From a virus: DNA of 42,729 nucleotides. Within the stretch, counting starts at the first letter, position 1. Every line of letters begins with the position of its first letter. The stretch is from IMG/VR virus record IMGVR_UViG_3300046825_000021, positions 1 through 42,729 of that record; one strand, 5' to 3'. A program made the translations under genes and the position numbers. A model generated the notes under the pieces. It ran no database searches, was not told the DNA's origin, and saw nothing but the letters and a program-made list of their open reading frames with translations. This document shows, one piece after another, positions 1-42,729 of the stretch.

Positions 1-162
1 CATCCCCGACACCGGCGGCGCCGGTCGGACCCCTCCCCCCCCTCAAGTTCGGGTCGGACCCCCTACATATTGTGGCTGCACAACGAACGGTGCAACAATA
101 ATCTGCGGCATCAGCCTGTAAAGCATGGCGTAAGCACTTGTCTGCCCTTGGCTTAGCAGTGA
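1..162. repeat. left copy of the 162-base terminal overlap
   Basis: Bases 1-162 match 42568-42729 at every position except 48 (T) against 42615 (A). This is what an assembler leaves when a circular or circularly permuted genome is cut open, although a short direct terminal repeat is also possible. The stretch has no gene. It contains an 11-base direct repeat, GGTCGGACCCC, at 23-33 and 52-62, separated by a C-rich run. Confidence 0.9.
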
Positions 163-209
163 TAACGCGTCGGTTAACAGAATACCCGTTATCGGAAGTT
201 ACCGCGGTA
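161..209. other. palindrome cluster in the gene-free leader (possible origin or operator)
   Basis: GATAACG at 161-167 is the reverse complement of CGTTATC at 187-193, and TACCGCGGTA at 200-209 is a perfect 10-base palindrome. This part is less GC-rich than its surroundings. The gene-free region between two divergent promoters is a usual place for an origin or regulator sites. No protein-specific box was recognised, so the role is a guess. Confidence 0.3.
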
Positions 210-303
210 CCTTGGTGCGAGGGTGAGGCGGTGGCTTGGTCGCCCACGAGCGGGTGTGATCTAAGTGCAACCTCGCGCGCGCGGGGAGAGACGACAGGCC
301 GAT

Positions 304-320
304 GGGTCAAACGTTGACCC
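304..320. promoter_or_regulatory. inverted repeat, operator-like
   Basis: GGGTCAA ACG TTGACCC is a perfect 7+3+7 inverted repeat, 46 bases upstream of the -35 of the early promoter. Size and symmetry fit a site for a dimeric DNA-binding protein. No phage repressor was recognised in the window, so a host protein or one of the unknown small proteins would have to bind it. Confidence 0.4.
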
Positions 321-341
321 GTAGTGGGTCGTGTGGTAGTC

Positions 342-353
342 ACGAGATCTCGT
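342..353. promoter_or_regulatory. 12-base palindrome just upstream of the early promoter
   Basis: ACGAGATCTCGT is perfectly self-complementary and ends 13 bases before the -35 box. It could be an activator or repressor site. It is the second symmetric site within 50 bases, after 304-320. Confidence 0.35.
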
Positions 354-366
354 TGAGCGAAACCAC

Positions 367-396
367 TTGACGTCGCGCCATAATGCGTTGCATAAT
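367..396 (+). promoter_or_regulatory. early rightward promoter, sigma70-like
   Basis: TTGACG at 367-372 and CATAAT at 391-396 are separated by 18 bases. Transcription would begin near 403, about 50 bases before the first gene of the rightward unit at 452. A second CATAATG at 379-385 lies in the spacer, exactly 12 bases upstream of the -10. The other two best promoters of this genome also use a CATAAT or CATTAT -10 box. Confidence 0.6.
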
Positions 397-451
397 GAGG
401 TTGTCGCCCGGGGATTGGCCTCGGGTTCCCACTGCGAGAAGGAGTAGGACG

Positions 452-850
452 ATGAAAGAGATCCTGATCAACACGCACAAGAACGAAGTCGTTGGCACCT
501 CCAGCATCCGCTGCTTCGGCCTGAACGACGCTGGGGTCTTCGTCTCGCGCTCACCGATGGATTACGACGAGGCTGCCGCGATCAGAAACCAGCAAGAGGA
601 CGCTGGTGATGGCAGAAAGCTCGCCACTCATGACGGCCGATCCCAGATGTTGGGTGGGGACGGAGTTTCAGCCTTTGACGGATGGGTGCTTGTCGAAGTG
701 CCCCAGGAGTGGTGGAACGAACGATGCGGCGACGAGCTGGCCTCTACCGATCGGCAGGCTGAGCGCGTCGGCGGGATCGTTCGAAAGATCCGGCGGCAAA
801 TGAGGGAAGGCCGCAGGCTGGTCGATGAGATGTCGGGAGGCGCCCGGTGA
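452..850 (+). CDS. hypothetical early protein, 132 aa
   Basis: This is the first gene of the rightward unit and I do not recognise the family. The start at 452 is chosen because AAGGAG lies 7 to 12 bases before it; an upstream in-frame ATG at 383 would overlap the promoter. The product is charged and looks soluble, with an aromatic centre (VPQEWWNERCGDE) and a basic C-terminal helix rich in Arg. The stop overlaps the next gene's GTG start (GTGA), so the two are translationally coupled. Confidence 0.7.
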   Translation: MKEILINTHKNEVVGTSSIRCFGLNDAGVFVSRSPMDYDEAAAIRNQQEDAGDGRKLATHDGRSQMLGGDGVSAFDGWVLVEVPQEWWNERCGDELASTDRQAERVGGIVRKIRRQMREGRRLVDEMSGGAR

Positions 851-1314
851 TCCCCTCGCAGATCACGATCACGCCCGCGCGGTTGGAAGCGCTCCAAAAC
901 GTGGTGGCGCTCGGCCGGTTTGAGGCGCGGTATTCGACCACGGAGCACTGGTACCTGCACAACGTCGGCTATCTCAGGAAGGCGGTGCACCAGTTTCCCG
1001 ACCCGAAGTACGGGCCTCAGCCGACCGAGGTATTCGTGCCGACGAAGGCGGGGCGCGCCGCCCTGGTGAAGTTTGCGCCCTCACCTAAGCCTGCCGAGTT
1101 GGTCGGTCCCTTCCCCGCCGAGCCCGCGCAGCCCGAGTACCCTTCCGACGTGCTGGCTGGAGACCGCATGCCGGGGGCGTGGTGTCCTGAGGCTGCTCCG
1201 GTCCGGCCGGTGGTGGCTCGGCAATTTCGCGCCGTCGCCGACGCCTACCGCATTCCTCTCGCCGCTTCTGAGCTTGCCGGCCTGCGGGCCTGGGATCGTG
1301 GGGTGTGCCGATGA
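847..1314 (+). CDS. hypothetical early protein, 155 aa
   Basis: Starts with GTG inside the stop of the previous gene and ends in an ATGA overlap with the next, so it is part of a tight operon. Family not recognised. The N-terminal third (TITPARLEALQNVVALGRFEAR) looks like a helix followed by an aromatic segment (STTEHWYLHNVGYL). The middle is Pro-rich and probably flexible, and a short helical segment closes the protein. No catalytic or metal-binding motif is visible. Confidence 0.65.
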   Translation: MIPSQITITPARLEALQNVVALGRFEARYSTTEHWYLHNVGYLRKAVHQFPDPKYGPQPTEVFVPTKAGRAALVKFAPSPKPAELVGPFPAEPAQPEYPSDVLAGDRMPGAWCPEAAPVRPVVARQFRAVADAYRIPLAASELAGLRAWDRGVCR

Positions 1315-2027
1315 GCAGTCGGGGCCCGAACGGAGCGGAGGCTTGGCTCGACCGCTTGAAATCCCTGAATCCTTGCCCTGAGGCTGTGGCTTTCGCCGAG
1401 CAGCACGATTCCTTGGCGTCCGCGTGGGCTGCCTGTCCCCGCGGCGACTGGATGCTCTGGCTGGCGGGGCGGCTTGCTGAAGCGCCTGAGAGCCCAGAGC
1501 GACGACGGGTTGTTCTGGCTGCTTGCGCTTGCGCACGTCTTGCGCTTGTTCACCTCCGGCCCGGTGTAATAATAGGGCCGCTTACGGCGATTGAAACCGC
1601 GGAAAGGTGGGCGAGAGGCGAGGGGGTGGCCCTCTCCGCGGTTCGCGACGCCGCCGACGCCGCCGACGCCGCCTACGTCGCCGCCGCCGCCTACGCCGCC
1701 GACGCCGCCGACGCCGCCTACGTCGCCGCCGCCGCCTCCGCCGCCGACGCCGCCGACGCCGCCGACGCCGCCTCCGCCGCCGCCTCCGCCGCCGACGCCG
1801 CCTACGCCGCCGCCTCCGCCGCCTCCGCCGCCTCCGCCGCCTACGCCGCCTACGCCGCCTCCGCCGCCGCCCCCGCCCCCGCCGCCGCCGCCGCCGCCGC
1901 CGCCGCCTACGACGCCTACGACGCCGCCTACGTCGACCGAGTGGACACGCTGACGGTCTGCGCCGACCTTGTAAGGCAGCACTATCCTGAACCGCCAGTC
2001 TGGAGGGATGCCGATGCTCAGCCCTGA
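1311..2027 (+). CDS. alanine-repeat protein, Imm-5-like N-terminal region
   Basis: A 238-residue protein. Residues 1-100 are ordinary sequence, with DWMLWLAGRLA, a Cys-Ala segment (VLAACACARLAL) and GPLTAIETAERWARGEG. That order (aromatic helix, CAR helix, P-L-x-A-I-E then W-x-x-G) resembles the putative Imm-5 immunity family seen in bacteria and phages. Residues 110-205 are an almost pure Ala tract broken by D, Y, S and V, predicted to be one long helix or helical bundle. Encoding DNA is a GCC-type triplet repeat. The start ATG overlaps the previous stop, and the end overlaps the exonuclease gene by 14 bases. The immunity role is an inference from weak similarity. Confidence 0.7.
   Translation: MSSRGPNGAEAWLDRLKSLNPCPEAVAFAEQHDSLASAWAACPRGDWMLWLAGRLAEAPESPERRRVVLAACACARLALVHLRPGVIIGPLTAIETAERWARGEGVALSAVRDAADAADAAYVAAAAYAADAADAAYVAAAASAADAADAADAASAAASAADAAYAAASAASAASAAYAAYAASAAAPAPAAAAAAAAAYDAYDAAYVDRVDTLTVCADLVRQHYPEPPVWRDADAQP
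1647..1934 (+). repeat. GCC/GAC/TAC/TCC triplet repeat tract inside the Ala-rich gene
   Basis: About 290 bases are built almost entirely from codons GCC, GAC, TAC, TCC and GTC in frame with the gene, so nearly every third base is C. All other frames stay open and encode poly-Arg or poly-Pro strings, which are shadows. Such tracts slip easily during copying and probably vary in length between phage isolates. Confidence 0.95.
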
Positions 2028-2973
2028 ACAGCGCGCCGCCCGCCGCCACTGTATCGGCAGTTCCGATGCGCCCGCGGTCCTCGGTGTAGATCCGCACCGC
2101 TCCCGCCTGGAGGTGTACCTGTCCAAGGTCCACGACCTGGAAGAGGATGAGGAGACGGAGCCGATGAGGCTCGGAAACCGGTTCGAGCAGGCGATCCTGG
2201 AGGAGGCCGCGGAGCGGCTGGGAGTCTCGATCGAGCGCAACGTGACCGTCCTGGGGCCTGAACCCTACCTTGCGGCCAACCTTGACGCGATCGTAACGCA
2301 CGAGGGGGGCGATCCTGGCCGCCTCGCCCTCGTAGAGAGTGCGCTCGAGGCCAAATTCACCGGCCTCGGCCACCTCTTCGGCGAGCCGGGCACCGACGCG
2401 CTCCCGGACCGAGTCCTCGTGCAGACGGGGTTCCAGATGGGTTGCCTTGAGAGCCTCCAACTCGTGCACGTGCCCGTCCTGCTGGCCCGGTGGGGCCGCC
2501 CGCGGGTCGAGCTCTACCAGGCTCCCCGCCACCAGGAGCTGGTGGCGGTGATCCTTGAGCAGTGCCGGCGGTTCTGGGTGGATCACGTCCTGCCCCACAT
2601 CCCGCCCGATCCCACGCCGGGATACGGAGAGGCGGCCCTGAAGGTGCTCCGCCGCGTGCGCAGGGAGCCCGCCAGCGTCGCCCACGTCGAGCCCGCGCTG
2701 GCCTGGGCCTTCCAGAAGGCGCACGACGCGTACAAGGCCGCCAAGGACGCCAAGGCGCGCACCCAGGCCGCCCTCCTGGCCGCCATGGGGGACGCCGAAG
2801 GGGCAGACTTCGGGGACCCGAAGAAGCTCTACACGTACCTAGAGAGCGTGCGGAACGAGATCGACACGAAGGCTTTACTGCGCGACTTGCCACACCTGGA
2901 GCAGAAGTACCACACGGAGACCCGCTACCGGACTCTCCGTCTCGTCAACAAGAAGATCGGAGGAAAGATCTGA
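2014..2973 (+). CDS. YqaJ-family recombination exonuclease (lambda Exo-like)
   Basis: This 319-residue nuclease would resect double-stranded DNA ends 5' to 3', giving the single strands used by the annealing protein encoded next. Family signs in order are IGSSDAPAVLG (about 14-24), RLGNRFEQAI with an acidic residue (52-61), ANLDAIV (88-94) with the conserved Asp, ESALEAKF (108-115) carrying the E-x-K of PD-(D/E)XK nucleases, and VLVQTGFQMG with the conserved Gln. The start at 2014 is preferred over 2008 because GGAGGG lies six bases before it and abuts 2008. It shares one base (TGATG) with the annealase gene. Confidence 0.88.
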   Translation: MLSPEQRAARRHCIGSSDAPAVLGVDPHRSRLEVYLSKVHDLEEDEETEPMRLGNRFEQAILEEAAERLGVSIERNVTVLGPEPYLAANLDAIVTHEGGDPGRLALVESALEAKFTGLGHLFGEPGTDALPDRVLVQTGFQMGCLESLQLVHVPVLLARWGRPRVELYQAPRHQELVAVILEQCRRFWVDHVLPHIPPDPTPGYGEAALKVLRRVRREPASVAHVEPALAWAFQKAHDAYKAAKDAKARTQAALLAAMGDAEGADFGDPKKLYTYLESVRNEIDTKALLRDLPHLEQKYHTETRYRTLRLVNKKIGGKI

Positions 2974-4049
2974 TGAGCGAACCGAAGGAACAGCAGCTCG
3001 CGAAACCGGCGGGTGACCGCCTTATCGTCGTCTCGCCTGGCCGACCGCCCTATCCGGTTCGCGCACAATCGGCTTTCGGCATCAGCCCGGGGGACTGGCG
3101 CGCTCTCGTTGATGCGATCTATCCAAGCGCGAAGACGACCGAGGCCATCGAGCTGGCGCTCACCTACTGCCGTGCCCGCAAGCTCGATCCGTTCAAGCGG
3201 CAGTGCCACATCGTGCCCATTTGGGACTCGAAGCAAGGTCGCGAAGTGGAGACCGTGTGGCCGGGGATTGCTGAGCTGCGCACCACCGCCGTGCGCACCG
3301 GCCAGCATGCCGGCTTCGATGAAGCTCTGTTCGGGCCTGACGAGACGCGCACCTTTAAAGGGGAGGTCGGAAAGCGGGAGGTCGAAAAGACCGTGACATT
3401 CCCAGCCTGGTGTCGAATCACTGCTTATCGTCTCGTAGACGGCCAGCGGGTGCCATTCCCCGGCCCGAAGGTGTGGTACCTGGAGACCTACGCCACGATG
3501 GGCAAGAGCGACGTCCCAAATGAGATGTGGGAGACGCGTCCGCGAGGCCAGCTCGAGAAGTGCGCTGAGGCCGCCGCGCTGCGCAGGGCCTTTCCCGAGG
3601 AGGTCGGCTCGGACTACATCCCTGAGGAGGTGGGTCGACGCGGTGGCTCGATCGACATCTCGCCAGCCGGCCCGGAGCCGCTGGGAGCGCGCACGGAGGC
3701 ACTGGCCGAGCGTCTGAAGGCCGAGCTGGCGACCGCCCAGCCCGGCAGCTCCGGCCAAACGGAGCCAATCGCTGCGCCCTCCCAGGCGCAGGACCGCGAC
3801 AGCCTCGTCGAGGTCGCCAGGGAGACCCTGAAGGCACACGGGCTCGCGGGAGAGGCGAGAGAGGGCGCTCTCCAGGCCGCCTTCGGAGAGTCAAGCTGGC
3901 TGAAGGTCTGCAAGCTGCCTGCGGATCAGCTTGCCATCGGGCTGGCCGCACTCACCAAAAACCTAGAGGGTCTGGCCGCCATGCGCGCCGCCCTTCCGCA
4001 GGATCCGGTCCGGGGGAGGGAGCCGGGGGAGGATGACGATGCTCCATGA
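2973..4049 (+). CDS. bet: Bet/RecT-type single-strand annealing protein
   Basis: A 358-residue relative of phage lambda Bet, which anneals complementary single strands during recombination. Residues about 45-225 carry the family pattern: a helix with LALTYCRARKLDPFKRQCHIVP, VWPGIAELRTTAVRTGQHAGFD, a Lys/Glu-rich beta hairpin, TAYRLVDG, and the closing QLEKCAEAAALRRAFPEE. The C-terminal 120 residues are Pro/Gln/Glu-rich and end acidic, as expected for a tail that contacts single-strand binding protein. GGAGGA before the start and a one-base overlap couple it to the YqaJ nuclease, which is the classic pairing. Confidence 0.9.
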   Translation: MSEPKEQQLAKPAGDRLIVVSPGRPPYPVRAQSAFGISPGDWRALVDAIYPSAKTTEAIELALTYCRARKLDPFKRQCHIVPIWDSKQGREVETVWPGIAELRTTAVRTGQHAGFDEALFGPDETRTFKGEVGKREVEKTVTFPAWCRITAYRLVDGQRVPFPGPKVWYLETYATMGKSDVPNEMWETRPRGQLEKCAEAAALRRAFPEEVGSDYIPEEVGRRGGSIDISPAGPEPLGARTEALAERLKAELATAQPGSSGQTEPIAAPSQAQDRDSLVEVARETLKAHGLAGEAREGALQAAFGESSWLKVCKLPADQLAIGLAALTKNLEGLAAMRAALPQDPVRGREPGEDDDAP

Positions 4050-4221
4050 GACCGCCCGTGTCCTGCGCCCGCAGCGTTGCCCCGGCTCGCACACGCCGAT
4101 GCCGGCGGCGAGCCCTGGCGCGCTCTGCCTCTGCGGCGAGACCTTCGGCCAGCAGCCGCCCGTGCGCGTCGACGGCGCCGTGGTGTGGCTGGTGCCTGAG
4201 CACGAAGGAAGGAGGTTTTGA
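4039..4221 (+). CDS. small Cys-containing protein, 60 aa
   Basis: Starts inside the end of the bet gene, with GGAGG six bases before the ATG (an ATG at 4033 is possible but too close to it). The product has Cys at PQRCPGS and at LCLCGE, so it may bind a metal, but no family is recognised. A 26-base block of it (4084-4109) and its last codons (PEHEGRRF) are repeated downstream at 4604-4642. It ends two bases before the next gene. Confidence 0.6.
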   Translation: MLHETARVLRPQRCPGSHTPMPAASPGALCLCGETFGQQPPVRVDGAVVWLVPEHEGRRF

Positions 4222-4222
4222 T

Positions 4223-4567
4223 ATGGACGTGGTCGTGACGGTACCCAAAGGGATTTGGGAGGACTGGATAGAGGAAGGCGACCTACCCGGGGACCCGCCG
4301 ACAGGCGAAGAGTGGGGCTTCTTCACGTCGGGGGGCAGGCCTAAAATACAGCCGGGCGACAGGGTCTACATCGTGGCGCACGGCAAGCTCCGTGGCTTTG
4401 CCCCTCTCACCCGGCTTGAGGTGGATGGCAACCGGCTGGTATTCGGGCGTGAGGGTGGCGCTGAAGCGCTCACCATCGACGAGCCCATCGTCGGTTTTAG
4501 AGGGTGGCGCTACCGCTGGTGGGAGCGCAAGGATGAAAAGCCGTTTCCGGAGTGGAAGAAGCCGTAG
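4223..4567 (+). CDS. PUA/ASCH-like fold protein, 114 aa
   Basis: The central segment, IQPGDRVYIVAHGKLRGFAPLTRLE (residues about 41-65), has the G-D-x-V-Y strand and following strand-turn typical of PUA/ASCH-type barrels. ALTIDEPIVGFRGWRYRWWER and a final PFPEW follow. Proteins of this kind are common in phages and the fold usually binds RNA or modified nucleotides; no substrate can be assigned. A strong GGAGG precedes the ATG. It sits directly upstream of a structured non-coding stretch, with a second ASCH-type gene on the other side. Confidence 0.7.
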   Translation: MDVVVTVPKGIWEDWIEEGDLPGDPPTGEEWGFFTSGGRPKIQPGDRVYIVAHGKLRGFAPLTRLEVDGNRLVFGREGGAEALTIDEPIVGFRGWRYRWWERKDEKPFPEWKKP

Positions 4568-4714
4568 ATGCCGCGGGCCTGGAGTTGGAGGCGACTCCCG
4601 AGAGGCTCGCACACGCCGATGCCGGCGGCCGGAGCACGAAGGGAGGCGCTTCTGATGAGACTCAAGCTGACGCGGGAGACCATCCGTCTTCTCGCCGTTC
4701 AGGCGGACGATTGA
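4568..4714 (+). CDS. short peptide with lanthipeptide-leader-like C-terminus
   Basis: An ORF of 48 codons begins immediately after the previous stop (TAGATG), but the better start is ATG 4655 with GGGAGG eight bases upstream. That gives the 19-residue peptide MRLKLTRETIRLLAVQADD. The L-x-L-x-x-E-T-I-R-x-L pattern resembles leader peptides of class I lanthipeptides and small proteins so annotated. No core peptide or modifying enzyme follows, so the resemblance may be chance. The longer form carries GSHTPMPAA in the same frame as the gene at 4039. Confidence 0.35.
   Translation: MPRAWSWRRLPRGSHTPMPAAGARREALLMRLKLTRETIRLLAVQADD
4604..4642 (+). repeat. internally deleted partial copy of the 4039-4221 gene
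   Basis: Bases 4604-4629 are identical to 4084-4109 (26 bases), and GAGCACGAAGG at 4632-4642 is identical to 4198-4208. In the original the blocks are 88 bases apart; here they are 2 apart. This is a duplication that lost its middle, and it restores a GGGAGG ribosome site in front of the short peptide at 4655. Confidence 0.75.
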
Positions 4715-4874
4715 GGATTGACGAGCGCCAAAGCGTAGGCGTACCATCTTGAGCAACGGTCGCACCTCTCTTTTCTGATGGGCGGACGGTTCCATCCGAA
4801 AGAGAAAGTGCCCGGCGGAGTCTTGAAGGAGGCGACCGCGCGGGCACAGGAGAAAATGATGCCCCACCAGAATA

Positions 4875-5295
4875 GCACGATCGGTCAGAAAGACAAGCCC
4901 TCCGGCTTGTCGGCCCGGTCGTGCTCCTGTTTGGCTCATCTGCTCCCCTCGGCCGGACAAGCCTCCCAACAGCAGCACCGGGTCAAGCACAGCTCTCTAC
5001 CCTGGGGGTAGCCGAGAGGCGCAGTCGCGCCCCCTGAAAGAGCGCCGTAGGCGGGAGGCAGGAGCCCGCTGCCGGGGTCGCCAACGACTCCAGGCCCAAG
5101 CGCCTCGAATCCGGGCAACGGGCGGCGTAGTGGATCGCCGGCAGGAACGGAGACGTCCCGGTCCCTGAGGGGGAGAGAGGTGCGAGGGTCGCAGACCATG
5201 GTGAGGGCTCCCCAAGGGAGTAAAGGCCAGGCGTACTGGCTACCATGGACACGTTGGAGACCGGCGAGGCCGGCCCCCTCCCATCAGGAGGGATT
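4875..5295 (+). ncRNA. candidate large structured RNA between two ASCH/PUA-type genes
   Basis: No convincing gene lies in 4715-5326. Instead there are consecutive hairpins. At 4875-4924 a 10-pair outer stem with one U-G wobble surrounds an 8-pair stem (4892-4899 with 4904-4911, loop CTCC). At 4993-5018 CTCTC-TACCC pairs with GGGTA-GAGAG, and 5019-5030 and 5051-5069 form further stems. At 5196-5248 a 7-pair stem (CCATGGT/ACCATGG) closes a three-way junction with stems 5208-5220 and 5226-5240. Stems 5261-5273 and 5276-5292 follow. The wobble works only on the + strand. I could not match it to tRNA, RNase P, tmRNA, or group I or II introns. It ends about 20 bases before the ribosome site of the next gene, so a long regulatory leader is the alternative. 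Confidence 0.5.
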
Positions 5296-5326
5296 CCGGG
5301 AGGTAGTGTCTAAGGAGTGAATAATC

Positions 5327-6001
5327 ATGCACGACAAAAGGGATGAGTCTGAACGCGATCGGGAAGGCGGGGAAGGCGCGTCGAGCGAGCACAGGCCACC
5401 TCCCCGCCACGAGCTGAAGACGTGGCCGGACGAGTTTCAGGCGGTGCTCGACGGCAAGAAGCGGCACGAAGTGCGCCGCGCAGATCGCGCGTATCAGACT
5501 GGCGACACCGTGCTGCTCCGGGAGTGGGAACCCCGATACCGAGACGCCCCAAATTGCTACACCGGCCGCGAGACGATCTTCACCATCGGGCACGTGACCG
5601 CCGGCCCATCCTGGGGGCTACCGGAGGAACTCTGCGTTTTCACTCTAATCGAGCAGAGGGAGTGTGCCCAGGAGCTGCATCTCCCAAGCGCGTCGGCGTC
5701 GATGTGGCGGATCGAGAGCGCGTCGGCGTCGATGTGGCGGATCGAGGGCAGGAATGGCGCGGCCGGTCTGGATGTGGCGGTCGAGCCGGACGGCCGGACG
5801 TTCCTTAGGCCAGTGGACGCGGGTATCGCCGGTTTTGTGCTCACCCCTGAGGCGGTTGCGGAACTCGCGATTCTGCTCGCGGTGGCACTTCCAGGAGATG
5901 ACCCAGACGACGGAGCCGCCGCCCGGCAGACGCGCGAGGAGCGCGCCGACAAAGCGGCCGAGGGCCGGGAGCCTGGGCGCGTCGAGGGGGTGGACCGGTG
6001 A
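5327..6001 (+). CDS. DUF3850 (ASCH superfamily) protein with C-terminal extension
   Basis: Residues about 28-110 fit DUF3850: HELKTWPDEFQAVLDGKKRHEVR, then TGDTVLLREWEP, YTGRETIFTIGHV and GLPEELCVFTL. The fold is ASCH-like and generally RNA- or nucleotide-binding; the cellular role of the family is not established. The last 110 residues are a separate region that begins with a perfect two-copy repeat of ten residues (SASASMWRIE). AAGGAG nine bases before the ATG fixes the start. The gene follows the structured non-coding stretch directly and overlaps the next small gene by GTGA. Confidence 0.8.
   Translation: MHDKRDESERDREGGEGASSEHRPPPRHELKTWPDEFQAVLDGKKRHEVRRADRAYQTGDTVLLREWEPRYRDAPNCYTGRETIFTIGHVTAGPSWGLPEELCVFTLIEQRECAQELHLPSASASMWRIESASASMWRIEGRNGAAGLDVAVEPDGRTFLRPVDAGIAGFVLTPEAVAELAILLAVALPGDDPDDGAAARQTREERADKAAEGREPGRVEGVDR
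5687..5746 (+). repeat. 30-base perfect tandem duplication
   Basis: Two identical 30-base units (5687-5716 and 5717-5746) encode SASASMWRIE twice in frame, just after the ASCH domain. Perfect identity suggests a recent slip or unequal exchange. Confidence 0.95.
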
Positions 6002-6105
6002 CACCTGCCGCCTGGCTGTGCCTCTCTGGTGGCGCTTTCGGCGGGTTTGCCCTGGGGTTCCTTCTCTTCGCTGTGCTGAGCGACGGCGGAGGTAGACGGC
6101 GATGA
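5998..6105 (+). CDS. small single-pass membrane protein, 35 aa
   Basis: GTG start inside the stop of the DUF3850 gene, and an ATGA overlap with the next gene at the other end. The peptide is nearly all one hydrophobic helix (from WLCLSGGAFGGF to LLFAVL) followed by a basic tail ending in GGGRRR, giving an N-out, C-in prediction. Function unknown. The exact couplings at both ends argue that it is translated. Confidence 0.5.
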   Translation: MTPAAWLCLSGGAFGGFALGFLLFAVLSDGGGRRR

Positions 6106-6260
6106 GACGCCGACCGAAGGAAGCGAGCCGCCCCGACACCCGGCCCAGGCTCTGCCCTGGGTGCTGCGCTGCTCTGATCCGCGGCAGGAGGGCTCTGCCG
6201 GGCCGGTTGTGCCCTGACTGCCTCAGAGAGCGCGTGATAGCGCTGGCGGTGCGACCATGA
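6102..6260 (+). CDS. small zinc-ribbon-type protein, 52 aa
   Basis: Two Cys pairs (LCPGCCAAL and LCPDCLRER) separated by about 14 basic residues form a C-x2-C/C-x2-C zinc-ribbon-like unit flanked by Arg-rich ends. A nucleic-acid-binding role is plausible but not shown. It overlaps the membrane peptide upstream (ATGA) and the cytosine methyltransferase downstream (ATGA), so it is made together with that enzyme. Confidence 0.55.
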   Translation: MRRRPKEASRPDTRPRLCPGCCAALIRGRRALPGRLCPDCLRERVIALAVRP

Positions 6261-7387
6261 GGCCCCGGGCGCTGGACCTGTTCTGCGGCGGTGGGGGGGT
6301 CACCGAAGGCCTCCGCCGGGCCGGCTTCGAGGTCGTGGGCGTGGACGCCGATCCGAAGTGCGAGCGCTCCTTCGTCGGGCACTCCCGGCTCGGCAAGGCG
6401 GGCGAGCCGCCGGTACTGCGCCACGGGGGACCGGGTCGGACCTGTCCCGGTTGCGCAATGCATCCGCCGGCGGACATCGTCAACCCAGCCGTCTTCGTGC
6501 AAGCCGACGCCCTGGAATTCCTTGACCGGGTGATCGCTGGCCAGCACGGGCACTTTGACTTCATCTGGGCGAGCCCGCCTTGTCAGGCGCACAGCGTCCT
6601 CCGGAAGATCAACCCAGGCCGCGAGTATCCGGACCTCATCCCCGCCACCCGCGAACTCCTCCAGCGCTGGGGCGGGCTGTGGGTGATCGAGAACGTCCCC
6701 GGCGCCCCGCTCGGCGGCGGCGCCTCCTACCTGACGATGCTCTGCGGGACGATGTTCGGTCTCGGCATCGACACTCCCGAGGGCGGCGCCGAGATCCAGC
6801 GGCACCGCCTTTTCGAGACAAGCTTCTGCACAGGCCTCCGGCCCGCCTGCCAGCACGGCCACATCGGCATAGAGAGCCTGACCGTCACCGGCACCGGCAT
6901 GGGGCCGGGTAACCGCGGGAAGGACGCCCACATGGCCGCAAAGAGAGCAGTCGTGACGGTGGTGGGGAAGAAGGGTTTGCCGGGAACGAGCCACTCGCGC
7001 CGCGCTCTCAGCGTGACCGGACATGCGACCGAGGTGTCCGCCGCGAATTGGGGCCGGCGGCGGGAGGTGATCACCGTCTCCGGCGACCGCTGCAACAGCG
7101 CCAACACGCCGCGGGTGATCTGCGTGGCCGGCGGCAAGGCGATGGCGGGAGGGATGATGACGCCACAAGGCGAGTTGAAGCGGCGGGTTCTGACGGTCGC
7201 GGGTGACCACCCAGCGTCCGGCGGCCGCCATCCAGGGAGGCAGACCTTCTCCACCGACGACGCCCGGGCCGCGATGGGAATCGACTGGATGCCGATGGCG
7301 TACCTCAGCCAGGCGATCCCGCCTGAATACGCCCGCTGGATAGGGCTTCAGGCCCTCGCTTTTCTCTCGGATCGGCGGCGGGCATGA
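6257..7387 (+). CDS. DNA (cytosine-5) methyltransferase
   Basis: A 376-residue C5 methyltransferase that transfers a methyl group from S-adenosylmethionine to cytosine in DNA. Motif I is ALDLFCGGGGVTEGLRRAGF (5-24), motif IV is SPPCQ with catalytic Cys 109, motif VI is VIENVPG (143-149), and QRHRLFE is the QxRxR motif. The C-terminal QAIPPEYARWIG closes the cofactor pocket. Between QRHR and the end, the target-recognition region repeats a short strand pattern (LTVTG, VTVVG, LSVTG, ITVSG, ICVAG, LTVAG) six times. No restriction partner is nearby, so it is probably an orphan enzyme protecting phage DNA. It overlaps the next gene by ATGA. Confidence 0.92.
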   Translation: MRPRALDLFCGGGGVTEGLRRAGFEVVGVDADPKCERSFVGHSRLGKAGEPPVLRHGGPGRTCPGCAMHPPADIVNPAVFVQADALEFLDRVIAGQHGHFDFIWASPPCQAHSVLRKINPGREYPDLIPATRELLQRWGGLWVIENVPGAPLGGGASYLTMLCGTMFGLGIDTPEGGAEIQRHRLFETSFCTGLRPACQHGHIGIESLTVTGTGMGPGNRGKDAHMAAKRAVVTVVGKKGLPGTSHSRRALSVTGHATEVSAANWGRRREVITVSGDRCNSANTPRVICVAGGKAMAGGMMTPQGELKRRVLTVAGDHPASGGRHPGRQTFSTDDARAAMGIDWMPMAYLSQAIPPEYARWIGLQALAFLSDRRRA

Positions 7388-7941
7388 GCGCGCCGATGAG
7401 CCGCCGGGAAGATCCTGTGAGGCTCGCCCTGGAAGCCGCCGCCGGCCTGGAGGCGATCCTCGCCAGCGATCCCGAGCTCGCCGACCTCGCGCACCACCTC
7501 GGGCCGCTGGTGGCGGAGCTGCGGGCGCGGGCGGGGCTCCTGGACGCCCTCCCGACGACGCGCGGCGGCTTCGCAGCGTTTTGGGCGCGGTTCTGGTCTG
7601 CGAACCCGGTGAAGGTCGGCAAGCTCGCGGCTGAGAAGGCGGCCCAGCTGGCGCGCCGACGCTCGGACTGGCCAGGGGACGAGGAAGTGCTCGCCGCGCT
7701 AGAAAGGCAAAAAGGCTCCCCTCGATGGCAGGCAGGTGTGCGCCCCAACCCCGAAACCTGGTTTCGGCAAGGGCGATGGATGGATGATCCAGCCTCCCTG
7801 ACCGCGATCGGCGGCAACGGCAAGCCGCGCGACGAAGCGCCGGCGGGGCTCCCGGAGAGTGTTCGGCGGAAGTGGCCGTACATGGAGAGGTGTGAGCGGG
7901 CTCTCGTCCTGGAGAACTTGGCGTTGGGGGCATATCGATGA
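7384..7941 (+). CDS. replication-protein-like C-terminal domain protein, 185 aa
   Basis: The C-terminal half reads FAAFWARFW..NPVKVGKLAAEKA, then P-N-P-E-T-W-F-R-Q-G-R-W-M-D-D. This is the pattern found at the ends of phage O-type replication initiators (F-W-x-x-Y-P-x-K-V-G-K ... P-x-T-W-L-x-x-x-R-W-D). The N-terminal 65 residues are an Ala/Leu/Glu-rich helix without a recognisable DNA-binding domain. It could help load a host helicase; this is an inference from the tail motif alone. Coupled to both neighbours by ATGA overlaps. Confidence 0.6.
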   Translation: MSAPMSRREDPVRLALEAAAGLEAILASDPELADLAHHLGPLVAELRARAGLLDALPTTRGGFAAFWARFWSANPVKVGKLAAEKAAQLARRRSDWPGDEEVLAALERQKGSPRWQAGVRPNPETWFRQGRWMDDPASLTAIGGNGKPRDEAPAGLPESVRRKWPYMERCERALVLENLALGAYR

Positions 7942-8132
7942 CCATCATCATGCCGGAAGACGAGATCAGACTCAGCGAAATATACGAGCGTCTTCGCTTA
8001 CTGGTGGGTCAGCCGGACACGGAGCGGGCCGGGGAGGAGGCTGAAGCGTTTTTGTTGGAGGCGGCCGAGATCTGTGGAGTCCCCGCGGACCTCCTCGACG
8101 CCTACAGAACCGTCAAGAGGTGGTACGCGTGA
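7938..8132 (+). CDS. hypothetical acidic protein, 64 aa
   Basis: Short, acidic and mostly helical (DEIRLSEIYERLRLLVG, then EAEAFLLEAAEICG), ending VKRWYA. No family recognised. It overlaps the gene before it by ATGA and the one after by GTGA, so it belongs to the same translated string. Confidence 0.55.
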   Translation: MTIIMPEDEIRLSEIYERLRLLVGQPDTERAGEEAEAFLLEAAEICGVPADLLDAYRTVKRWYA

Positions 8133-8341
8133 GCGACTACGACGGCGAGTACCACCAGCAGCCGCTCCAGCCTGAGGTGCACGAGCTGGACTCCTGCGGT
8201 TGCCTGAAGCCGTCCGGGTGCTACGGTCGGCACGGGTGGCACTTCAACGGCGACGGAGCGGCCTACGAGCGCTGCCCGGCGCACGCGGCGGCGGTGAAGA
8301 GGAGCGGAGGAAGGAAACAAACGACGAGGAGGAGGCGATGA
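8129..8341 (+). CDS. small Cys/His-rich protein, 70 aa
   Basis: GTG start in the stop of the previous gene; an in-frame GTG at 8120 is an alternative. The middle has SCGCLKPSGC and CPAH with His between them (GRHGWHF), consistent with one bound zinc. The tail is very basic (GGRKQTTRRRR). A role in binding nucleic acid is possible; the family is not recognised. Its stop overlaps the next start (ATGA). Confidence 0.55.
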   Translation: MSDYDGEYHQQPLQPEVHELDSCGCLKPSGCYGRHGWHFNGDGAAYERCPAHAAAVKRSGGRKQTTRRRR

Positions 8342-8736
8342 AAAACGACACAGCGGCCTGCCTGTCGGGCGGCAGAGTAAGGCAAGGCCAGTATGCGACG
8401 ACGGACGCCGATGGACTCCAGGGAACCTTCTTTGTTCGCTGCCAACTCACGGGGCGGATGCTGCGAATCCTCGCCAGCGACGGGCGGGACTGGCAGGAAG
8501 CGGACTTGCCTGGTCCTGCGTGGGAGCACGTCTCTGTGTCTCTCGCGGAGGATGACAGACGGACCCCCTGCTGGGCCGAGATGTGTTGGGCCAAGGGGCT
8601 GTTCTGGCGCGACCAGGAGACCGTGGTCCAGTTCCACCCGCCGAAGTCCAGCTACGTCAACACGCACGCCGGTTGCCTCCATCTCTGGAAGCCGGTCGGC
8701 GTCGAGATCCCAATACCTCCCCAGGTGTGCGTATGA
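8338..8736 (+). CDS. conserved phage protein, DUF7694-like, 132 aa
   Basis: The second half (WEHVSVSLAEDD..TPCWAEMCWAKGLFW, VVQFHPPKSSYVN, GCLHLWKP) has the W-E-H-V-S-V-S ... P-x-W-x-E-M-C ... Q-F-H-P ... Y-V-N ... L-H-L-W order. That order is shared by a widespread uncharacterised phage and prophage family. Conserved Cys and His residues hint at a metal site, but no activity is known. ATGA overlaps on both sides, with GGAGGAGG before the start. Confidence 0.65.
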   Translation: MKNDTAACLSGGRVRQGQYATTDADGLQGTFFVRCQLTGRMLRILASDGRDWQEADLPGPAWEHVSVSLAEDDRRTPCWAEMCWAKGLFWRDQETVVQFHPPKSSYVNTHAGCLHLWKPVGVEIPIPPQVCV

Positions 8737-8927
8737 CGGACATCGGCCCGGTCTCCGCCTTCGTGCGCAGCATGCCGGGACTCCAGCTCAAGGCGGCTGT
8801 CTTCCCTGGGGGCTTCTTCTTCCTCGTGTTCGCCTGCGCTCCGACGCGGCCGGCCGGTGGGCACGATCACTTTCAGGTGGAACCGGGCTTCGATCGCGAC
8901 CGCTTGGTGGCCGGGAGGGCCTGGTGA
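8733..8927 (+). CDS. hypothetical protein, 64 aa
   Basis: Short product with a hydrophobic centre (LKAAVFPGGFFFLVFACA) that could be buried or membrane-inserted, and an acidic C-terminal part. No family recognised. It is kept because its start and stop are coupled to the flanking genes by ATGA and GTGA. Confidence 0.5.
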   Translation: MTDIGPVSAFVRSMPGLQLKAAVFPGGFFFLVFACAPTRPAGGHDHFQVEPGFDRDRLVAGRAW

Positions 8928-10054
8928 GAGCGCGCCTCCTTCGGCCCCCGTTTCCGTGGTTCGGCGGGAAGGCACGCGTCGCCGGCCTGATCTGGGAGCG
9001 CATCGGCGACGTCAGGAACTACGTCGAGCCTTTCTTCGGGGGCGGGAGCGTGCTGCTCGGCCGGTTCTCCGAGCCCAAGATCGAGACGGTCAACGACGCC
9101 GATGGCTACCTTGCCAACTTCTGGCGAGCCGTCGCCGCGGATCCAGACCGGGTCGCCAGCTTCGCCGACTGGCCGGTGAACGAGGTTGACTTGCACGCCC
9201 GCCACCGCTGGCTCGTCGAGACCGGCCGGGAGAGGGTCGAGCGCCTCAAGAGCGATCCCGAGTACTTCGACGCGAAGGTGGCCGGATGGTGGGTGTGGGG
9301 GCAGTGTCTGTGGATCGGCTCGGGCTGGTGCACACGGCCGGAATGGACCGGACGGGCGAATGGTGCGGGGAAGCCGCGCGGAATCAACGGCGGCAAGGGT
9401 ATCAACCCGCTCCGCGTCGTCGAGAAGCGGCCCGCCTTGACCGGTAACGGCGGGGGCGTAGGCGTCCATGCGCCAGGGCTCGGCTCAGCCGGCCACCAGA
9501 AGCGCCCCATCCTTCAGCAAAGCAAGAGCGGGCGCGGCGTCCTCCGTCTCGCCCACCAGGTGCCCGATCTCTCGGGCGACTCTGGCGCTGCGGGCCGAGG
9601 TATTCACGCCTCCGGATTCCTCACGAAGAGCGGCGGACTGCAGGCGTACATGCAAGCCCTGTCCGATCGCCTCCGCCGCGTCCGGGTCTGCTGCGGCGAC
9701 TTCGAGCGCATCCTGAGGCCAGCCGTCACCACGTGCATCGGTACCACCGGCGTGCTCCTCGATCCGCCCTACCCCGAGGAGGGGCGCGCAATCTGCTACT
9801 CCTACGACGGCGACGGCGTGTGGTGGCGGGCCTATCAGTGGGCGATCGACAACGGCGCGAATCCGGACCTCCGCATCGTACTCTGCGGCTACAAGCACCA
9901 CGGCGCGGTGTTTCCACCCGGCTGGACGGAGGCGGCGTGGAAGGCGAGCGGAGGGTACGCCAGGAGCGTGAGGGGAAAGGCTAACGCGCTGAGGGAGCGC
10001 ATTTGGTTCTCGCCGCACTGCCTCCGTGCAAACCAGGGGAGTCTCTTTACCTGA
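8924..10054 (+). CDS. D12-class DNA adenine-N6 methyltransferase
   Basis: A 376-residue Dam-like enzyme methylating adenine N6 in DNA. The N-terminus has FPWFGGKARVAG (10-21, the W-x-G-G-K motif) and VEPFFGGGSVLL (34-45, cofactor motif). NDADGYLANFWRAV follows, and the catalytic DPPY is at about 280-283. The end has ERIWFSPHCL, also typical. A long Gly-rich insertion (about 115-205) separates motif I from the catalytic half and may be the target-recognition part. GTG start in the previous stop. It is the last gene of the rightward unit, and its stop overlaps that of the leftward unit by eight bases. No matching endonuclease was seen. Confidence 0.88.
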   Translation: MRARLLRPPFPWFGGKARVAGLIWERIGDVRNYVEPFFGGGSVLLGRFSEPKIETVNDADGYLANFWRAVAADPDRVASFADWPVNEVDLHARHRWLVETGRERVERLKSDPEYFDAKVAGWWVWGQCLWIGSGWCTRPEWTGRANGAGKPRGINGGKGINPLRVVEKRPALTGNGGGVGVHAPGLGSAGHQKRPILQQSKSGRGVLRLAHQVPDLSGDSGAAGRGIHASGFLTKSGGLQAYMQALSDRLRRVRVCCGDFERILRPAVTTCIGTTGVLLDPPYPEEGRAICYSYDGDGVWWRAYQWAIDNGANPDLRIVLCGYKHHGAVFPPGWTEAAWKASGGYARSVRGKANALRERIWFSPHCLRANQGSLFT

Positions 10055-13000
10055 CCTTCTGCCGCAACCCGGGGATGCCCAGCATCTCCTCTTCGCCGAG
10101 CTGCTCCAAGATTCCGCCCCGGGCCTTCCGCCGGCGGGACTCGATGTGCTTCCAGCCGGCCTCCTGGAGGATCTTTTCCGAGAGGTCATGCTCGCCGCGC
10201 TGGTCGAGCACGCGGGCGAGGCGCTGGACGTCGGGCGGAATGGACATGCCGCGCACCCACTCACCCACAGGGCGCGTCCAGTCCTGGCGCGCATCGCGGA
10301 CCGCCCGGGCGGTCGTCTCGTAGAAGGGGACCTGCTCCATGTTGCCCCAGAAGGCATTCGAGAGGCCCTGCGCGATGTCCTTCTCCCGGAAAACCGCGTT
10401 GCCGGACTGGATGATTTCGAACGCTCCCTGATGCAGCACCATGTGAGGGATGCGCACATCTCCTACTTCGATTTCTCCCGGTTGGAGATCGGTCGCCCGT
10501 CTGTGTTGGCCCGGCACAAAGTAACCGCCGGCTTTGATCAGGCCGGCCGCAGCGAGAGCGAACAGTGGCGCCCCGATGAGCCCCTTCTTGAGCTGGCGCA
10601 TGATGAGCTCGGCCTCACCCGGCGCGGAGAGCTTTAGGCCGGCGCGCACCACATCCCCAAGATTCGAAGCGGCTTCATCGGCCAGCGCCTTCCTCCCCCT
10701 CGAGATGACGCGCCCCATCTTGGTCGCGCTCTTCGGAAGGCCGAAAGCGTAGTGCGTCACGTCGGTGACGAAGTTGGTAGGCACTTTGACGATTGGAAGC
10801 TGAGTCCTGACCGCCGTCTTGCTCATCTTTTCCAGCAGCGACTCGTTCGGCATCGGGCCGAGCGAACGGTTGAACCGCTCCACGAGGCGGTGGTCGCCCA
10901 TGTAGATCTCATCGTAGGCGTAGGCGCGGGCCTTGCCGTCCATGACGCGCTGGGTCAAGGGGTTCAGGAGCTGCTCTCCCTCGCCCGTCTTGAGGAGATG
11001 CCCCGCTTGCTTCTCCATAGCGAAGTAGTAGGCCGAGATTTTCGCGGGCGCTTTGATGGCCCCGTGACCCCGTCCCGGGTAGTCCATCCACTCCGGCACC
11101 CCGGGGTTGAAGTGATCCTTGCCGGCGGCCAGATCGAAGGCGCCCTCCCCGTGGCGCAGAACGCCTTTGGCCTCCTCCCACGACTCGCGAGAGAAGAACT
11201 TCGCGTAGCTCTTGGCCACCGCTGACAGGGAGCCCCCGCCCTCGATCGGCGCCTCGGCTGCGAAGTGCGTGACCACGGGGAGCTTGGAGACCCCGGCGCT
11301 GGCAAGTTCTTCGATAGGGCGCAGGATCAAGGCGCGGGTGGACGCCGCAGCCAGTATCTTTTGCGGCGTGGCGAAAAGGCCGGACAGTTTTAGGAAGCGG
11401 CCCCAGCCCGCTGTCCAGTCCATCGCCTTCTCGAAGCCCGTCCGATTTGCGGCTTCTCGGACGGCAATGATCCGGTCTGCCTGGCGCCGCAAGCGGGCAA
11501 CCTCGGCGCGGGCGGCGTGCAGTGCCTCGTCCGCCGGGAGCGGCGCGCGGGCGGCGCGCGGACGGATCTCCCCAGAGGCGAGCTGTTGCTCCAGGTCGGA
11601 GACGGCGGCGCCGGCGCGCTTCTTAGCGGCGCCGAGCCGTTCCGGATCGGACAGCGGACCGCGGCCCGGCCCGAGCTTCGCCGCCTCGGCCTCCCATCGC
11701 TGCGCCTCCGCTTCGAGCTTCCCGCGCAGGTCCGGGGCGAGGCGAGGGTCCTGGAGCCGCCCGCGGACGTCCTCCAGGGCGTTGAGGACGCGCGCTTTTT
11801 GGCGGAGCCTAGGGAGGTCCCCCTCGACGGCCTGGCGCGCCGCCTGCTCGGCCCTAGGCCCGCTGCCGGCGATGACATCGCGCACGTCACGGGGCTCCAG
11901 CTCAGCAAGGTAAGGCTTCGCCTCCGTGTACAGGCCATCCACCAGATCCTGGAGGTTCGTTACGCCGGCCTGGATCCTGTTTTTCGCCTTCTTGGCGAGG
12001 ATGCCGGCGAGCTCGGGGTCCAGGCCGGCCCGCGGCGTACTGGCGCGAGCGGCGAAAACCTTGGTGAGGGCGTCGTTTTCAGCATCGAGGACGGCGCGCG
12101 TAGTGCCCCGGGAGCTCCCGCGGGCCGCCCGCGCCCCCTGCCGCGCCTGGTACGCCACCACCCGCTGGGCTTCCAGCTTCATGGCGCGCTCCTCGGCGGC
12201 GGCGGCGCGGGCCTGGGCCTCCTCCAGCTTGGCCGAGATCTCGGCGAGCTTCTGGCGGACCGGTGCCGGCGCCTCCGCCCCGTTGGCGACCGTGTACCGG
12301 CGGTCGAGCGTGAGCGCCGAGTAATCCTCAGCGATGAGCTTCTGCCGGGCACGGCCGGCACGGCCCCACACGGTGCCGGCGCGGTCCAGGGCCTGGTCGG
12401 AGGCGTCACGCGCGGCGGCGATCGACTGGCGGCGGACGGCGGCGAGCGCCGCGGCCTCCGAGTCCCCCGCCTTCAGCGCGTCGGCCTCAGCGCTGAGAGC
12501 TTCCCGATAGTCGAGCGTCAAATGCATGCGGTCGTGAAGCAGGAGATCGTTCTCGACGTCTGAGAGTTGGCGCGGCTTCTCGGCCACCTGCTGAGCCAGT
12601 GCCCGCGCGTGTCCGGGGTCCTGCTCGTAAAGCGCCTTCGCCTCCTCCCAGGTGGCGCTCTCGCTGCGGGCAAGGCGCTCGACTTCCGGGAGGCCGGCGG
12701 CGGCCCGCTCGGCGCGGGTCACAGAGTGCTTGGTGCCGGTGGTGGTGGCTGTCTGTACCCCCGTTGTAGGGACAGTGCTCACGGCGGCCGGCGGGTCGAC
12801 GGTATTCAAGCCCCGCGCGTTCGCCATAGAGGGAGCCGCAGGCGGCTCGATCCCCAGCATCCGCATGGTCTCGTCCACCTGAGCGAACGGGTGGGAGGCC
12901 TGCTCTGCGGCGGCTTCCTCACCAATCGCGAGAGACCGCTGCGCCAGATCTCCGGCAGGCCCCGGGGCTGCGCGCAGCCCAAGCCGCTGGAGCTGCTCGG

Positions 13001-13751
13001 CTTCGTCGCCAGCGAGCCCCACTGGCCCGACGTGCGGCACCTCCCGCGGCAGCTCGGCCGGCATGCCCGACATGACCTTTGCGCGGCGGGCCAGCAGGGC
13101 GGCCTCCTCGGGGGTGTGCTGGGCGATGTCGCGGACGATCGGGGCGGCCACCCGCTCTCCGCCGCGCGAAGCGGCCTTCTCCGCCGCTCTGGCCGCCCCT
13201 CCGCTCTCTCCCAGCGGGATCATGAAGCCGAGCCCCTCGCCGACCGTGTCCGCCAGCGCGGAGGCCGTGGGAGACGGGTAGGGAAGCTCTCTCTGGGCCT
13301 CCTTGGCCGCTTCGTATTGCCGGTGGATGTCCGCCCTGCCGCCCTTGATGTCGAGGAAGCTCCCCGGCTTGGCGCCGAAGTCGGGATAAGCCTCGACGGG
13401 GAAGGGGCTCTCGGGGGTGTCCTGCTCTGGCACCATGGCCGAACCGGAAGGGCCGCCACCAAGGAAGGGCGCGAGGGTTGATCCCAGCTCAGGGAAGGAC
13501 GCGGCCCCCTCTCCCGCGCTGGTAATTATCCTGTTCGCCATGGTGCCCAGCCGCTCGCCTATGCCGGGCTCGGGGGCGGGCGTCACGGCGGGCTCCTGCC
13601 CCTCCCGCGGTGTCGGCCTGGTCTCATAGCTCCCATCCGGCCGCCGCCGCTTCTGGACAAGCGGCGAGCCGGTGGGCTCCCATCCGTCATCCTCCGCGGG
13701 CCGGGAGACAGTTCGAAGGGCGGAGTCAAAAGCGTCCCAGGGGCTGGACAT
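10047..13751 (-). CDS. very large internal virion / polyvalent-type protein, 1234 aa
   Basis: The longest gene and the last of the leftward unit. The first 330 residues are Pro/Ala/Glu-rich. Long helices follow, with coiled-coil stretches (KLAEISAKLEEAQARAAAAEER). The C-terminal third has RTQLPIVKVPTNFVTDV, a hydrophobic segment (GLIGAPLFALAAAGLIKAGGY) and FWGNMEQVPFYETT, a set seen at the ends of giant phage polyvalent and ejection proteins. Size, position after other internal-protein candidates and the membrane-like segment suggest a protein carried in the capsid and injected with DNA. No transglycosylase or methyltransferase motif was found. Only a weak ribosome site precedes the ATG. Confidence 0.75.
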   Translation of the reverse strand: MSSPWDAFDSALRTVSRPAEDDGWEPTGSPLVQKRRRPDGSYETRPTPREGQEPAVTPAPEPGIGERLGTMANRIITSAGEGAASFPELGSTLAPFLGGGPSGSAMVPEQDTPESPFPVEAYPDFGAKPGSFLDIKGGRADIHRQYEAAKEAQRELPYPSPTASALADTVGEGLGFMIPLGESGGAARAAEKAASRGGERVAAPIVRDIAQHTPEEAALLARRAKVMSGMPAELPREVPHVGPVGLAGDEAEQLQRLGLRAAPGPAGDLAQRSLAIGEEAAAEQASHPFAQVDETMRMLGIEPPAAPSMANARGLNTVDPPAAVSTVPTTGVQTATTTGTKHSVTRAERAAAGLPEVERLARSESATWEEAKALYEQDPGHARALAQQVAEKPRQLSDVENDLLLHDRMHLTLDYREALSAEADALKAGDSEAAALAAVRRQSIAAARDASDQALDRAGTVWGRAGRARQKLIAEDYSALTLDRRYTVANGAEAPAPVRQKLAEISAKLEEAQARAAAAEERAMKLEAQRVVAYQARQGARAARGSSRGTTRAVLDAENDALTKVFAARASTPRAGLDPELAGILAKKAKNRIQAGVTNLQDLVDGLYTEAKPYLAELEPRDVRDVIAGSGPRAEQAARQAVEGDLPRLRQKARVLNALEDVRGRLQDPRLAPDLRGKLEAEAQRWEAEAAKLGPGRGPLSDPERLGAAKKRAGAAVSDLEQQLASGEIRPRAARAPLPADEALHAARAEVARLRRQADRIIAVREAANRTGFEKAMDWTAGWGRFLKLSGLFATPQKILAAASTRALILRPIEELASAGVSKLPVVTHFAAEAPIEGGGSLSAVAKSYAKFFSRESWEEAKGVLRHGEGAFDLAAGKDHFNPGVPEWMDYPGRGHGAIKAPAKISAYYFAMEKQAGHLLKTGEGEQLLNPLTQRVMDGKARAYAYDEIYMGDHRLVERFNRSLGPMPNESLLEKMSKTAVRTQLPIVKVPTNFVTDVTHYAFGLPKSATKMGRVISRGRKALADEAASNLGDVVRAGLKLSAPGEAELIMRQLKKGLIGAPLFALAAAGLIKAGGYFVPGQHRRATDLQPGEIEVGDVRIPHMVLHQGAFEIIQSGNAVFREKDIAQGLSNAFWGNMEQVPFYETTARAVRDARQDWTRPVGEWVRGMSIPPDVQRLARVLDQRGEHDLSEKILQEAGWKHIESRRRKARGGILEQLGEEEMLGIPGLRQKVR

Positions 13752-13773
13752 CAGGCGGCCTCTGGGGCATAAT
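13745..13773 (+). promoter_or_regulatory. promoter of the inserted rightward cassette
   Basis: TGGACA at 13745-13750 (5 of 6 to consensus), 17 bases, then CATAAT at 13768-13773. It lies on the strand opposite to the surrounding late genes and reads into 13784. If transcription starts at about 13780 the message would be nearly leaderless, which conflicts with the ribosome site at 13774-13779; the true start may be slightly upstream. Confidence 0.5.
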
Positions 13774-13787
13774 GGAGGGCATTATGC
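13767..13787. promoter_or_regulatory. inverted repeat over -10, ribosome site and start codon
   Basis: GCATAATG GAGGG CATTATGC is a perfect 8+5+8 inverted repeat. Its left arm contains the -10 box, its loop the Shine-Dalgarno and its right arm the ATG at 13784. As DNA it could be an operator; as RNA the hairpin would hide the start codon. Confidence 0.55.
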
Positions 13788-14275
13788 GACATGAATGGAC
13801 CGAAGAGCGCCCCGGGGACACCCTCACCCACAGCGTAGACGACGAAGGAGGGGGGGTGCACGTGGCAACGCGGCACAGCAGCAGGCCTTTGTACCAGCAG
13901 CCTCTTGATGGATCGAACGAGCGGGTCTTCCCGTTCGCCCGCCAGATCCTCCGCCTCGCCGAGGAGGTCGAGCGCCTTGCCTCCGAAAATGCCGCCCTGA
14001 AGGAGACCCTCGCCGACCAGCAGCGGGCCGAGCGCTGGCTGGCCGGCTGTCGGTGGGCCGCCCGCCTGTCCCTCCTCGTTGCCGACTTCAGAGACCGAGC
14101 CACCCTGCTCCGCGGGTCCACCACCTGGGAGCAGGCCTACCGGCAGGCGGCCATCGACCTGGAGGAGGTCGTCGAACAGCTTGCCGAGAAGCGCCACGAG
14201 CCTGCCCAGGTTGCCGACCTCATTGGAGGCGCTCAAGGCGAGCTTTGCGGCGACACGCCGAAGAGAAAGGAGTGA
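13784..14275 (+). CDS. inserted-cassette protein with heptad helix, 163 aa
   Basis: First gene of a rightward pair inside the leftward late region. The start at 13784 has GGAGGG four bases before it; ATG 13772 is in frame but lies in the -10 box. Residues about 45-90 are a Leu/Glu/Ala heptad helix (ARQILRLAEEVERLASENAALKETLADQQ), and a second helix (YRQAAIDLEEVVEQLAEK) follows near the end, so it is probably a coiled-coil dimer. Family and function are not recognised. Opposite orientation and its own promoter mark it as a moron-type addition. Confidence 0.65.
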   Translation: MRHEWTEERPGDTLTHSVDDEGGGVHVATRHSSRPLYQQPLDGSNERVFPFARQILRLAEEVERLASENAALKETLADQQRAERWLAGCRWAARLSLLVADFRDRATLLRGSTTWEQAYRQAAIDLEEVVEQLAEKRHEPAQVADLIGGAQGELCGDTPKRKE

Positions 14276-14281
14276 GCCGTA

Positions 14282-14521
14282 ATGGACGCAAACGCGTGGA
14301 CTGACCGAGACATTGAACTCGCTTTCACCGACGGTGTCAACGAAGGCAAGGCCGACGAGCGCGCCCGCATCCGCCGGGAGCTGCTGGAGGTCAACGAGTT
14401 GCAAGTCGCCGGACCGGAGATCTTTCTGTGGGCGCCCAGCGGGCGCCGCATCGGCGGCGAAGACCAGCTCGAAGTCATCCGGTTCGGAGAGCTGATAGAT
14501 CGCATCTGCCCTGGGGAGTGA
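14282..14521 (+). CDS. small protein with ERARIR...DRICP module, 79 aa
   Basis: Second cassette gene, six bases after the first, with AAAGGAG upstream. It contains DERARIRRELLEV and ends LIDRICPGE. The 76-residue protein at 39619-39849 has ERARIRQEFLEEL and LDRICPEE in the same order, so the two share a module. E-R-x-R-I-R followed by a C-terminal D-x-I is common in small phage proteins of unknown role. It ends 25 bases from the convergent late gene, and the only symmetric sequence between them is the palindrome CGCGATCGCG. Confidence 0.6.
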   Translation: MDANAWTDRDIELAFTDGVNEGKADERARIRRELLEVNELQVAGPEIFLWAPSGRRIGGEDQLEVIRFGELIDRICPGE

Positions 14522-14546
14522 GCAAACCTTCTCGCGATCGCGCACG

Positions 14547-15884
14547 TCACCCCTTCCAGCCCCGAGCCCGAGCCCGAGCCATCGCGTTCTCCAGGATCTG
14601 CTCCGGACTGAACCCGTCCTGAACCCCCACGGCACGAAGGCGGGCGAGCGCCTGCTCCTTCGTGCCACCATTGACCAGCGCGTCCTCGACGAGGTTGCGC
14701 CAGTGGTTGGCGGCCGGGGCACGGTTCGGCGCGGGCGGCGCGGGCGGCGCGCCGGTCGGGGCCGGCCGGGGCCGTGGCGCCGCAGTAATCTGTTCCAGGG
14801 TCGGCGCTCCCTTGTCTCCCTTCTCGTGCAGAGGTACCTCGAGTGCGCCGAGCTGCGGCACGTCTTTGTTCTGCACATACCGCGTCCCGTCGACGCTGAA
14901 ATAAACCAGGTTCCCAGCATTGGCCGGCTGCCCGTCCACCTCCTGCATGAAGCCTTTCGGATGGACCTCGTCTGGGGGGCTGATCCAGTACCATCTCCCG
15001 TTACTCTCGCCGAGCCGTCCCGGTTTCGCATCCTTACCGGTCTGCTCGCGGTACTTCGCCCGGGCCTGCTCGACCGCCCCCGCCACGGCGGCGGCGTGCT
15101 CTGGAGATTCCAGCTTTGGGGGAGCGTAGGGGCCAAGCGCTCGCCGACGCAGCTCCTCTTGCTGCGCGATCGCCGCCTCCCTCTCGACCGCGGCCCGGTC
15201 TTCTAACTGAGCACGGCCGTTCTCCCGCCAGTCCAGTGCCTCGTTCTGCCGTTTGATCTCGGCCGCGAGGTTCTCTTGCAGGCGCTGCGCGGTGTCCCAC
15301 GCGTCAGGGTCCAGCCCGCTCTTCCGCGCTGCCTGGCGTAGCGGCGCCGCGGCGTCGAGCTTCGCAAGGTGGGACATGTCGCCGGCCCGGGCGGCGGCTT
15401 CCGCCTCGGCCGCGAAAGGGCTGTCGGGCGGCTCGTTTGCCACCGCGCGCTGGTAGACGCCTAGCACGGCGGAAGCCCGCTGCCTCTCCTGCGCGGCCTT
15501 CGCGTTGGCCGCGGCTTCTTGGGCCTGGCGCTGGGAGTCGTCCTGCCAGGCCTTCATCGCGCGGGCGTTGGCGGTGTCGAGGGCCTCCTGCCGCAGACCT
15601 GCGATCTGCGCCGTTCCCGCGGTGGCGTTGCGCCAGTCCCCGGTCTGCATGGAAGCCCCAGCGGCCCCCAGAGCGGCGAAAAGGCCCTGTAGGCGGACCT
15701 GCTTGCGCTCCTCCGGCGAGAGATCGGCGAGGGATGTCAGGGCCTTCGGTCGCGGCGGCGGTGAGAATTCGTCCTGGAGCGCGAGGAGGTCTTCCAGGGT
15801 GAGCCTCTCCGGCGCCCGCTGCCGCCCGGAGCTGATGGCCGCCGCGCGGAACGGGGTCTGCCAGTCGTAGGAGAGGTACGCCAC
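14547..15884 (-). CDS. internal virion-type protein, 445 aa
   Basis: GTG start four bases after the previous gene in the late string. Residues 60-250 are an Ala/Gln/Glu/Arg-rich helical region with long coiled-coil potential (for example RQAQEAAANAKAAQERQRA and AIAQQEELRRRA). A small folded segment (GRWYWISPPDEVHPKGFM ... YFSVDGTRYVQNKDVP, about 290-345) and a Pro/Ala linker follow. The composition and position, between the gp14-like gene and the 1234-residue gene, match core or ejection proteins of podoviruses. No enzyme motif seen. Virion role is an inference from context. Confidence 0.65.
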   Translation of the reverse strand: MAYLSYDWQTPFRAAAISSGRQRAPERLTLEDLLALQDEFSPPPRPKALTSLADLSPEERKQVRLQGLFAALGAAGASMQTGDWRNATAGTAQIAGLRQEALDTANARAMKAWQDDSQRQAQEAAANAKAAQERQRASAVLGVYQRAVANEPPDSPFAAEAEAAARAGDMSHLAKLDAAAPLRQAARKSGLDPDAWDTAQRLQENLAAEIKRQNEALDWRENGRAQLEDRAAVEREAAIAQQEELRRRALGPYAPPKLESPEHAAAVAGAVEQARAKYREQTGKDAKPGRLGESNGRWYWISPPDEVHPKGFMQEVDGQPANAGNLVYFSVDGTRYVQNKDVPQLGALEVPLHEKGDKGAPTLEQITAAPRPRPAPTGAPPAPPAPNRAPAANHWRNLVEDALVNGGTKEQALARLRAVGVQDGFSPEQILENAMARARARGWKG

Positions 15885-15887
15885 GCT

Positions 15888-17591
15888 TCAAGCCCCGAAG
15901 TTGGTATAGCCGGCCGCCGCGCTGCTACCGGCGGTCACCCCGGAAGGGTTGTTCCGCTGGTAGAGGCTGCCGAGCTGGCCGCCGAGCGCTGCGCCCTGGA
16001 GCGCGGCGCCGCCCACGCTGCCGAAGGCCGGCGGAACAGAGGCCCGGGTGTCGGTGCCGTAGGTCCGCTCCTCGCCGAGGCCGCCGTAGAACAGGCCGAG
16101 AGCGTTGCCGTACTGGAGCGTGCGGTTCAGCGGGTCGTAGAACTGCTGCTGGCTCCAGCCGAGCTGCCTGTTTCCCAGGTTGACGTTCGCCATCCCGACC
16201 TTCTCAGACCCTCGAGCGGCGAGGTAGCTGTTGCGGTTCGAGTCGGCGCCAAGGGAGAGATCCCCGGCGACGCCCAGATCCCCGCGGCGGCTCGCCCCGA
16301 GCGCGTTGACGCCTTCCACCGCCGCCCGCTGGTCCGCCGAGGTCAAGCCGGCCAGGTCCCCGAGGGCGCCCGCGCTGGCGGTGCGGCCCTGGAGACCCTG
16401 CCCCAGAGCGTCGCCCCACATGCCGTAGAGCGCGAGCTTCTCTCGGCTGGCGGCGTCCGCGGCAGCGCCCGCCCCCGCCGCCGACGCGTTGGCGCTGGCG
16501 ATCCGCTCCCGGCTCGACATGTCAGCCATGCCGAGATCGTATTGCGTGCCGAGTCCGAGGGCGTCCTGGTAGGCTCCGAAGCGGGCCTGCGAGAGGGAAT
16601 CCGCAAGCTCCTGGTCTCCCTTCGCCACCGCGCCGGCGATGGCCCGCTCGTACATATCCCCGCCGTAGAACCCCGAGCCGACGGCTTGGGCCTTCAGCTC
16701 GCGGATGTTCCCGGCCCGCTCCTCCGCCACCTTCCTGGAGATGGCGTCCTGCATCTCCTTCCAGCCGGCCGGGTCTTCGCCGGCTACGAGCTTCTTCAGG
16801 GCGGCGTCCGTGCCGGTGGCACTGGCGCCATAGCCACCGGCCGGCAACCCGCCGCCCCCGCTCCCCACCGAGTAGGAGGCGCGGGAGTTGCCCGTCGCCG
16901 GGTGGAAGGTGCCCCCCCCGCCGTCTGCTGCGCCCCCAAGTCCCAGGGCGTTCTTAAGCGCGGCCTGGTACTCGGTTAATCCGGGGTCGCTGGAGATCGC
17001 GTGTGCGGCACCAGCCGCGTCCTCGCGGTACGGGTTGCGCTCTCGTCCTCCGAGCGTGTCGCGCAGGTAGCTCTCGGAGTCGCCGTACATGCCGGCGTTT
17101 TTGTCGCCGAGCCCCATCATCTGCTCGCGGATCGTGTTCGTCTCGTCGGACATTCCCTCAAACTTCTTGGGCGCGGCCGGCGCCGGACCACCCGCCGGGG
17201 ACTGGGTGCCGCCGCCGTCCCGAGTGGGGTTCCAGGCCTTGCCCTTCGAGTTGACCAACTTGCCGGCGCCGTTGACATGGGAGCCGGCCGGGATGCCGGC
17301 GTCGTTTCGGCTCGGGTAGCCGGCAGTCCCGGCTGGCGCACCAGCCACCGGCGGCGGCGCGCCGCCCTTCCAGCCGGCCGCGAAGTCCGGGGACTGCCCG
17401 AAGAGCGCCGAATACGCCGCCGACATGCCGGCGTTGCGGTACGGGTCGGCCCGCGGGTCGCCCGAGCGGGCGGAGACAGTGTCCACCTTGCCGACGCCCT
17501 TCATCGCGCTGAGGGAATCCTTGTTGCTCTTGTTCTGGAAGTAACCAGAGATCAGGGCGCCGCCAGCTATTCCAACCGCAACCCAGCTCAT
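15888..17591 (-). CDS. internal virion protein, gp14-like type, 567 aa
   Basis: Begins with a short hydrophobic helix (WVAVGIAGGALISGYF), a common start of podoviral DNA-transfer proteins. Next comes a Gly/Ala/Ser-rich body with repeated Gly-Gly-Tyr and Ser-Gly-Gly turns. Long Ala-rich helices (ANASAAGAGAAADAASREK) and a Gly-rich end follow. Such proteins travel in the capsid and form part of the channel used to inject DNA. The ATG overlaps the cupin-protein stop (ATGA). The assignment rests on composition, N-terminus and gene order. Confidence 0.6.
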   Translation of the reverse strand: MSWVAVGIAGGALISGYFQNKSNKDSLSAMKGVGKVDTVSARSGDPRADPYRNAGMSAAYSALFGQSPDFAAGWKGGAPPPVAGAPAGTAGYPSRNDAGIPAGSHVNGAGKLVNSKGKAWNPTRDGGGTQSPAGGPAPAAPKKFEGMSDETNTIREQMMGLGDKNAGMYGDSESYLRDTLGGRERNPYREDAAGAAHAISSDPGLTEYQAALKNALGLGGAADGGGGTFHPATGNSRASYSVGSGGGGLPAGGYGASATGTDAALKKLVAGEDPAGWKEMQDAISRKVAEERAGNIRELKAQAVGSGFYGGDMYERAIAGAVAKGDQELADSLSQARFGAYQDALGLGTQYDLGMADMSSRERIASANASAAGAGAAADAASREKLALYGMWGDALGQGLQGRTASAGALGDLAGLTSADQRAAVEGVNALGASRRGDLGVAGDLSLGADSNRNSYLAARGSEKVGMANVNLGNRQLGWSQQQFYDPLNRTLQYGNALGLFYGGLGEERTYGTDTRASVPPAFGSVGGAALQGAALGGQLGSLYQRNNPSGVTAGSSAAAGYTNFGA

Positions 17592-18568
17592 TCTCGGCCT
17601 CTTTTCTCGTGCGGCGCGTGCGAGGATTTTTCGATCTCGCCCCGGGTGTCCAGGGCTATGTTCCGCTCGGCTGCTGCTTTGGCGAGATCCGCGATCAGGG
17701 AGTAAGGGTTGCGGCCGGCGTCGACCTCCTTCAGGCAGTAGGAGCGCCAGAGGTCATACTCTGCAATCTCACTTGCGGAGTAGCCCCGGCTGCGGCTAAA
17801 AGCCTTCCAGTCCCCCGCTTCATAGAATGCCTGCTCTTCCGGTGTCCAATCGCTCCAGGTGCCCGGCTTTTCCGCAGCGATGACTCGCGCCGTCAAGTCC
17901 CGAAAAGCCGCTACCTCGACCTGCTTCGCTTCGGCCTCTGGAAGGTGGTAGAGGACGCGTTCACCCCCGGCGAGCTGCTCGTCGACGCGCTCGCGGAACA
18001 GCTCAAACGCCGTCTTCCCGCCCGCCAGCTCACGGCGCACCATGATCCGCGCCTCGACAGCGGCGACGAGGTCGGCCTGCGTTGCGCCCGCCTGGCGCGC
18101 GGCCTCCTCCTCGGCTGTGAGCGGGTGGAGTGTCATCCAGCGGCACTCCTCAGGGCTGTAGACGACGCGCCGCGTGCCCGGCCGCGTCTCGCCGACGAAC
18201 GGAGCCACGTAGTGGACCGGCTCGCGACCGGGTGACGCTACCCAAGCCTCGCCCGAGAGAACCACGAAAGCGTGGTGGGAGCCGTGCACCTTGGTGGTGT
18301 GGACCATGCCGTGCAGCATCGTGATCTCGCGGAGATAGAGTCCGGGAACGAAGCGGTGCACGTAGCCCGGCATCGCCAGTTCGGCGCCGCGCACATGACC
18401 CCCGAGCATGGCGAGCTCCAGTGCGTCGATGCGGGCGTGCTGCTCTTCGACGGACACCTCTCCAGCGCGGAAGACTGCGAGCAGGGCCTCCTCGCCCGCA
18501 TTCGAAAAAGGCGGGGCGGCGGCCGCCCCGAGGGAGGTTGTCCCGGCCTGCTCAACTTCGACGGTCAC
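17588..18568 (-). CDS. cupin-type domain protein in the tail region, 326 aa
   Basis: Residues about 75-150 have a small beta-barrel pattern with His residues: MVHTTKVHGSHHAFVVLSGEAWV, then PFVGETRPGTRRVVYSPEECRW. These are the two halves of a cupin motif that could hold a metal through the two His and a Glu. The remainder is helical, with a W/E-rich end (WSDWTPEEQAFYEAGDWKAF). Related cupin-bearing proteins occur in phage late regions with unknown role. GTG start in the stop of the gene before; ATGA overlap with the gene after. Confidence 0.65.
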   Translation of the reverse strand: MTVEVEQAGTTSLGAAAAPPFSNAGEEALLAVFRAGEVSVEEQHARIDALELAMLGGHVRGAELAMPGYVHRFVPGLYLREITMLHGMVHTTKVHGSHHAFVVLSGEAWVASPGREPVHYVAPFVGETRPGTRRVVYSPEECRWMTLHPLTAEEEAARQAGATQADLVAAVEARIMVRRELAGGKTAFELFRERVDEQLAGGERVLYHLPEAEAKQVEVAAFRDLTARVIAAEKPGTWSDWTPEEQAFYEAGDWKAFSRSRGYSASEIAEYDLWRSYCLKEVDAGRNPYSLIADLAKAAAERNIALDTRGEIEKSSHAPHEKRGRE

Positions 18569-19137
18569 GCGACTTCCTCCAGGACGAACTCAGCGAGGAG
18601 TAAGCGGAAGGCGTTCGGGTTGGCGTCTGGAGCCGTCCGGCCCACTGTGAACTGGATCATCTCAGGGAAGGGTAGCACCACTGAGGGCGCGGACGTGCAC
18701 GTGGCGAAGAGAACCCGGTTCGCCACCGCCGGCCCTGGAGCCGTGAACGTGGTCAGGAGCACCGCGGGAATGGCCCCCAGATCGTTGCCTGTGCCGAGCT
18801 GGAGCACCGTGTAGCGCACCGTGAAGAGGGCTGCGTTCGCCACCGACGACGTGTACCAAAGGTTCAGCCGGACCCGGCAGCCAGGCCAGAGAGCGCTCCG
18901 CGGGACGGTGATGCGGCGACGCGCCGATGCCGCGGCCGGGAAGTCCTCGAAGCTCCAGGAGAACGTCGTCGCGTCTACCACGGTAGCGGCGCCGTCGAGG
19001 ACACCCTGCCCCGGCATGAGGGAGGTCCGGAAGTACGCCTCGTCAAGGGCGCGGTGAAGCACTCGGTCCTTCTCAAAACGCGCGGATCCGACATTGTCCA
19101 CATCGGTGCGGGCCTGAGCGAGGGAGACCGGCTTCAC
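18565..19137 (-). CDS. probable virion beta-rich protein, 190 aa
   Basis: GTG start overlapping the propeller gene. After a short helical N-terminus (SLAQARTDVDNVGS) the chain is rich in alternating hydrophobic strands (FTVRYTVLQLGTG, AIPAVLLTTFTAP, IQFTVGRTAPDAN), as in beta-sandwich appendage proteins. No family recognised. Placement between the gp10-like protein and the cupin protein suggests a tail or vertex component. Confidence 0.6.
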   Translation of the reverse strand: MKPVSLAQARTDVDNVGSARFEKDRVLHRALDEAYFRTSLMPGQGVLDGAATVVDATTFSWSFEDFPAAASARRRITVPRSALWPGCRVRLNLWYTSSVANAALFTVRYTVLQLGTGNDLGAIPAVLLTTFTAPGPAVANRVLFATCTSAPSVVLPFPEMIQFTVGRTAPDANPNAFRLLLAEFVLEEVA

Positions 19138-20684
19138 GTCAGCAACCTCTGATCGATCCACACGCCGTGGAAGTTTTCGAAGATCGCCGCCGGAATCGCC
19201 ATCCGAAGCCGGAAGAACCGGCCCGCGAGCTGGAAGGGATAAGCGCCGCTCACTACGTCCCGCTGCGCATAGGTGCGCGGCCCCTCGGTGGTGAATCCAG
19301 TCTGGAACGGGTCGAGAGCTGCATCAAGATTGAGCGTCGGCTCGACAGCGGACGAACTGAAGGCGGCCTCCTTGCTGAACACGGGGATCACCCAGTTGAT
19401 CATGGACTGTCCCTGCCTTCCGGCCGACTCCAAATCAGCTGATCGAAACCGCAGCTCAATGTCGATCGACTGGTACTGACCGACGCTAGTGCCGCCCGAG
19501 TAGTGCGCGTACTTGGAGGTCCCATCACTGTAGGTGAAGCCGGCCACGGAGTCGTAAAGGCTGGCGCCACCCTTGCGGCTGAGGAACGCCCCGGTCTGCG
19601 TCGGTTGGATGTCGCCGTACCCCCAGCGTTGCGTCGACGGGTCGTACAGCACCACTTGGTCCGAACCGATCCCTCCTCCGACCGTGTCACGGTAGGCCCA
19701 GCCGATGACAGGCAGGCCGGAGAAGGTGAACGCTTCGGCCTGCGTGTCCTCCTGCCACGGGGAAAGCACGGTGGGCTCCACAGAGAATGTGTTGCCGAAG
19801 AGGAAGGCGTTGACACCCGGGGGTGAAATCGGGACCGGCGGAGCGAGCCCGGCAATTTGATAAAACCCATCCTGACCGAGGAAAAATATTCCGTAACGGG
19901 TCCGGATGATCGACGAAGGGAACGCGCAGCCAACGGTTTCGGATAGGATTTCCGGCCGCAGCACCTGTGATGTGCCGGTGTACTCCAGGTAGAATATGCC
20001 GCTCCGTTTGAAGGCGAGCCCATACTGGCCACCGAGGAATCCCGTGATCTGCCCCGGAATCGAGGTCAGGCGCTTCGCGCCGGCAAGGCTGATCGAGGTT
20101 GCTGCGGGCGGGTCGAAGTTGGTGGCGTCGTCGTCGGTGCTCCAGGCGACCTCGTCTTGAAACCGGCCGGCCTGGTTTAGGTTCGCCACCACCATGTGCT
20201 CCCGTACGGGCGCCAAAAACCGCGGCACCGGTTTGAAGGTAGAGACGACACCGTTGGCGAAGTTGCCGGCGTTGTTGGTCCGCCGCTGCATCGCGTCGAG
20301 GCCGTTGGCGGCCCAGATGTCATTCCCGATCGTCGCGAAGCGCCACCCCGCGGGCTGGCCGGCCGCAGCGTACCCGCCGCCCCGGGAGAGATCCGTGAAA
20401 GCGCCCGTGGAAGGACTGACCGCGTAGAGCTTGGTCGCGCTGCCGACGAAAAGCGTTTGCGCATCGGGGGTGTAGGCGGCAGAAGCCACGCCCGCAGCCC
20501 ACACATGAGAGTGGGACCCCAGCATCGGACCGTCGACGACACCAGCCCCAACTGTCGAGAACTGGCGCCAGGGCCGGCCGACAGAGCCGAACCCGGGATA
20601 GAGGTTGCTCGCGACAGGCCAGCCCTCGCCGAAATAGCCGCCCCCTGGTGACCAACCGTCGAAGGGGATGAACACGGGCGGCAT
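19134..20684 (-). CDS. P22 gp10-like tail hub / DNA-stabilisation protein, 516 aa
   Basis: A beta-rich chain with repeated blades ending in Gly-aromatic turns (TLFVGSATKLYAV, GWRFATIGNDIWAANG, YGLAFKRSGIFYLEY, RYGIFFLGQDGFYQI, VVLYDPSTQRWGYGD). This is the pattern of beta-propeller tail proteins such as P22 gp10, which seals the portal end after packaging and forms the tail hub. Length is close to gp10 (about 470). GGGGAG lies before the ATG. It neighbours the other tail genes and is consistent with a short-tailed phage. Confidence 0.65.
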   Translation of the reverse strand: MPPVFIPFDGWSPGGGYFGEGWPVASNLYPGFGSVGRPWRQFSTVGAGVVDGPMLGSHSHVWAAGVASAAYTPDAQTLFVGSATKLYAVSPSTGAFTDLSRGGGYAAAGQPAGWRFATIGNDIWAANGLDAMQRRTNNAGNFANGVVSTFKPVPRFLAPVREHMVVANLNQAGRFQDEVAWSTDDDATNFDPPAATSISLAGAKRLTSIPGQITGFLGGQYGLAFKRSGIFYLEYTGTSQVLRPEILSETVGCAFPSSIIRTRYGIFFLGQDGFYQIAGLAPPVPISPPGVNAFLFGNTFSVEPTVLSPWQEDTQAEAFTFSGLPVIGWAYRDTVGGGIGSDQVVLYDPSTQRWGYGDIQPTQTGAFLSRKGGASLYDSVAGFTYSDGTSKYAHYSGGTSVGQYQSIDIELRFRSADLESAGRQGQSMINWVIPVFSKEAAFSSSAVEPTLNLDAALDPFQTGFTTEGPRTYAQRDVVSGAYPFQLAGRFFRLRMAIPAAIFENFHGVWIDQRLLT

Positions 20685-20701
20685 TTCGAGGTCTCCCCTA
20701 A

Positions 20702-21106
20702 TCAGTACTGCGCCTGAGTGACGATGAACTCTCCGCGCCCGTCAGCCAGCTCGCCGGGCTCGCGGAGGTCGCCCTGAACGATGTAGAGCTTCGTCGGGTG
20801 GTTGATCTGCATGGCATAGGGGTCGGCGCACAGGCTGTAGCTGGCGTACGTGGTCCCCTTGATGGTCAACTTTGGGCAGTAGGCGGTGATGCGGCGATGG
20901 TAGGTCACCGGTTCTCCCGTGGGGCCGTTCACGGTCTTCGCTTCGTCGAGGGTGATGGTGCAATACCGTTCAGCCTGCGGCTGGAGCTGGTACACGTCCT
21001 CCACCGAGCACTGCCGGTCGACCAACTTACCGGTCACGGAGACGGTGGCTGCGGGACAGGGCAGGGCACAGCAGGTGAGCACGAGAGCGAAGAGAATGCG
21101 CTTCAT
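20702..21106 (-). CDS. secreted Cys-rich protein, 134 aa
   Basis: Starts MKRILFALVLTCCALPCPA, a classical signal peptide with a likely cut after PCPA-A. The mature part has six Cys-bearing segments (RQCSVED, RYCTITL, AYCPKL, SLCADP) and strands such as VSVTGKLVD and TTYASYSLCAD. It would fold in the periplasm or outside the cell. Function unknown; possibilities are superinfection exclusion or a virion surface protein. Its ribosome site lies in a hairpin (21117-21142). An in-frame start at 21187 is rejected because this one has AAAGGAG and the signal sequence. Confidence 0.7.
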   Translation of the reverse strand: MKRILFALVLTCCALPCPAATVSVTGKLVDRQCSVEDVYQLQPQAERYCTITLDEAKTVNGPTGEPVTYHRRITAYCPKLTIKGTTYASYSLCADPYAMQINHPTKLYIVQGDLREPGELADGRGEFIVTQAQY

Positions 21107-21116
21107 GTGGAAGGGT

Positions 21117-21142
21117 CTCCTTTCTTGAAGAGACGAAAGGAG
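21117..21142 (-). promoter_or_regulatory. hairpin that would hide the ribosome site of the secreted-protein gene
   Basis: On the minus strand CTCCTTTC, a 10-base loop and GAAAGGAG form a perfect 8-pair stem. The second arm contains the Shine-Dalgarno, ten bases before the ATG at 21106. Without a U-run it is not a typical terminator; translational control is the simpler reading. Confidence 0.5.
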
Positions 21143-21202
21143 CCTCGCGTCAGTGCGATGGCTCCCACCATTGTTACCCGGCATCACCCGGCCCAGCGCA
21201 CA

Positions 21203-21496
21203 TCAGCCGGCCTCGCCCTTTCCTCGACGCGGGCGGCCTTCTGCCGGCGTCTCGTTGGCGACGCGGTCCAGGCGGCGGGTGTTCTCCGCCAGCCGCTCCT
21301 CGCACCGGGTCAGCCGTTCGTATCCGGTCTTGTCCTGCTCAATCTTTTCGTTGAGGCAGCTCTCGACGGCCCGGATCTTTCCCCGGAGGTCGGCCCAGGC
21401 CGCCCCGAGGAGAGTAGCGACGACTCCGACGAGCGCGAGGAGCACATAGTCCTTGGCGGCGTCGAAACTGGCAACCTGCGCGAAGAAGAGCGTCAC
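21203..21496 (-). CDS. small membrane protein with coiled coil, 97 aa
   Basis: GTG start. One hydrophobic helix (YVLLALVGVVATLLGAAW, about 17-34) is followed by a charged heptad helix (IRAVESCLNEKIEQDKTGYERLTRCEERLAENTRRLD) and a basic tail. This layout is seen in inner-membrane spanin-like and holin-accessory proteins, and also in many phage proteins of unknown role. It is not next to the lysozyme, so lysis involvement is uncertain. Confidence 0.6.
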   Translation of the reverse strand: MTLFFAQVASFDAAKDYVLLALVGVVATLLGAAWADLRGKIRAVESCLNEKIEQDKTGYERLTRCEERLAENTRRLDRVANETPAEGRPRRGKGEAG

Positions 21497-21523
21497 GTGG
21501 CGTGCCCCCCATGGCTCTAAAGT

Positions 21524-21763
21524 TTAAGTCCCCTGCGCCGTGTTGATAGATGACAGGATGGCAGCCACGGTAATGGGGTAGCTGGCGACCTGTTGGGTCA
21601 GAGAGGCGATCTGCCGCACAGCACCGAGACTGTCCTTGACCTCGTAGACGACTGTCAGATTATTGGCCGTGCCGCCTGCGTTCAGGCGGTCATAGTGGAT
21701 CGATACGATTTCCGAAACAGTGACAGGAACCTGCGTCCAGGAAGCGACGGTTTTGTTAGCCAT
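21524..21763 (-). CDS. small probable virion protein, 79 aa
   Basis: GAGGAG precedes the ATG. The sequence alternates hydrophobic residues (TVSEIVSIHYDRL, NNLTVVYEVKDSLG, ITVAAILSSINTAQ), suggesting a small beta domain. Family not recognised. It sits next to the fibre-like gene in the late string. Confidence 0.6.
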   Translation of the reverse strand: MANKTVASWTQVPVTVSEIVSIHYDRLNAGGTANNLTVVYEVKDSLGAVRQIASLTQQVASYPITVAAILSSINTAQGT

Positions 21764-21776
21764 GATGCTTTGCTCC

Positions 21777-22685
21777 TCAGACGTCCACGGTCCAGGTGCC
21801 GACGATGGAAAGCGCCACCCACTCGGTGGCGTTGATGGCGGTCAAGATGAGCGCAGAGCCAACAACGACGCTGCGCACGAAGCCCGCCGCGGCGGAGACG
21901 GAACCCGCCAGCCGGATGGTGTCTCCGGCCGCGGCTACAACGCGTAGCCCGTCCGTGTCCTGCACAGCGAAGCCGAACTCCATCCCGGCGACGGCAGACG
22001 GCAGCGTGTTGTACGCCTCGGCGGTCGCGCCTTCGTTTGTGAGGAGCTTGCGGCTTTCGGTGGCGAGAAGAAGGTTCGGCGAGCCGACTCCGGCCGTGCT
22101 CGCCTCCACGACTCGGCCCGTGAGATGCTTGCCGAACCCAGACCCGCCATCGGTGTCCAGAAGAGTCCCGGCGGAATCCCTTTTTATGCCCGTGTCTTTG
22201 GCCTGGTCGGCATCCGAGCCCGGCGCCCAGGCGATCGGACTCGCCGAACTGAGGCCGACACCGGACCCTTCGCTCTTGATGACGACGGCGTTGCTGGCGT
22301 AGTTGCTCCCCGTCTGGTTGAAATAGATGGTCTTCAGCCACACCGTTGCACGCCCGGACAGGTCACCCTGCACCAGCTCAATCTGATCCGTCGTTGGTCG
22401 CCGCTTTAGACCGAGGTCTCCCACCGCCGAGCCAAAAAGACCGATGCCGCCCGAACCGTTTGGCGTCAGGATGAGCGATCCGTTGCTGTTCACAGTTGCC
22501 AGCGTGTTCGCGTCGAGGCGCAGGTTGTCGACATCGAGGCGGGTGAGAACGACGGTCGCGAGATAGTCCGCCACCTGGGCCGGAGTCAGAGCCTTGCTTG
22601 CGCCGCTCTGGGTGCAAGGAATCAACTCCGCCCCGCCGAGGGCGCTGGCCGTGGGAGCCGTGCTGGGCTTAAGGTCGGTTGGCAT
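21777..22685 (-). CDS. tail-fibre / appendage-like protein, 302 aa
   Basis: The N-terminus (LGGAELIPCTQSGASKALTPAQVADYLA) is a common opening of phage tail-fibre subunits. Repetitive short strands with N-x-S-G and G-S-G-G turns follow, then a C-terminal domain (LLTNEGATAEAYNTLP ... GDTIRLAGSVSAAAGF) shared by many phage fibre tips. A receptor-binding role is inferred. Four bases separate it from the 52-residue gene upstream. Confidence 0.65.
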   Translation of the reverse strand: MPTDLKPSTAPTASALGGAELIPCTQSGASKALTPAQVADYLATVVLTRLDVDNLRLDANTLATVNSNGSLILTPNGSGGIGLFGSAVGDLGLKRRPTTDQIELVQGDLSGRATVWLKTIYFNQTGSNYASNAVVIKSEGSGVGLSSASPIAWAPGSDADQAKDTGIKRDSAGTLLDTDGGSGFGKHLTGRVVEASTAGVGSPNLLLATESRKLLTNEGATAEAYNTLPSAVAGMEFGFAVQDTDGLRVVAAAGDTIRLAGSVSAAAGFVRSVVVGSALILTAINATEWVALSIVGTWTVDV

Positions 22686-22688
22686 CGC

Positions 22689-22847
22689 CTAGTCCGTGAG
22701 CCAGAGTCCGCCGTCTTCGGTGAGGAGGTCTCCGTCGTCCTCGGTGGCCCAATTCGCCAGAAGGTCGTCTGGCGTGAGACTGCCGGTGGCGCCGCCTTGA
22801 ATGCAGACCCCGGGCGAGGCCGGTGCGATCACGCCTATGCCGTTCAC
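22689..22847 (-). CDS. small acidic protein, 52 aa
   Basis: GTG start sharing GTGA with the previous gene's stop, ending with TAG. It opens VNGIGVIAPASPGVCIQGG and closes with an acidic segment (NWATEDDGDLLTEDGGLWLTD) typical of fibre-associated short tails. It is kept because the start coupling is exact and codon use matches its neighbours. Confidence 0.5.
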   Translation of the reverse strand: MNGIGVIAPASPGVCIQGGATGSLTPDDLLANWATEDDGDLLTEDGGLWLTD

Positions 22848-23182
22848 GACAGGCCTTCGTCGCGGTAAAACGTATAGCCGATGACCGCCGCCGCGCTGAT
22901 GACCGAGACCGAGGTCTTCGCTCCCATGTCGTAGAGCAGGCCGTTGCCAGGGCTCAGGGGAAGGGAGCCGCCTGTGGTGGTATCAGCGGCAGGCACGACA
23001 GCCGCGGAGCCGCCGAACCGGTAATACGTGAGCGCCGAGGCGGTCAGGTGCAGCCACCGCGCGCCGGCGGGCTTGGTGATCGTCTTCGCCGCCCCGATGA
23101 GGACGACGTTTCCAGTGAAATCGTCGTCGGGTGCCCGGAGCTGATGCCGAACGGCCTCGACGGGCGCGGTGGGAGCTGGCAT
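22844..23182 (-). CDS. probable structural protein, 112 aa
   Basis: A beta-rich short protein (NVVLIGAAKTITKPAGARWLHLTASALTYYRFGGSA) with a hydrophobic end (VISAAAVIGYTFYRD). It resembles small phage head or appendage proteins that carry a single beta sandwich, but no family is certain. Overlaps the following gene by GTGA. Confidence 0.6.
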   Translation of the reverse strand: MPAPTAPVEAVRHQLRAPDDDFTGNVVLIGAAKTITKPAGARWLHLTASALTYYRFGGSAAVVPAADTTTGGSLPLSPGNGLLYDMGAKTSVSVISAAAVIGYTFYRDEGLS

Positions 23183-23186
23183 GGGG

Positions 23187-23471
23187 TCAGGCCTCCTCGC
23201 CCGCGGGGTGGCCGGCTTCGAGCAAGATAACGCGCAGCTCCGCCCTGATGTAGGCGTGCAGAGCCGTCAGGCGCTGGTTTACGGGGTGGACAGGGACGGG
23301 GTCGCCCTGGGGAGTCACTGGCTCGATGTTTCGCGGCACGAGCTGGAACTCCGAAAGCAGGCGAGTGGCGATGTCGAGGGGGACCGCCAGGTGCGCGGCA
23401 AGGACAGCGGCGGCGGCTTCCGGTGGACAGCAGAGCTCAAGCCAGCAGCACGGGCCATCCATATTCGGCAT
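23187..23471 (-). CDS. hypothetical protein, 94 aa
   Basis: The start at 23471 is chosen for GGGAGG nine bases upstream. The N-terminus has PCCWLELCCPPE (two Cys pairs). The rest is helical, with a Pro-rich joint (VTPQGDPVPVHPVNQR) before a hydrophobic helix (LTALHAYIRAELRVILLEAG). No family recognised; late-operon position suggests a virion or assembly role. Confidence 0.55.
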   Translation of the reverse strand: MPNMDGPCCWLELCCPPEAAAAVLAAHLAVPLDIATRLLSEFQLVPRNIEPVTPQGDPVPVHPVNQRLTALHAYIRAELRVILLEAGHPAGEEA

Positions 23472-23476
23472 GATGT

Positions 23477-23800
23477 TCAACCTCCCAACTTTGAAAGCCC
23501 AGAGAAAATCCGGACATTGATCTGTTCCTGGTCCGCCGCCTTCGTCTCCAGGACGCGGACGCGATCGCCCATAGCGGCGATGCGCTCCTGGTAGCGGACC
23601 AGCTCGGTGGTGGCAGCCTGCATCGTCGTCTGAGTCACCGTCTGGCTGGTGCTGGTTTGGACCTGGAGAGCTTCGAGCTGCCGCTCGACAGCGCCGAGGC
23701 GGAACCATCCGCCTGCGAGCAGCAGGAGAAAGGCGCCGAGGGCCATCAGGGTGTGCGGCTCCAACCATTTTTGGAGCCAGTCGTGGCTGCGCTCGGTCAA
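23477..23800 (-). CDS. membrane-anchored coiled-coil protein, 107 aa
   Basis: The best start is TTG 23800, eight bases after GAGGAGG; no nearby ATG or GTG in frame has a ribosome site. A hydrophobic segment (LMALGAFLLLLAGGWF) is followed by a long polar helix with heptads (GAVERQLEALQVQTS ... IAAMGDRVRVLETK). The layout is that of small phage membrane proteins of unknown function, sometimes called holin-like without proof. It lies six bases from the next gene. Confidence 0.6.
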   Translation of the reverse strand: MTERSHDWLQKWLEPHTLMALGAFLLLLAGGWFRLGAVERQLEALQVQTSTSQTVTQTTMQAATTELVRYQERIAAMGDRVRVLETKAADQEQINVRIFSGLSKLGG

Positions 23801-23816
23801 GATCTCTCCCTCCTCA

Positions 23817-24554
23817 TCAGACGGGCGCGCCGGGGAAGAGGACGGAGAGCCGGTTGGAGCCCTGCCGGCCGCTGACGGCACGCGTGAAGGCGTTGGGGGT
23901 GACGGCTATGGCGTTGAGACCCTCCCGCTTCGTGCCCGCCTCTCGCGCCCGGGCAAGGGCCTGGGAAGCGAAGGACTGATGTGCCTGGCCGAGGTCGGCG
24001 CGCTGGTCGGGAGAGGTCAGGTAGTAGTCGGCCCAGGTGAGATGCTTCAGCACCGACACCTGCGGCAGGAGAAACCAGGCGTTGGTTTGCGTGGTCGATG
24101 CGACCGTGAGAAGAGCGCCGGAGGCGGTGTCCTTTGTGCAGTCGAGGACCGCGTCCCACTTGATGGTGTAGGCGCCGGCCGGCGGCGGCGCGAGCTGGAG
24201 CTTCTCTTCGTACCAGGCGGCCAAGTACGGGAAGGCCGAGGAGGCCCCCTCCTGCACGGCCCGGATGGTCTCCATGTCGGTCACCTCGAGCGGCCGGCGG
24301 TAGGCGCCCATGTCGTAGCCGAGACGCTCGAACCGCAGGAGGCTCTTCGGGAACCCGGTGTCCGCCGCCGAGTAGGCGGCCTGGTTCGCGACCGTTGCAA
24401 AGGAACCGGAGACCTCCATCCACGGGACGATCTCCGGCTTGAGGTTGGCGAGCTGGCGCACCAGCGCCGCCTTCATGAGCGTGGTGGTGTTCGGGTGGGA
24501 GTTGAGCACTCCCACCACGAGATCCGCCGCCACGCTCTGGAAGTCGTCCGCCAT
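23817..24554 (-). CDS. head-to-tail adaptor-like protein, 245 aa
   Basis: The order (a helix LVVGVLNSHPNTTTLMKAALVRQL, FATVANQAAYSAADTGFPKSLLRFERLGYDM, LEVTDMETIRAV, then PYLAAWYEEKLQLAPPPAGAYTIKWDAVL) matches tail-accessory adaptors of the P22 gp4 / SU10 type, which dock under the portal. C-terminal helices (QALARAREAGTKREG) fit as well. The start at 24554 gives MADDFQSVAADL; the ribosome site is weak. It follows the capsid genes, as expected. Confidence 0.6.
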   Translation of the reverse strand: MADDFQSVAADLVVGVLNSHPNTTTLMKAALVRQLANLKPEIVPWMEVSGSFATVANQAAYSAADTGFPKSLLRFERLGYDMGAYRRPLEVTDMETIRAVQEGASSAFPYLAAWYEEKLQLAPPPAGAYTIKWDAVLDCTKDTASGALLTVASTTQTNAWFLLPQVSVLKHLTWADYYLTSPDQRADLGQAHQSFASQALARAREAGTKREGLNAIAVTPNAFTRAVSGRQGSNRLSVLFPGAPV

Positions 24555-24562
24555 GGCGATGC

Positions 24563-25489
24563 TCAGGTGATGAGGGGGATTACCGTGAGATTGAAGGCGG
24601 CCGGCGTCGCCGCGGCGGTGCCGGTCTTGAATACCACGTGGCCCAGGCCGGAGTCGCTGTTGGCGACGAGGGCGTTCACGTGGACCCACTTCGGGGTGAT
24701 CTCGGAGAGGGCCTTGGTGGTGGTCACGGTGGTGCCGAGGTAGCGGATGTCTGTGCTCGCCGCCGTGGTCGCGGTGATCAGCACGTAGAACCATTCGTCG
24801 GCGCCGACGATGTCGGAGAGGCCGGTCTTTGAGGCCGCGACTGCCGTCTGAGCGGTGACGGAGACCTGGGTGATGGCGCCGACCGAGGCATCGACCGGGT
24901 CGGCCGCGGCGTTGGTGAGCTTCCGAAGATCGGCGTCCAGTGTCACGGTGCCGCCGACACTCTGAATCTGAGCGCTCACCTTGTAGGCCGTGACGGTGTC
25001 GCCCACCTTCAAGCCCCGGACGGGAACCACGAGGGTGCTGCCGGTCTGCGAGGCCGGCAGAGTGGCCTCAGCCAGGTTGGTGGCGCCGGCCACCACCCAG
25101 CCGGCGGTGGCACCAGCCTTCGGCGGAGAGCTGAGCTCGCGCTCCTCCCCGGCGACACCAGAGACCGAGAACGGCCCAGAGACCGAGGCGTCGTAAATGA
25201 CCGTGTCCGTGGTGACGCCGTTCAGAACGGTGCGGACTACCAGGTCCGCGTCGAGCGCCGGGGTGGTGTTGGTGTCGCCGTCGCCGTGGGCCAGGAGGAA
25301 CCCCTGGAACCGGCGCCCGGCGGGCACCGGGAACATGTAGTGCTCGTCGGCGGCATCGATGACGTCCGTTCCGATGGTCTCGGAGAAGGGCGTCCCGAGG
25401 AGGCCTCCCGCGTTGCTGATCGACATCGCCCTGTCGACCTTGATTGCTCCGGAGGACTGGTAAAAGCTGGTGCTGTACGTGGTCGCCAT
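24563..25489 (-). CDS. capsid-associated (decoration or minor capsid) protein, 308 aa
   Basis: AGGAGG lies before the ATG, 15 bases after the capsid gene. The protein is Ala/Thr/Val-rich with many short strands (TDTVIYDASVSGPFSVSG, STLVVPVRGLKVGDTVTAY, DIRYLGTTVTTTKAL). Gene order (scaffold, capsid, this) and beta-rich content suggest a decoration or auxiliary capsid protein. No domain recognised with certainty. Confidence 0.6.
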   Translation of the reverse strand: MATTYSTSFYQSSGAIKVDRAMSISNAGGLLGTPFSETIGTDVIDAADEHYMFPVPAGRRFQGFLLAHGDGDTNTTPALDADLVVRTVLNGVTTDTVIYDASVSGPFSVSGVAGEERELSSPPKAGATAGWVVAGATNLAEATLPASQTGSTLVVPVRGLKVGDTVTAYKVSAQIQSVGGTVTLDADLRKLTNAAADPVDASVGAITQVSVTAQTAVAASKTGLSDIVGADEWFYVLITATTAASTDIRYLGTTVTTTKALSEITPKWVHVNALVANSDSGLGHVVFKTGTAAATPAAFNLTVIPLIT

Positions 25490-25504
25490 GATGTCCTCCT
25501 TTCC

Positions 25505-26680
25505 TCAGTAGATCGGCGTGGCCGCGGTGACGTAGTAGGACAGGGTCGCGCACCCCATCCGCTGCGGAGTCGGAGCGTTGGACGGGATGCAGGCTGCACC
25601 CGCCCAATGGGTCAGAAACTTCCACTCCTCATACTCGTGCACGCGGTGGAAGGTGGCTTTGATGTGGGAGCTCTGGGCGTCGAAGCCCGCCCCCCAGATG
25701 AGCCGCATTGCTCCGCGGCCGAGGATCATGGCGCGCCGGACGTGGCCGATCTGGGTGCCTGCCGTGGTGAGCCCTTGCGTGGTCCCGCTCTGGCCGAACG
25801 GGGTGTAGTCGTCGATGAGAACGAGGGTGTTCCGCGTGCCCGCGAACCCGCTATTGGCCCGCATGTAGGACGCGACCTTGTCCGGGGCGTTGCCGCCCTG
25901 GATTTCGGAGAGCGTCAAGGAGTTGATTCTGTTGGAGCTGGAGTAGCGCGTGAGCTGTTCTGCGCCCTCGCTGTCCACCGCAACGATGAACCATTTGCCC
26001 CATGGCGTCTCTGCGGGAGCGAGGGGCGACAGCACGCCGCTCGCCTTCGACTGAAGACGGGTGATGACGGTCTCGATCCCCTCCATGGTCAGGAGAGAGC
26101 CAGTGTCGGCGGCGACGTCGGTGTCCGAGGTGTGAGAGCCAGTCCAAAACTGGTGCGCTGCGTCCATCTCGGACACGGCGTTGCCAAGAGGGGAGATCGG
26201 CCACAGGGTGCCGGTGGAGTTGTAGGCGGTGATTCCGGCGAGCCAGTAGTAGATGGAGCGGCCGGTCAGCTCCGCCGCTTCGGCGCCGGCAGCGTGCAGC
26301 TCCAGGCGCTCGATGGGCACGTTCGTGTATTGCTGGCCCACCTCTAAGTTTCTGAAGCCGGCGGTCGCCAGCTCCTGGGCTTGGAAGGCGATCGTCTGCG
26401 ACCAGACGGGCCGCTGCGGCGCCGACTGGCCGAAAACGGTTGACCCGAGGGCGCGCGGCGCGATGTCCTGACCGTGCCGCCTATCGGCAAACCAGAACGT
26501 GACATCGGAGCCGCGGTCGCCGGTCACGTCGACCTCGCCCTGGCGGTCCTCGGTCTGGATCACGCCCTTGCCATCTGTTCTGTAGAGGCGGGGAGCGATG
26601 AACTCGTTCTCCGCCATCAAGGTCACGGTGCTATTCCAGATGTGCTGGGCCAGAGCACCGTTCGGGAGTACTTCGGTCAC
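25505..26680 (-). CDS. major capsid protein, N4 gp56/DUF4043-like
   Basis: A 391-residue protein. The N-terminal part has AQHIWNSTVTLMAENEFIAPRLYRTDGKG then DVTGDRGSDVTFWFADRRHGQ, resembling capsid proteins of the N4 gp56 / DUF4043 group (HK97-type fold, protective shell around DNA). WFIVAVDSEGAEQL and LVLIDDYTPFGQ occur in the later half. GTG start with GGAGGG about ten bases upstream. Position directly after the scaffold region supports the call. A stem-loop region of about 200 bases separates it from the previous gene. Confidence 0.78.
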   Translation of the reverse strand: MTEVLPNGALAQHIWNSTVTLMAENEFIAPRLYRTDGKGVIQTEDRQGEVDVTGDRGSDVTFWFADRRHGQDIAPRALGSTVFGQSAPQRPVWSQTIAFQAQELATAGFRNLEVGQQYTNVPIERLELHAAGAEAAELTGRSIYYWLAGITAYNSTGTLWPISPLGNAVSEMDAAHQFWTGSHTSDTDVAADTGSLLTMEGIETVITRLQSKASGVLSPLAPAETPWGKWFIVAVDSEGAEQLTRYSSSNRINSLTLSEIQGGNAPDKVASYMRANSGFAGTRNTLVLIDDYTPFGQSGTTQGLTTAGTQIGHVRRAMILGRGAMRLIWGAGFDAQSSHIKATFHRVHEYEEWKFLTHWAGAACIPSNAPTPQRMGCATLSYYVTAATPIY

Positions 26681-26778
26681 GGGTTGGGTCCCTCCGCCTG
26701 GGGCGCTGGGTGGTGCGCCGCGTCAGGCTCTCGTCCCCGCAACCGGAATGCGTGAATCAGCCCGGTCCGCCTCGGTTC

Positions 26779-26838
26779 GGCACCCGGGAGGGGGGGAGAC
26801 TACAGCGCCCCGCTGGGGTAGCGGGGGGCCTGGGTGCC
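26779..26838. other. nested hairpin in the gap upstream of the capsid gene
   Basis: The 207-base gap 26681-26887 has no gene. GGCACCC (26779-26785) pairs with GGGTGCC (26832-26838), and inside it CCCCGCT (26808-26814) pairs with AGCGGGG (26820-26826) around the loop GGGGT. No U-run follows on either strand, so a terminator is doubtful. It may be an RNA-processing or stability element raising capsid expression, or a partial terminator. Confidence 0.45.
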
Positions 26839-26887
26839 GCCGGTCTGTGGATTATGGTGCTACAGGTGTGGGCGGAGAGTCAAGAGA

Positions 26888-27376
26888 TCAGGTTCCGCCC
26901 TTCCGTTCCAGGGCGAGCCGCAGCCGGGCGTTCACCTTTTCTTGGTGAAGGTCCGCGGTGTGCACGCGGCGCAGGCTGGCGTTCTCCTCGCGCAACCTGG
27001 TGAGAAGAGGACTTTCCGCCTGCCCTTCCTGGAGCCGCTTCATCTCGGCGCCGAGTTTTCTTAGGCCTTCGGCCAACTGCTGGCTGGCAGCCTCCAGGTC
27101 ATGCCACCGGTTCAGAGCGAGCCGGACCTCCTCCCTCGCCTTCGGGCCGAGGTGGCCCGTGCACGGATTCGCGCACTGCTCCAGCTCCTCGCCGTGAAGC
27201 ACGGCCAGGGCAGCCGTCAGCTCACCGATGATTTCCTGGGCTTCCTCGTTGGCGGCCTGAGCGGCGTTCGCCCGCTCCTCGGCGTCTTTGGCCCGGCCTT
27301 CCCAACGTTCAGCCAGCACCTTCGTCTCGCTCAGGGCCGCCTCTATGATTTCCTGCGCATTCCGTTCCATCAGCAT
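26888..27376 (-). CDS. coiled-coil protein near the scaffold, 162 aa
   Basis: Almost entirely helical and charged: ERNAQEIIEAALSETKVLAERW, KDAEERANAAQAANEEAQEI, and later LAEGLRKLGAEMKRLQEGQ. One HGEELEQCANPCTGHLG segment has two Cys and two His. Likely an assembly or scaffold-associated protein. ATG 27376 overlaps the scaffold stop; ATG 27370 is an equal alternative. Confidence 0.65.
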   Translation of the reverse strand: MLMERNAQEIIEAALSETKVLAERWEGRAKDAEERANAAQAANEEAQEIIGELTAALAVLHGEELEQCANPCTGHLGPKAREEVRLALNRWHDLEAASQQLAEGLRKLGAEMKRLQEGQAESPLLTRLREENASLRRVHTADLHQEKVNARLRLALERKGGT

Positions 27377-28461
27377 CACCCCTTCTTTCCGAGCAAAGCA
27401 TTGAGAAGAACAGCGGCCTCGTCCATCTTCCCGCCGGTCTCCCGCAGGGCTGCAGCTTGGAGCGTCCGGATGTTGGTCTCGCCGGCCGCGAAGATGGTCT
27501 CCAGCTCGGACGGCTTGCTGTGGGTCCGCGCAGAGACACGGGGCGAGGTCGAGGCCGCCGGCCGCGCGCGCTGCTGGACGCGGGCCAGCCGGCCGGCCTC
27601 GGTCTGCGGAGGGGCCTGGTACTGCTGCGCGTAGGGCTGCGCGCTCTGGTCGGGCTCGTCCACGAGCCAGCCGGCCTGCCGCAGGAGCGCCACGGCGTAG
27701 GCGTCCATCGCCGCCACGCCGTTGTGACCCTGGGTCTCGGCCTCGTGGCCGATGAGGAAGAGCTGCGCGTCGGCGCGCTGCTGGGCTACGTCCGGGGGCG
27801 TGCCAGCCATGGCAGACGAGTTGTAGAGAAACTGCCTTGCAGCGGCGATACGCTCGGTGACGCCCTCGGCGTTCGGCACCGCCTCCAGGTACTCCCGCTC
27901 CCGTGCCTGGAAGTGCGAGGAGATGCTTTCGCCCATGGCGCGGGTCTGCGCCTCGCCCTCCGCGACATTTGCCTGCGCCTGGCGGGCCTCTTCCTGCTGG
28001 CGCTGGCTGGCGATGATCGGGGAGAGACGCCCGTCGATCGCGCTCTCGAGCTGCTTCTGGAGCCACGGCCCGAAACGGGGGTCCAGCGGGTCAGGAATCG
28101 CGTCCTTCTCCGCCGGGGACATCCGCTGGAGCAACTGGAGGATGCCCTGGTTAAGCTCGTTCTGACGTGCCAGAGCCTCCCGGTGCCGGTCGTGCTCCCG
28201 CTGCTGGTCGGCGAAGCGGCGGCGGGCTTCGCCCAGGCGCCGCTGAAACCCCTGACGCGACTGGTCCTGGTACCGCCGGTGATCGGCCGCCCAATCCGGG
28301 CGGATGCTCGGTGCCGTGCGCTCGGGGGGCAGCTCCTGCGCGCCAAGATCTGGAGCCTGCTCGGGCGCTGGCGCGATGTCTGTGGGGATCAGCGATTCCA
28401 GGGTGTCGGCGGCCTGCTGAAGGCTGTCATCGGCGGGACTGTCGTTCTGAAGCGGCTCCAT
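27376..28461 (-). CDS. scaffolding protein, 361 aa
   Basis: An acidic, Pro-rich N-terminus (residues 1-55), then long Gln/Glu/Arg-rich helices (RRYQDQSRQGFQRRLGEARRR and RQNELNQGILQLLQRM). A helical middle and a disordered Gln/Pro tail follow, ending with a short helical tip. This composition and the position upstream of the capsid gene fit an internal scaffold that guides procapsid assembly and leaves. GCAGGAG before the ATG. No sequence family can be named, so the call is mainly context and composition. Confidence 0.7.
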   Translation of the reverse strand: MEPLQNDSPADDSLQQAADTLESLIPTDIAPAPEQAPDLGAQELPPERTAPSIRPDWAADHRRYQDQSRQGFQRRLGEARRRFADQQREHDRHREALARQNELNQGILQLLQRMSPAEKDAIPDPLDPRFGPWLQKQLESAIDGRLSPIIASQRQQEEARQAQANVAEGEAQTRAMGESISSHFQAREREYLEAVPNAEGVTERIAAARQFLYNSSAMAGTPPDVAQQRADAQLFLIGHEAETQGHNGVAAMDAYAVALLRQAGWLVDEPDQSAQPYAQQYQAPPQTEAGRLARVQQRARPAASTSPRVSARTHSKPSELETIFAAGETNIRTLQAAALRETGGKMDEAAVLLNALLGKKG

Positions 28462-28476
28462 TTTCGCTCCTGCGGG

Positions 28477-28938
28477 TCAACCGCGAATAAGGTTCACGAC
28501 GCGCTCCGCCCGGGCCGGCGTTTGGCGCGCCCATTTAGAATCCAGGAAGTGGCTGGCCGCAGCGGCATAGTCCCCGGCCTCCAAGGCGGCCGTGGCGTGA
28601 TGGAACTCCAGAAGGCCATCGACCCCGAGCTGGTAGGCCATGTTGAGGAGGGCGCGCTGGCGGTCGTCAGAGAGAAGATGGCGCCACCAGGGCAGCGCCC
28701 GATCGAGGCCGACGATACACCGGTCGATCCTGTGCCGCAGGAGTAGCTCCGATTCCTCAGCGGTGATGCCGCCGCCTCTACGCTGGTCGATCAACACGCC
28801 GACGCCGATCGTGAGGTAGCCCTTGAGGTTCGCGAGCACAGGCGCATCAGCCGGGTCATCGGAGTAAGCGTGAAGGGCTTCGCCCTCGTCGCGGCGAAGG
28901 TCGGCAAGCAGCCGCGAGACCGTTTCGCCGATGCTCAC
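28477..28938 (-). CDS. endolysin, T4-lysozyme-type (GH24) muramidase
   Basis: A 153-residue enzyme that cuts the glycan strands of peptidoglycan at lysis. LRRDEGEALHAYSDD carries the catalytic Glu (E18), and GYLTIGVGVLID has the conserved Thr region of the E-D-T triad. GGGITAEESELLLRHRI, RQRALLNMAYQLG and the end SKWARQTPARAERVVNLI are all typical of the family. No signal peptide or anchor, so it needs a holin, and a small membrane protein gene overlaps it upstream by GTGA. Confidence 0.9.
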   Translation of the reverse strand: MSIGETVSRLLADLRRDEGEALHAYSDDPADAPVLANLKGYLTIGVGVLIDQRRGGGITAEESELLLRHRIDRCIVGLDRALPWWRHLLSDDRQRALLNMAYQLGVDGLLEFHHATAALEAGDYAAAASHFLDSKWARQTPARAERVVNLIRG

Positions 28939-29093
28939 CGGTTGACTCCGAGCCGCTCGCCGACGCTCTCGACCGCAAAGATGAAACCGGCGGCGGCCAA
29001 GACCGCCAGCCCGTAGAGCACCGCGGCGTCACCGGGGGCGAGCCACTGGTACGGACCGAACCCGAAGAAGAGGCCGTAGATGAGCGCGCTCAC
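28935..29093 (-). CDS. putative holin, 52 aa
   Basis: GTG start sharing four bases with the previous gene and stop sharing four with the lysozyme. Two hydrophobic segments (LIYGLFFGFGPYQWL and VLYGLAVLAAAGFIFAV) are joined by a short loop (APGDAA), with a charged C-terminus (ESVGERLGVNR). Size, two membrane passes and exact coupling to the endolysin make it the best holin candidate in the window. Confidence 0.6.
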   Translation of the reverse strand: MSALIYGLFFGFGPYQWLAPGDAAVLYGLAVLAAAGFIFAVESVGERLGVNR

Positions 29094-30100
29094 ACCACCG
29101 ACCTCTGGCCGATCTGGCCGGCGGGGGCGAGGAGGGTCTCCAGTCTGGCCAGCATGGCGAGGAGGTTCTGCCGGTCCGCGTCCGTGAAAGTGCTGGCGGG
29201 CTTCGCAGTGGTGGAGGGCCGCGTCGGCACTCCCTGCGTGAGAAGGGTCTCCAGCTTGTCAAGCGTGGTGGTCTCACCCAGTAACCGGACCAGGGTGGGC
29301 ACGATCAGCAGGAAGTCCTCCCAGTACAGGCTCACCCCTTCTTGACTCGGCTCGAACGGCTTGCCGTCGACCTTCCCGGACGCCACGGCTTGCTGGAGCG
29401 CCTGAGCCGCGAGGCCGTAGAAAGTCCCGCGCTCGGCCGGAGTCAACGGCGCGCCAGTCCCGCCCGGAGACACTGCGTCGTGGCGGAAGGCGAGCTGGGG
29501 ATTGAGCCTCCAGAAGTACTGGTAGCCGTGCGGGTGCTTGGGAGTGGAGCGGCGGATCAGGGCCTCGATCGAGTCGGGACGCGGCGTGCCGCCACTCCCC
29601 CCTGCGGACTCTGGCGGAAACTGATCGAACCACAGGTCCCGCTTCTTCTCGGTCCAACCGCCGTGCAGGCGGCAGGCACTGAACAGGAAAGTCTCCAGCT
29701 CTGTGAACGGCCGCCCTCCCGGTGGCACCCATCCGAAGTCTCTCTGGAAGCTCCCGGTCTGTACGGCGGTCGCCATGAATGAGCCCACCAAACCGAGCCG
29801 CTCGTGACTCAGTGGCGGATTGCGGATGCCCCCGATGCCCACCGGCCCCTGGATCTCGAAGATCGCAAGAGCCTCGCTTGCCTCTTTCGTGAGCCCCTCA
29901 AACTGCGATGCACCCTCCTCGCGCTCGGTGGCGCCGAGGAGCCGCGCGAAGGCTCGCAAGCCACCGGCTCCTGGCTTGGTGGCGTCTTCGAAGTGTTTTG
30001 GGTTTAAGGCGCTTGTCTGGGGATCACCACCGTTTTCGTCCAGCGTGAGAACATGCGTAAAACCGGAGTTGGCCAGCGCTTCGGCGAGGTTTGCGCTCAT
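29090..30100 (-). CDS. hypothetical late protein, 336 aa
   Basis: ATG 30100 has GGAGA about eight bases upstream; a TTG at 30115 is less likely. No domain is recognised. Visible features are a W/F-rich centre (RDLWFDQFPPESAGG, HGYQYFWRLNPQLAFRHD) and a C-terminal helical region (DADRQNLLAMLARLETLLAP). Lies between the portal group and the holin, so it may be an assembly, vertex or lysis-timing protein. Confidence 0.55.
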   Translation of the reverse strand: MSANLAEALANSGFTHVLTLDENGGDPQTSALNPKHFEDATKPGAGGLRAFARLLGATEREEGASQFEGLTKEASEALAIFEIQGPVGIGGIRNPPLSHERLGLVGSFMATAVQTGSFQRDFGWVPPGGRPFTELETFLFSACRLHGGWTEKKRDLWFDQFPPESAGGSGGTPRPDSIEALIRRSTPKHPHGYQYFWRLNPQLAFRHDAVSPGGTGAPLTPAERGTFYGLAAQALQQAVASGKVDGKPFEPSQEGVSLYWEDFLLIVPTLVRLLGETTTLDKLETLLTQGVPTRPSTTAKPASTFTDADRQNLLAMLARLETLLAPAGQIGQRSVV

Positions 30101-30104
30101 CTGA

Positions 30105-30935
30105 TTATTCTCCAAATGTGAACGCCGGCTCGCCCAAGTCCGCCGGCAAGTCTAGGGTGCGGCTCGCCGCCACGATGGCGCCGGCCGCGTCGGTCTGAAT
30201 CCACCGGAGCGGATCGTTCTGTGCTGCCTCCCCCACCTGGGCGGCCACCATCCCGCCGTCCGGCAGGTCCCAGCGACGGACCGGGATCAGGAGCTTTGGG
30301 GTGGCAACCTTCGCCCGCTCCCAGATCCCGCCGGGGACGTCCCCAAAGACGGGCCGACAGGTGTTGAGAATGTCCAGCGTCAGGCGCTGCGGCCTGAAGG
30401 GGTTCCTCACGCCCGCCCCGGTCGTCACCATCATGACGAATTGGGAGTCGAGCTCCCAGGTGGGCCGCAAGGGAAGCCCTCCGCCCGTCTTCGCCCGCGA
30501 GGCAGCCACCCGCACCCCGGCCGGCGTCCAGAAGGCCTGACACAAAGCCAGGTGATCCGCGAGGTAGCCGACGACGAGCCGCAGCACCTGCTCGTCCCCG
30601 GTCTTCAGCGCGTGCCGCAGGACCGTCGCCGCGAACCCCATCCACAGCGCGTCATGGGGGGCGGGACACCCCGCCTCGGACCCGTAGCCGCCGCCCGCCG
30701 TGGCCTGGTGCCCGTGCTGGGCCATCAGGCCGAACAGTTCGAGGAGCGGCGCCTTGTCGTCGTTGGTCAGCCAGAGGAGCGTGCAGGCGAGAGCCCTCTG
30801 ATTGGGGGTTTTCCGCTGGAGGATGATGGTGTCGGGGCGCGCTCGCAGAACTCTCTCGACCGTGGCGCCGTCGCCGCGAAAGAGCCCCTCGATGATTTCC
30901 ATCTGGGGGTGCTCTACACCTTTTCCGCTGCCCAT
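30105..30935 (-). CDS. hypothetical late protein, 276 aa
   Basis: GGAGG eleven bases before the ATG. The sequence is mixed helical (LEIIEGLFRGDGATVERVLRAR-type start, LRLVVGYLADHLALCQAF) and ends with an acidic strand region (RTLDLPADLGEPAFTFGE). No motif of a known enzyme was seen. It sits between two small Cys-containing genes and the previous unknown; context gives only a late role. Confidence 0.55.
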   Translation of the reverse strand: MGSGKGVEHPQMEIIEGLFRGDGATVERVLRARPDTIILQRKTPNQRALACTLLWLTNDDKAPLLELFGLMAQHGHQATAGGGYGSEAGCPAPHDALWMGFAATVLRHALKTGDEQVLRLVVGYLADHLALCQAFWTPAGVRVAASRAKTGGGLPLRPTWELDSQFVMMVTTGAGVRNPFRPQRLTLDILNTCRPVFGDVPGGIWERAKVATPKLLIPVRRWDLPDGGMVAAQVGEAAQNDPLRWIQTDAAGAIVAASRTLDLPADLGEPAFTFGE

Positions 30936-30962
30936 GTGGTGCCTCCGGTGTAGCCCGTGAAG

Positions 30963-31052
30963 TTAGCAGTCGTAGCAGCCGGGCGTGTCGTGTTCCTGAC
31001 AATACCGGCACCGGGCGAAGAGCCTGCGGACGATGTCGAAGGTGTCGCTCAT
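30963..31052 (-). CDS. very small Cys-rich protein, 29 aa
   Basis: Begins MSDTF, like the zinc-ribbon gene just upstream (31088-31318), and has RCRYCQEHDTPGCYDC, four Cys and one His that could hold one zinc. AGGAGG precedes the ATG by about ten bases. The upstream sequence including the ribosome site repeats that of the neighbour, so the start region was probably duplicated. Confidence 0.5.
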   Translation of the reverse strand: MSDTFDIVRRLFARCRYCQEHDTPGCYDC

Positions 31053-31087
31053 CCCGGCGGGACCTCCTCCTCTCCTGGGGGCTGACA

Positions 31088-31318
31088 TCAGGCGAAGCCT
31101 CTGAGCGGGACCGGGGCGGAACCGCCGCGAGCGCGATAAATCGCGAGTTGGAAGGCGGTCACCTTCCCTAGACCGAGACACATAGAACAGGTGTCAACAC
31201 GGTCCGGCGGCTCGTCCCCGTTTTCGTAGGGTCTTTGCCGCAGGTACACCACGTGTTGCCCAGAACCGCCGCACTCCGGGCAGAGGACTGCGTCGGTGGG
31301 CGTGAAGGTGTCGCTCAT
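31088..31318 (-). CDS. DnaJ-type zinc-ribbon small protein, 76 aa
   Basis: CPECGGSGQ and CSMCLGLGK are C-x2-C-x-G-x-G units as in DnaJ zinc domains, one zinc per pair of units. Single copies of such domains are common in small phage proteins and probably bind protein or nucleic acid. ATGA overlap with the upstream gene. MSDTF at the start is shared with the 29-residue gene downstream. Confidence 0.65.
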   Translation of the reverse strand: MSDTFTPTDAVLCPECGGSGQHVVYLRQRPYENGDEPPDRVDTCSMCLGLGKVTAFQLAIYRARGGSAPVPLRGFA

Positions 31319-31515
31319 CTCGGGACCTCCTCAAAGAGGCGCGTTCGGTCGACCCGGATAAGGGTGTCGTCGCCACCGAGTGCGTACACCTCAACGCGCA
31401 GGCCTTGCACGCTGAACACGCGCACGACGATGCGCGGTCGGTCCGGGAACTCCTCCAGCTCCAGCCAAAGAAGCTGCCCCTCGGTCACGCGTTCGGGGTG
31501 GCGGTACTCCCTCAT
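31315..31515 (-). CDS. small beta-rich protein, 66 aa
   Basis: Alternating strands (QLLWLELEEFPDRPRIVVRVFSVQGLRVEVYAL) ending in DRTRLFEEVPR. ATGA overlaps on both sides. Family not recognised. The tight coupling to the portal gene implies co-expression. Confidence 0.55.
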   Translation of the reverse strand: MREYRHPERVTEGQLLWLELEEFPDRPRIVVRVFSVQGLRVEVYALGGDDTLIRVDRTRLFEEVPR

Positions 31516-33905
31516 TCCATGCCTCCGATCGGAAGGGGCGGAAGCTGGCTCTGCTCCGGCAGCACCGGAGTCTGCTCCATCTGCCGGCCGGCCAAGATCG
31601 CCTCCGGGGCGACCTGGATACCCGCCTGCGCCAGGAGCTGCGCGCCCGCGACCGGGTCGAGATCCTTGAAGTTGATGGTGCGGGAGGGCGGCTTCAAGCC
31701 CCCCGCCGCCGCCCCGCCGCTGCCGTCCTGCACACCAGGCTGCTGCGTCTTGCCGGCCGGCCCCATGACTACCTCAGAGGCCTGCTTGAGCAGCTCGGTG
31801 GCCTTCTCGAAGTCGGCCGCCGCCATCTGCTGGATGAAGCCCATCCACCCCTGCTCTTGCTGGAGCTTCTCCTGCTCGGCCTGCTTCTGCTCCTCCGACT
31901 TCCAGACCTTCTCCAGGTCGCGCACCAGGTCCGCAAGAGCGGTGCCCTCGGCCGGGCTGGTCATCAGGAAGGCACGGATCACAAACCGGCGCGCTTCCGG
32001 CGGGACCGCGTTGAGGATCTGCTCCAGTACCCCGTGCTGCGTCCACAGCATGGACATCGCCATGCGCTGCGTGGCCGCCGAGGGACGGAGAACGAAGGCG
32101 AGCTCGTGGTCCATGATCTCGCCGACATTCTCCTGGAGCCAGGCGCCGACCGTATAGGGACGCGTGGCCGGCATCATCGCGCCAGTCTGCGGGTCGACCT
32201 GCGGCGGCTGGGAGGGATCGGGAATCATGATCTGCTCGATCTCGCCCGTCTCCGAATTGACCTGCCCGGTGATCCCCTCCCTCGGCGGCGCCCCCGTCGC
32301 CCCCAGGATCTTGTCGATGTCCTGGGGGTCGAGCAGCTCGAGCACCAACCGCGCCATGGTGACGGCGCCCTCCCGCATGTAGGAGGTGAAGGCGCTGGTC
32401 AGGCTCATCTGCATTTGGGTGCTGGCTTCCAACATGGTGGAGACCAGTTTCACCGATCGATCGGCATCGAAGGTGCCGCGGTTCAGGTCGGAGATGCCGA
32501 GGACGTAGCGGGGCAGCTCGATCGCCAAAAATTGGAAGGTGTCCCTCATCGAGGAGGTGCGCGACCCCTGCAAATCCTGCCGCTCGCGGATCTTGTCAAG
32601 CGCGCCGGGAGGGATCTCGGCCACGGAGCCGGGGATGGCCCGGCTCTCCACGTACTGCTCGAACTCGGCGCGGCTGGGGAAGGCGCCGCCCTCGACGTCG
32701 GCGCCGCCGCGGTTTCGGCGGGCCTCCTGCTCCAACTCCAGGCGGATGGCCACCGAGACCAGGCGCTGGAGCCCGTATAGGACCCGGCCCCATCCAAACC
32801 ATCGCCGTTTGAGCGCCTCGCCCTCAAGTACCCATTCCCCCTTGCCGGTCGCGCAGCGGATCAGGCGCTGGTTACCGGTGATGGGCTCGGGGTCGGTCAG
32901 CACCAGCGCGCCGCCGGTGATCCCGCGCACCAGCACCTGGCACCGGTACCAGGTGGCCTGGCCGAAGACGTGAGCCTCCGGCTTCATGAACGGTCGGTCG
33001 GCGCCCGCCGCCTCCTGCTCCATCCTCTCCATGGCTTCGTCGAAGTCTTGAGCAGAGGCCTCGCGCTGGCGGCCGGTCTTCGGATCGTCCCAGCAGCACC
33101 GGCTCTCGAAGACAACGTACTGGAAATTGTCGACCGCGACCTCGCGCAACCGCTTGGTGTCCGCGCTACCCGAGGAGTGAATGTCGTCCGATGTGGCCCC
33201 GGAGACAGACACGCTCACCGCGGTGCCGGCCACCATCTGCACGCCGTCTTTCGAGGGGTTCCCGCTTCCACCGCCGCTCTTCAGGGCGCTGATCGCGTCC
33301 TCGTGCTCAGGGAAGCGCAGACAGGCTTCGTCGACGCCGAAGTAGGAGCGGACGGCGAACTCCTGGCCGTCCGCCATGTTCACCTCGCGGTGGCCGGCAT
33401 CCCAAAATACTCGATCGAGAGCGATGTGCTTCTCCCGGGGGCGGAAGGGGGGCCGCTCGGTCTCCAGGTTTACCTCAACGAAGGCGTAGCCCACGAGGAT
33501 CAGATCCATCAGGGCGGCGCCGTCTGCGGCCTCGGAGTCCGCCATCGCCCTGACGGCCCGGACGAGCAGGGTCACCATCTCGGCCACGACTTCTTGCACC
33601 ACGCCCTGGTCAAAACCGCTGAAGCTGGGGTCCTTCCGGGCCGCGACGCACGCGCCCCAGAAGGTGTCGACCAGGCTCATGATGATGGCGATTTCGGGCG
33701 GGTCCGAGCCCCAGAGCTTCTCCAGGTGGGCAAAATCCTGGCCCTGGATGCTGTTCCCGCCGTAGGCTTGGTAGTACTTCGCCGCCTCTTTGAGGACCCG
33801 CTTGTGCTCTGGCTCGGCGGCGGAGATAAAGGCCTTGTAGCGCTTCCGGGCCTCCTCTCGGGTCGGAGCTGACCCGCGCTTCGGGGTATCGGTCTCGGGG
33901 GTCAA
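31512..33905 (-). CDS. portal protein, P22-like type, 797 aa
   Basis: Forms the ring through which DNA enters and leaves the capsid. Length, the N-terminal helical region (KRYKAFISAAEPEHKRVLKEAAKYYQAYGG), FWGACVAARKDPSF, VFWDAGHREVNMADGQEF, VSVAIRLELEQEARR and the C-terminal Gln/Glu-rich helical barrel (EEQKQAEQEKLQQEQGWM) fit long portals of P22-like podoviruses. A start codon of TTG (33905), overlapping the upstream stop, is the only option near the reading-frame start. It follows TerL, as expected. Confidence 0.82.
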   Translation of the reverse strand: MTPETDTPKRGSAPTREEARKRYKAFISAAEPEHKRVLKEAAKYYQAYGGNSIQGQDFAHLEKLWGSDPPEIAIIMSLVDTFWGACVAARKDPSFSGFDQGVVQEVVAEMVTLLVRAVRAMADSEAADGAALMDLILVGYAFVEVNLETERPPFRPREKHIALDRVFWDAGHREVNMADGQEFAVRSYFGVDEACLRFPEHEDAISALKSGGGSGNPSKDGVQMVAGTAVSVSVSGATSDDIHSSGSADTKRLREVAVDNFQYVVFESRCCWDDPKTGRQREASAQDFDEAMERMEQEAAGADRPFMKPEAHVFGQATWYRCQVLVRGITGGALVLTDPEPITGNQRLIRCATGKGEWVLEGEALKRRWFGWGRVLYGLQRLVSVAIRLELEQEARRNRGGADVEGGAFPSRAEFEQYVESRAIPGSVAEIPPGALDKIRERQDLQGSRTSSMRDTFQFLAIELPRYVLGISDLNRGTFDADRSVKLVSTMLEASTQMQMSLTSAFTSYMREGAVTMARLVLELLDPQDIDKILGATGAPPREGITGQVNSETGEIEQIMIPDPSQPPQVDPQTGAMMPATRPYTVGAWLQENVGEIMDHELAFVLRPSAATQRMAMSMLWTQHGVLEQILNAVPPEARRFVIRAFLMTSPAEGTALADLVRDLEKVWKSEEQKQAEQEKLQQEQGWMGFIQQMAAADFEKATELLKQASEVVMGPAGKTQQPGVQDGSGGAAAGGLKPPSRTINFKDLDPVAGAQLLAQAGIQVAPEAILAGRQMEQTPVLPEQSQLPPLPIGGME

Positions 33906-34087
33906 CTGCGGCGCCTCCGCGGTGGATCGTTGAGCCGACCGCCGGTCAGCTTATACGACAGAATGGTCGCTTTCCTTCGCTGTTGGCGCGAGGTCGCCAG
34001 GGCAAGGCGGAGGCGTCGGAGGCGCTCCTCTTTGGCCTGCTCGCGCTCCGGGTTCGGTTCGTCGCCGCCGTGTAAAAATCTGCTCAT
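33902..34087 (-). CDS. small basic protein, 61 aa
   Basis: The start at 34087 has GGAGG seven bases upstream (a farther in-frame start has none). Highly charged: PEREQAKEERLRRLRLALATSRQQRRKATIL, then PPRRRRS. Probably helical and nucleic-acid- or protein-binding. It ends inside the portal start. Unknown family. Confidence 0.5.
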   Translation of the reverse strand: MSRFLHGGDEPNPEREQAKEERLRRLRLALATSRQQRRKATILSYKLTGGRLNDPPRRRRS

Positions 34088-34124
34088 TGTCGCCTCCGCA
34101 GGAAACGCGTCCGCCAGGTTTCCA

Positions 34125-34577
34125 TCAGCCCAGCTCCTCACGGAGGCGCCGCACCTCTTCCTCTTTCGCAGCGCGCTTCTCTTCCTGGGTGCGAAGCTTT
34201 CCCAGCTCATCTTCGGCAGCCTTCAGCTTCGCGAGCCGCTCCTGGCGCCAAGTTGCCTTGATCGCCTCGGCGACGAGCTTCAGGTTCTCGCTGAGCCACT
34301 GCGGCGGCGGAACCTGTTGCGCTTCGTACTCCGCGGCCAGCGTGCGCCCGTAGGCCGCCAACTCCATGAGGCTCTCCAGGTTGCCTGTCGCCCCCGAGAA
34401 GGAGAAGTTGCGAAGAGCGACGAGTCTCGCAGACCAAGGCTGCCGAAGTGAGGCCGCCAGATAGGACCGCAGTTGCGCCTCTGCCGCCTCTGCCTGCACC
34501 GAGCTGGTGGAGTAGACCTGGCCGACACCCAGGAGCTGGCGTTCCTGCTCCATCCACTGCTTGTTGCTGATCGTCAT
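34125..34577 (-). CDS. helical late protein, 150 aa
   Basis: GGGAGG precedes the ATG. The second half is a long charged helix (RLAKLKAAEDELGKLRTQEEKRAAKEEEVRRLREELG). The first half is helical with Ser and Gln patches. Such proteins between TerL and portal are often head-assembly partners, but no family is recognised. An extended -10 box upstream (34658-34666) may give it an extra promoter. Confidence 0.6.
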   Translation of the reverse strand: MTISNKQWMEQERQLLGVGQVYSTSSVQAEAAEAQLRSYLAASLRQPWSARLVALRNFSFSGATGNLESLMELAAYGRTLAAEYEAQQVPPPQWLSENLKLVAEAIKATWRQERLAKLKAAEDELGKLRTQEEKRAAKEEEVRRLREELG

Positions 34578-34614
34578 GAGGGTCCTCCCAGGTTCGAAGG
34601 TGGGGTGTAGTCCA

Positions 34615-36495
34615 TCACATGCTCGCCCATGTCCTGCCGTTCTCCATGATGCCTGGCATTATAGCACCGCCGGGGACGCCGAAGGGATTGGCAACCGTCG
34701 CCCGCGGACACACCCGGCCGCCAAACTCGTACACGGACCCAGGCTGTGGCCGCCTCATCATCGAAACAAACTGCGGCACTCCGCACTGTGCTTCGGTGTC
34801 GAGCAGGTCGTCAAAGGCAAGATCCTGCCCGATCTGCATCCGCTCGTACTCGTCTTCCCGAAACTGCTGGAGCGTGTCCCGGTGGAGATCCGGGCCGGCC
34901 AGGCCGTTGAAGCTGCCGTGCCCGAAACCGCGCGCCGGGTAGGCGACCCGTCCGGCTTGATAGATCGGCTCCAGGTTCTGGATTTTGGTCCGCTTCACCC
35001 AGCCCTCCCGCTTCACGGAAGAATTCGGGCGATCGCCGCGCGGCTGGGGCCAGGGGCGGACGGTGGGGCGCTTCCCGCCGAAGGTGATTCGGCGCTGCCG
35101 AACGTGGTCCCTGAACGCCTCCGACCAGCCGGCGTTGCCCTGGTCATCAAACCAGACGGTGAGCTGCGGATCGTACCGCATCCACTTTTCCACCAGGCCC
35201 AGCCCGTTGGGGCAGTAGGGCTTCCAGCCTTCCACCACAGCCGACTCGATCCATTCCGAGGTGGAATCCGCCCGATCGCGGCCGAGGAGGATCTGCATCG
35301 CCTTCGAGGCGCCGATGCGCTCGCGGATTAGTTCCAGGTTGGCCCAGGCGTCATCCGCCGTCCAGGCGACTACCCGGATCACGGTGAAGTCGGACCGCTT
35401 CTTGCCGCCCGCGCCGTCCACGATGATGTGGATGTACGGGGACGCCGCCGCGATTTCCTCCGGCCGCTCGTCGTACAGCCGAATCCACTCCCAAGAGAAG
35501 AGCGTTCCCGAGCGCTCCCGAAACTCCAGCTCGAACTCGGCGTAGTAGATCGAGTCATCGTGAATGTCCCGCCGCTGGCGGGCGTAGTACGCGGCGGTGT
35601 GGAGGTTCGGCTCGCCGGCCGGCGTGAAGTTTCCCCCCTTCGTCGCGGCCTGCTTGTAGACCTTCGCGAAGAGCCCCTCCCGCTCACGGCTGATTAGCGG
35701 ATCCGCCTTGTCTTTCGGCGTGTTGAAAACAATGACGGGGCAGTCTGGCGGCGCCAGCGCGGCGAGGTCGGACAGGTTCTTGCCGATCTTCGCGATCATT
35801 GGGACGTTGCCGCGCAAAGCGGCTGTCAGGACGTCGTCGAGCAAGATGATGTCCGGGTGCTTGGACTCCGCGGGCGTCAGAATCGATTGCACGACTAGGC
35901 TTTGCTCGCGAGCCCCGGCCGGCCGCTCCACGACGTAGCCCCGCTTCGTCCCCTCTTTCAAGTTCCGGAACTGCGGATAGTGGTCCTTCAGCCGGTCGGT
36001 CTGGATCTGGGCCAGGGCGCCGGCGCCCATGCCGGTACCGATCTGGTCCACCTTGTGGGTCCAGAGGCCGATGGTCTTCGACAAGCCCAGGTTCGGGTGG
36101 TAGGAGCCCTGCGTGTCGTCGATGCTGTGCACCCACAAGCACAGCGCGAGGGCGAGGGTGGTCTTCAGGCCGAGCCGGTGGACCTGGAACCAGACCCAGC
36201 CATCCTCAGGCTCGACGAGGGCCTGCTGGTACAGGCGCGCCACCTGGAAGGTGTACGGGTGATCGATCCAGAGCTTGCCGCGAAGCGGGTGCCCTTTCTC
36301 GTCGACTTTGTAGCTTTGAAAGCTAGTGAACCGGCGACAAAACCACCAGAAGTCATCATCTGCGATCGCACGGTCAAGGAGCATCCCCTCCTCGACGAGG
36401 CGGTCTTTCTTGTCTTCGAGGAGCCGGTTGATCTTCGCCGCGGCCTTCAGGTACCGGATGTGCCCGGGGCGGTCAGGGAGGCGCCTGAAGTCCAT
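34615..36495 (-). CDS. terL: terminase large subunit (TerL)
   Basis: A 626-residue packaging motor. The ATPase domain has an altered Walker A (VHRLGLKTTLA, about 105-115, lacking the usual G-x-G-K-S) and Walker B DIILLDDV (215-222). The nuclease domain has YIHIIVDGAGGKKRSDFTVI with the first metal-binding Asp (360), and further acidic residues near DLAFDDLLDTEAQ. FNTPKDKADPL matches the coupling motif. It pumps DNA and cuts concatemers. The start codon has no strong ribosome site. Family assignment is from motifs and length. Confidence 0.85.
   Translation of the reverse strand: MDFRRLPDRPGHIRYLKAAAKINRLLEDKKDRLVEEGMLLDRAIADDDFWWFCRRFTSFQSYKVDEKGHPLRGKLWIDHPYTFQVARLYQQALVEPEDGWVWFQVHRLGLKTTLALALCLWVHSIDDTQGSYHPNLGLSKTIGLWTHKVDQIGTGMGAGALAQIQTDRLKDHYPQFRNLKEGTKRGYVVERPAGAREQSLVVQSILTPAESKHPDIILLDDVLTAALRGNVPMIAKIGKNLSDLAALAPPDCPVIVFNTPKDKADPLISREREGLFAKVYKQAATKGGNFTPAGEPNLHTAAYYARQRRDIHDDSIYYAEFELEFRERSGTLFSWEWIRLYDERPEEIAAASPYIHIIVDGAGGKKRSDFTVIRVVAWTADDAWANLELIRERIGASKAMQILLGRDRADSTSEWIESAVVEGWKPYCPNGLGLVEKWMRYDPQLTVWFDDQGNAGWSEAFRDHVRQRRITFGGKRPTVRPWPQPRGDRPNSSVKREGWVKRTKIQNLEPIYQAGRVAYPARGFGHGSFNGLAGPDLHRDTLQQFREDEYERMQIGQDLAFDDLLDTEAQCGVPQFVSMMRRPQPGSVYEFGGRVCPRATVANPFGVPGGAIMPGIMENGRTWASM
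34658..34666 (-). promoter_or_regulatory. extended -10 promoter inside the end of terL
   Basis: Minus strand TGCTATAAT, a perfect extended -10 (TG-N-TATAAT), with no good -35. Transcription would begin about 75 bases before the next gene (34577). A near-perfect inverted repeat, ATGATGCC-T-GGCATTAT, covers it and the start site. Confidence 0.4.
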
Positions 36496-36505
36496 CGGAC
36501 GCGTT

Positions 36506-36973
36506 CTACGCGAGGAGTGCCGGCTGCCCGTCCGAGCCCATGGCCGGGTCCAGTGGGACGAGTACGGTCAGGTGCGTGATGCGCAGCAACCCGGCTCGGC
36601 TCGGGTGCGGGTCGTGTAGGGTCTCGGGGCCGTCTTCCGCGGCTCGTACCAACACGCAGTGGCGGAGGCCGCGGGCGGCAGCGCCGGATGCAATGAGCAG
36701 CGAGCCGGGTGCCACGTACCCGCTGCTCCAGACCCCCGCCGGGACTTCCTCGTCGATGCCTCCCCATTTCATGTCCAAGGCGTACCACCCGCGCGGACTC
36801 AGCCACGCTTGCAGCTCCCGCCACCAGCCCTCCTCACCGGCCAACGCGAAGTTGGGAACAGCGGCGAGCGGGACGCCGAGCAGCGACGCCAGGCAGGCAG
36901 CGAAGCAGTTGCCTGGCTCGGTTCCGTCTGCGCCGTCTCCGAAGGTCGTCTGGTCTATCAAAGTCTTCACCAC
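36506..36973 (-). CDS. papain-like/C39-type cysteine peptidase-like protein, 155 aa
   Basis: Conserved triad positions in order are GNCFAACLASLLG (Cys), ARGLRHCVLVRA (His) and LHDPHPSRAGLL (Asp). Small phage proteins with G-D-C-F-R-A-C ... H-x-V-V ... H-D-P-H-P-S form a known but uncharacterised group, probably peptidases or amidases with a papain fold. GTG start overlapping the previous gene. It may process a virion protein or act on the cell envelope; no target is visible. Confidence 0.65.
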   Translation of the reverse strand: MVKTLIDQTTFGDGADGTEPGNCFAACLASLLGVPLAAVPNFALAGEEGWWRELQAWLSPRGWYALDMKWGGIDEEVPAGVWSSGYVAPGSLLIASGAAARGLRHCVLVRAAEDGPETLHDPHPSRAGLLRITHLTVLVPLDPAMGSDGQPALLA

Positions 36974-37329
36974 CCCCTCCGCCGGGCCTGAATCCCCCGC
37001 CCGTGGTCGTATTCGAGGACGACGCGGTCATTCCCGGTTCGCTTCCCGCTGCGGGGAAGGCGCCCGCGCAGCGCCACCGCCGCCGATGACTTCCCGTCGA
37101 GCGCTCCGGCGTCCATTTTGTCTTCGAGGCGCATCCGCTGGAGCTTGCGGAGACGATCCCAGCGGCGGGCAAACTCCTCGTAATCAGCCACGAGGTCGTC
37201 AAAGTCGATGACGACCCCGTGCTTTTTCTCGATCGCTTGGATTGCGGGGACCCGGTCGAGCTTCTCCTGCCCCTCGAGGAGCAGAATCAACTCTTCGGCG
37301 AAGGCCGGGAGAGGGGCGGGGGGCTTCAT
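36967..37329 (-). CDS. hypothetical protein next to terL, possible small terminase, 120 aa
   Basis: ATGA overlap with the Pro-rich gene. The N-terminal half is helical (FAEELILLLEGQEKLDRVPAIQAIEKK then LVADYEEFARRWDRLRKLQRMRLE) and the C-terminus is basic (RSGKRTGNDR ... RGIQARRRGW). A small terminase subunit would be about this size and place, but no helix-turn-helix is clear, so this is only a suggestion. Confidence 0.5.
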   Translation of the reverse strand: MKPPAPLPAFAEELILLLEGQEKLDRVPAIQAIEKKHGVVIDFDDLVADYEEFARRWDRLRKLQRMRLEDKMDAGALDGKSSAAVALRGRLPRSGKRTGNDRVVLEYDHGRGIQARRRGW

Positions 37330-37976
37330 CCGCCCATCGGCCCCGGGTAGACGTCGATCGCGGGCCGCGGCACCATCGCCGGCCGGGGGCGCAGCATCGA
37401 AGCGCCGGCCGCGCCGATGGAGTCGAACATGGCAGACGGGCCGCCCCCGCCGCCCTCTGCCGGCGCTACAGGGCCGCCCGGGCCGATCACGGCGCCCCCC
37501 ATGGGTCCGCCGGGCGGCGGGGGAGTTAACGGACCACCTGCCGGCATGACGCCGGGCATCGGGCGGGCTTGCATGCCGCCGGACGGAGCGCCGGGAATTT
37601 GCTGGCCGAGGCCCGGCGGCGGAGGGCTTCCTGCCGCGGCGCCGCCCTGAATTCCGTCCGCGGGTGGACCGTTGAGGCGGGCCATGTCGCCGCCGGCGGG
37701 CGGGAAGCGCATCACCGGCATTCCGCTCGGCCCTCCACCACCGGGGGGCATCTGCGGGATGATGGGGCGCATAACGGGCATGCCGTTGGTCTGCGGCTGG
37801 ACCACGGGGCGCACTGCGGGCTTGTTCATGGTCGTGGTGGTCAGTGGCGCCCCCGGCGTCGGCGGGCCGGCGGCGGCGGTGTCCCGTCGTTGCCGCCGAA
37901 AAGCCTTCGCCTCGGCGCTGTAGGACGGGCCGCCCGCGCGACGAGCCTGCATCACGAGCTCCTGCGGAGTCGCCAT
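37326..37976 (-). CDS. Pro/Gly/Met-rich disordered protein, 216 aa
   Basis: Low-complexity sequence: after a short helix (QELVMQARRAGG, AEAKAFRRQRR) almost everything is P, G, A and M (MPVMRPIIPQMPPGGGGPSG ... PMPGVMPAGGPLTPPPPGG). Unstructured linkers of this kind occur in phage structural proteins and scaffold-like factors. No domain and no catalytic residues. The gene overlaps the next by ATGA. Confidence 0.6.
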   Translation of the reverse strand: MATPQELVMQARRAGGPSYSAEAKAFRRQRRDTAAAGPPTPGAPLTTTTMNKPAVRPVVQPQTNGMPVMRPIIPQMPPGGGGPSGMPVMRFPPAGGDMARLNGPPADGIQGGAAAGSPPPPGLGQQIPGAPSGGMQARPMPGVMPAGGPLTPPPPGGPMGGAVIGPGGPVAPAEGGGGGPSAMFDSIGAAGASMLRPRPAMVPRPAIDVYPGPMGG

Positions 37977-37979
37977 CGC

Positions 37980-38120
37980 TCAGTCATCCTTCCCGGTCGG
38001 CATGATGGTCTTGATTCCGGCCGCCGCCGCGGCCGGCGGCTTCTCGCTCACCTTCGGGATTGTCCCTTTTTGCTGCTCGTTCGGCTTCGGCAGTCCGCTG
38101 TCAGGTCCCATCGGGTGCAT
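37980..38120 (-). CDS. small basic/Pro-rich protein, 46 aa
   Basis: AGGAGGAAGAC before the ATG. The product has a charged start (PKPNEQQKGTIPKVSEKPP), an Ala run and IKTIMPTGKDD at the end. No family. It ends three bases before the next ATG, which supports translation. Confidence 0.5.
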   Translation of the reverse strand: MHPMGPDSGLPKPNEQQKGTIPKVSEKPPAAAAAGIKTIMPTGKDD

Positions 38121-38171
38121 GTCTTCCTCCTTTTCGTCTTGCTTTGAGGGTACACCCGGGGGAGAGGGGCG

Positions 38172-38783
38172 TCAAATGGTTGCAGGAGAGGGAGTCGAAC
38201 CCTCCCGGCGCGGGGCATGAGCCCGGCCTGCCCCCGGGGCTTCCTGCGTCAGGCCCACCGAAAGGCGGTGCGTGAGATGCCAGGCGCCGTACGCCTTCGG
38301 GTGGCACTCGCTGAGGAGCCATGGTACGAGCTGGTCGCGCCACTCCTCGAACCCGATCCAACCGCCGACGCACATCGCGTTCACATCGAATATCTCGACG
38401 CCGCCTAAAGCGTGACGCGCGCCGGTCCAGTGCGTGTGCCGGTACCGCGCCGCCATCGGCACACCCGGCGCTGTCCATGGCCCCTCCCACTGCACCCGGC
38501 AGAGTCCGTGGTCAGGTAAGTAGGCGGGCGGGTCCGCAGCGAGGACGGCGGCCTGCGGCTCGATGGGACAGGCGAGACGCTGCCACCGCGCGCCGGTGGA
38601 CCGCAGGGCCTGGAACATGAGCGTCGGGTTCATGTACCCCTTGCGCTCGAAATCGCCGAGGTGGGGCCGAACCTCCGCGAGCGTGAGTCCGAGCACGGCG
38701 GCGAGGGCCGCGGGGCCGCAGTTGGCGCCCCATTCGTCGCTCGCCTTCACGACGTCCTCCAAGGTGAAGAGCACGGGAATCAC
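38172..38783 (-). CDS. phage papain-like peptidase-type protein, 203 aa (tail reads through a tRNA)
   Basis: GTG start with AGGAGGTGATC upstream. WGANCGPAALAAVLGLTLAEVRP (active-site Cys), HTHWTGARHALGGVEIFDVNAM (His, then Asp/Asn) and the repeated W-E-G-P-W-T fit a phage group with the papain-like C-G-P ... H ... D order. The domain ends near LTHRLSVGL. The last residues (TQEAPGAGRAHAPRREGSTPSPATI) are the translation of the tRNA-like sequence, the usual mark of a frame read across a tRNA. Real protein boundaries may be shorter. Confidence 0.65.
   Translation of the reverse strand: MIPVLFTLEDVVKASDEWGANCGPAALAAVLGLTLAEVRPHLGDFERKGYMNPTLMFQALRSTGARWQRLACPIEPQAAVLAADPPAYLPDHGLCRVQWEGPWTAPGVPMAARYRHTHWTGARHALGGVEIFDVNAMCVGGWIGFEEWRDQLVPWLLSECHPKAYGAWHLTHRLSVGLTQEAPGAGRAHAPRREGSTPSPATI
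38177..38248 (-). tRNA. tRNA-fMet(CAT)-like gene with unusual D arm
   Basis: The cloverleaf is 72 bases on the minus strand, with encoded CCA. The acceptor arm is CGCAGGA paired with TCCTGCA, including the C1-A72 mismatch that marks initiator tRNA. The anticodon stem has GGG/CCC pairs and the loop CTCATGC, with anticodon CAT. The T arm is GAGGG-TTCGACT-CCCTC. The D region is only 15 bases (GCCC-CGG-GGGC), lacks the usual T8 and the wide loop with two Gs, and is the weak part. It overlaps the 3' end of the peptidase-like gene. It may be functional, degenerate, or a captured host tRNA end. Confidence 0.6.
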
Positions 38784-38787
38784 CCGA

Positions 38788-39291
38788 TCACCTCCTTCTC
38801 ATCCTGAGCGCCTTGGCCTTCGCGCTCTTGGGTTTCAGGTCCGGAGCGGGCGGTGAGGGTTCCCGGTTCGGCTCTGGAGACGCATACGGCGTCGCCCCGA
38901 ACCCGAGCGCCACCCGCTCGAAGACGTAGTCTGGGGTGTTCCGGGGAAATTTCAAAGCCAGCGTCCAGTTCAGCGAGCCGCCCCGCAGGAGCATGAACTC
39001 GCGCAGCTCGCCCTCGTTGGACCGCCCCAGGTACTTTGCAGGAATCTCCCAGGTCCAGGGGCGCATCAGATCCTTGAACAGGCCGAGCGTCATGACCGAG
39101 ACGATCCCGCGACGCAACTCGGGGTGGCTCTCCCAGGCTGGCGCGCCGCGGTGGATGACGACCTCCCAGGTGCCGGTGGCCCGGAAACCGTCATCGTCAG
39201 CGTCTTCCGGGACGCCCGTATACTTGATGCGCTGGGCCAGCGCCACTTTGGCCGTGGCGCCGTCGAGGTAGACCGCCCAGGCCTCGCTCAC
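38788..39291 (-). CDS. hypothetical late-unit protein, 167 aa
   Basis: GTG start overlapping the HhH gene. Features are WAVYLDGATAKVALAQRI, RPWTWEIPAKYLGRSN, REFMLLRGGSLNWTLALKFP and a basic Pro-rich end (PKSAKAKALRMRRR). It appears to be a beta-rich domain with a nucleic-acid-binding tail. Family not recognised. Confidence 0.55.
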   Translation of the reverse strand: MSEAWAVYLDGATAKVALAQRIKYTGVPEDADDDGFRATGTWEVVIHRGAPAWESHPELRRGIVSVMTLGLFKDLMRPWTWEIPAKYLGRSNEGELREFMLLRGGSLNWTLALKFPRNTPDYVFERVALGFGATPYASPEPNREPSPPAPDLKPKSAKAKALRMRRR

Positions 39292-39617
39292 GATGCTTCC
39301 TCCCCGTCAAAGTAGACCTCGACGGCGAGGTCCGCGAACTTCCGAGCCTCTTCAGGCGTCATGTCGCGCGAGACCAAGGCGTCGCGGTAAAGGTCCCGCC
39401 GGAGGGCGGCGCGCTCGCCCTTGTCCACCGGCTTCTCGGGCTTGTCCTCCTCCCAGTCGCGGAGCCGGGCGACGGAGGCCTTGCCCATGCCTTCGAGCGC
39501 CAGAAGCTCGGTGTCGGTCAGTCCGCATGCTTCCTCCAGGGTTGTGATGCCGGCCGCCCGGAGGGCGTTCTTCGCCTTGAAGGAAAGGTTTTTCAGAAAG
39601 TCGACCGGCGTGCTCAT
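39288..39617 (-). CDS. helix-hairpin-helix (RpoA-CTD-like) small protein, 109 aa
   Basis: LSFKAKNALRAAGITTLEEACGLTDTELLALEGMGKASVARLRDW (about 10-54) matches the L-S-x-R-A-x-N-x-L ... G-x-T-x-x-E-L ... G-x-G-x-x-x-x-x-E/D pattern of the RNA polymerase alpha C-terminal domain and other HhH folds that bind DNA. The C-terminal half is helical and acidic (TPEEARKFADLAVEVYFDGEEAS). It could steer host polymerase or bind DNA ends. Confidence 0.7.
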   Translation of the reverse strand: MSTPVDFLKNLSFKAKNALRAAGITTLEEACGLTDTELLALEGMGKASVARLRDWEEDKPEKPVDKGERAALRRDLYRDALVSRDMTPEEARKFADLAVEVYFDGEEAS

Positions 39618-39618
39618 G

Positions 39619-39849
39619 TCAACTTGCCTCCTCCGGGCAGATGCGGTCCAGAGAGGCGACAATGTCGTCAAACACCCATAATGGCATCTTTGCCTGGTGC
39701 CTGGTTATCAACTCCTCCAGAAACTCCTGGCGGATGCGCGCCCGCTCGGTCAGGGTGGCTCCATGGCGAATGGCTTCCAGGACGGCGTCAGGCACGGCGA
39801 CGCGCCGGATGGTTGCGAGCGCGCTGTCGAGGTGTTCCTTCGGAGTCAC
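39619..39849 (-). CDS. small protein with ERARIR...DRICP module, 76 aa
   Basis: GTG start in the stop of the lipoprotein gene. ERARIRQEFLEEL and LDRICPEE match in order the 79-residue protein of the inserted cassette at 14282-14521. Its N-terminus (LDSALATIRRVAVPDAVLEAIRHG) is a separate helical part. Unknown function. It ends one base before the HhH gene. Confidence 0.6.
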   Translation of the reverse strand: MTPKEHLDSALATIRRVAVPDAVLEAIRHGATLTERARIRQEFLEELITRHQAKMPLWVFDDIVASLDRICPEEAS

Positions 39850-40268
39850 GGCCGCACCACCCGATCCGCCACCAGCAACCCAGCCGGCCCCGGATGGCAG
39901 TACGCCCGCACGGGCTCCATGGACAGGAACCCGGCGCAGCTCGCCGCCACCTTCCCGGCCGGGCAGACCACGTACAGCGGCCGGATCTCGCCCGGCTGGA
40001 TCACGGCCAGGACCACGCCGAACCGGTCCACTTGCCCTTGCCGCCCCGAGAGGTCGACCGCGGTGCGCAGCAGGTTCGCCGTGCCCTGGTCCACGGTCAG
40101 GGAGACCAGAATCTCCCCGATCGACTCCGGGCGGGCAGCCACGACGCCGTCGACGGGGGTGTCTGTGAGCTTGGCCCCCGTGAACAAGCCGGCGCCGAGC
40201 TGGCGCGCGGCGGTGCAGCCGGTGAGCAAAAACGAGATGGCCAGGATAAAAACCAGGGTCTTACGCAT
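39846..40268 (-). CDS. lipoprotein, 140 aa
   Basis: MRKTLVFILAISFLLTGCTA has a signal peptide and the lipobox LLTGC, so the Cys would be lipidated. The mature part is mixed beta, with DQGTANLLRTAVDLSGRQGQVDRFGVVLAV and two more Cys (VVCPAGKVAASCAG) that might form a disulfide. An outer-membrane spanin is one possibility, but the gene is far from the lysozyme, and superinfection exclusion is another. It overlaps the gene before it by eight bases. Confidence 0.65.
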   Translation of the reverse strand: MRKTLVFILAISFLLTGCTAARQLGAGLFTGAKLTDTPVDGVVAARPESIGEILVSLTVDQGTANLLRTAVDLSGRQGQVDRFGVVLAVIQPGEIRPLYVVCPAGKVAASCAGFLSMEPVRAYCHPGPAGLLVADRVVRP

Positions 40269-40518
40269 CGCTGTTCTCCTCTTTTAGACCTGCGAAGACA
40301 TCGTCCTTCGCCTGCCGGTCCTGCCAGGCCGAAAACTGCTTGCGGAGCTGGCGGGTGATCGCGTCGGCGAAAATGGGGCTTTTCTCCAGCTCCTCGCGCA
40401 GACTTTGCTGCGAGAGGCCCATCTTCGCGGCCAGGCGCCGGAGCACCTCGGCCTGGACGGCGGGCATCTGGAGCAGAATGCCGGCGCGGGTGCGCTTCGG
40501 CTTGGTCGTCGGTTCCAT
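40261..40518 (-). CDS. small basic helical protein, 85 aa
   Basis: ATG 40518 has CAGGAG at the right distance; a GTG at 40584 in the same frame would add 22 residues and overlap the RusA stop. The N-terminus is basic (TTKPKRTRAGIL) and MPAVQAEVLRRLAAKMGLSQQSLREEL looks like a helix-turn-helix-like stretch. The second half is helical. Possibly DNA-binding; not recognised. Confidence 0.55.
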   Translation of the reverse strand: MEPTTKPKRTRAGILLQMPAVQAEVLRRLAAKMGLSQQSLREELEKSPIFADAITRQLRKQFSAWQDRQAKDDVFAGLKEENSDA

Positions 40519-40580
40519 TCGTTCACTCCTGTAGTTTTCAGCGAGGACTCCCGGCGCCACGGGATTCTCGTCGGCGTCGC

Positions 40581-41180
40581 TCACGGCCGAACCTCCAGTG
40601 CGCGAACCTGCACCTCGACGTACGGCGCTTCGCCCTGCGCCGCAACGATCTTCTCGCAGGTGGTGCGCGACACCTGCGCATCGTCGAACCAGAGCACGCC
40701 CTTCGCTGCGTCCTTCACCGCCTTGGTCACGTTGTCCGCATCCGGCCGCTTGGTGTGCCACGACCGCCTGACGGGCTCACGTTTCCGGTGCGCCGACTTC
40801 GGGCAGGTGAAGACGGCGGTGATGTGGAGCTCGACGGGGCCGGCGAGAATCGACTCCAGCGGGCCTGGAAAGCGAACGCTGAGCATGTGGCTCTGCGCGG
40901 TCGCCTTCCAGGTCTTCGCCACCTTCGGATCGTAGACGAACGCTCGGCCCGTCTTCTGGTTCACCGCCGCCCGCGCCCGGGGTTGCGCGAAGGGTTCGCC
41001 AGGGATGCGGATCGTGAGCCAGGAAGGGGCTGACGGCGCGAGCTGCTCGCGCTCACCGGCGGTAAGGCCGAGTCGGCCGAGACGCTGTTCCGCAGAGCCT
41101 CCTGGCTGAAGGTCGAAGGGATCGTATCCCGTTTCGTCCAGCGCGTCCTCGATGTTGCGGGCCGCTTCAAAAGGGCTCAT
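40581..41180 (-). CDS. rusA: RusA-family Holliday junction resolvase
   Basis: A 199-residue protein whose C-terminal 130 residues fit RusA: IPGEPFAQPRARAAVNQKTG, then HTKRPDADNVTKAVKDAAKGVLWFDDAQV with the catalytic Asp residues (D-x-D and D-D), and KIVAAQGEAPYVEVQV. The N-terminal 55 residues are an extra helical arm. It cuts four-way junctions, here in the late unit close to packaging, where branched concatemers must be resolved before TerL acts. ATG overlaps the previous stop. Confidence 0.88.
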   Translation of the reverse strand: MSPFEAARNIEDALDETGYDPFDLQPGGSAEQRLGRLGLTAGEREQLAPSAPSWLTIRIPGEPFAQPRARAAVNQKTGRAFVYDPKVAKTWKATAQSHMLSVRFPGPLESILAGPVELHITAVFTCPKSAHRKREPVRRSWHTKRPDADNVTKAVKDAAKGVLWFDDAQVSRTTCEKIVAAQGEAPYVEVQVRALEVRP

Positions 41181-41542
41181 TCGTCGTCCTCCTCGTCGTC
41201 CGGTCCCCACTCGCTCGGACCAGCGCCGGCAGTCACCTTCCGGATCCGGATCTTCCCCTTCGGCCGGCCATCCGTCCTCTTCGCCTTCACTTTGGCCGCG
41301 CCGGGCTCGATCCACAGGTCCGCGCCGTCGACCTTGTAGTGGTCTATGCCGCGCACCCGCAGCGCCGCACCGGCAGCCTCTTTAACTTTCGCCTCAGCCT
41401 CCTTTGCTTGCTTGGTGGCGTCCTGCGCCTCCACGGTCTCCAACCACAACGCGTGCAGCTCCGGGTCCCGGTCCTGGCTCGCGGTGATCGGCTTGCCGTC
41501 CTCCGCGAGAATCTCGGCCTGCTGCGGCTTCTTGCGTGGCAT
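41177..41542 (-). CDS. Lys/Ala/Glu-rich helical protein, 121 aa
   Basis: AGGAG before the ATG. The first half is a charged helix (ELHALWLETVEAQDATKQAKEAEAKVKEAAGAALRVR). Next comes a basic segment (KVKAKRTDGRPKGKIRIRK) and a strongly acidic end (PDDEEDDE). It could bind nucleic acid in the late-unit start. No family recognised. ATGA overlap with rusA. Confidence 0.6.
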   Translation of the reverse strand: MPRKKPQQAEILAEDGKPITASQDRDPELHALWLETVEAQDATKQAKEAEAKVKEAAGAALRVRGIDHYKVDGADLWIEPGAAKVKAKRTDGRPKGKIRIRKVTAGAGPSEWGPDDEEDDE

Positions 41543-41545
41543 GGC

Positions 41546-41893
41546 TCAGTCTCCTGTGGGCATCACGGTTGCCGCGCCGAACTGGGTAGCGGCCGGAACG
41601 TCGGCGAGCGTGGAGGCGGGGATGAGGACGTGCTCGACCTCGGGGTAGATCACCTCCGCGGCGGACATAGCGGCCTTCGCCAGACCCGTGAGGTTCTCGG
41701 CCGTGACGCCGGTGGCTATATCGCCCGTATCCCAGCTGGCGTCCTCGCTGAGAATTTTCAGCAGCTCCTCGGCCAGGTACTGCCGGCGGCGGTCCCACTC
41801 CCACTCGGTTGGGTCGGGAACAACAGGCGGCACGGGGCCACTGTAATACCCCAGGTTCGCTCTGCGACGCTTCAGACGGTTGATCTCGGACAT
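41546..41893 (-). CDS. first gene of the leftward unit, 115 aa
   Basis: The ATG at 41893 lies seven bases after GGAAAGGAG and about 20 bases after the -10 of the late promoter; an in-frame earlier start would overlap the promoter. The product has a basic N-terminus (NRLKRRRANLGYYSG) and a helical body (RRRQYLAEELLKILSED, GLAKAAMSAAEVIYPEVEHVLIPAS). Function unknown. Confidence 0.65.
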   Translation of the reverse strand: MSEINRLKRRRANLGYYSGPVPPVVPDPTEWEWDRRRQYLAEELLKILSEDASWDTGDIATGVTAENLTGLAKAAMSAAEVIYPEVEHVLIPASTLADVPAATQFGAATVMPTGD

Positions 41894-41912
41894 GCGCTCT
41901 CCTTTCCCGCCC

Positions 41913-41941
41913 ATAATGGCGAACAATATGACACCTGTCAA
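41913..41941 (-). promoter_or_regulatory. main leftward promoter, sigma70 consensus-like
   Basis: On the minus strand TTGACA (6 of 6) at 41936-41941, 17 bases, and CATTAT at 41913-41918. The message would begin near 41906, thirteen bases before the first ATG, so the leader holds just the ribosome site. Strong match suggests host RNA polymerase uses it without phage factors. Confidence 0.75.
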
Positions 41942-42001
41942 GTCCCACGCGGCTTATCCTCGACCTGAGCACATGGCTTGACCGGCTGGGGCCGGAGCGC
42001 C

Positions 42002-42220
42002 ATGCTCGCTGGCGTGAGCGCTCACAGCTACGAGGCGATCTACGGCGGCGGGACCACCTGCCCCGATGGATACCTGCGGTGCGACGCTCTTCTACAGCCC
42101 GCCACGGGAGCACGCCGGCCGCCTGCCCCGGGGGACCACGAGCACACCGGGACCGCTCCCGACGAGGGGGATGCTCCACGGCACCAGGATCAGGCCGGCA
42201 CCTCCCCGGAAGCCGAGTAG
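42002..42220 (+). CDS. possible small Cys/His protein, 72 aa
   Basis: An ATG preceded by GGAG opens a frame with GGTTCPDGYLRCDAL and GDHEHTG, a C-x5-C ... H-x-H arrangement that could bind zinc, and an acidic C-terminus. Third codon positions are mostly G or C, like the genes. No good promoter was found and the region is otherwise non-coding, so it may be spurious. The remaining stretch to 42567 has no convincing gene. Confidence 0.3.
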   Translation: MLAGVSAHSYEAIYGGGTTCPDGYLRCDALLQPATGARRPPAPGDHEHTGTAPDEGDAPRHQDQAGTSPEAE

Positions 42221-42227
42221 GGACGCA

Positions 42228-42489
42228 GGGAGGCAGGAGGACGCGGTCCGGGCGTGGTTAGCGCCTGGACACCTCCTGCCTCCCAAGACCGGGGACGGCG
42301 AGGGGCCAACGGGTAAACCGCGGGCCGGGACCGCCGACCTACTCAACTCGCAGGTGCAACCCCTGGAGAACAGAGCCCGGCCGGGACAGGCCACCTGCAA
42401 CAGGGGTAAGCCGCGCCGCAAGGCTACGTTGCGACGGCTGCGGAGTACCTCTGGGGTTAGGGGGCTCTGTCGCTTCGCGAGGAGCACCC
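42228..42489 (+). ncRNA. candidate structured RNA in the gene-free region
   Basis: The 13-base arm GGGAGGCAGGAGG (42228-42240) pairs perfectly with 42272-42284. Inside it GTCC-G-GGCG pairs with CGCC-T-GGAC around a seven-base loop, the middle pair being a G-U wobble on the + strand. Downstream, CAGGTG (42351-42356) matches CACCTG (42392-42397), and CCCCTG (42360-42365) matches CAGGGG (42401-42406); the order makes a possible pseudoknot. A further hairpin spans 42461-42489. No known RNA class was recognised. It could instead be a replication origin or packaging site with folded DNA. Confidence 0.45.
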
Positions 42490-42567
42490 TGCCCCGGCTC
42501 GGGTTGTTCGTGAAGGGCGATTCCCGACCCCTTGGAATTTATCCCCGGCAATTCTGTGCGGAGAGAC

Positions 42568-42729
42568 CATCCCCGACACCGGCGGCGCCGGTCGGACCCC
42601 TCCCCCCCCTCAAGATCGGGTCGGACCCCCTACATATTGTGGCTGCACAACGAACGGTGCAACAATAATCTGCGGCATCAGCCTGTAAAGCATGGCGTAA
42701 GCACTTGTCTGCCCTTGGCTTAGCAGTGA
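42568..42729. repeat. right copy of the 162-base terminal overlap
   Basis: Same sequence as 1-162 except A at 42615 in place of T at 48. It carries the two GGTCGGACCCC repeats at 42590-42600 and 42619-42629. The gene-free area 42490-42567 just before it shows nothing recognisable. Confidence 0.9.

What the first reader, a model, noticed from the sequence alone, without database searches (positions are those of the whole stretch)
4875..5295. Large structured non-coding RNA candidate flanked by two ASCH/PUA-fold genes
Seven or more perfect hairpins and a closed three-way junction (5196-5248) fill a gene-free 420-base stretch, with a U-G wobble that fits only the + strand. The genes on both sides encode folds that usually bind RNA. 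A phage RNA with partner proteins would be new; a long structured leader for the DUF3850 gene is the alternative.
Basis: partly seen in the sequence, partly recalled or inferred. Interest (0 to 1): 0.78.

Follow-up and report, generated by a model that had tools for sequence, protein, structure and literature searches.

The report
Structured phage leader RNA after promoter
A gene-free stretch in an uncultured phage probably makes a folded, untranslated RNA that starts at its own promoter with two back-to-back hairpins; a distant relative has a similar arrangement in the same place, but there is no proof yet that it is a discrete RNA or that it works with the neighbouring RNA-binding-like proteins.

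Summary
Window 4568-5326 is the only internal gene-free gap of at least 350 nt called in the 42.7-kb phage, and 4875-5295 holds 10 perfect small hairpins where shuffles give 3.5 (0 of 200 reach 10). The strand argument fails: both strands fold equally well. It is a promoter-like site (4718-4747, the only one in 3900-6300) followed at once by two tandem hairpins (4767-4847), with a 12-bp long-range pairing back to 5174-5185. One distantly related phage (IMGVR_3300035241_000028, found through RecT) has its largest gap in the same RecT-to-methyltransferase interval, also with a TTGACG promoter and two abutting hairpins. A covariance model of that relative's hairpins ranks the window's pair first in the whole window, but the E-value is weak (0.093) and the reciprocal search fails. 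The relative lacks both ASCH-type neighbours, which speaks against an RNA with partner proteins and against a DUF3850-specific leader. I find no terminator and no Rfam match. Best reading: a structured, untranslated leader of an early operon, possibly acting on RNA polymerase like HK022 put RNA (inferred). Homology rests on two genomes only.

The parts
4223..4567 (+). ASCH-like small protein gene upstream (114 aa)
   Evidence: no Pfam/NCBIfam match; AlphaFold model pLDDT 73, best PDB matches ZmASCH 5y6b/5guq, E 0.02-0.07, prob 0.95-0.99; five relatives at 58-62% identity
4718..4747 (+). promoter-like site TTGACG-18-TACCAT; transcription start inferred near 4754
   Evidence: only sigma-70-like site in 3900-6300, 0.2 expected; the relative has TTGACG-17-TAGAGT at L007:11686-11714
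4767..4805 (+). hairpin 1 (UCUCUUUU/GAAAGAGA with inner GAUGG/CCAUC)
   Evidence: fold of 4764-4853 z -3.8, 0 of 200 shuffles; counterpart L007:11724-11796
4808..4847 (+). hairpin 2 (GUGCCCGGCGG/CCGCGCGGGCAC with apical GUCUU/GAGGC)
   Evidence: pair probability 1.00; counterpart L007:11797-11838
4849..4946 (+). third domain: GGAG/CUCC and AUGAUGCC/GGCUCAU enclosing the 13-bp stem 4874-4925 with apical GACAAGCC/GGCUUGUC
   Evidence: pair probabilities 0.90-1.00; 4841-4960 z -3.6, 2 of 285 background windows lower
4760..4771 (+). 5' strand of a 12-bp perfect long-range pairing with 5174-5185; competes with hairpin 1
   Evidence: arms of 12 bp in 1.7% of shuffles, with span over 300 in 0.3%
5174..5185 (+). 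3' strand of the long-range pairing (AGAGAGGUGCGA); overlaps the segment that instead pairs with 4987-4998
   Evidence: alternative pairing in the minimum-energy fold
4987..5183 (+). central multibranched domain closed by GCAC/GUGC and CUCUCUACCCUGGGGG/CCCUGAGGGGGAGAG
   Evidence: pair probabilities 0.94-0.96, but local energy not unusual
   Evidence: pairs present, closing stem probability 0.56; not clearly conserved in the relative
5276..5292 (+). terminal hairpin CCCTCC-CATCA-GGAGGG, no T run after it
   Evidence: not listed as a terminator by the scan
5327..6001 (+). DUF3850 (ASCH-like) gene, first gene downstream
   Evidence: PF12961 E 9.9e-21; AAGGAG shortly before ATG 5327

Best explanation
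The stretch 4754-5326 is most likely a long, structured, untranslated leader RNA. It would be transcribed from the promoter-like site at 4718-4747 and continue into the DUF3850, small CxxC-protein and cytosine-methyltransferase genes. Its promoter-proximal module of two nearly abutting hairpins most likely acts in cis on the elongating RNA polymerase, as HK022 put RNA does, to help expression of the operon, with the rest of the leader folding into further domains. Shown: gene-free gap, excess of hairpins, tandem hairpins at a promoter-like site, a comparable arrangement in one relative, no terminator found. Inferred: that it is transcribed, that the two arrangements are homologous, and any effect on polymerase.
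For: Only promoter-like site in the region, 20 nt before hairpin 1. Tandem hairpins z -3.8 in the window and -4.3 in the relative. The relative's promoter-like site sits 10 nt before its hairpins. In both phages the largest called gap lies between RecT and the methyltransferase gene. A single-sequence covariance model of the relative's hairpins ranks window 4765-4849 first in the window (17.6 bits; E 0.0055 in 2.5 kb, 0.093 in the whole window). Structure-keeping permutations of the window hairpins give p 0.0005-0.11 over eight settings, six of them at or below 0.013. No + strand terminator-like site lies between the hairpins and the next gene in either phage. Different first downstream genes in the two phages fit an operon-level rather than gene-specific role. 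put RNA: about 70 nt, two stem-loops, putL just after promoter PL (PMC9378689).
Against: Only two examples. Plain alignment is weak (120 of 500 shuffles as good; hairpins 1+2, 9 of 500 in global mode and 75 of 500 in local mode). The reciprocal model (from the window hairpins) does not single out the relative's hairpins, and the syntenic place ranks only 12th of 2602 stretches of the relative. Hairpin 1 differs by a 30-nt insertion. The rest of the two leaders cannot be aligned, and the relative's gap has fewer small perfect hairpins than chance (2 versus 5.4). Both DNA strands fold equally well. No put sequence was compared, and interaction with polymerase is untested. The promoter is a consensus match only.
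Confidence: 0.36

Rival explanations
1. A long structured leader that controls translation or stability of the first gene only (DUF3850), for example by mutually exclusive pairing of 4760-4771 or 4987-4998 with the segment around 5174-5185.
For: The same 3' segment is complementary to two 5' segments; ribosome-binding site directly after the leader; no terminator.
Against: In the relative the gap and tandem hairpins precede an unrelated 79-aa gene and no DUF3850 is found; a comparable long-range pairing is not seen there.
Confidence: 0.2
2. A discrete trans-acting non-coding RNA of a new large phage class (in the manner of ROOL or GOLLD), processed or terminated near 5300.
For: About 570 nt, many helices, own promoter-like site, long-range 12-bp pairing.
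Against: No terminator, no tRNA island, no Rfam match, only one possible relative, most of the body not alignable, central part of the fold not unusual.
Confidence: 0.17
3. A DNA-level element such as a replication origin or recombination site next to the RecT/YqaJ genes, whose inverted repeats act as DNA.
For: Both strands fold equally; near recombination genes; cumulative GC skew minimum at 3218.
Against: No direct-repeat iterons; the skew change may simply follow gene direction; the promoter-like site and hairpins lie in order on one strand.
Confidence: 0.12
4. Decayed coding DNA or chance: GC-rich DNA left after gene loss, with hairpins by composition; the likeness to the relative is coincidence.
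For: Frame + 4740-4919 keeps a weak coding-like codon signal and the 19-codon stub at 4655-4714 is in the same frame; equally strong hairpins occur inside genes; weak pairwise statistics.
Against: Hairpin number exceeds all shuffles; promoter-like site plus tandem hairpins at the same place in two phages; no ribosome-binding site before ATG 4778, and 1-nt indels between the shared hairpin blocks break any common frame (sequences).
Confidence: 0.15

Closest known systems
HK022 put RNA (PMC9378689)
   Same: Two adjacent stem-loops close downstream of a phage promoter, on the strand of the operon
   Different: Window module is about 80 nt and the relative's about 115 nt against about 70 nt; sequences were not compared; no evidence of binding to RNA polymerase; about 470 nt of further leader follow
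ROOL and GOLLD RNAs (PMC12286853)
   Same: Large structured phage RNA of similar length (ROOL example 659 nt) without known protein partner
   Different: No Rfam match at any useful score; no tRNA island; no terminator; conservation of the whole fold not seen
Structured 5' leaders / riboswitch-like attenuators (general knowledge)
   Same: Promoter-like site, long untranslated structured leader, ribosome-binding site at its end, competing pairings
   Different: No known ligand class; downstream gene not conserved between the two phages

Membership tests
HK022 put-type antitermination RNA | two adjacent stem-loops close to a phage early promoter | tested here: met
   layout only, promoter by consensus match; feature as described in PMC9378689
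HK022 put-type antitermination RNA | sequence likeness to putL/putR | not tested
   put sequences were not fetched or compared
HK022 put-type antitermination RNA | binds RNA polymerase beta' zinc-binding domain and suppresses pausing/termination | not testable with these tools
   needs transcription assays
ROOL (Rfam) | match to the family covariance model | tested here: not met
   cmscan of window at gathering score: 0 matches; permissive search of 4500-5400: only chance matches
GOLLD (Rfam) | match to the family covariance model | tested here: not met
ROOL/GOLLD-like ornate phage RNAs | location near tRNA islands (frequent, not obligatory) | tested here: not met
   no tRNA gene in the window
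Conserved structured RNA class | compensatory changes across several relatives | tested here: inconclusive
   7 of 25 pairs change on both sides with 95.8% of cells paired, but only two sequences and an alignment fitted to the structure
   no relative of either protein in the 17-kb locus of the related phage

The most novel reading that the evidence does not exclude
A new class of large phage leader RNA that begins with a protein-free, put-like tandem-hairpin module modifying RNA polymerase and continues as a several-hundred-nucleotide structured domain, present in GC-rich environmental phages of unknown host.
Probability: 0.2. Interest if true: 0.72.

Novelty: new variant of a known kind. Interest (0 to 1): 0.42.

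Why it matters
Antitermination by a nascent phage RNA without a dedicated protein factor is known here from HK022 put (PMC9378689). A second, unrelated phage group using a promoter-proximal tandem hairpin would suggest that phages have reached this solution more than once, and it is testable with one reporter. If instead it is only a structured leader, it remains a candidate regulatory RNA not matched by Rfam.

Tried and rejected
Rfam at gathering and permissive thresholds: only chance matches. DNA similarity in phages and plasmids: no relative. Protein-guided scans with DUF3850, the ASCH-like protein, RecT, terminase and methyltransferase: one useful relative, L007; two bacterial RecT relatives (L055, L056) showed no such element in the stretches read and no model match in their genomes. 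Motif scan from hairpins 1-2: only the relative plus coding chance matches. A second shared motif GTGAGGG(2-6)CCCAAGGGNGT (window about 5201-5221, L007 12061-12082) occurs in only 5 stretches of IMG/VR, the other 4 looking like unrelated AT-richer phage DNA; it sits at different structural places in the two RNAs, so I give it little weight. Models R1, R2 and R3 over related records, and R2 over 297 genomes of the order of L055: no further member, though the empty genome search has no positive control. RecT profile in 385 and 398 further genomes: nothing new. First z-score scan timed out and was replaced. The covariation count is not taken as proof, because aligning two unrelated hairpins would also give double changes. 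Counting arms of at least 8 bp shows no excess; counting hairpins of at least 5 bp does. Protein-coding explanation: no ORF with both start signal and coding signal.

Full report
What was checked. The window is a whole 42,729-base virus record, GC 67%. The reported stretch lies between an ASCH-like gene (4223-4567) and a DUF3850 gene (5327-6001), downstream of YqaJ and RecT genes and upstream of a cytosine methyltransferase gene.

Observation. The stretch is gene-free: a codon-usage gene call leaves 4568-5326 as the only internal gap of at least 350 nt, and the minus-strand ORFs within it score as non-coding. A weak coding-like signal in one forward frame at 4740-4919 remains, without a ribosome-binding site before ATG 4778. 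Hairpins exceed chance: 10 perfect ones against 3.5 in shuffles, 0 of 200 reaching 10 and 0 of 101 tiled blocks. A sliding window finds 9 at 38521-38581 too, and longer perfect arms (8 bp or more) are not in excess, so the excess is real but not unique. Fold energy is unusual for 4751-4990 and 5141-5320 and ordinary in between. The whole transcript-sized stretch 4753-5326 gives z -3.65 and its reverse complement z -3.81, so the fold does not tell RNA from DNA or one strand from the other.

Where the signal really starts. The only promoter-like site between 3900 and 6300 is at 4718-4747 (0.2 expected). Twenty bases later come two almost abutting hairpins, 4767-4805 and 4808-4847, z -3.8 together. 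A 12-bp perfect complement joins 4760-4771 with 5174-5185; arms of that length appear in 1.7% of shuffles, and in 0.3% with such a span. Most of that 3' strand pairs instead with 4987-4998 in the minimum-energy fold, so a switch is conceivable.

A relative. Scans with RecT gave one clear phage relative (L007, contig IMGVR_UViG_3300035241_000028, RecT 59-65% identical). It shares YqaJ, RecT and the methyltransferase in the same order. Its largest called gap, 11529-12315, lies between RecT and the methyltransferase; from the inferred transcription start to the likely next gene start it is about 640 nt. It contains TTGACG-17-TAGAGT followed by two directly abutting hairpins, z -4.3. A covariance model built from these hairpins alone puts window 4765-4849 first in the whole window, with 17.6 bits (E 0.0055 in a 2.5-kb search, 0.093 in 42.7 kb; the runner-up has 16.0 bits). 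Permutations that keep the window's pairs but mix their order and the loops reach the observed alignment score with p from 0.0005 to 0.11 depending on scoring. Against this, the reciprocal model does not find the relative's pair as a unit, free alignment is not significant, and the bodies of the two leaders do not align. I put the chance that the promoter-plus-hairpins module is shared by descent at about 65-70% (judgement). The relative has neither ASCH-type neighbour.

Mechanism. With no terminator found between the hairpins and the next gene in either phage, a promoter-like site on the strand of the operon, and different first genes downstream, an operon-level leader is the simplest reading. 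Among known kinds, two adjacent stem-loops right after a phage promoter is the layout of HK022 put RNA, which binds the beta' zinc-binding domain and suppresses pausing and termination without dedicated protein factors (PMC9378689). I propose that action as the most likely function of the 5' module; this step is inference. A gene-specific leader, a discrete large RNA, a DNA element and decayed DNA remain open with lower weights.

Membership. Rfam has no match, so it is not ROOL, GOLLD or another catalogued family as modelled there. put membership was tested only for layout. Partner-protein status of the ASCH-like genes is not supported, although the upstream protein does look like an ASCH fold (closest PDB structures are Zymomonas ASCH, itself reported as a single-strand-specific ribonuclease, PMC5615036).

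Limits. Two genomes, weak pairwise statistics, unknown host, no expression data.

Noticed in passing
window 24475-24540: Very strong imperfect hairpin (z about -6) inside a structural-region ORF, stronger than anything in the reported stretch; another at about 22072-22140.
   Followed up: partly
window 4084-4110 and 4603-4629: 26-nt exact direct repeat (BLAST self-match) before the ASCH-like gene and again after it; the second copy is followed by a 19-codon stub (4655-4714, MRLKLTRETIRLLAVQADD) that resembles the start of RiPP precursor leaders. Looks like a partial duplication.
   Followed up: no
window 5687-5746: Exact 30-bp tandem duplication inside the DUF3850 gene (SASMWRIE repeated).
   Followed up: no
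window 1646-1932: Long tandem array of 9/45-bp units encoding an alanine/aspartate/tyrosine-rich stretch in the ORF 1305-2027.
   Followed up: no
L018 7631-7984: Gene-free stretch bounded by a 24-pair inverted repeat with inner long stems, next to a methyltransferase in another phage contig; not related to the window element by model search.
   Followed up: no
window 31512-36495: Portal and terminase genes have no tblastn relative in the phages collection, so the phage is far from deposited ones.
   Followed up: partly
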